In this document: positions 1 to 34,563 of the stretch, in pieces
How the letters are laid out: every line of letters begins with the position of its first letter
How positions within the stretch are numbered: position 1 is the stretch's first letter
Source: Gemmatimonadota bacterium
GTDB lineage: Bacteria > Gemmatimonadota > Gemmatimonadetes > Longimicrobiales > Gaopeijiaceae
Assembly (NCBI GenBank): GCA_022560615.1
Contig: JADFSR010000040.1
Location: 1 to 34,563 of the forward strand
Length of the DNA stretch: 34,563 nt
Reading direction: 5' to 3'
Program-made: the position numbers and the translations under genes
Notes under the pieces: generated by a model
Databases searched by the model: none
What the model was told of the DNA's origin: nothing
The model's input: the letters and a program-made list of their open reading frames with translations, nothing else

Positions 1-1536
1 CGTGGTAAGATGATTTCTCAGCGGAACATCCAGATCGGCATCGGCGCAGGCGCTCGTGGCGCAGATCAACGCCACATTTAAGCCCCCCCCCGCAGGCGCC
101 ACGAGCGTGACCGTGGCGTTGTCCGTGATGGCTGCTGCGTTCACCGTGCCGGTGACGGTGGCCGTGCCGGTGGTCGTCCCGGCGGTCAGCTGGTCCGTGT
201 AGGTACCGTCGCCATTGTCGGTGACCCCGCTCAACGTCCCCAGGGTGGTCGCCAGAATGACCGCGTCGCCACCCGTGGTGAGGTTGTTGCCGTTGGCATC
301 CTTGAGCTGGACGGTGATGGTGGAGATCGAGGCGCCGTCGGCGGAGATGGAGGTCGGTGACGCCGTGATGGTCGAGAGCGCCGCCGAGGCCACCTCCTGT
401 TCGGCGCCCACAGTGTAGAAACCGGCGGGAGAGTCTTGGTTGTGGTACTCTGTGTGCAGCCAGGATACGGAACGCGGAGTATCGGACATATGCGCCTCGT
501 CGATCACGCCCGTAAAGAACCGGTTGTCACCAATTGCGCGCCGGGCGAGGACGAGGGCCTTGCTTGAGGTCGTCAGGATGTTCCCGGTTCGATTGGCGGT
601 AGCATCTTGGGTGCCGTTCAAGTACAGCCTGAGCGTGGATCCGTTATAGATGCCAGCCATGTAATACCACACGTTCTGGCTCAGAACCGTTGGTCCAGTG
701 AGATAAGTGGCACCAGCACCATCATCGGTTTTCACCCTCGTATTACCGTTGTCCTCGGCTTGAACGCCCAAGTGTATCTCGTAGGCGCCGGTGCCTTTGA
801 TTATGATGCCGGCGTCGTCGTTCTGATCTGCAGTCGACTTAACCCACGCGGTGAGAGTGAATGCGGTTCCTGTGAGGTTTAGACTCGGGCTGTCTTCCGC
901 TTGAATCCAGTCGTTCGATCCGTCGAAGTCGATGCCCTTTCCGATCTTGGCATCCACCCGGTCGCCCGAGGTCATCGTACCGTTGGAGGTTCCGTCGTTG
1001 TTGTTGGAAGTGGCGTCCTGCATCTGGGGAGCCGATCCGGACGGGTCCTCGTTCAGGTGCCAGATGCCTTTGTAGTTCGAGTCCCAGACGCCGGTGACTC
1101 CATTGCTGGTGACATTGCCCTGAAACGTGGAGATGCTGGCGTTATCGTAGAACAGGTAGATCTTCGTGTTCGACGCCAGCGACGGAACGCGCACCCACAT
1201 GATGATCTCGCCCGTGGAAGCGGTGTACGTCTCGATTTCGTGGGCCAGTTGGGTGTTGCCCGCTCCGTCGGACGTGAAGATGATGTCGTAGCCGTTGGCG
1301 TTCCGGACGTTGCCGCCGTTGGCAACGGTTTTGAGGTCGGCCAAGGTCACCGAGATAAGGACCGGGAAGTTGGTGTGCGGGCCGGTAACCACTTGCGCGT
1401 CAACGATGTCGATCTCGCGTCGGTACGTGTATCCGTTCGAGAACTGGGCTTGCAGGGGCGCAAGGATCCCCACCCCCAAGAGGAGGGCGAGGCTCAAGAA
1501 CAGCGTTCTCGAGCTCAGGGGAGCGAGTGCGGTCAT
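1..1536 (-). CDS. Secreted DUF2341-LamG-Ig surface protein (3' end outside window)
   Basis: I translated this frame by hand: 512 codons are open from ATG at 1536 to the window edge, so the C-terminus is missing. Residues 1-31 form a signal peptide ending LQAQ. Residues about 35-145 resemble DUF2341 (IYLFYDNASIS). Residues about 155-375 resemble a LamG/concanavalin-A-like fold (GIDFDGSNDWIQ, then FTLTAWVKS). Residues about 383-480 look like an invasin/Big_1 Ig domain (SADGASISTITVQLKDANGN). These domains are typical of secreted adhesins and glycan-binding proteins; the ligand is unknown. The start lies one base after the stop of the giant DUF11 gene, so the two are probably translationally coupled. 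A run of nine C at 83-91 lies in frame near the edge; one base fewer would end the protein at 78-80. Confidence 0.85.
   Translation of the reverse strand, partial: MTALAPLSSRTLFLSLALLLGVGILAPLQAQFSNGYTYRREIDIVDAQVVTGPHTNFPVLISVTLADLKTVANGGNVRNANGYDIIFTSDGAGNTQLAHEIETYTASTGEIIMWVRVPSLASNTKIYLFYDNASISTFQGNVTSNGVTGVWDSNYKGIWHLNEDPSGSAPQMQDATSNNNDGTSNGTMTSGDRVDAKIGKGIDFDGSNDWIQAEDSPSLNLTGTAFTLTAWVKSTADQNDDAGIIIKGTGAYEIHLGVQAEDNGNTRVKTDDGAGATYLTGPTVLSQNVWYYMAGIYNGSTLRLYLNGTQDATANRTGNILTTSSKALVLARRAIGDNRFFTGVIDEAHMSDTPRSVSWLHTEYHNQDSPAGFYTVGAEQEVASAALSTITASPTSISADGASISTITVQLKDANGNNLTTGGDAVILATTLGTLSGVTDNGDGTYTDQLTAGTTTGTATVTGTVNAAAITDNATVTLVAPAGGGLNVALICATSACADADLDVPLRNHLTT
83..91 (-). repeat. Nine-base G homopolymer inside the DUF2341-LamG gene
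   Basis: The plus strand shows nine C in a row, which read as nine G in the coding strand just after the first Ig domain (residues about 482-485). With nine G the frame stays open to the window edge. With eight G the next in-frame triplets are GCT TAA. Tracts this long slip during replication and are also error-prone in sequencing. Confidence 0.9.
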
Positions 1537-1537
1537 G

Positions 1538-4500
1538 CTACTGCCGGCCCGGCATGGTCGAGCGCATCCGGTTTCGCCAGTAGTCCGTGATGGGGGACAG
1601 GAACGCCTCGGTGGCCCGAAGCTGGAGGGTAAGGAACCAGCCGTGGCCCCCGGTGGCGGCGAAGTCGGGATCGCGCAGGTCGCCGAGGCGATACCCGCTG
1701 GCGATCTCAAGGGCCTTCAGAGGGGTGACCGTGAAGACAGGTGCGAGGTCCCACCGCATCTCGCCGGTTGTGCCTTCGAGCAGGAGCCTGCCTTCGCTCC
1801 CCACGGCGAGCCCGGACCCGAGACCCAGCTCCAGCCGGGAGCCCAGGTAGTGAGCCCGGGAGCGGAGAGGGGCCGTGCCGCCGAGGGCGAGGTGGGTGCT
1901 TCGCACCGCGTAGCGGCCTCCCACCTCGAAATCAGCCGTCGGACTCCAGATGACCTCCGCCGCCCCGATGAGGCGAGACTCGAGGCCCAGCGTTCCGAAG
2001 ACGTTCAGCAGAGGCCGGTTTTCGTCCCGCCGCCACTCCAGCTTGATGAGAGCGTTCACCGCGTCGCTGCCGGTGGGTCGGAATGCCAGGCCCCAGAGGC
2101 TTGAAAGGGAACGCTGGGTCGGCCGACCCGTGGCCGCGTCATCTACGCGGTTGTACGTCTGCCGGGAAAGGATCGCCAGGCTGCGGTTGAACGTGACATC
2201 GGCCGCCACGTTCGCCAAGCTGCTCGAGCGCAGCGTTCCGGTTCTACGCTCCAGTTGGGCGCTGGCGCTGTAAGGACCGTCCTGGGGGAGGAACTCGGCG
2301 CTCAGCGCCGCCGACCAGGAGTCGTCCTCCTGCTGCGTGAAGGGGGCCACCCGGAGCGGGTCGGAGACTGAGGCACGCTCCAGACCCATGCGACGCTCCA
2401 TCTGGGCGTTCACGGCCCAGGACTGGCCGAGGCGTATCTGCTGGTTGAGGCCCACCACCGCGGCATTGGTCTGGCGGTCGACGCCACCGGCGATCTCGTA
2501 CGAGCCCCACGCCTGGGTGCCCTGCTTCACCGTGGACTTCAGGCCGACGCGCGTGATGGAGTAGCTGCCGTCGCGCGGGCTCTCGACCCGCAGGTGCCTA
2601 GCCTCCAGCGAGAGCTGGGAGAGCAGGGCGAGAGACAGACCGCCACCGACGAAGTCTCCGGGGCCCGCGTCCCCGTCCCTCAGGAAGGAGCCTTGGGCCT
2701 CGGTCCAGAGCCGTACCATGGAGGAGGGCTGCCAGGCGACTTTCAAGCGTCCGGACCGCGACGCCCCACCGAGCACGTCGCCCTTGACGAAAGCTTCGTC
2801 GGTGAAGCCCACCGTGACCGTGACGTTCCGGCCGGGGGAGCTGACGACGTTCGCTTCCGTGCTGCGCCGCTCGACTCCACTTGCCGCGAACGTCGCACGC
2901 TTGTGGCCCAGGCGGAACTCGCTGCCGGCGACCCGTATCTGGGTCCCTACTTGGATCTCGTCGACGGCCCGCAGCCCTAGGTTGGATGGATTGCTGAAAC
3001 CGTTCGCCACGTGCATCCACCGGCCAGTCAGCGTCACGGCGCCGCCCAGCAGGTTACCTTGGCCGGACATGAGCACGGCGATCCCCGCCGAGTCCGGCTT
3101 TTCGGCGTACGCGACCTCCGCGGCGAGCTCGGACCCGTTTCGCCCTCGAAGCCGGACGTCCGCACCCACCAAGCTGAAGGATGCGCCCTCGGCGCCGTCC
3201 CGCACGACCGACAGCCCCAGGGGGACCCCGACGTCGGTCTCGGCGCGAAGACCCCACACGGCCGCCGACTCACCACCGCCGTCCGACTCGAAGGTCACGA
3301 CGATGAAGACGGGGTTGTTGTCCAGGTCCACGGAGGGGACCGGGCTCTTGAGGAGCAGGGTGCCCGTGGTGTAGTCGATCTGGTAGTCCGCGAGGCGATC
3401 GAGGGTCTGGAGCCGGAGGCTGCGTTCCGGGTTATCGAAGGCGCGAGTCTCCACGACGACGCGTTCCGTGCCCGGCACGACGCTCGCGCCCACGTCGTAG
3501 GGGCCGGAGACGCCGGCACCGCGGATGTGGACTTGGCGGAGACTCTGGCTCGTTATGGCACCGAACCCGCTCCAGGCCACACGGCCCGTGCGGACGTTAG
3601 CCGCCATACCCGAGAGGGCCCGGCGGTACTGGGCCAGCGTGAGGTTGGTGCCGAATCCCATGTTCGACAGCTCCCCGGCAGCGACCCAGTCCGCTCCACG
3701 CTCGATGCGGGCCGAGAGGCCGGGCCGGGAGCTCGCCTCGCTTCGGCGCACGGAGGCGTCGCCTAGGATGGGATACTGGGCGTCGTCCAGGGGGCTGAGC
3801 GTCCTGCCGTACGCGTCGCGCCCGGCGTCCAACACCCGGGTGTCGTAAGCGAGCGTAATGGCAGTCTCGGCGTCCAGGCGCCCCCGCACGGTGACGGAAC
3901 CGAAGTCATCCGGCGCGGCTCCCAAGCCCACCTGCGCCAGGCTGGTCACCATGAGGTCCCGCGGCTTCGGGACGTGTTGAAGCGCCACTTCCCCGGCGGC
4001 CCCGGCGGCCTCGAGGGCCAGCAGGTCCACGGAGACATCGGACGCTGCGCGGATCCGCACGCTCAGCCATCCGTCGGGGCCGGGACGCAGCTGCAGGCCG
4101 ACCGAGGAGGCATCCTCGTCGGGGTCGACGACTTCGGCCTGCCCGGTGGACACGGTGACGAAGGGGCGGTTGAGCACAGGGACACCCCAAGCGTCCAGAA
4201 CGCGGATCCTCACCTCTCTTATAGTGAGACCGTCTGCCGGGAAGACGACCGTGTCGGCCAGTGGTGCGAAGGACGCGGCGGCGCTCGTCACGTGGACCTG
4301 AAGGCTGTCCCAGCGCTCGACGTTCCACGAGTTGATCATCCGCACGCGGAGGCGGTTCGTCCCACGCCGCAGCGCGACGCCGATGAAGTCCACCTGGCCG
4401 TCCCCCCGCATCACGTCCTCCGCCAGGATGGAGTCACCTAAGAAAAGCGTGGCCCGCGCGTCGGGTTCACCCAGTGCGCCAACGTAGAGCTGGTCACTGC

Positions 4501-7500
4501 CCAGCACGGCGCCGTCGACGGGCGCGATGAACGCAACCCCGGGGCCGTTGGCAGGTCCTGCGCGGCGGTCCCGTGCCCGGTCCTCGTCGGAGCGGAGGGG
4601 CGGGAGCGTCACAGGCTCCGCGCTCCGGACCGCACCCTCCGGCTCCAGCGTCACCCGCAGCTCCCCGGGGAGGCCGTCCAGCGTCCAGAACATCCAGGCC
4701 GAGCCGTCCCGGTCCAGGCGAATCTCGGGGTCCGCGACAGGCATGTCACCCAGGCGGGCAGCGCCGGGTAGCGGAAGCCAACCCTCCGGGACCGGATAGG
4801 CCACCTCGGGCCAACCGGCCCGGTGGGGCTCCAGCACCAGCACCCTCCGCACGACAGCGTCGGGAGCGGCGGGTCCTTCGAGTGTGGAGATCTCCCCGCC
4901 GGTGGCTTCTTCCTCGGTCCGGACCTGGAAGTCCACCAGTCTCGCGCCTCGAGGGATCAGCCCGAACGAGATCCGACCCGAGGCCCATCCGTTCAGGCGG
5001 AGCGACGCGAATCCGTCGTCGCCCTCGCGGTTTACGCGCAGCGCCAGGGGTAGCGTCGAGCGATCCACCCGGAACGTGTGGGACCCGGGCCTCACGTTTC
5101 GGAACGACAGCTTCCCTTCGCTGTCCGTGGTCGCCACGTCGCCGGCGTCGGTCCAGACGGACACTCCTGGCACCCCGAGCTCGCCGCTGTCCTGTCGGCC
5201 GTTGCCGTCCTCGTCGATCCAGATTTTCCCGATGACCGTCCTGGTCTCGAGGGGCGTGCCTGCGCGAGCGGCCACGAAGATCTGCTGCTCGGCGGAGCGG
5301 ACTTCGATGCCGGTCGAGGAGGGGTTGGTGTGGAGGGCGGCCGGAACGCCCGGAAGTGCCGCGCCAATGGTCTCGGCGGCGACCAATCGGCCAGCCGCTA
5401 CCGCAGGTGTCACACCACTCGTCCCGGTACCACTGGTGCGGCCCACAGCCACGGCGGAGATGACCATGTTGCCCGGGAGAGCGGATACCAGCGCGAAGGT
5501 GGCACGGCCCTCTAGGGTCCCTCCCGCGGCGAGGTCCTCCAGGAAAAGGGTGACCTGCCCCGGCTGGGTCTGAATCGAGTCCACCGCTTCGAGGGACCCC
5601 GACCAGGCCAGGCCGTCGGGGATGCCGATCTCCAACTCGAGGTCGGTGACGGTCACGTCGCCCTTGTTCTCCATCATGTAGCTGACGTAGACGGGCTGGC
5701 CGAGTTGGGCTTCCAGGGTCTCGCCCTTGAGCTCCAGCGTCAAGACGTCCCCGTCGGTGGCCAGGAGGAGGACCGAAGGAGCGGACGCCGTCAGGTAGGG
5801 TTCGCCGCCGATGGAAAGGTTGGCCACGTTCACCGCCTCGACGGTACCGGGGAGGCCGCCCGCGAACCGGACCTTGAGAAGAGCCTCGACCCAGTCGCCG
5901 GGGTCGAGTTCACCAAAGGCCCACGTGACGACGTTGCCGTCTACCGTGGCGTCCGGTCCAGCGTCCAAGAGAATCAGGCCCGCGGGAAGCGTATCGGTGA
6001 CCACAACGTCTTGGGCCCGCCCGGCGTTCGCATTGTTGGTCAGCACGATGCTGTAGACGAGCTCGTCCCCGGAGCGGGCGGGGTTGGGCCCCTGAACCGT
6101 CTTCTCCAGGACGAGGTCGAGCGCGGCGATGACGGTCTTCACGGAGTTGGAGGCGGTGACAACGCCGCTTGAGATGGCCGCGGAGGAGGCCACGGCCACG
6201 TTATGCATCGTCGTGCCCACACGCAGCGGAAGAACGCGCGCTTGGAAGAGGATGCTGTCCTCCGGCTGGACATCGGCGGCGGAGATCGTGACGACAATGA
6301 CGCCGGCCGCATCGTCGTAGTACCCCTCGTCGTCTCCGGCGACGTCCGTGAGGGTACGCGCACCCAGGCGCAGCGTACCGGCCTGGTAGAGCAGACCCGC
6401 CGGAAGCGTGTCCCGAACCGTCAGGTCGTTCAGGCCGAGGCCCGACGCTACGTAGGTTATGGTGTAGGTGAGGACGTCACCGGCCACGGCCGACGCGGCG
6501 TCCACGGTCTTGCGAAGCACCAGGGATGAGACTGAAGCAGTGATTTCTAGGTCGTCGGTGATCGAGTCCGCGACACTAGTGTCGAACTGCGAGGTAGCAG
6601 TCAGGATCACGGCAGCCCGAGCGGCAGCGGCCGGAATCCCTGCAGGGATGTCTAGGACGACCAGGATTTGAGCCGACGCGTCGGCGTTCAGGGCGAGAGG
6701 CGCTACGATCGGCGTATCATCCGCATCTTCAGTGCCGTCGCCGTTGACGTCCAGCACCATACGAATCGGCCAGCCATCGAGAGACGTGGCCGTGAGGACG
6801 AATGTGTCCGGACCGTTCCCGACGTTGGTGATGGTGTGGGGGAAAAGGATGCTGGTCCCGGAGGGTGCCAGGCTCGAGCGGGGAGGCTCGACGTTCACGC
6901 CGGCGACCTGGCCGATCGTGACCGGCGCATCGGCGGACACTTCGCTGCCCGTGGAGCCGTTGGGAAGAGAGTAGGATAGTGACGCGCGCGAGGAAATAAG
7001 CGTGCCCGCAGGTGTGCCGCTGGCACCCGCTTCAGCGGCTCCGTCGAGAAGGACCCGGATCCAGAAGAATCGACTGGCTGCGGGAGCGAGGGTGCCGGTG
7101 AGATCGGAGTCCAAGTCGTTGCCGGTGTTCGCGAAGCTCCAGCCCGCCAAGTCACCGGTCGCTGATTGGTATGTCAGCGCCGAGGGTAAGACGTCGTCCA
7201 CGTGCACGCTGGACGCCGTGGCCGTTCCGCCGTTGGTGACGGTGACTTTGTACTGGATGAACTCACCCGGCACGACAGTGTCGCCGCCGCCCAGTAGCGT
7301 GGTCTGGTTATCCCGGTATGCCAGCTTCGTGATGCTCATGCTCCCCTTGATGACCGTCAGGTCGGCGAAGCCTTGGTTGCTGATCGCGGCGTTGGCTACG
7401 GAGCGGGCCTCCAGGTAGAGCGTGTCTGCGGATCCCGCGGCCACGTCGGCCACCGAGTAGATCACGTCGATCGTCACTGAAGCCGACGCCGCGAGGCTCG

Positions 7501-8284
7501 TGATCCGGGTGCTGTCTCCCGCAAGCCCGTTCACCGACACGATGGTGATGACCGGCGAGCCGGGGCTCGTGGCTAGCAGGTCGAAGTCGTCCGGCCCGTT
7601 CTGGTTGTTCTGCACGGTGAACGTGAACGCGTAGTTCGTGCCGTTACTGGGCTGCTTGGTCAGGTTCTGCGCGCCGTCCGGCGTCGTGGCCACGGCGCCC
7701 GTGAGCGCCGGGGTGACCGCGGTGTTGTCGTTGTCCGTCTTCGTGCCGTCGCGGCGCGACGTGCCCGTCAGCGTATAAGTCGACTGCTCGCCGCCCTCAT
7801 CGGACGCGATGTCGTACGTGATCTGGATCGCCGCGGTGTCCGTGGCCGCGAGGGCGGCTCCCGCTAGGGCAGCGTTCAGCGAGCCGATGGTTGCGTAGTT
7901 CGTGGCGTTGAAGCGGTAGTTGGTCACCGTGAGGACCGTGGCGTCCGAGTTGTTCTGGGCGACGCTCACGCTGTCGGTGCCGTTCCCGATGTTGATGACG
8001 TAGAAGTCCATCGTATTGCCCGTGCTGGGCGACACAGGGGTGGCCGTGGCCTGGGCCGCCACCACGTCGACGCCGGCGCTGAAGCCGACAGTCACCGTTA
8101 CGCTTCCGTTCACGGACGAGTACGTGTTGCTGTTGGCGTCGGTGAACGTGACGGTGGCGATGTTGTTGATGACCGTGCCTTCGGTCGTCTGGCCATAGGC
8201 GGCAGTGGGCTGTAGCCAGCCGACCGCTGCGGCTATCGCAACTATCCCGATGACTCGGAACGTAAGCTTTGTACGCGTTCTCAC
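1538..8284 (-). CDS. Giant outer-membrane DUF11 / SdrD-B / beta-barrel surface protein (2248 aa)
   Basis: I place the start at GTG 8284, 54 codons inside the longest open frame, because GAGGAG lies upstream and a signal peptide follows (TKLTFRVIGIVAIAAAVG, cleavage near AAYGQ). Residues about 30-960 are tandem DUF11 / TIGR01451 beta-sandwich repeats (VVPGEFIQYKVTVTNGG; LTYTITYVASGLG; ELVYSIVLTNNANAG). Residues about 1015-1075 are an SdrD-B/Cna-B-like domain (KIWIDEDGNGRQDSGELG). Ig-like domains follow to about 1420. Residues about 1470-2248 look like a beta-barrel with alternating polar and apolar strands and an usher-like segment (YQIDYTTGTLLLKSPVP). The likely role is an outer-membrane-anchored adhesin or export barrel. 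It leads a two-gene unit with the DUF2341-LamG gene. The frame is intact over 6.7 kb, unlike several genes at the other end of the window. Confidence 0.88.
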   Translation of the reverse strand: MRTRTKLTFRVIGIVAIAAAVGWLQPTAAYGQTTEGTVINNIATVTFTDANSNTYSSVNGSVTVTVGFSAGVDVVAAQATATPVSPSTGNTMDFYVINIGNGTDSVSVAQNNSDATVLTVTNYRFNATNYATIGSLNAALAGAALAATDTAAIQITYDIASDEGGEQSTYTLTGTSRRDGTKTDNDNTAVTPALTGAVATTPDGAQNLTKQPSNGTNYAFTFTVQNNQNGPDDFDLLATSPGSPVITIVSVNGLAGDSTRITSLAASASVTIDVIYSVADVAAGSADTLYLEARSVANAAISNQGFADLTVIKGSMSITKLAYRDNQTTLLGGGDTVVPGEFIQYKVTVTNGGTATASSVHVDDVLPSALTYQSATGDLAGWSFANTGNDLDSDLTGTLAPAASRFFWIRVLLDGAAEAGASGTPAGTLISSRASLSYSLPNGSTGSEVSADAPVTIGQVAGVNVEPPRSSLAPSGTSILFPHTITNVGNGPDTFVLTATSLDGWPIRMVLDVNGDGTEDADDTPIVAPLALNADASAQILVVLDIPAGIPAAAARAAVILTATSQFDTSVADSITDDLEITASVSSLVLRKTVDAASAVAGDVLTYTITYVASGLGLNDLTVRDTLPAGLLYQAGTLRLGARTLTDVAGDDEGYYDDAAGVIVVTISAADVQPEDSILFQARVLPLRVGTTMHNVAVASSAAISSGVVTASNSVKTVIAALDLVLEKTVQGPNPARSGDELVYSIVLTNNANAGRAQDVVVTDTLPAGLILLDAGPDATVDGNVVTWAFGELDPGDWVEALLKVRFAGGLPGTVEAVNVANLSIGGEPYLTASAPSVLLLATDGDVLTLELKGETLEAQLGQPVYVSYMMENKGDVTVTDLELEIGIPDGLAWSGSLEAVDSIQTQPGQVTLFLEDLAAGGTLEGRATFALVSALPGNMVISAVAVGRTSGTGTSGVTPAVAAGRLVAAETIGAALPGVPAALHTNPSSTGIEVRSAEQQIFVAARAGTPLETRTVIGKIWIDEDGNGRQDSGELGVPGVSVWTDAGDVATTDSEGKLSFRNVRPGSHTFRVDRSTLPLALRVNREGDDGFASLRLNGWASGRISFGLIPRGARLVDFQVRTEEEATGGEISTLEGPAAPDAVVRRVLVLEPHRAGWPEVAYPVPEGWLPLPGAARLGDMPVADPEIRLDRDGSAWMFWTLDGLPGELRVTLEPEGAVRSAEPVTLPPLRSDEDRARDRRAGPANGPGVAFIAPVDGAVLGSDQLYVGALGEPDARATLFLGDSILAEDVMRGDGQVDFIGVALRRGTNRLRVRMINSWNVERWDSLQVHVTSAAASFAPLADTVVFPADGLTIREVRIRVLDAWGVPVLNRPFVTVSTGQAEVVDPDEDASSVGLQLRPGPDGWLSVRIRAASDVSVDLLALEAAGAAGEVALQHVPKPRDLMVTSLAQVGLGAAPDDFGSVTVRGRLDAETAITLAYDTRVLDAGRDAYGRTLSPLDDAQYPILGDASVRRSEASSRPGLSARIERGADWVAAGELSNMGFGTNLTLAQYRRALSGMAANVRTGRVAWSGFGAITSQSLRQVHIRGAGVSGPYDVGASVVPGTERVVVETRAFDNPERSLRLQTLDRLADYQIDYTTGTLLLKSPVPSVDLDNNPVFIVVTFESDGGGESAAVWGLRAETDVGVPLGLSVVRDGAEGASFSLVGADVRLRGRNGSELAAEVAYAEKPDSAGIAVLMSGQGNLLGGAVTLTGRWMHVANGFSNPSNLGLRAVDEIQVGTQIRVAGSEFRLGHKRATFAASGVERRSTEANVVSSPGRNVTVTVGFTDEAFVKGDVLGGASRSGRLKVAWQPSSMVRLWTEAQGSFLRDGDAGPGDFVGGGLSLALLSQLSLEARHLRVESPRDGSYSITRVGLKSTVKQGTQAWGSYEIAGGVDRQTNAAVVGLNQQIRLGQSWAVNAQMERRMGLERASVSDPLRVAPFTQQEDDSWSAALSAEFLPQDGPYSASAQLERRTGTLRSSSLANVAADVTFNRSLAILSRQTYNRVDDAATGRPTQRSLSSLWGLAFRPTGSDAVNALIKLEWRRDENRPLLNVFGTLGLESRLIGAAEVIWSPTADFEVGGRYAVRSTHLALGGTAPLRSRAHYLGSRLELGLGSGLAVGSEGRLLLEGTTGEMRWDLAPVFTVTPLKALEIASGYRLGDLRDPDFAATGGHGWFLTLQLRATEAFLSPITDYWRNRMRSTMPGRQ

Positions 8285-8322
8285 TTCCGTAGTCTCCTCA
8301 CACTTATCCGTACTCTCCTCAC
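8281..8322 (-). repeat. Tandem 21-base repeat carrying the ribosome-binding site
   Basis: Two adjacent 21-base units, 8281-8301 and 8302-8322, share about 16 positions. Each contains GTGAGGAGA and TACGGA on the minus strand. The gene-proximal copy supplies the SD for GTG 8284. The distal copy puts a second GAGGAG in front of a seven-codon frame (GTG at 8301) whose TGA overlaps the real start as GTGA. Confidence 0.7.
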
Positions 8323-8337
8323 GCTTTCGCCTGCCTT

Positions 8338-8391
8338 GCTTTACGGTCCTGCCTGCCTTCCCGCAGGCATTTGGGTGTGCCGTCGACCCCT
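8338..8391 (-). promoter_or_regulatory. Structured leader, possibly GEMM (c-di-GMP-I)-like
   Basis: In the leader of the giant DUF11 gene the minus strand reads CACACCCAAA (8379-8370), then a perfect 7-bp hairpin TGCCTGC/GCAGGCA (8369-8363 and 8356-8350), then GGACCGTAAAGC (8349-8338). The order 'CAAA, hairpin, GGAC, AAAGC' resembles the core of the class I c-di-GMP aptamer (GGCAAACC, hairpin, GGGACGCAAAGCC). Several invariant positions differ and no clear second helix follows. This is a hypothesis only. Confidence 0.25.
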
Positions 8392-8460
8392 TTTCGCAAG
8401 GTGCGGACCACGATGGGCGCACGAGCTGAAAAGCCGGCCAGAGCACCGGATCCGCATATG

Positions 8461-8491
8461 TTTATAACCGCCCCAAGCCCTTTATTTACAA
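8461..8491 (-). promoter_or_regulatory. Candidate promoter for the giant surface-protein operon
   Basis: The minus strand has TTGTAA (8491-8486) and TATAAA (8466-8461) separated by 19 bases, longer than the ideal 17. It lies about 175 bases upstream of the start and would give a long leader containing the hairpin at 8350-8369. It falls in one of the few AT-richer patches of the window. Confidence 0.3.
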
Positions 8492-8579
8492 TGTCTTACA
8501 CAGAACGAGAGGGAGGGCCGATCCCACTGCGGGCGATCAGACGATTTGTCAGATTGACCGAGCCCGAAGGGACACGAAT

Positions 8580-8627
8580 CGGCAAATTATGCCGTGGGCA
8601 CATCTTGCCGGGGAGGGGCAAAATGTG
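8580..8627. repeat. Two consecutive hairpins in the divergent intergenic region
   Basis: CGGCA-AATTA-TGCCG is a perfect 5-bp stem at 8580-8594. Five bases later, 8599-8609 and 8617-8627 form an 11-bp stem with one mismatch around a 7-base loop. Neither arm is followed by a T-run on either strand, so they are not obvious terminators. They may be operators or RNA elements for either divergent gene. Confidence 0.5.
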
Positions 8628-8666
8628 GCGGGTCCGGGCTGCCGGTCAGGCCGGTTTGCCCAGCTC

Positions 8667-8710
8667 GTTTCTGAGGGTCCGCGCCGGTTGTTTCTGAGGG
8701 TCCGCGCCGG
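8667..8710. repeat. Perfect 21-base direct repeat (two copies, period 23)
   Basis: The 21 bases at 8667-8687 recur exactly at 8690-8710 with TT between them. The unit begins GTTTCTGAGGGTCC and ends GCGCCGG. The period is near two helical turns, as for paired protein-binding sites, but no regulator can be named. The stretch 8447-8899 otherwise shows no convincing gene. Confidence 0.8.
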
Positions 8711-8899
8711 GCTCGCGAGCAGGTCCGCTGCCTTCGTTCGGTTGTTGGCGGTGGCCTCGAGCTCCCTCGGTGGAAGGAGCAGTCGGGCACAGACGTTGCA
8801 CTACTTAAGGACAGCCGGTCGGACACCGACCCGACACTTTGAACAGGAGTCGTTCCGATGTCGAAGCCGGACAGACACCGAGAGCGTTCAGGAGGAAGA

Positions 8900-9433
8900 A
8901 TGAAACTCCCACACACTGCCTTACCGGTCGCCTTGGTCCTCGCGCTGGCGAGCGGCTCCGCGGCGGCCCAGGAGGAGAGGGCGCCCGAGGCCCTGGTGAT
9001 CTCGGCGACCATCCTCACATGGGGACAGGCGCGTCTTCAGACGATCGACGCCCCTGATCGAGACCCCAATACCGTGGCACAGGGAGACGTGGTGGAGTAT
9101 CGGCTAGTCTTCACAAATATCACGGGGCGGCCGGTCAACAACATCCAGTTCACGGACCCCCTGCCGGAAGGCATGCACTACCTGCAAGGCACGGCCGGCG
9201 CGGACCGTGACGACGTCGACGTGGAGTTCTCATTGGACGGCGGCGCGTCCTACTCCGAACAGCCCATGGTCGAGGTGGTCGTCGACGGCCGAACCGAGCA
9301 GCGTCCCGCTAGTCCGGAGGATTACACGGACATCCGGTGGACGGTGCACGGCGACGTTCAGCCCGACGCCAGAGTGACGGCGACCTTTCAGGTCTCATAC
9401 GGCGCACTGGAGAAAACCGGCCCCGGGCGCTAG
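8900..9433 (+). CDS. Small secreted DUF11-domain protein (177 aa)
   Basis: ATG 8900 is chosen over an upstream ATG at 8858 because AGGAGGAAGA sits directly in front and the product then begins with a signal peptide (hydrophobic core ALPVALVLALA, cleavage near SAAAQ). The mature part is essentially one DUF11/TIGR01451-like beta-sandwich (QGDVVEYRLVFTNITGRP, FTDPLPEGMHYL), the same fold as the repeats in the giant protein transcribed away from it. It may be a soluble partner or periplasmic/surface subunit of that protein; this is inferred from proximity and shared fold. It has no anchoring motif. A strong terminator follows at 9536. Confidence 0.85.
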   Translation: MKLPHTALPVALVLALASGSAAAQEERAPEALVISATILTWGQARLQTIDAPDRDPNTVAQGDVVEYRLVFTNITGRPVNNIQFTDPLPEGMHYLQGTAGADRDDVDVEFSLDGGASYSEQPMVEVVVDGRTEQRPASPEDYTDIRWTVHGDVQPDARVTATFQVSYGALEKTGPGR

Positions 9434-9535
9434 GAACGGCTCGACTCATCCGCCTATCGGCACCGGCGGTCCCCACGAAAGGCCCGCGCCCGGGTGAACC
9501 AGCCCGCAGGCGCTTCCAGCCCGCCTCCACCAACT

Positions 9536-9571
9536 ACGGCCCCGCCACCCACAAGTGGGTGACGGGGCCGT
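9536..9571. terminator. Bidirectional terminator between the DUF11 gene and groEL
   Basis: ACGGCCCCG and CACCCA on the left pair with TGGGTG and CGGGGCCGT on the right: 15 pairs with one internal mismatch and a very short loop. It lies between two convergent genes. There is no long T-run on either side, so it may act as a strong hairpin stop in both directions. Confidence 0.7.
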
Positions 9572-9624
9572 TCAGCTCCTAAGACCCGAGCGAACGCAAC
9601 GTTGAGCGTTCCGCCGTTCGTGGG

Positions 9625-11262
<1,638 letters not shown>

Positions 11263-11289
11263 TCATATCTCCTATTTCGTCGAATGCGC

Positions 11290-11589
11290 TTACGGGACGA
11301 TGGCGAGGATGTCGGACTCGCGGAGGATGAGGTACTCCTCACCGTCGAGGGTGACGTCAGTGCCGCTGTACTTCCCGTACAGCACTTTGTCTCCGACCTT
11401 CACGTCCATCTCGAGCCGGGCGCCCTCGTCAGAAACCTTGCCCGGACCCACTGCGATGACCTTGCCTTGGGACGGCTTCTCCTTGGCCGTGTCAGGGATG
11501 TACAGTCCACCCTTCATCTGCTCGTCCTCGTCGAGCGGCAATACCACTACCCGGTCCGACAACGGCTTAACCTTTGTCGCTTTACCCAT
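11290..11589 (-). CDS. groS: Co-chaperonin GroES
   Basis: 99 residues, the usual size. GroES forms the heptameric lid of the GroEL chamber. The frame shows [22 protein letters not shown] with the mobile loop around residues 18-33, then [10 protein letters not shown], and ends with the [11 protein letters not shown] strand. AGGAG stands eight bases before the ATG. It is the first gene of the groESL operon, directly behind a CIRCE element and a TTGACA box. Confidence 0.98.
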
Positions 11590-11639
11590 TTGGCCTACTC
11601 CTGCTGAAAGGGCCGTGTTTCATTGGGATTTCGGAATTA

Positions 11640-11666
11640 CTAGCACTCGACGGAGTCGAGTGCCAA
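11640..11666 (-). promoter_or_regulatory. CIRCE operator (HrcA binding site)
   Basis: On the plus strand TAGCACTC and GAGTGCCA flank a nine-base spacer GACGGAGTC, matching the CIRCE consensus TTAGCACTC-N9-GAGTGCTAA with one change in each outer arm. HrcA represses groESL through this site until heat shock. The spacer ends are also complementary, so the palindrome becomes a perfect 9-bp stem with a GGA loop. No hrcA is in the window. Confidence 0.92.
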
Positions 11667-11675
11667 CCGGCCGTA

Positions 11676-11703
11676 AATGTCATCGTTTTCGGGATCGTGT
11701 CAA
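11676..11703 (-). promoter_or_regulatory. groESL promoter
   Basis: A perfect -35 box TTGACA (11703-11698) is followed after 16 bases by a weak -10 GACATT (11681-11676). CIRCE begins ten bases further downstream, the normal arrangement for an HrcA-controlled vegetative promoter. Confidence 0.6.
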
Positions 11704-11740
11704 GCGATGGATGCAGACCCATCGAGCCGCTGGAGCTTCC

Positions 11741-12520
11741 CTAGGAAGCGCCTGCGATGATGTCCCCAGCCATTGCCAGCCCGTAGAGCGTTAGGAGTGG
11801 CTCGATCCGATCGACGGTGGTAAGGTGCGGCCCCATCGTGTCCGCAAATCCTCCGGTGGCGACCACATAAGCCTCAGGACGATCCCACTCCTCCTTGATG
11901 CGCCGCACGATGCCGTCGACGGCGTCGATCGCTTGATAGAAGACCCCGCTCTGGATGCACGTCTCCGTGCGTCTACCGATGACGATCTCGGGCGGCTTGA
12001 GCTCGACATTCGGCAGCTTGGCGGTGCGAGCGGATAACCACTCGAGGCCTGCGCTCACGCCAGGGGAGATGACGCCACCGCAGAACACACCCTCGCCGGT
12101 GATGCAGTCGAACGTGGTGGCGGTCCCGAGATCGACCGCAATCGTATCGCGGCGGTAAAGCTCGCGCGCCGCTAGGGTATTGACGACTCGGTCCGCACCG
12201 ACCGAAAGCGGCTCCTCAACGTCGAGCACGATGGGGAGGTCGGACGCCGGCCCTACAGCGATGACCTCGCCTTGAGTGATCTCGCCGAGTGTCTTCATCC
12301 ACACTTGGTTCAGGGAAGGGACCACAGAGCCGATGACGCCGCGCGTGATCCGGGCCTCGTCGATGCCGTCGCCCGCCAGGAAGGCCCTGATCAGCGCGGT
12401 CATCTCGTCGCTCGTGCGTGGGACGCTCGAACTCACCCTCCAGTGCACTGCCAACTCGGTGGTGCTGGTGGCGAGCCCTACGACAGTCTCAGTGTTTCCT
12501 ACGTCGACGACCATCTGCAT
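11741..12520 (-). CDS. coaX: Type III pantothenate kinase
   Basis: 259 residues from ATG 12520, preceded by GGAGAG. The open frame extends upstream, but that part is intergenic and repeat sequence. CoaX phosphorylates pantothenate in the first step of coenzyme A synthesis; it is an ASKHA-fold enzyme that needs a monovalent cation. Visible motifs are the phosphate loop DVGNTETVVG (residues 6-15), GADRVVN near 106, and VDLGTATTFD near 127. It is the last gene of the secD-to-coaX unit. A MITE-like element now separates it from birA, 73 bases upstream of its start, and could affect its transcription. Confidence 0.95.
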   Translation of the reverse strand: MQMVVDVGNTETVVGLATSTTELAVHWRVSSSVPRTSDEMTALIRAFLAGDGIDEARITRGVIGSVVPSLNQVWMKTLGEITQGEVIAVGPASDLPIVLDVEEPLSVGADRVVNTLAARELYRRDTIAVDLGTATTFDCITGEGVFCGGVISPGVSAGLEWLSARTAKLPNVELKPPEIVIGRRTETCIQSGVFYQAIDAVDGIVRRIKEEWDRPEAYVVATGGFADTMGPHLTTVDRIEPLLTLYGLAMAGDIIAGAS

Positions 12521-12593
12521 TGGACTCTCCGTCCGTATGTGTGCGGCCCGCTCTACTCCTCCCACACTGTCCCAGCGTGGCCCTGATCTACTA

Positions 12594-12623
12594 GCAGCCC
12601 GTGGGAGAAGTACAGCGGGCCGC
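12594..12623 (+). repeat. Left terminal inverted repeat of the MITE-like element
   Basis: 30 bases, identical to the reverse complement of 12940-12969 except at one position (C against A at base 23). Preceded by CTA, so the CTAG target straddles the end. Confidence 0.85.
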
Positions 12624-12894
12624 GTTACGGTGCCACGGCCCCAGAGGGCACCCGCCCAAAGGGCGGGTCGCGGCGCGACGACGCCATAGCCGTCGCTACG
12701 GCTACGAGCTCCAACGACGGAGATGGAGCCGTGCCACCGTAACCCGCGAACTGGTAGATCATATGTCACTCATGGTGTCGGGCGCGACCACCGCTTCGCG
12801 GCGGTGCCCGGTCGCGGCCCAATAGGTCGTCTCTCCTCCTCGGACCACCGCCTTCGGCGGCGGTGCCCGCTACGGCTACGACTCGTCGTCCTTC

Positions 12895-13761
12895 CTACTC
12901 TTGATCTCGCGAGACCCCCGGGTACCCGCTTGCGGGTGGGCGGCCCTCTGTACTTCTCCCACGGGCTGCTAGGCGGACGCTCCCGGCCACCACGCCTACC
13001 CGGGAACCGTCATCGCGCTCCAGCAACAGCGCACCCGTCTCGAGAATACCGCGCGCGATCCCGGGCCCCTCCTGTTCCGTACGCACGCGCTGGTTCGAGA
13101 ACACGTCGCGGCGGTTCAGGGCGGCGAGCACCTGCTCCGGAAGTGCGAGGCTGTGGGATCCCCCGGCCTCTGTCACCCGCATCAACTCCCCAAGGATCGC
13201 ACCTGAAAGTGCCCCCCTGGACACCGGTGTTTCGAGCGACTCCTCGAGCGAGCCCGCGCGCGTGGCGATGTCTTGTGCGAAGCCGCCTGGCGGCGTGCGC
13301 ACGTTGACACCGATGCCCGCCACGACGACCTCCCCCGAACCGGCCGAGCTGCCGCGGACGGCCTCGCACAGGACGCCCGCCACCTTCTTCCCTCCTATGA
13401 GGACGTCGTTCGGCCATTCGATTCCAGCCTCGATCACCGACGCCACCTGCTCGACGGCTCGCGCCGTCGCGAGTCCCACGATCAGGGGCAGATACCCTAC
13501 GGACGGGCTCGAAGCCGGGAGCAGAACCGACATCCAGAGACCGGACCCGGCCGGAGAGTGCCACGCAGTGCTTCGCCGGCCACGCCCGGCGCTCTGGGAC
13601 TCCGAGATGACGACCGAAAAGTGTCCAGCACCCTGCCCCGCGATCTCCTTCAACCGATCATTCGTCGAGGCGAGCTCGTCGTGTGCTTCGAAGACCGGCA
13701 CACCCCACCGGTCGGTCCAGACAGAAACCGGCTCGCCTTCCCAGTAGCTCAGGCGCGCCAC
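12895..13761 (-). CDS. birA: Biotin-[acetyl-CoA-carboxylase] ligase, C-terminus altered by insertion
   Basis: 288 residues from GTG 13761. This start is tentative: SD-like GGAGAG is about 17 bases away, and the open frame runs further back under uppP. BirA makes biotinyl-AMP and attaches biotin to carboxylase carrier domains. Motifs are SESQSAGRGRRSTAW (residues about 55-69), the adenylate loop, and EWPNDVLIGGKKVAG near 117. There is no N-terminal HTH, so this is a ligase only and not the E. coli type repressor. The last 24 residues or so, from SVRL onward, are encoded by the MITE-like element and end at TAG 12895-12897. Removing the element gives the tail SVRLVDQGHAGTVWEE and a stop just before the coaX ribosome-binding site. 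Confidence 0.9.
   Translation of the reverse strand: MARLSYWEGEPVSVWTDRWGVPVFEAHDELASTNDRLKEIAGQGAGHFSVVISESQSAGRGRRSTAWHSPAGSGLWMSVLLPASSPSVGYLPLIVGLATARAVEQVASVIEAGIEWPNDVLIGGKKVAGVLCEAVRGSSAGSGEVVVAGIGVNVRTPPGGFAQDIATRAGSLEESLETPVSRGALSGAILGELMRVTEAGGSHSLALPEQVLAALNRRDVFSNQRVRTEQEGPGIARGILETGALLLERDDGSRVGVVAGSVRLAARGRSTEGRPPASGYPGVSRDQE
12940..12969 (-). repeat. Right terminal inverted repeat of the MITE-like element
   Basis: Partner of 12594-12623. It is translated as part of birA: residues AARGRSTEGR of the present protein are encoded by this repeat. Confidence 0.85.
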
Positions 13762-13795
13762 GAAGCTACCGAGCGGCTCTCTCCGCTGATGCCGG

Positions 13796-14578
13796 TCACC
13801 GCACCCACAGGTAGGAGAGGAAGGCGCCGCCGACCAGCCAGCAATACGGGGCGAAGAGGTGAAAGGAACGCTTATCGAGCATCGCGACGAACGTTCGTAT
13901 GGCGAGCACGCCGGTTGCCGCGGCCACTGCGCTACCCACGAGCAGGGGCGTGATGCCCAGCGCCGAAGCCGAACCAAGATTGGGAATCTGGAGCACCGCC
14001 GCGCCCGCGATCGCCGGAATCGCCATGAGGAATGAGAAGGCCGCCGCTTCCTCGGCGTAAACCCCGAGCCACAGCGCAGCGACCACGGTCGTCCCGGATC
14101 GCGAGATGCCGGGCACGACCGCGCACACTTGGGCCAGGCCGATCAGCACCGCGGCTGTAAGCGCCGGGCGTTCGCGCGCTCCCCTGGCAATCCCGCCGCG
14201 GCTCGACCACAGGACGACGCCAGTCACCAGGAGCCCGACACCCGATACCATGGGGTTGTCGAAGAGCGCCTCGATGCGGTCCTGCGCCAAGCGGCCCGCA
14301 ATCACGATCGGGATCGTTGCCGTGACGATCAGGCCCACGTATGCCAGCGCCTCACGATCCCCCTTGAGTACGCCGCTCGCGAGGCCCACGATCCGGGCGC
14401 GATATACGAGAAGGATCGAGAGCAGCGTCGCGACATGCACCGCGACCTCGAAGAGCATGCCCTGTGTTGCACTTCCGAGCACCGACTGGGTAATGACCAG
14501 ATGACCCGAACTAGAGACTGGCAGGAATTCCGTCGCTCCCTGGACGAATCCGAGAACGGCGGCTTCCCAAACTGTCAT
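13796..14578 (-). CDS. uppP: Undecaprenyl-diphosphatase (BacA family)
   Basis: 260 residues, normal for BacA/UppP. This inner-membrane enzyme dephosphorylates undecaprenyl pyrophosphate to recycle the lipid carrier for peptidoglycan. Diagnostic motifs are GATEFLPVSSSGHLVI (residues about 13-28) and PGISRSGTTV near 155. Several hydrophobic spans are visible (LLSILLVYRARIVG; VLLFLIP-like segments). ATG 14578 overlaps the stop of bshA as ATGA, so translation is coupled. Birth of longer frames upstream is only read-through of bshA in another frame. Confidence 0.95.
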   Translation of the reverse strand: MTVWEAAVLGFVQGATEFLPVSSSGHLVITQSVLGSATQGMLFEVAVHVATLLSILLVYRARIVGLASGVLKGDREALAYVGLIVTATIPIVIAGRLAQDRIEALFDNPMVSGVGLLVTGVVLWSSRGGIARGARERPALTAAVLIGLAQVCAVVPGISRSGTTVVAALWLGVYAEEAAAFSFLMAIPAIAGAAVLQIPNLGSASALGITPLLVGSAVAAATGVLAIRTFVAMLDKRSFHLFAPYCWLVGGAFLSYLWVR

Positions 14579-15708
14579 TGAGGCGCCCCTAGCACTCGCT
14601 CGTAGTACCGCTCGTACAGAGGCACGACTCGCTCTGCCGAGAACCGTTCCTCGGCGAGTGCCCGGCCCGCGTCCGAGAGCGACCGCCAAAGGTCGTCGTC
14701 TCCCAGGATGCGCAGTCCTGCCTCAACCATGCCGTCGATGTCCCCGATGTCGAACATATAGCCCGTCGTCCCGTGTTCGATGACCTCGGGCAGCCCGCCT
14801 ACATTCGATGCCACGACCGGCACACCACACGCCATGGCTTCGAGCGCGACGAGACCAAACGACTCGCTGCCCGAAGGCAACAAGAAGAGGTCGGCGCACG
14901 AAAGCAACTCGTGCACGGAGGTGTGCTTGCCCAGGAAAAGAACCCTGTCGCGCACACCGAGCTCATCGGCGCGCATGAGGACCCTAGGACGTTCGGGTCC
15001 GTCGCCAATGAGCACCAGTCTCGACGGCTGCTTTGCGGTCAATCGGGCGAAGACGGACACGACGTCTTCCACGCGCTTCACCGCACGATAGTTGGAGATG
15101 TGCATCACGATCTTCTCGCCTTCCAGGGCGAACGCTTCGCGGTGGCATGGCTCGAGCCCCGGCCGGTAGACCGCGGTGTCGACGAAGTTCGGGATCACCT
15201 CGATCCGTTCTTCCGGAACCGTGAAGTCCCGAACAGTCTCACGCTTCAAGAACTCCGATACGGCGGTCAGTCCGTGCGACCTCAGTATTGAGAAGCGTGT
15301 GATGGCGTGGAACGACGGGTGAAGCCCCACCAGTGTGATGTCCGTGCCGTGCAGCGTCGTGACGATCTTCAGGTCGCTCTCTTCACCCAGCATCTCGTGC
15401 GCGATCCATGCCGACGTGGCATGCGGGATGGCGTAGTGTACGTGCACCAGGTCCAACTCGTGCTTGCGCGCGGTGTCGTGCAACGCGACCGCGAGCGCGA
15501 GCGAGTACGGGGGATGCTCGAAGAGCGGGTAGTCCTCCATTTCGACCTCGTGGAAGAAGACCCGCTCACGGAAGTGTTCCAGCCGGAACGGCTGGGCGTA
15601 GGAGACGAAGTGTACCTCGTGCCCGCGCTGAGCGAGCGCAAGGCCTAGCTCGGTCGCGACCGCTCCGGAGCCACCGTACGTCGGATAGCAGGTGATGCCG
15701 ATCCTCAT
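14575..15708 (-). CDS. bshA: N-acetyl-alpha-D-glucosaminyl L-malate synthase
   Basis: 377 residues, the usual BshA size. It is a GT4/GT-B glycosyltransferase that joins GlcNAc from UDP-GlcNAc to L-malate, the first step of bacillithiol. The N-terminus MRIGITCYPTYGGSGAVATELG is characteristic. The nucleotide-sugar site GSESFGLVALEAMACGVPVVAS lies near residues 290-311, with a VHYAIPHA segment near 96. ATG 15708 overlaps the miaA stop as ATGA, and its own stop overlaps uppP. Bacillithiol is known from Firmicutes, Deinococcus and some Bacteroidota, Acidobacteriota and Gemmatimonadota. bshB and bshC are not in the window. Confidence 0.92.
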   Translation of the reverse strand: MRIGITCYPTYGGSGAVATELGLALAQRGHEVHFVSYAQPFRLEHFRERVFFHEVEMEDYPLFEHPPYSLALAVALHDTARKHELDLVHVHYAIPHATSAWIAHEMLGEESDLKIVTTLHGTDITLVGLHPSFHAITRFSILRSHGLTAVSEFLKRETVRDFTVPEERIEVIPNFVDTAVYRPGLEPCHREAFALEGEKIVMHISNYRAVKRVEDVVSVFARLTAKQPSRLVLIGDGPERPRVLMRADELGVRDRVLFLGKHTSVHELLSCADLFLLPSGSESFGLVALEAMACGVPVVASNVGGLPEVIEHGTTGYMFDIGDIDGMVEAGLRILGDDDLWRSLSDAGRALAEERFSAERVVPLYERYYERVLGAPQ

Positions 15709-16688
15709 GAGGCCACCCCACAACGTCCGCCCGAGGGGGCGACGCCGTCCGCACTCCACGCCTCCAGCGTCATGCGCACCTGATCCTCGATCGGCGCGGT
15801 GGCGTCGATGCGGAGCACCGAGGCCGGCAACTGATTTCGGAACCACGTGATCTGGCGCCGGGCGTACCGACGCGTGTTCGCACGAATCTCTTCCATGGCC
15901 TCCTCGAGCGTGATCTCGCCCTCCAGGTGTCGGATCGCTTCCCGATATCCTGTCCCCGTCATCCCGGGTGCGTCCCCGTCATACCCGGCGTCCAGCAAGC
16001 CCCGTACCTCTTCCAGAAGTCCCCGTTCCACCATGCGGCTCACACGGTCGTCGATGCGGCGATCCATCTCCTCGCGCGGGAGCTCGAGCAGTACGACCGT
16101 TCCGGCGATCCCCTCGGCCTGTGCAGGCGCCTCACGATGCCAGCGTGACAGCGGCACCCCAGTGAGCAGGGCGACCTCGAGCGTGCGGCTCATTCGCTGG
16201 GGACCTCCTTCGATCGCGAGAGGCGCCCTGTCCGGATCGAGCCGCTCCACCCATCGGGCGAGCAACGCAGGCTGCTGTCCTTTCAGGTAGTTGCGGATCG
16301 CTTCGACGCGCGCCGTCTCCATTGGAGGCTCCGCGAAGATGGGTTCCATGACTGCCTTCAAGAAGAAGCCCGTCCCGCCGACGATGACCGGGATTCGTCC
16401 CCTCCCCGAGATCTCGTCTACCCAACGGCGCACGTCCCGGGCGAACTGACCCGCCGAGTATCGTCCGTCCGGCTGGACCAGGTCGAGACCGTGATGCGGA
16501 ACTCGCTTCCTATGCTCTGCGAGCACCTTGTCGGTCCCGATGTCCATGCCGGTATACACCTGGCGCGAGTCCATCGAGATGATCTCGATGTCGAGGTGCT
16601 CGGCGAGCGCGAGCGAGAGGTCGGTCTTCCCGGAGGCGGTGGGGCCCGTGACCGCGAGGAAAGAGGTGGCGCCGTCGGATGCGTTCAC
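15705..16688 (-). CDS. miaA: tRNA dimethylallyltransferase
   Basis: 327 residues from GTG 16688, which overlaps the mutL stop as GTGA. MiaA adds a dimethylallyl group to A37 of tRNAs reading UNN codons. The P-loop GPTASGKTDLSLALAE is at residues about 14-29, followed by DSRQVYTGMDIGTDK, HHGLDLV and VGGTGFFLKA. The C-terminal part NTRRYARRQITWFRNQL is the family tRNA-binding signature. The mutL-miaA order is common in bacteria. The open frame extends upstream into mutL, but only this start keeps the family N-terminus. Confidence 0.95.
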   Translation of the reverse strand: MNASDGATSFLAVTGPTASGKTDLSLALAEHLDIEIISMDSRQVYTGMDIGTDKVLAEHRKRVPHHGLDLVQPDGRYSAGQFARDVRRWVDEISGRGRIPVIVGGTGFFLKAVMEPIFAEPPMETARVEAIRNYLKGQQPALLARWVERLDPDRAPLAIEGGPQRMSRTLEVALLTGVPLSRWHREAPAQAEGIAGTVVLLELPREEMDRRIDDRVSRMVERGLLEEVRGLLDAGYDGDAPGMTGTGYREAIRHLEGEITLEEAMEEIRANTRRYARRQITWFRNQLPASVLRIDATAPIEDQVRMTLEAWSADGVAPSGGRCGVAS

Positions 16689-18433
16689 GTCCGTCCGAAC
16701 TTCCTCGCGAGCTCTCCCCGGGAAAGCCTCACGACGGTCGGGCGGCCATGCACATCGTGGTGAGGTAGGTCTGTGGCGAAGAGCTCGTCGAACAGTTCCT
16801 GCATCTCCGCCCCGGAGAGCTTCTGCCCTGCCTTGATCGCGCCCTTGCACGCGAAGGTCATCGCGATGCGTTCGTGCTGGTTCTTGGCGGAGCGCACGAG
16901 CTCGGACCCGTGGGTCAACTCCTCGACCATCTCCCGGAACGCGCGTTCCGCGTCGAAGTAACGGTGCGGGTTGGGCACCGCGTGCACGATCACGGTATCT
17001 CCTCCGAAGGGCTCGACCTCGAAGCCGACGCGCTCGAGCAGACCCTTGAGGTCGACGACCTGCTCGATTTCGGCCTGGGTGAGTCGGATCGTGAGCGGGA
17101 AGAGCAAGCGCTGTCCTTCCTCCCCTCCCCGTTCGAAGCTCTCCATGAGGCGCTGGAAGAGCACTCGCTCGTGCGCGGAGTGCTGGTCCACGATGAGGAT
17201 GCCGTCGCGCGTCTCAGCGAGGATGTATGTGTGGAGCGCTTGCCACAGACGGGGCCGAGCGGCACCGGGTTCGAGCTCCGGTGCTGCGCTGGCTCCGTCC
17301 GGATCCGTCTCGCCCGACACATCGGCACCGGCCATGAAGAGCGCCATCTGCGCGTCCGAGGTGGGGGCGAGGGGGCCCTCGCTACCTTCGCGGACCACCA
17401 GAGGCGGCGGCGCGAGCTGCGTGTCGAACGTCGCGGAGCTTTCCTCTCGCTCCAGTGCACCACGCACCGCGTCTTCGACCAGAGTCTCGATCCGCGACCA
17501 CTCCTTGAAGCGCACTTCTGCCTTCGCGGGGTGCACGTTGACGTCCACGTGTCCCTTCGGAACCTGCAGATAGAAGAACATCCACGGACGCGCTCCCTCC
17601 GGGATGGTAGTGCGATAGCCGCGTTCGGCAGCCTTTACGAGCCGCGGCGCACGGAACGGCCGTCCGTTCACGAAGAGATAGCTCCGCCGCACACCGGGCT
17701 TCGCGGCATCTGGACGCTGCACGAGCCCCTTCAAGTCGAACCCGTTCTCGCTGTTCGAAGCAAGAATCAGAGTGCTGCTCTGATCGGCGCCCCACACCTG
17801 CCCAACTCGCGCGGCCGCGTCATCCACCGCTGGTAGATCGAGCAGCGTGCGATCGTCGGAGGTCAGCAGGAAGGCGACCTTGGGGTTGGCGAGCGCAAGC
17901 CCGGTCGTGGCTTCGCTGATCACGCGGCTCTCCGCGCTCACCGACTTCAAGAACTTGGCCCGCGCGGGCGCGTTGTAGAACAGGTTCCTAACCTCGACCG
18001 TCGTACCGCGGCGGCGGGGAAGATCCTCGACCGCGCTGATTTGGCCACCGTCGACCAACACCCGCGTTCCGACATCCTCGTCGGCGTCGCGGGTGTCCAG
18101 CGTCAGCCGCGATACTGCTGCGATCGAAGGCAGCGCTTCGCCACGGAAGCCGAAGGTGCGGATTCCTCGGAGGTCTTCCGCCACGGCGATCTTGCTCGTC
18201 GCGTAGCGGTCCAGGCAGAGCAACGCGTCTTCCCGCCCCATGCCGATGCCGTCGTCGCTGACCCGGATGCGGCGCTTACCGCCGCGTTCGATCGCGATCT
18301 CGACCCGGCGCGCCCGAGCGTCGAGCGCGTTCTCGACGAGCTCCTTCACCACAGACGCGGGGCGTTCCACGACCTCACCCGCGGCGATCTGGTTCGCCAC
18401 GACGTCCGGAAGTACCTGGATGCGCCTAGCCAT
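16685..18433 (-). CDS. mutL: DNA mismatch repair protein MutL with altered endonuclease motifs
   Basis: 582 residues from ATG 18433, set by the universal opening IQVLPDVVANQIAAGEVVERP; the longer frame upstream has no family match. The GHKL ATPase is clear: NALDA (35-39), DGIGM (61-65), GFRGEAL (95-101). The C-terminal dimerisation/endonuclease domain begins near 395. The motif DQHAxxExxxxE appears as DQHSAHERVLFQ (416-427), so the second Glu is Gln. The CPHGRP metal motif appears as DVHGRP (560-565), so the Cys is Asp. The linker (about 340-390) is short and acidic. No clear SD precedes the start. tatD lies 32 bases upstream. Confidence 0.95.
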   Translation of the reverse strand: MARRIQVLPDVVANQIAAGEVVERPASVVKELVENALDARARRVEIAIERGGKRRIRVSDDGIGMGREDALLCLDRYATSKIAVAEDLRGIRTFGFRGEALPSIAAVSRLTLDTRDADEDVGTRVLVDGGQISAVEDLPRRRGTTVEVRNLFYNAPARAKFLKSVSAESRVISEATTGLALANPKVAFLLTSDDRTLLDLPAVDDAAARVGQVWGADQSSTLILASNSENGFDLKGLVQRPDAAKPGVRRSYLFVNGRPFRAPRLVKAAERGYRTTIPEGARPWMFFYLQVPKGHVDVNVHPAKAEVRFKEWSRIETLVEDAVRGALEREESSATFDTQLAPPPLVVREGSEGPLAPTSDAQMALFMAGADVSGETDPDGASAAPELEPGAARPRLWQALHTYILAETRDGILIVDQHSAHERVLFQRLMESFERGGEEGQRLLFPLTIRLTQAEIEQVVDLKGLLERVGFEVEPFGGDTVIVHAVPNPHRYFDAERAFREMVEELTHGSELVRSAKNQHERIAMTFACKGAIKAGQKLSGAEMQELFDELFATDLPHHDVHGRPTVVRLSRGELARKFGRT

Positions 18434-18465
18434 GGGGGAATCTAGCAGCCGAAAGAATCGAGGCC

Positions 18466-19233
18466 TCAGTCGACACCGTAGAACCTGCACGCGTTTTCCG
18501 TGGTCTGACGTGCCACCTCTTCGACGTCTCGTTCGATACGGTTGGCGACCGCGGCAGCCACGTACGCGACGTAGGAGGGTTCGTTCCGCTTCCCTCGCCG
18601 AGGTACCGGCGCGAGATACGGCGAGTCGGTTTCGATCAGCAGCCGGTCCGCCGGCACCTCCCGAAGGAGATCGGCCGCGCCAAAGTTCTTGAACGAGGCA
18701 ATGCCGGAGAACGAGACATACCAACCGGCCCTCGTCGCCTCCGCGAAGGCGAACGGGCCACCGGTGAAACAGTGGAGCACGCCCGCAGTGCCCTCCGCCA
18801 TGCCACGCAGCGCAGCCGCGATCTCTTCGTCGGCCTCCCTAGCGTGCACGATGACGGGGAGCCTCAACTCACCTGCCAGCTCGAGGTGCTGCTCGAAGAG
18901 CCGCCGCTGCACGTCCCGCGGGGCGTTGTCGTAGTAGAAGTCGAGCCCCGTCTCACCGATCGCGACCACCTCTGGGTTGGTGGTCGCCAATGCTCGCACG
19001 CGTTCCATCGCATCGCTTGCCGCATCGCCGGCTTCGTGGGGATGCACGCCCGCCGTGCACCATGCGCCGGCGCGGCCACGGACGAGCTCGAGCGCCTGCT
19101 CGGTGTCATCGACGTCGGAGGCGATGGTGACCCACCGGCTTACCCCCGCTTCGGTGGCCCTATGCAACACCGCCTCCCGGTCGTCCCGGAAGGCGGCGTC
19201 GGTAAGATGACAGTGGCTGTCGAAGAGCTCGAT
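18466..19233 (-). CDS. tatD: TatD family metal-dependent deoxyribonuclease, apparent ATC start
   Basis: 255 residues if read from ATC 19233. The metal-binding HxH motif lies in FDSHCHLTDAAF immediately after that codon and cannot be omitted. An in-frame TAA stands four codons upstream of the ATC, and the next normal start (GTG 19170) would remove the motif. AAGGAGG ends six bases before the ATC, the ideal spacing. Other family motifs follow: GVHPHEA, GETGLDFYYDNAPRDVQ, PVIVHAREA, LIETDSPYLAPVP. TatD proteins are TIM-barrel 3'-5' exonucleases involved in DNA repair and turnover. The start codon is either a genuine rare ATC or a base error for ATG. Confidence 0.88.
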   Translation of the reverse strand: MELFDSHCHLTDAAFRDDREAVLHRATEAGVSRWVTIASDVDDTEQALELVRGRAGAWCTAGVHPHEAGDAASDAMERVRALATTNPEVVAIGETGLDFYYDNAPRDVQRRLFEQHLELAGELRLPVIVHAREADEEIAAALRGMAEGTAGVLHCFTGGPFAFAEATRAGWYVSFSGIASFKNFGAADLLREVPADRLLIETDSPYLAPVPRRGKRNEPSYVAYVAAAVANRIERDVEEVARQTTENACRFYGVD

Positions 19234-19256
19234 AACCGGCCTCCTTTAGCCGCCTT

Positions 19257-20210
19257 CTAGACGGTTGCCGGTTGGGGCCTCTTCTTCTCGCCGCTCTTTC
19301 CGAGGCCCCATCTCTTCTGGATCTCGATGAGGGCTGGCGACGCCACGAAGATCGACGAATAGGTGCCGATGATGACCCCGAGAATCAAGACGAAGGTGAA
19401 GTCACGGATCACGGCCCCACCCAGAAGGAGTAGCGCCAAGAGAACCGAGAGCGTGGTGCCAGAGGTAAGAATGGTGCGCGGCAGCGTCTCGTTGATCGAC
19501 TCGTTCACCAATTCGAGCTGATCACGCTTGCGAGCGCCCTTCTTGTGCATGTTCTCGCGGATGCGGTCGAACACGACGATGGTGTCGTTCAGCGAGTACC
19601 CGAGAATCGTCAAGATCGCCGCAACCGTCGGAAGCGCGATCTCGACCTGGAACGCCGCCAGGAATCCGAGCGTGATCAGGATGTCGTGCAGTGTCGCGAT
19701 TACGGCGGCGAGACCGAAGCGAAGCTCGAAGCGGATCGCCAGGTACATCAGCGTGAGCAAGAAGGAGAAGAGGATCGCGTAAAGCGCTTGCAGCTGGAGC
19801 TCAGCTCCCACCTCGGCACCGACGGCTTCGGCACGCACCACCTCGAAGCTTGGGGAGCCGAAAGCCGCCGCGAGATCGTTTTCGATCCGGTCGGAAACCT
19901 CGGTGATCGAGGCATCCTCGGCGATCGGCGCGCGGATCACGAACTCGTTCTCCTCGCCGAAGCGAGTGATCGGCGGTGCCTGCGCCCCGCCCAGTGCGTC
20001 GCGCAGATCCCCCACGTCTATCGGGGTGTCGAAGCGCACCTGGATGAGCGAGCCACCCGTGAAGTCGACGCCGTAGACCTGCCAGCTCCCTATCCTGGCG
20101 AAGTTGATCATCATCGCCACGACACCCGCGAGAAGCACAGTGGCGGAGAGGATATACGCCTTCTTGCGCGCCTCGATGAACTGGTACCTGGCGTCCTTGA
20201 AGAGTCTCAT
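19257..20210 (-). CDS. secF: Protein translocase subunit SecF
   Basis: 317 residues, normal length. SecF pairs with SecD in the inner membrane and uses the proton-motive force to complete Sec-dependent export. The start MRLFKDARYQFIEARKKAY leads into TM1 (about 18-38). The motif VDFTGGSLIQVRF is at about 50. The C-terminal RND-type bundle has LGYSLNDTIVVFDRIREN near 205 and GGAVIRDFTFVLILGVIIGTYSS near 265. It starts seven bases after the secD stop; tatD follows after 23 bases. Confidence 0.97.
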   Translation of the reverse strand: MRLFKDARYQFIEARKKAYILSATVLLAGVVAMMINFARIGSWQVYGVDFTGGSLIQVRFDTPIDVGDLRDALGGAQAPPITRFGEENEFVIRAPIAEDASITEVSDRIENDLAAAFGSPSFEVVRAEAVGAEVGAELQLQALYAILFSFLLTLMYLAIRFELRFGLAAVIATLHDILITLGFLAAFQVEIALPTVAAILTILGYSLNDTIVVFDRIRENMHKKGARKRDQLELVNESINETLPRTILTSGTTLSVLLALLLLGGAVIRDFTFVLILGVIIGTYSSIFVASPALIEIQKRWGLGKSGEKKRPQPATV

Positions 20211-20217
20211 ATCTCGA

Positions 20218-21846
20218 TCAGATGCTGATGGGATCCGCCGTCTTCTTACCGCTCAGGTAGAGCAGGAAGAACGAACGGGTCACGAAGAGGGCGGAGAAGA
20301 ACGAAGCGATGATTCCGATCGATAGCGTCACGGCGAAGCCCCGTACTGGGCCGGAACCGAACTGGAAGAGAATCAACGCCGTGATAAGCGTCGTAATGTT
20401 CGCGTCGACGATCGCGGAGAGCGCATGACCGAAGCCATCGTCGACCGCCGTGCGCGGTGCCCGGCCATGGTCCAGCTCTTCTCGAATCCGTTCGAAGATC
20501 AGAACGTTGGCGTCCACCGCCATGCCGACCGACAGAATGAGTCCTGCGATTCCCGGGACGGTCAGCGTGGCTCCCATTCCGGCGAGCCCGCCCAAGACCA
20601 GGATCGAGTAGACCCCGAGCGCGGCGACCGCGAGCACGCCCGCCGCGCGGTAGTACGCGACCATCACGAGAATGACCAGGACCATCCCGATCATGCCGGC
20701 GAACTTGCCCTTGTCGATCGAATCCTGCCCGAGCGATGGACCGACCGTGCGCTCCTCGATGATATGGATCCTCGCGGGTAGCGCACCGGCCCGGAGCACG
20801 AGCGCAAGGTCGGCCGCTTCCTCGAGCCGCGTCCCACTACCCATCTCGATCTGCCCACGGGCTCCGATCTGAGACCGGATGATCGGCGCGCTCATGACCT
20901 CATCGTCGAGCACAATCGCGAGATAGTCTCCGACGTGCTGGCCCGTGAACGTCGAGAAGCGGCGGCCGCCAGCGCGCGAAAGCTCGAACTGCACCTGCGA
21001 CTGGTTGAACTGCGGATCGCGACCGGCGGTGGCGTTCTCGAGCATGTCACCGGTCAGGAAGGGGTCCTCCTCGAGCACGTAGAGGTACTTGTAGTTGCGC
21101 GCGCCCCTGGCCTCTACGCCCTCCCCCCACTGCATCACCTGGTCGCGCGGGAAAGCCCGCTGGACTTCGGCGAGCGATAGGAAGTACTCGGCGATAGGAA
21201 CGTCCTCGATCGCCACCAGATAGGTACCCAGGATGTCGCCAATGTTCAGCAGGGACGAGAACGGACGCAGATTGTCCGGGCTGCCTTCGTCGTCCCCCGG
21301 CTCCGCCTGTGTGCTGTCCGCTCCCGCGCTAGTGCTCGCACTGTCCCTAAGCCCGAAGAGGAGATCCTGGAGCGCCTGTTGATCGTTCCCGGCGATGTCC
21401 CGCCCCATCGCCCGGATCGAGTCGATTCCGAGTGTGACCACGATCGAGCGATCGATGCGCGAGAGCGCATTGTTCATGTCGGTCCTGGGCAACACGAGTT
21501 TGAACTCGAGGTAGGCGTTCCGCTGGACGATTTCTTTCGCCCGATCCTCATCGCCCTGGAGCCCCGCAAGCTCGACGATGACCCGGTCGTTGCCCACCTT
21601 CTGGATCAGAGGCTCGTTGACGCCGAACTCGTCGATGCGCGAGCGGATGGTGCGCACGACGCGGTCCATCATGTCGGCCTTCGCCTCGGGCGTCATCGTG
21701 CCCTCGGGGTCATCGACCTCGAGAAGGATGTGCATGCCGCCCTGCAGATCCAGGCCGAGCTTGAGCTGTTTGTCATACAGTTGCCAGCCGGAGATGAGGG
21801 TCACGATGAAGATCGTGATCAACCGGCCGCGGAGCGTCTTGAACAT
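20218..21846 (-). CDS. secD: Protein translocase subunit SecD
   Basis: 542 residues. SecD forms the SecDF complex with the next gene. Motifs are LGLDLQGGMHILLEVD after TM1, GNDRVIVELAGLQ (P1 domain), the large periplasmic region, and the RND motif VGMAVDANVLIFERIREEL near 450 followed by FVTRSFF. The P1 region contains an unusually acidic, serine-rich stretch (STSAGADSTQAEPGDDEGSP) typical of a flexible insertion. No SD is visible before ATG 21846, and a hairpin with six T ends about 20 bases upstream. yajC is not adjacent. Confidence 0.97.
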   Translation of the reverse strand: MFKTLRGRLITIFIVTLISGWQLYDKQLKLGLDLQGGMHILLEVDDPEGTMTPEAKADMMDRVVRTIRSRIDEFGVNEPLIQKVGNDRVIVELAGLQGDEDRAKEIVQRNAYLEFKLVLPRTDMNNALSRIDRSIVVTLGIDSIRAMGRDIAGNDQQALQDLLFGLRDSASTSAGADSTQAEPGDDEGSPDNLRPFSSLLNIGDILGTYLVAIEDVPIAEYFLSLAEVQRAFPRDQVMQWGEGVEARGARNYKYLYVLEEDPFLTGDMLENATAGRDPQFNQSQVQFELSRAGGRRFSTFTGQHVGDYLAIVLDDEVMSAPIIRSQIGARGQIEMGSGTRLEEAADLALVLRAGALPARIHIIEERTVGPSLGQDSIDKGKFAGMIGMVLVILVMVAYYRAAGVLAVAALGVYSILVLGGLAGMGATLTVPGIAGLILSVGMAVDANVLIFERIREELDHGRAPRTAVDDGFGHALSAIVDANITTLITALILFQFGSGPVRGFAVTLSIGIIASFFSALFVTRSFFLLYLSGKKTADPISI

Positions 21847-21865
21847 GGACTACCGTGGTTCAACG

Positions 21866-21889
21866 AAAAAATGGCCCCCCGGGGGGGCC
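21866..21889 (-). terminator. Intrinsic terminator directly upstream of secD
   Basis: On the minus strand GGCCCCCC pairs with GGGGGGCC and is followed by A and six T. It is a textbook Rho-independent terminator for transcripts from the porin side, or an attenuator in the secD leader, because it ends about 20 bases before the secD ATG. Confidence 0.75.
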
Positions 21890-21892
21890 TTG

Positions 21893-21912
21893 GCGGTCGG
21901 TCCTCCGACCGC
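21893..21912. repeat. Perfect 8-bp hairpin in the secD leader
   Basis: GCGGTCGG-TCCT-CCGACCGC forms an uninterrupted 8-bp stem with a four-base loop. It stands four bases from the terminator arm. A further perfect 7-bp stem CGACAGC/GCTGTCG lies at 21917-21937. Confidence 0.6.
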
Positions 21913-21928
21913 GTTACGACAGCCCGTA

Positions 21929-21957
21929 AAGCTGTCGGCGCCCCCCAGGTGTGTCAA
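21929..21957 (-). promoter_or_regulatory. Possible secD operon promoter
   Basis: TTGACA (21957-21952) is a perfect -35, but the -10 at 17 bases (CAGCTT) is poor. If used, the transcript would run through the hairpins at 21917-21937, 21893-21912 and the terminator before reaching secD. Confidence 0.3.
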
Positions 21958-21960
21958 TCG

Positions 21961-21982
21961 GAAAACCGGGGGCCGAGCCCCC
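21961..21982 (-). terminator. Probable terminator of the porin gene
   Basis: The minus strand reads GGGGGC-TCG-GCCCCC followed by GGTTTTCC. It lies about 60 bases after the porin stop and precedes the TTGACA box. Confidence 0.5.
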
Positions 21983-22043
21983 CTGCATGCCGGCCCCGCC
22001 GGGTAGCCTTGATCCGGGTTTCAGATGTCAGAAGTAGAGGAAG

Positions 22044-23168
22044 CTACCAGCTCACGCGGAGGCCCGTCGTTGCCGCAACGCCCGAGTAGTTCCCGCCGTC
22101 GTTTGCACTGTCGTTCATATCACCAAACTGTACGCCGCCTTGCAGCTTGAGCTTGTGCCCGTAGAAATAGTAGTTGACACCGAGGTACAGCTCGTTATAG
22201 CGATCGCCTTGTCCGCTGGTCATTTTGTTCTCGTATCGGGCCAGCCGCACTCCATTGGGGTTCTCGCTACTGAGGTACGTGTGGCGGCCTACGAGCTGCA
22301 ACTCAGCGGTGACGTTGAGGAAGGGCATGATCATCGTGCCCCACAGGTCGCTCTGGCCCTGGTAGCCCGAGGCTGCGGAGACATCGGCCCGCACACCCCA
22401 CCGGCCGTCTTCGAACTTGAAGTTCACCGAGGTCACGTGCTGCAGCCGCCGCGTAAAGGTGTTGTCCGGGTCTGGGTTCTGGTACACGTAGTTGCCTCTC
22501 AGGAGTGCTTCGTCCACTCCCATGGCCTCCGCGGCATCGTATCCAAGCACGGCGACCGTGACCACGCCGCCGTTGAATCGGCCGAACTCGCGGTTCCGTT
22601 CACCCGCCGAATACGCTCCCAGATGATAGACCCAGTTCGAGACTTCTCCAGAGACGCTGACGCCCGGCAGATACTCCTGCGGAAACCACATGTTGTTGGC
22701 CAAGTTGCCGCGGTCGATCGTCAGAAGTTCCTTGGATGACGTCGAGCCGTCCATCGTAAACGGCACGCCTTGTTTGCCGACCGTCACCGCAAGCAGTGAA
22801 CTTCGGCTCCACTCCAAATTGGAATCTGTCAATCTCACGTAGAACGGGTCGGTCTCCTGCGGGTTGAACCCTGCTTCGACATGCAACGTGAACTGGTGGA
22901 ACAGCTCCGCTTTTACCCCGAGCCGCATACGTCGGACGTTCCATTCGTCGTACGTGAAGTCACTGTCATGGACAGCCGCGTACTCGTATTGGAACCGCCC
23001 GCTAAAAAGCACCCGCTGAATCACGGGGTTTTCCTCGTTGGCGTACCATTCGGCGAGCTGCCATATGTTGTCGTAGGTGGATGCTCGCGCCTGCGCGCCG
23101 AGCGAGTCAGGCGCCACCACCCTGAGCAGTAGCAGCGCTAGGAGGAGATTGACAGATTTCAGTTTCAC
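22044..23168 (-). CDS. Phosphate-selective porin (OprO/OprP-type) outer-membrane protein
   Basis: 374 residues from GTG 23168, with AGGAGA eight bases ahead. A signal peptide ends near SLGAQA. The mature chain is a chain of amphipathic strands typical of OprP barrels (RFQYEYAAVHDSDF; VRRMRLGVKAELFHQFTLHVEAGFNP; LLAVTVGKQGVPF; GVNYYFYGHKLKLQGGVQFGD) and ends with the C-terminal aromatic signal LRVSW recognised by the BAM complex. It would form an outer-membrane channel, and family members often pass anions such as phosphate; the substrate here is not shown by sequence. It is divergent from the ferric-iron locus, 82 bases apart. Confidence 0.85.
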   Translation of the reverse strand: MKLKSVNLLLALLLLRVVAPDSLGAQARASTYDNIWQLAEWYANEENPVIQRVLFSGRFQYEYAAVHDSDFTYDEWNVRRMRLGVKAELFHQFTLHVEAGFNPQETDPFYVRLTDSNLEWSRSSLLAVTVGKQGVPFTMDGSTSSKELLTIDRGNLANNMWFPQEYLPGVSVSGEVSNWVYHLGAYSAGERNREFGRFNGGVVTVAVLGYDAAEAMGVDEALLRGNYVYQNPDPDNTFTRRLQHVTSVNFKFEDGRWGVRADVSAASGYQGQSDLWGTMIMPFLNVTAELQLVGRHTYLSSENPNGVRLARYENKMTSGQGDRYNELYLGVNYYFYGHKLKLQGGVQFGDMNDSANDGGNYSGVAATTGLRVSW

Positions 23169-23250
23169 GCGATGGTCTCCTGAGCGACCGGATGCGGTCG
23201 AAAGTTACACTCCCAAGCTGGATTTCATTGTGCCTGCCCGCGTTTTCCCG

Positions 23251-24260
23251 ATGATTGCGCGGAAGTTGACCGCACTCGCGCTGGCGCTCGCCTCCGGCGC
23301 CAGCTGTGGGGATGCGGCACTCGAAGTGGTGCCGTACACCTCAGTCGATCAAGTCTTCTCCGAGCCGATCTTCCGATCCTTCGAGGAAGAGAGCGGCATC
23401 CGCGTGCGTGCCGTCTTCGACACGGAGGAGACGAAGAGCACCGGAGTGCTCAACCGCATCATGGCTGTTTAGCGCAGGCGCCGCAGGCGGACGTGTTCTG
23501 GTCCGGCGATCCAGCACGAGCCTTCATCCTGATCAACCGCGGCCTGGTCGAGCCGTACCGGTCGCCGAACGCGGACCGGATCCCGCCGGAATTTCGGTCG
23601 GAGGACGGTATGTGGACCGGCTTCGCGGCGCGCGCGCGTGTGCTGCTCGTCAACACCGACCTCGTCGACGAAGCCGAGCGTCCGGTCTCGATCCGAGACC
23701 TCGCGAACCCCCGCTGGCGGGGGCGGACGACCATCGCGAACCCCCTATTCGGCACGACTACGATGCACGCAGCAGCGCTGTTCACCGTGTGGGGCGAGGA
23801 GACCGCGAAGACGTTTTTCGACGCGCTCATGAGTAACGATGTCCGGATCGCGAGCTCGAACGGTGAAGTGAAGCGGCTCGTCGTCTCGGGCGAGGTCGCG
23901 TTCGGGCTCACGGACACGGACGACGCCTACAGTGCCGTGCAAGAAGGGGCGCCCGTCGCAATCGTGTACCCGGACAGGGACGATCTGGGGACGTTGGTGA
24001 TGCCGACCGTGGTCGTGATGCTCCGTGGAGCGCGTCATCCGGAGGCCGCACGGCGGCTGATCGATCACCTGCTCACCGCAAGGACGGAGGAGGCACTGAT
24101 CGAGGCGGGCGGGCACATGCCTCTGGGCCCGACGGATACCGGCGCAACATCTCTACCCGGACTCGACCAGCTCCGGCCCATGGCTGTGGACTACCAACTC
24201 GTCGCGCGGGAGATGGAACGGATCCAGCCGTGGCTGCGCGAGTGGGTAGGCCTGCGCTGA
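23251..24260 (+). pseudogene. Ferric-iron type ABC substrate-binding protein, frameshifted
   Basis: Two frames together give one FbpA-like binding protein. The first, from ATG 23251, has a signal/lipoprotein-like N-terminus (LALALASGASC) and YTSVDQVFSEPIF...DTEETKSTGVLNRIMAV, then stops at TAG 23470-23472. The second continues immediately as LAQAPQADVFWSGDPARAF and runs to TGA 24260 with all later family blocks (GEVAFGLTDTDDAY; HPEAARRLIDHLL). One extra T in the TTT at 23468-23470 would restore a single frame. Such proteins bind Fe(III) or similar ligands in the periplasm for the permease encoded next. It could be a true pseudogene or a homopolymer sequencing error. Confidence 0.85.
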
Positions 24261-24342
24261 TAAGGCGGACACGGCAGCGCGCCCAGCGACCATGTTCGCT
24301 CCGGGGTGCCCGCGCCAATCGACTGCCAAGCCGTCGCACCCG

Positions 24343-25530
24343 ATGAAGGTTCGTTCGCCCACTCAAGAATCACTTCTTCTGTGGGCGCCGAGCGTCATCC
24401 TCGCCTTCGCCGTCCTCATCCCACTCGCCACTCTGGCCGTGGAGCTAACGTCAGGTGAGGAGGCGATGACCGGAGTCACCACGGTCCTGCTGGCGCCCGA
24501 CGTATGGCGGCTACTCGCCGGCTCGGTCGCGCTCGCCACCGCGGTGACCATCTTTGCGAGCGTTCTCGGCGTGCCGCTCGGTGTCCTGCTAGGCCGCACC
24601 GACGTGGGTGGACGTGGCTGGCTGCTCGCTGTGCATGCTTTCCCGATCTTCGTGCCGCCGTTCCTCGTGGCGCTCGGCTGGTTCCACATCGTCGGTGCAA
24701 ACGGCTACCTGGGCACCCCGTTCACGGCTCGCCTGTTTTTCGGGCCCGTGGGAGTCGTTGCCGTGCTCGGGCTGACGTTCGCCCCCATCATGACGAGCTT
24801 GACAGCGCTCGCGCTCCAGAACGTAGATCCGTCCTTGGAAGACGCCGGGAGGGTCGTTGCCGGGCCGCTTCGCGTCATCGTACGGATCCTGCTCCCCACG
24901 GCGTGGCCCGCTGTGGCGCTCGGCCAGCTGCTGGTCTTCGCTCTCGCTCTGTCCGAGCTGGGCGTGCCCATGTTTCTGCGTGTGCGGACGTACCCGGCAA
25001 GCGTCTTCGCTCGGCTGGGCGGGATCGACTACGCGCCCGGCGAGGCGGTGGCTCTCACGCTGCCGCTCCTGGCCGTGACGCTCGGGCTGCTCGCGCTCGA
25101 GCGGAGGCTCGTGGGCGCGAGGACGTTTGCGGTGCTCGGGCTGCGGCGCCGCAAGAGAACACCGTTTCGCCTTGGACGGTGGAAGGTGCCCCTCACCCTG
25201 GCGTGCGCCTCGATCACAATGCTGTCGTTGGCGCCGGTGCTCGCTCTGGCGATCCGTGCGGGGCCGGCCGGGCTCGCCGAAATGCCCGTATGGATCCGCT
25301 CGAGCCTTTGGAACAGCATGCGCGCCGCCGCCCTGGCGGCCACCGCGATCACGGCACTCGGCTTGACGGGCGCGTGGGCGTTCGCGCGCGGGCGAGCCGG
25401 GGGACGGCTCCTGGACGCCACTTTGATGCTCGGCTTCCTCATACCGGGGGCCGTGCTCGGCGTTGGCCGATGCGGCCGACGAAGAGAACAACGCCTACTG
25501 GGAAGGCCCCATAAACTCCCATGTATTTGA
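24343..25530 (+). pseudogene. FbpB-type ABC permease, truncated at a junction near 25465
   Basis: ATG 24343 begins a polytopic membrane protein: TM1 LWAPSVILAFAVLIPLATLA, then a BPD_transp_1 domain with FPIFVPPFLVALGWFHIVG and an EAA-like loop DAGRVVAGPLRVIVRILLPTAWPA (about residues 165-200). A second set of TM segments begins near 285 (VPLTLACASITMLSLAPVLAL). Family members have about 500-550 residues in two six-TM halves. Here homology ends at GFLIPGAVLGVG (about residue 375) and the last 20 residues are basic read-through of another gene. The second half and any ATPase gene are missing. No SD is evident. Confidence 0.8.
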
Positions 25531-25647
25531 TGTGCCTCTGAAGACAAACATTGGGGTCTGGGGGTACCGCCGGGCAGGGCGATGCCCATTCCCTACACGG
25601 GCTCCTGCGGGACGTGTCACATCGTTGACGAGTTACCGTTTAGATGA
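25463..25647 (+). pseudogene. 3' remnant of a c-type cytochrome gene
   Basis: Directly after the permease junction another frame reads LADAADEENNAYWEGPIN, SHVFDVPLKTNIGVWG. A second frame then continues VPPGRAMPIPYTGSCGTCH and ends VDELPFR at TGA 25647. CGTCH (25606-25620) is a CxxCH haem c attachment motif. One extra G in the five-G run 25560-25564 would join the two frames. The 5' part of the gene is absent. Which cytochrome family it belonged to cannot be told from about 60 residues. Confidence 0.7.
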
Positions 25648-25691
25648 TGGACGATCTGTCGAAAACGTGGCGATGGGAGGGTAGCGTAGCA

Positions 25692-26402
25692 GTGAAGACC
25701 TATGGGCTCATCGCGCTCGCCGCGGCCGGTCTGTTGGTGGCGGCGCCCGGCGAAGCTCAGGAAGGCGAGGCGTGCGCGATCCTGTGCATGCCGGAGTTGA
25801 AGATCGAGCCTACCCTCACCTTCGATAATCTCGGGAACCGGGCGCGAGTTGAGATCGCTGGGGTTGTCGAGGAGACGAAGCGAGAGACGGTCTTCGAGCT
25901 GATCTTCGCGCTGGACGTGCCCACGGAGATCCCGCGAGTAGGGCTGACGTTCGAGGCGATCTTCGTCCCCTTCGCGAGTACCTCCGAGCACCCGTTTACG
26001 GGCGCCACGGCGGCGGAGTTGGGCCGGGACGACATTCGCGACAACGCGGTAGAGATCGAAATCGAGCTTAACCTGGTTCTGTTTGATTCCGATCAGACGG
26101 GAGGTTGGCTGTCGTCCCACTTCGACATCGTCGACAAGTTCAGTCCGGGTGAAACACCGGACGCCGCCAGCGTTTACACGCACAAACTTGACTTGGAGTG
26201 GGATACCGCGCTCCACCTCTTCAATTGGCTTCCCGAGGGTAACTGGCTACGGAATGCCGAAGTGGAGCTGTCTATCGACTACCTCGCCACGGGTTTGCCG
26301 AAGGCGGGCGACGTGATCGGGGACGAGCGCTTTCTGGATGACGCGAGTCCCTGGTCGCTCTCCCTCGTCCTGGTGCTGCCACTGGCACCGCTCGATCCGT
26401 GA
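25692..26402 (+). CDS. Unknown secreted, probably beta-rich protein (236 aa)
   Basis: I place the start at GTG 25692, behind GGGAGGG, because it begins the signal peptide (TYGLIALAAAGLLVAAP, cleavage near GEAQE). An ATG 16 codons upstream would bury it. The mature protein has two early cysteines (EACAILCMPELK), alternating strand-like segments (LTFDNLGNRARVEIAGVV; TVFELIFALDV; NAVEIEIELNLVLFD; WLRNAEVELSIDYL) and an apolar C-terminus (WSLSLVLVLPLAPLDP). It may be periplasmic or an outer-membrane barrel. I do not recognise the family. It follows the cytochrome remnant and may once have shared its operon. Confidence 0.75.
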   Translation: MKTYGLIALAAAGLLVAAPGEAQEGEACAILCMPELKIEPTLTFDNLGNRARVEIAGVVEETKRETVFELIFALDVPTEIPRVGLTFEAIFVPFASTSEHPFTGATAAELGRDDIRDNAVEIEIELNLVLFDSDQTGGWLSSHFDIVDKFSPGETPDAASVYTHKLDLEWDTALHLFNWLPEGNWLRNAEVELSIDYLATGLPKAGDVIGDERFLDDASPWSLSLVLVLPLAPLDP

Positions 26403-26442
26403 GGACAGCTGGATCGGCTCTGGTCGGGACCCAGACCGGGGG

Positions 26443-28566
26443 CTACATCGCCCGCCGGAGCACCGCGTGCACCCGGGCCATGAAGCGGTCCGCATCGACT
26501 GACTTCTCCATGTAGTCGTCCGCACCCGCCTCAAGTAGCTCAGCCTCGATCCGATCGCTGCCGGTGCCGGTTCGGATCAGGACCGGCAGCGCTGCCGTAT
26601 CTACCGATCCACGCAGCTGATGCAGAACCTCGCGACCATCGAGGCCGGGCATTGCGAGGTCGAGGATCAAGAGGTTGAAGTCTTGGTCCTCGAGTAGTTC
26701 GAGTGCCTTGCGGCCGTCCACTACCTCAGAGACCTCGTATCCGTCGCGCTCCAGCAACGTCCGCATCAGCATGCGCGCGTCTTCATCGTCGTCCACCAGC
26801 AAGATACGCGGTGGACCCTTTGCCTTCTCCTGCGATTCTTGGTCGAGCGTCTGGCCAAGAACACGCTCCACCTCCACGAGTGTCGTACGCCCCTGTTGCA
26901 CCCACTCCAGGCCGACCGTGTGCAGATTGCGCATTCCGCCCTGTTCCGCGATGCGGGACATCGTCGCCCAACCCTTGCGTTGCTCAATGGCCTGTTGCAT
27001 TCGCGGACCCACGACGAGGACTTCATTCACCGGCACGCGGCCCCGATATCCTGTAAAGCCACACTCGGGACACCCAACCGCTCGCACTACCGGCTCCATG
27101 CCGTGGCGATCCGTGAGACGCTGCTCGTCCAGCGTGAGCTGGCCTCGAACCGGCTCGGCGCACGTCGCGCACACGCGCCGCAACAGCCGCTGTGCGATCG
27201 CTCCGCGCAGAGTCTGCGCAATCGTACCGAACTGTAGGCCCAGATCCGCCAAGCGAGACACCGCGCTGACCGCGTCGTTGGCGTGTACGGTCGCGAGTAC
27301 GAGGTGGCCGGTCATCGCCGCCTGCGCCGCCGTCACCGCGGTCTCCTTGTCGCGGATCTCTCCGACTAGGATGACGTCCGGGTCCTGGCGCAGCATCGCT
27401 CGCAACGCGCCGGCGAACGTCATGCCCTGCTTCGTCTCCACCTGGGTCTGCGTGATGCCGGGCAACTCATACTCGATCGGATCCTCGACCGTCATGATGT
27501 TCACCTTGCCGTCGGCAAGCTCGCGCAGAGCCCCGTAAAGCGTGGTGGTCTTGCCCGAGCCGGTGGGCCCCGTGATGATGACGACACCGTCTCGATGCTG
27601 GAGCAGACCGCGCAGTCGCTCGAGCTCCAGCTGCGGGATGTCCAGGTCGTCGAGCGTCAGCGTGGCGCCTGAGTCGAGTATGCGAATGACGCACTTTTCC
27701 GCGCCAGCGGCCGGAATCGTCGAAACACGCAGGTCGTAGTCGCGGTTCCTTACCTGTACGCGTGTCTTGCCGTCCTGCGGCCTCAATCGATCTGCGATGT
27801 CCAGCCGCGAAAGGACCTTGATTCGCGAAACGATCCGGTTCAGCGCCGACATCGGTAGGTCCATGTGCTTCCTGAGTACACCGTCGACGCGATAGCGGAC
27901 CGCCCCGAGCTTGCGCCCCGGCTCGATGTGGATGTCGGAAGCGCCAGCATTGATGCCGTCCCGGATGATCATGTTCGTGAGTTTGATGACTGGAGTCGCG
28001 GCCACGTCCGTCCCCGAGACCGACTCCGGTTCGGTTATCTCTTCTACGAGCTTGACTGCGTCAATGGCGATGTCGTCGAAACCGTCAAGAAGAGTCTCGA
28101 TCGCCTTCTCGGGAGAGTAGCGGCTGTCGAGTGCCTCCTGCACGGCGCCCGGCGACGTGACTTCGAACAGCGGGGTGCGCCCGGTGCTGAAGCCCAGGGC
28201 GCGCTCGGCGTCCACGTCCGTCGGGTCACAGGTGGCGACCACGAAGTGCCGGTCGTCCTCAAGGAGCGGAAAGATGTGGTGCTTCCGCGCCATCGTCTCG
28301 GGGATGAGCAGTGGCGCGTTCGGATCCGCCTTCTCGAAATCCGCCACGTCCAGCCGGAAGTATTCGGCAACGAGCTTGGAGAGCTTGCCGTCTGACAACT
28401 CGTACGCCTTGGTGACGTCTTTCCAGGCGTCTTGAGCCTTCCTCCCAGCGGGAATTACGGGACGGTGACGGTCGCCCAACCCCGCGCGCTCGGCGATCCG
28501 AACGAGCCAGTGGACGGCGCCCCCGCGATCCGTCCCCTGCCCGGTATCCTCGGCGACCTCGCTCAT
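26443..28566 (-). CDS. GspE/PilB-type secretion ATPase with C-terminal receiver domain
   Basis: 707 residues. The N-terminal domain (about 50-150) matches the T2SSE_N region of GspE/PilB. The ATPase core has Walker A GPTGSGKT (333-340), the Asp box region TVEDPIEYELPGITQTQV (359-376), Walker B VILVGEIRD (398-406) and the His box LATVHAND. The tetracysteine zinc site is C466/C469 and C499/C502. After about residue 586 comes a complete CheY-like receiver domain: acidic pair D592/D593, phosphoacceptor D636 in LILDLAMPG, conserved K688. The enzyme would power a type II secretion or type IV pilus-like machine, with phosphorylation as an added control. Its ATG overlaps the upstream REC-GGDEF stop as ATGA. 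No other pilus or secretion gene is nearby. Confidence 0.93.
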   Translation of the reverse strand: MSEVAEDTGQGTDRGGAVHWLVRIAERAGLGDRHRPVIPAGRKAQDAWKDVTKAYELSDGKLSKLVAEYFRLDVADFEKADPNAPLLIPETMARKHHIFPLLEDDRHFVVATCDPTDVDAERALGFSTGRTPLFEVTSPGAVQEALDSRYSPEKAIETLLDGFDDIAIDAVKLVEEITEPESVSGTDVAATPVIKLTNMIIRDGINAGASDIHIEPGRKLGAVRYRVDGVLRKHMDLPMSALNRIVSRIKVLSRLDIADRLRPQDGKTRVQVRNRDYDLRVSTIPAAGAEKCVIRILDSGATLTLDDLDIPQLELERLRGLLQHRDGVVIITGPTGSGKTTTLYGALRELADGKVNIMTVEDPIEYELPGITQTQVETKQGMTFAGALRAMLRQDPDVILVGEIRDKETAVTAAQAAMTGHLVLATVHANDAVSAVSRLADLGLQFGTIAQTLRGAIAQRLLRRVCATCAEPVRGQLTLDEQRLTDRHGMEPVVRAVGCPECGFTGYRGRVPVNEVLVVGPRMQQAIEQRKGWATMSRIAEQGGMRNLHTVGLEWVQQGRTTLVEVERVLGQTLDQESQEKAKGPPRILLVDDDEDARMLMRTLLERDGYEVSEVVDGRKALELLEDQDFNLLILDLAMPGLDGREVLHQLRGSVDTAALPVLIRTGTGSDRIEAELLEAGADDYMEKSVDADRFMARVHAVLRRAM

Positions 28567-29465
28567 GACCCTCTCAGCGCGGCGCTACGCTTGACGTGCT
28601 TTTCCTTGTACATCGCGTTGTCGGCCTCGGTGATGAGGTCGTCGAGGCGGATGTGCATGTCCTCTTCGTGACGCGCCATCCCGATGCTGACGGAGAGCTG
28701 GTACGGCTCGGGACTTGTCTGGTTGAACTCCGTCACACTCCCTCGCAGACGTTGGATCAACAGCTCAGAACTCTCGCGGGACGCCTCCAGCGCGAGCACT
28801 CCGAACTCATCCCCACCCAGCCGTGCGATGATATCCGAGCGTCGAAAGGTGGCCTTGAGAATATCCGCCACTTTGAGAAGTGCTCGATCGCCAACATGGT
28901 GACCCAGCGAATCGTTGATCGTCTTGAATCGGTCGAGATCCAGGTAAACCATCGTCACGCCCCGGCCGGAGCGTTTCGCCAACTTCAGATACTGCTCACC
29001 TAGATCTGAGAAGCCGCGGCGATTGTACAGCCCCGTCAAGTCGTCGATCAGCGACAGGCTGCGCAGAGCGGAGAGGAGCCGGTGCCGTTCAATGGCGTGT
29101 CGCACGGAGCGCGCGAGCACGGACGCCTGCACCTCGTCCTTGACCATGTAGTCCTGCGCACCGCCCTGGACGGTCGCGTTCGCGACTTCCTCGTCGGCCT
29201 CATCGGTCAGCACGATGATCGGCACATCCGGAGCGAACGCGTATGCGCGCTCGAACGTCACCATGCCGGTGCTGTCGGGAAGGTCCAGATCGAGCAGAAT
29301 CACGTCGATTCCGCCCTGAGTCAGTCGGGCGAGGGCTTCGCTGAGCTCTCCGGCCCACTCGATATCGAGTTCTCCCTGACGCACGGCCGAAAGTCGGTCG
29401 CGGAGATCATCCAGATACTCCCGGTCGGACTCGACAAGCAGGATCTTGATGGGCCGTTGCTGCAA
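28563..29465 (-). CDS. Response-regulator diguanylate cyclase (REC-GGDEF)
   Basis: 300 residues from TTG 29465; SD is weak. Residues about 6-125 are a receiver domain with phosphoacceptor D59 (VILLDLDLPDS). Its conserved lysine is K109 (DYMVKDEV). Residues about 138-292 are a GGDEF domain: DDLTGLYNRRGF, DLDRFKTINDSLGHHVGD, and an intact GGDEF at 217-221. The inhibitory I-site RxxD is present five residues before it (R208-D211). It should make c-di-GMP from two GTP on phosphorylation, with product inhibition. Four-base overlap with the ATPase-REC gene shows one operon and suggests the two share a phosphorelay. Confidence 0.95.
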   Translation of the reverse strand: MQQRPIKILLVESDREYLDDLRDRLSAVRQGELDIEWAGELSEALARLTQGGIDVILLDLDLPDSTGMVTFERAYAFAPDVPIIVLTDEADEEVANATVQGGAQDYMVKDEVQASVLARSVRHAIERHRLLSALRSLSLIDDLTGLYNRRGFSDLGEQYLKLAKRSGRGVTMVYLDLDRFKTINDSLGHHVGDRALLKVADILKATFRRSDIIARLGGDEFGVLALEASRESSELLIQRLRGSVTEFNQTSPEPYQLSVSIGMARHEEDMHIRLDDLITEADNAMYKEKHVKRSAALRGS

Positions 29466-29512
29466 CGCGGTCTATCCAGGGCACGTGGGACCAATTATTG
29501 AGAGAGCCTTAC

Positions 29513-29542
29513 ATAATACCGATGCAAGATAGCGCCCCACAA
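29513..29542 (-). promoter_or_regulatory. Candidate promoter of the GGDEF-ATPase operon
   Basis: The minus strand has TTGTGG (29542-29537), an 18-base spacer and TATTAT (29518-29513), about 50 bases upstream of the TTG start, in an AT-rich patch. The remaining bases to 29636 show no gene. Confidence 0.45.
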
Positions 29543-29636
29543 CCGCTAACGCCACGTAGAAAAAACAGATGTTTACCATTGTTGGGCTCATTCGCCGGCC
29601 GACTCGGTCGCCCCGCTCAAGTCGGCGAGAGCTCCG

Positions 29637-29984
29637 CTACCGAACGCGCCCGAGCAGAACGTCCTCGAAAAAGCGAATCACAACCGGATCATATCCGTCC
29701 CCCTGATCAGGCTCAGGAGGAACTCCGCCACTGGAGGATCTCGGCCGCGCGCGCGTCGCCCGCTCGCTGTGAGATCGCGAAGATCGCGCGCTCCTGCAGC
29801 TCCTCGTCGTCGCTCTCCACGCATACCGAACCCTCATTCGCTCAAAGCGCTCGGCCGCGTCAGAATAGCGCCGGCGGCTGAATGCCTCTCGGGCCGCCCG
29901 ATACGCTTCACTGGCGGGATCTTCCTGGAATTCCGGCATGGCCGGGGCCGGCATCTCTGGTCGAGCCTCGACGTGGCTGGCCAC
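29637..29984 (-). pseudogene. Remnant of a HEAT/TPR-like secreted protein, internally deleted
   Basis: One frame gives MPAPAMPEFQEDPASEAYRA then AREAFSRRRYSDAAERFERM, a tetratricopeptide-like start typical of proteins encoded after ECF sigma factors in Gemmatimonadota. At about 29818 the likely homology moves to another frame, VESDDEELQERAIFAISQRA then GDARAAEIL, which looks like a HEAT repeat and stops at 29713-29715. The original frame runs on to 29637 in low-quality sequence. The middle of the protein and its N-terminal signal are missing. Function cannot be assigned beyond a repeat scaffold. Confidence 0.55.
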
Positions 29985-29986
29985 GT
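29971..29986. repeat. Perfect 16-base palindrome at the sigma/HEAT junction
   Basis: ACGTGGC-TG-GCCACGT lies exactly where the sigma-factor homology ends and the HEAT-like frame begins. Confidence 0.75.
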
Positions 29987-30176
29987 GGAGAACGCCGCGT
30001 CGCCACGGGACTGGTCGAGTCGCTGGTAGGCCCGCAGAAACGCTTCCTGCGCGAAGTCCTTCGCCGGGTCCTCTTCTCCAGCCATTCGGTAAGCAAGGCG
30101 GTATATCCTGTCCACGTTCGCATCGTAGAGGGCTCGAAAGGCTTGCTGATCGCCGTTGCTATCTCTTCCAAACCAT
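29981..30176 (-). pseudogene. ECF sigma factor fragment (region 2 only)
   Basis: The minus strand encodes NGDQQAFRALYDANVDRIYRL then AYRMAGEEDPAKDFAQEAFL and ends GDAAFSTW, a clear sigma-70 region 2 of an ECF factor (core binding and -10 recognition). Region 4 is absent, and the frame continues into unrelated sequence until 29834. No start codon is in frame; ATG 30176 is one base out of frame with the homology, which suggests a further single-base change near 30164. It follows the histidine kinase by 57 bases. It cannot encode a working sigma factor as it stands. Confidence 0.75.
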
Positions 30177-30233
30177 GGGACACAGCGCTGGTGCGAACGG
30201 TTGCGCCTCCCTGCGAGCCGCCGACGCGGTCGT

Positions 30234-31598
30234 CTATCTCGTCGGGTCCAGGGGGAGAGTGAGGCGCGCTCGAGCCCCCCGACCGTCGGCGCGGTTCTCG
30301 AGATCGAGCGTCCCTCCGTGGCCCTCCGCAATCTGGCGTGAGAGCACGAGACCGATACCGGATCCGCCCTGTTTGGTGGTGAAGAACGGCACGAAGAGGT
30401 TGCCCGTATCTCCGAGGCCCGGGCCGTCGTCCTCAATGATGATGTGGAGATTCCCCGACCGCGTCAGCCACCGGATCGTGACCAGCTTGCCCTCCGCCTC
30501 CAGCGTCGCCTCGACCGCGTTCTTGAGCACGTTGATGAGTGCCTGTTCCAGTTGATCGGGATCAGCCTGCAGCGATACATCCTCACCCCCCACCACATCA
30601 ACGCTCACACGGGTCTCCAGGTCCGCGACGCTTTGCACGAGTGCTGCGACCCGCGTGGGAACGAGCTTCGGCTGCGGAAGACGGGCGAGCTTGGCGTACG
30701 AGGCCATGAAGCGACCGAGAGCCTCGGCTCGTGATGAGATGACTTCGAGCCCGCGCCGCACGTCGGCGCCGATCTCCTCGGGAAGGCTACTCCGCCCCAA
30801 CATGGTCTGGAGGCTCCCCGAGATCGACTTGATAGGCGCCAGCGAGTTGTTGATCTCGTGAGAGAGCACGCGGATGATGCGCTTCCAGGCCTGACGCTCC
30901 TCCTCTCGCAGCGCTCGACTCAGGTCTGAGAGCACGATCAGTTTCAGCGGATACCCCTCCTGCCGGACCACGCTGCGCCGCAACTCCCATCGGCCCGCCC
31001 CGCCCGGGAACGAGACTTCCATAGTTCGGGGCGCGACGCCCCCGAGGGCGTCTGTCAGCCGCAGCTCGGCAGCGCTCTTGCCGATGAGCCGGTCGGCTGG
31101 CTGGCCCAGAAGCCGCTCGCCCGTCCGATTCACGATGCGTAACGTCTGCTCGGGGTCGAACGCGAAAACCGCGACTGCGATCTCCTCGAGGACCTTGCGC
31201 AGCGTCTCCGTGGCTTCCACCGCCCCAAGGCGCTGCTCGCGAAGGATCTCCTCGAGCGCGTTCACCTCCATGTAGGCCAGCGACAAGGCGTCGGACCCAT
31301 CCGTCACGCGAGCCCGGATCGAAAAGTCGCCCTCGCGAAGCGCCTTGAGCATGTTCGCCAAGGTGCCGAGCGGCCGCACCACATGCTCCCGCAAGGCCAC
31401 CGTGAGCCCGATCCACGTGCCCAGGATGGCGACGGAAGCAGTCCACTGAACCTTGGCCGTGAAGTCACCGAACCAAAGGAAGCCCATCGAGACCGCGACG
31501 CCCGGCAGACCCGCGAAGATCGCGAGCAGAAACACGCGTCTGTCGTGTCCGAGGCGCCTCCACCAGGAGCTCGTCAGGGGCCCCCGAGCACTGCGCAC
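30234..31598 (-). CDS. Sensor histidine kinase (NtrY-like)
   Basis: 454 residues from GTG 31598. Two membrane spans (about 22-43 and 50-70) are followed by a HAMP-like segment (RPLGTLANMLKALREGDFSIRA begins at 75), a PAS domain (about 130-225, AFDPEQTLRIVNRTGERLLG), the HisKA H-box VLSHEINNSLAPIKSISG with H247, and HATPase_c with N-box NVLKNAVEAT (356-365), DDGPG (390-394) and GGSGIGLVLS (411-420). It starts three bases after the NtrC-type regulator, its evident partner. No periplasmic sensor loop is visible between the spans, so the signal may be membrane-borne or cytoplasmic. Confidence 0.95.
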   Translation of the reverse strand: MRSARGPLTSSWWRRLGHDRRVFLLAIFAGLPGVAVSMGFLWFGDFTAKVQWTASVAILGTWIGLTVALREHVVRPLGTLANMLKALREGDFSIRARVTDGSDALSLAYMEVNALEEILREQRLGAVEATETLRKVLEEIAVAVFAFDPEQTLRIVNRTGERLLGQPADRLIGKSAAELRLTDALGGVAPRTMEVSFPGGAGRWELRRSVVRQEGYPLKLIVLSDLSRALREEERQAWKRIIRVLSHEINNSLAPIKSISGSLQTMLGRSSLPEEIGADVRRGLEVISSRAEALGRFMASYAKLARLPQPKLVPTRVAALVQSVADLETRVSVDVVGGEDVSLQADPDQLEQALINVLKNAVEATLEAEGKLVTIRWLTRSGNLHIIIEDDGPGLGDTGNLFVPFFTTKQGGSGIGLVLSRQIAEGHGGTLDLENRADGRGARARLTLPLDPTR

Positions 31599-31601
31599 AC
31601 G

Positions 31602-32960
31602 CTAGCCCCCCTCTTGCTCGAATCGTTGCAGGCGGCGGTACAGTGCGCTTCGGCTCAACCCCAGCGCTTCTGCCGCCTTGCTCACATTGCCCTGGTACCG
31701 GTCGAGCGCCTTCTCGACCAGAAGTTGCTCCGCTTCCTCGAGCGTCAGGTCGTCCATGAGCACCGAGCCGTCTTCGCGCCGACGCAGGCCCAGGTCGGCC
31801 GCTTCAATACGCGAGCCCCGCGACATGAGAACCGCGCGTTCCATCGCGTGCTGCAGCTCTCTCACGTTGCCGGGCCACGAATGGCCGAGCAGCGCGTCCA
31901 TCGCCGACGGGGAGAAGCCTTCGATGTGGCGCTCGTAGCGGGCGACCTGCTTGGCCAGGAAGTGGTTCGCGAGCAACGGAATGTCCTCGCGTCGTTCGCG
32001 CAGCGGCGGCACCAGAATTTCCACGGTGTTCAGGCGATACAGCAGGTCCTCGCGGAAGTCGCCGTTGGCGACAGCTTCCCCAAGGTTGGCGTTTGTCGCT
32101 GTCAACACGCGAACGTCGACCTTGCGTACTTTCGAGGACCCCACGCGTTGGATCTCACGCGACTCCACGACACGCAACAGCTTGGCCTGCTGCCTAAGCG
32201 GCACGTTCGCGATCTCGTCCAGGAACAACGTCCCTCCATCGGCGAGCTCGAAGCAGCCCACACGGTCGGCCTTGGCGTCGGTGAAGGCGCCCTTCACATG
32301 ACCAAACAGCTCACTGTCGAAGACACCTTCACTGAATGCTCCGACGTTGACCGCGACGAGCGTGTTCTTGGCGCGTCCCGAAACCGCGTGCAGCCATCGA
32401 GCGACGACCTCCTTGCCGGTTCCGTGTTCGCCCACAATGAGCACGTTCGCCTCGGAGGGGCCCACGCGCTCGATCACCTCTAGCACGTGTTCCATGGCCT
32501 TCGACTCAGCGATCAGCTCAGGGGCGCCGTCGCCTTTCAGACGCAGGTTCTCGCCTTCCAGTCGCTGACTGCGCCGCAGGGCTCGACCCAACTCTACGTG
32601 CGTGCGGATCGTGGTGAGAAGCCGCTCGTTGTCCCACGGCTTTTCGATGTAGTCGCGCGCACCACGCTGCATCGCCTCTACCGCGCCGGCCACCGAGCCC
32701 CATGCGGTCATGACCACCACGGGTAGCGTGGGGTCCAGCTCGCGCAGCGTGCTGAGCAGGTCGAGGCCTTCTTTCCCGGAAGTCGTGTCCCGCGCGTAGT
32801 TCAAGTCGATAAGGGTGAGATCGAAGTCCCCCTTCTCCACGGCGCGTCGGACTTCGGCGGGTGACGCAACGGTCGCGGTCTCGAAGCCCTCCGCCTTCAG
32901 AAGAATTCGAAGCGCCTCGAGTACGTCCGGCTGATCGTCCGCTACGAGGATGCGTGACAT
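31602..32960 (-). CDS. Sigma-54-dependent response regulator (NtrC family)
   Basis: 452 residues: receiver (1-120, phosphoacceptor D52, K107), AAA+ sigma-54 activator domain (about 145-375) and Fis-type HTH (about 405-448, GNVSKAAEALGLSRSALYRRL). Walker A is GEHGTGKE (177-184). The sigma-54 contact loop is GAFTDA (224-229) in place of GAFTGA; this variant is common in regulators of several phyla, so activity is not excluded. It activates sigma-54 promoters after phosphorylation, presumably by the kinase encoded three bases downstream. It starts 48 bases after the ABC ATPase gene, so it may control this transporter. Confidence 0.95.
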   Translation of the reverse strand: MSRILVADDQPDVLEALRILLKAEGFETATVASPAEVRRAVEKGDFDLTLIDLNYARDTTSGKEGLDLLSTLRELDPTLPVVVMTAWGSVAGAVEAMQRGARDYIEKPWDNERLLTTIRTHVELGRALRRSQRLEGENLRLKGDGAPELIAESKAMEHVLEVIERVGPSEANVLIVGEHGTGKEVVARWLHAVSGRAKNTLVAVNVGAFSEGVFDSELFGHVKGAFTDAKADRVGCFELADGGTLFLDEIANVPLRQQAKLLRVVESREIQRVGSSKVRKVDVRVLTATNANLGEAVANGDFREDLLYRLNTVEILVPPLRERREDIPLLANHFLAKQVARYERHIEGFSPSAMDALLGHSWPGNVRELQHAMERAVLMSRGSRIEAADLGLRRREDGSVLMDDLTLEEAEQLLVEKALDRYQGNVSKAAEALGLSRSALYRRLQRFEQEGG

Positions 32961-33008
32961 GGGGTAAGATAGCGCCCGCCCGCCCGCCGTCGTCAGGCCG
33001 GTGGCGCC

Positions 33009-33674
33009 CTATTCGTCGACGATCCAGCCGTCCCGGAGCTGGATGATCCGGTCACCGTACTTCGCGTATTCCTCGTTGTGCGTGACCTGGATGATCGTGG
33101 TGCCCTCGCTGTTCAACTGCTTGAGCAGCTCCATGATCATGCGGCCTTGACTCGTATGCAGGCTCCCTGTGGGCTCATCTGCGAGGATCATGGCAGGCTC
33201 CGCAATGATTGCGCGGGCAACCGCCACGAGCTGTTGCTGTCCACCGGAGAGCTGACTCGGATACAGATCCTTCTTGCCGACGATCTGAAAGCGATCCAGG
33301 GAGTCCGCGACGATCGCCTGGCGCTCCTTCCGCTTCACGTTCCGGTACGAGAGCGGGATTTCGAGGTTCTCGTACACGGTGAGGTCGTCGAGCAGGTGGT
33401 ACTGCTGGAAGACGAAGCCGATGTACTTCTTGTTGAGCTCGATGCGCGCGCGAGGCTTCATCGCATGTACGGGCTCACCGAAGAGGTAGTACTCCCCCCG
33501 CCAATCCCCATCCAGCATTCCAAGGATGGAGAGCAGCGTCGACTTGCCTGCGCCCGACGGGCCCATGATGGTGACGAACTCGCCCTTTTGCACCTCGTTG
33601 TTGATGCGTCGAAGTACGAAGGTCTCCCCCGCACCCGTCTTGAACGACTTCTCCATATTCCGGAGCTTGATCAT
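33009..33674 (-). CDS. ABC transporter ATPase (MacB/LolD type)
   Basis: 221 residues, full length. Walker A GPSGAGKS (about 39-46), Q-loop [23 protein letters not shown], signature LSGGQQQ (about 143-149), Walker [10 protein letters not shown], and the H-loop in VTHNEEYA. The D-loop reads SLHTS where LolD and MacB usually have NLDT/S. Such ATPases drive FtsX-like permeases that move lipoproteins, peptides or small molecules mechanically across the periplasm. The adjoining permease gene (33898-34286) is broken, so the partner may lie elsewhere. The gap 33675-33897 shows nothing but a weak purine-rich stretch before the ATG. Confidence 0.93.
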
Positions 33675-33897
33675 CCGCCCTGTCCGTGTCCTTTCCTCAA
33701 ACCCATAGGTCCTTCACGCGCACAAGCTACCACCACTGGCAATTCCCGGCGCCCCCTTTTCCGCTCTCAGCGCCACCACCACTAGGGGCATCGCCACCCC
33801 CGCACGCGTGACCGGATCCGCCGGACGGTTGCGGGCGGGCTGCGCCGAGGCGTTAGCGACCCTACGGTGCACCATCCGGCCAGTTTCGGGACGGCTG

Positions 33898-34286
33898 TCA
33901 CTCCTCTCGCAGCGCCGAAACCGGATCGGTGTCGCCTGCCCTACGCGCCGGAATCCAACTCGCGAAGAGCGCCACTCCAGTGAGCACGATGACCATAGCC
34001 GTGAAGGTCGCAGGATCGGTCACCTGCACCTCGTTCAGGAGTGCCTCCAGCACGCCCGTCGGCAGCAGCGCCCCAGCCGATTCCGAGCCCGATTCCCGGC
34101 ACGGTCAGCCACAGTCCGCCGCTGACCACGAGCCTCCGGACGTCTCCGCCACCGGCGCCGAGCGCTGAAGATGGCCGTGTTGGCACCGATACCGAGCGCC
34201 AACGTGCCGACCGCCACCGCCGTGAAGCCGTGCGCGCGCCATATCGAGCGGAGCGCAAACCGTGTGTTCCGCCATATCGCTTCCAT
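33898..34286 (-). pseudogene. ADOP/FtsX-type permease with the middle deleted
   Basis: ATG 34286 begins MEAIWRNTRFALRSIWRAHG then FTAVAVGTLALGIGANTAIF, the classic N-terminus of MacB-like 'acidobacterial duplicated orphan permeases' (normally about 800 residues). At 34161-34168 the sequence jumps to the C-terminal transmembrane region in another frame: ALGAGGGDVRRLVV, SGGLWLTVPGIGLG, and after a further shift at the four-C run 34071-34074, ALLPTGVLEALLNEVQVTDP then ATFTAMVIVLTGVALFASWI and PARRAGDTDPVSALREE with TGA 33898. Roughly 650-700 residues are missing. Confidence 0.85.
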
Positions 34287-34324
34287 CGACCCCGACCTAC
34301 CGGCCCGACGCCTCCAAGCCGATG

Positions 34325-34563
34325 TCAGTGCCCGACGTCGAACCCGGCCTGCTCCAACTCCTGAGCCTTGCGGGCGTCGTCTTCCGAGACGATCTGGCCA
34401 TCGAACAGATGAACGGACCGGTCGGCCATATGTGCATAGCGCGGATCGTGCGTCACCATGCAGATCGTCGCTCCCTCGGCATGGAGCTCCAGCATCAGCT
34501 CCATGACCGCGTTCCCGTTCTTCGAGTCCAGGTTACCCGTCGGCTCGTCCGCCAGTAAGATAA
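34325..34563 (-). CDS. ABC transporter ATPase, C-terminal part (5' end outside window)
   Basis: The frame is open from the right edge to TGA 34325: Walker B ILLADEPTGNLDSKNG, then MELMLELHAEGATICMVTHD with the H-loop histidine, and a tail DGQIVSEDDARKAQELEQAG ending FDVGH. It is a second MacB/LolD-type ATPase, with the usual NLDS D-loop, placed 38 bases before the broken ADOP permease and so probably its original partner. About 79 residues are visible. Confidence 0.92.
   Translation of the reverse strand, partial: ILLADEPTGNLDSKNGNAVMELMLELHAEGATICMVTHDPRYAHMADRSVHLFDGQIVSEDDARKAQELEQAGFDVGH

Follow-up and report, generated by a model that had tools for sequence, protein, structure and literature searches.

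Do a motor ATPase and a diguanylate cyclase encoded by overlapping genes answer to one signal or to two? Extension ATPases are tuned from outside by c-di-GMP, by PilZ or FimX, or by chemotaxis-like systems. In a 34,563-nucleotide stretch of a Gemmatimonadota genome (the window), ORF analysis and Pfam confirmed the original prediction of a GspE/PilB ATPase gene with a C-terminal receiver that overlaps by four bases a gene for a receiver–GGDEF cyclase. That prediction went on to propose that one kinase phosphorylates both receivers and that c-di-GMP is made next to its target, the N-terminal domain of the ATPase.

Layout of the ATPase–cyclase locus

The features relevant to these proposals are as follows.

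26443–28566 (−): GspE/PilB-type ATPase with C-terminal receiver, 707 aa (Pfam T2SSE, MshEN and Response_reg; motifs and receiver residues intact)
28117–28512 (−): N-terminal domain of GSPII/MshEN fold without the c-di-GMP motif, residues 19–150 (AlphaFold2, fold match and motif score)
26863–27999 (−): T2SSE ATPase core, residues 190–568 (Pfam; motifs intact)
26446–26814 (−): C-terminal receiver of the ATPase, residues 585–707 (D592, D593, D636, T666 and K688; fold match)
28563–29465 (−): putative receiver–GGDEF diguanylate cyclase, 300 aa, TTG start (Pfam; GGDEF, RxxD I-site and DxLTGLYNRRGF present)
28563–28566 (−): ATGA overlap of cyclase stop and ATPase start
29124–29444 (−): degenerating cyclase receiver (Pfam; acidic pair replaced by ES)
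30234–31598 (−): candidate PAS–HATPase histidine kinase, NtrY/NtrB-like, upstream of the pair (Pfam)
31602–32960 (−): NtrC-type response regulator adjoining the kinase and presumably its partner (Pfam)
20218–21846 (−): SecD, syntenic anchor downstream of the ATPase (Pfam)
19257–20210 (−): SecF, syntenic anchor downstream of the ATPase (Pfam)

Pfam places MshEN at residues 78–154 (1.3e-13), T2SSE at 190–568 (9e-121) and Response_reg at 588–699 (5e-27) of the ATPase, and Response_reg at 8–114 (1e-15) and GGDEF at 139–293 (1e-40) of the cyclase. The ATPase core retains Walker A (GPTGSGKT), the Asp box, Walker B (GEIRD), the His box and four zinc cysteines (Cys4 motif). With its N1 domain of GSPII fold, T2SSE core, full motif set and tetracysteine zinc motif, the protein resembles the extension ATPases PilB, GspE and MshE, from which it differs in having a C-terminal receiver, no c-di-GMP motif and no PilC or pilin gene alongside. 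Because it reaches neither of the NCBIfam equivalog cut-offs, that for GspE (479.7 versus 630.25 bits) or that for PilB (453.8 versus 675.65 bits), we regard it as a relative rather than an orthologue of either.

The ATGA overlap suggests that the cyclase and ATPase genes are translationally coupled, and dN/dS values of ~0.03–0.3 indicate purifying selection on both. A scan for promoters and terminators returned background levels only. The examined part of the window yielded no pilus genes, in line with the earlier remark that none lay nearby; the PilB–PilT–PilC cluster of this genome is on another contig (C35), which also carries the only PilC detected in the genome.

Recurrence and inheritance of the pair

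The same gene order, cyclase and then ATPase–receiver, was found in 25 genomes from 14 genera of a single Gemmatimonadota family, which answers the check on recurrence set beforehand. The exact 4-bp overlap is kept in 16 of these 25 loci, and most of the others have the two genes within ~30 bp. Recurrence on this scale, with the overlap so often kept, is no accident, and the fusion and the pair are real enough to merit the cataloguing that had been urged for them.

Most loci of the window ATPase's clade (clade 1) that are long enough to show it continue downstream with SecD, SecF, TatD and MutL, often preceded by a porin; in the window, a porin and a transporter insert separate the ATPase from SecD/SecF. 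On the tree, the pairing requires one gain and one loss, the latter in two genera. Conserved synteny and a single gain argue for vertical inheritance of the locus, and the SecD–SecF–TatD–MutL context, together with a pairing that tracks the family tree, rules out the portable control cassette that had been envisaged. The transporter insert (23184–25530, +) comprises a solute-binding protein and a seemingly truncated permease ORF, separates the ATPase from the porin/SecDF block, and had no ATP-binding subunit that we noticed alongside.

Six genomes carry the ATPase without the cyclase. In one of the two genera that lost the pairing (L124), the gene next upstream encodes an ABC-3 metal-transporter permease, and the translated upstream neighbour in the other (L125) looks similar. 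In G014 and in the sister species G001, the locus has lost the cyclase and all of the ATPase except its C-terminal end, which is left behind the kinase (L135:3249–3971 and L136:9644–9889).

The search for a partner kinase turned up a candidate in the NtrY/NtrB-like histidine kinase upstream of the pair. In 12 of the pair loci a same-strand orthologue lies no more than 5 kb upstream, and in four of them no more than 400 bp, and an NtrC-type regulator precedes it in several loci. Between kinase and cyclase, the window also holds the remnant of an ECF sigma-factor gene (29600–30436, −) with part of region 2 and no region 4; at the same place, L014 has an intact sigma gene and, after it, three more genes, of which two contain HEAT repeats.

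c-di-GMP and phosphorylation in the two proteins

The N-domains of MshE and PilB are proven c-di-GMP receptors (PMC5013675, PMC11731258), and binding by MshEN requires two 24-residue motifs (PMC5013675; extended in PMC11731258). We scored these motifs at 22 key positions, using the consensus (R/K/L)LGxx..G....L...L..Q twice, ~5 residues apart, from the same two papers. The N-domain of the window ATPase scored 8/22, at the level of shuffled sequences (7.6 ± 0.9, s.d.), and none of the clade-1 orthologues exceeded 9/22. Two other ATPases of the same genome, PilB on C35 (18/22) and an ATPase on contig C1 (16/22), have two proper motifs each. The motif test speaks against a c-di-GMP-binding N-domain of the known kind in the window ATPase. 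With a score at shuffle level, this domain is not supported as the nearby target for which c-di-GMP would be made.

The fold itself is retained. Because full-length AlphaFold2 modelling of the ATPase (8 sequences) gave a poor ATPase core (mean pLDDT of 52.9), we used only the N-domain and the receiver. A model of the N-domain by itself (mean pLDDT of 83) has a GSPII fold with three N-subdomain helices, compared with the four-helix bundle described for MshEN (PMC11731258), and its nearest solved folds are MshE (5htl; Z of 13.1, RMSD of 3.2 over 129 aligned residues) and XpsE (2d28; Z of 12.5). The structural part of the original prediction therefore divides: the domain has the overall fold of the MshEN receptors MshE and T. 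thermophilus PilF GSPII-B, but their two 24-residue RLG...Q motifs, and with them the known c-di-GMP contacts, are absent. Since the fold is kept and the motif lost, we read the window motor as probably blind to c-di-GMP by the known binding mode. Residues H19, W20 and W48 are invariant in the alignment and sit close to motif positions, so the domain may bind another ligand or bind in another way; L21 occupies motif position 2, which is retained. A Pfam match to MshEN is insufficient to infer c-di-GMP binding.

The ATPase receiver has all the residues expected to be needed for phosphorylation. Its quintet D592, D593, D636, T666 and K688 is invariant in 21/21 rows of alignment A1 and, in a larger set, is kept by every clade-1 member except one; the receiver gave a fold match with a Z of 23. 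Every catalytic motif of the core is likewise intact across clade 1. Because these receiver residues are invariant and a paralogous clade adjoins hybrid histidine kinases, control of the ATPase by phosphorylation of its fused receiver is the best reading of the sequences.

The cyclase differs in which of its halves is preserved. It carries GGDEF, an RxxD I-site and DDLTGLYNRRGF; GGDEF is canonical in the window and in 19 of 25 orthologues, with GGDDF or GGDAF in a few, and RxxD is present in 25/25. These motifs predict an active, feedback-inhibited enzyme. In its receiver, the acceptor Asp has been replaced by Ser, Asn or Glu in 14 of 24 orthologues, and nearly all have an incomplete acidic pair. 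The window version reads ES-D-T-K and lacks the second acidic residue; because Asp, Thr and Lys remain, this species may still phosphorylate it. The protein shares the REC–GGDEF architecture, GGDEF and I-site of PleD/DgcR-type cyclases, but its receiver is degenerating, unlike the phospho-activated receiver of that type. Our best reading is that it is becoming a docking or dimerization domain that would act independently of phosphorylation. The loss of the acceptor Asp makes a common kinase unlikely as a general rule, which weakens that part of the original prediction. With a motor that has lost the known c-di-GMP site and a cyclase whose switch is decaying, the two proteins most likely signal by separate routes.

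The wider family and the machine served

A model of the ATPase–receiver family, applied with a cut-off (E ≤ 1e-155) that no listed REC-less housekeeping PilB attains, matched proteins in 183 of 395 sampled genomes of the phylum, although the receiver is missing or displaced in a few of the matches. Members of the paralogous clade 2 have as immediate neighbours either N-methyl pilins or hybrid kinases, the latter composed of CHASE3 or PAS, HisKA, HATPase, a pair of receivers and Hpt. At L131:6229–10236, a PAS–PAS–HisKA–HATPase–REC–REC–Hpt kinase overlaps the ATPase–receiver gene by 4 bp, a direct kinase–motor operon. This context provides the best evidence for a receiver fed by a phosphorelay and a motor that handles pilins. 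A third, sister clade of at least nine genomes has lost Walker A and kept the zinc cysteines and most receiver residues (L133:9261–11360, L134:9536–11722, L218, L219, L220, L222, L225, L226 and L227); Walker A has decayed to GPARSGT- in eight and to VPDGATGS in L134, and by sequence these proteins are conserved pseudo-ATPases. A contig scan with short exact patterns, which could miss relatives elsewhere, found no full-length relatives beyond Gemmatimonadota. Matches from Lachnospiraceae were discarded, being receiver-only or, for the longer L076, a spurious hit to a MutS2-like protein.

From these observations we propose that the window ATPase is one of a family of PilB/GspE-type extension motors, each fused to a receiver, that extends across the Gemmatimonadota. 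Phosphorylation of D636, by a histidine kinase or an Hpt protein, would gate the ATPase or docking activity of the hexameric motor, and the machine on which the motor works would be a pseudopilus or resemble a type IV pilus. The cyclase product would most likely act on PilB (C35) and the C1 ATPase through their MshEN motifs, because those two proteins carry the motifs and a search of the window genome found no PilZ protein. The operon would thereby co-express a phospho-gated motor and the messenger that licenses c-di-GMP-gated motors. We give an even chance to this reading of a phospho-gated, c-di-GMP-blind motor co-expressed with a cyclase that serves the MshEN-bearing motors of the genome.

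Other arrangements explain parts of the same evidence. That one kinase phosphorylates both receivers and the resulting c-di-GMP binds the adjacent ATPase N-domain would suit the coupled genes, the MshEN fold and the proven receptor function of MshE and PilB N-domains, but with clade-1 motif scores no better than those above and cyclase receivers that have so often lost the acceptor Asp and nearly always an intact acidic pair, we consider it very improbable. Rather unlikely, in our judgment, is a docking arrangement in which the cyclase, through its degenerate receiver, binds the ATPase receiver once that is phosphorylated, or else some other portion of the motor. The enzyme would then make c-di-GMP at the machine, to act on a different component, for example the MshEN-bearing PilB. 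The degeneracy of the cyclase receiver under purifying selection and the co-translation of the pair speak for such a role. FimX offers a precedent: the acceptor Asp is missing from its receiver, and deletion of that receiver is reported to mislocalize both FimX and pilus assembly (PMC11656802). The six genomes with an ATPase and no cyclase speak against the docking arrangement. The FimX–PilZ–PilB and PdeK–PdeR systems (PMC11656802) are similar in tying a c-di-GMP protein with a degenerate receiver to an extension ATPase and in their two-component input, whereas in the present case the ATPase itself carries the receiver as a fusion, a cyclase is the partner and PilZ was not found. Distinctly improbable is a receiver–receiver heterodimer through which the phosphorylated motor recruits the cyclase by its degenerate receiver, such that one phosphorylation switches the c-di-GMP-blind motor on and places the c-di-GMP source beside a c-di-GMP-dependent motor of that machine.

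Two further possibilities dispense with one or other element of the proposed mechanism. The ATPase–receiver could be a signalling output rather than a motor, such as a regulator that, depending on its phosphorylation, titrates the PilC platform; the Walker A-less sister clade fits this idea, as does M. xanthus PilB acting as an EPS signalling protein (PMC5544727), but the catalytic motifs of clade 1 are all intact, and we think it unlikely. To about the same degree, we doubt that the pair shares nothing beyond its expression from an operon related to the envelope and acts on no common process. The locus does precede SecD–SecF, and the ATPase stays intact where the cyclase has been lost, but adjacency and the 4-bp overlap have been preserved over 14 genera.

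The proposed phospho-gated motor may serve a machine other than a canonical pilus. G126, which is 97% complete, keeps the pair, and neither a PilB orthologue nor PilC was found in it, so the pair may not depend on a canonical pilus. For the same reason an obligate link of the pair to PilC is doubtful, despite the joint lack of a good PilC and of a full clade-1 ATPase in G001 and G118. The C1 ATPase of the window genome (C1:289853–291193) is a second orphan GspE-like ATPase, away from any detected PilC, and relatives of it seem to be present in G126, G118, G003 and G079, not all of which have a detected PilC.

In the literature searched, we found no description of a T2SSE–receiver fusion, and the conserved coupling of an ATPase–receiver to a cyclase is undescribed there; MshEN domains associated with REC are mentioned in general terms (PMC5013675). 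A motor with its own receiver would, if confirmed, be the shortest path by which a two-component system could reach the assembly of a pilus or pseudopilus. The cyclase-coupled, hybrid-kinase- or pilin-coupled and dead-ATPase branches of the Gemmatimonadota family form a natural series that could test how phosphorylation and c-di-GMP divide control of such machines. The pilins that neighbour clade 2 have their closest homologue in the window genome at C8:42766–42840.
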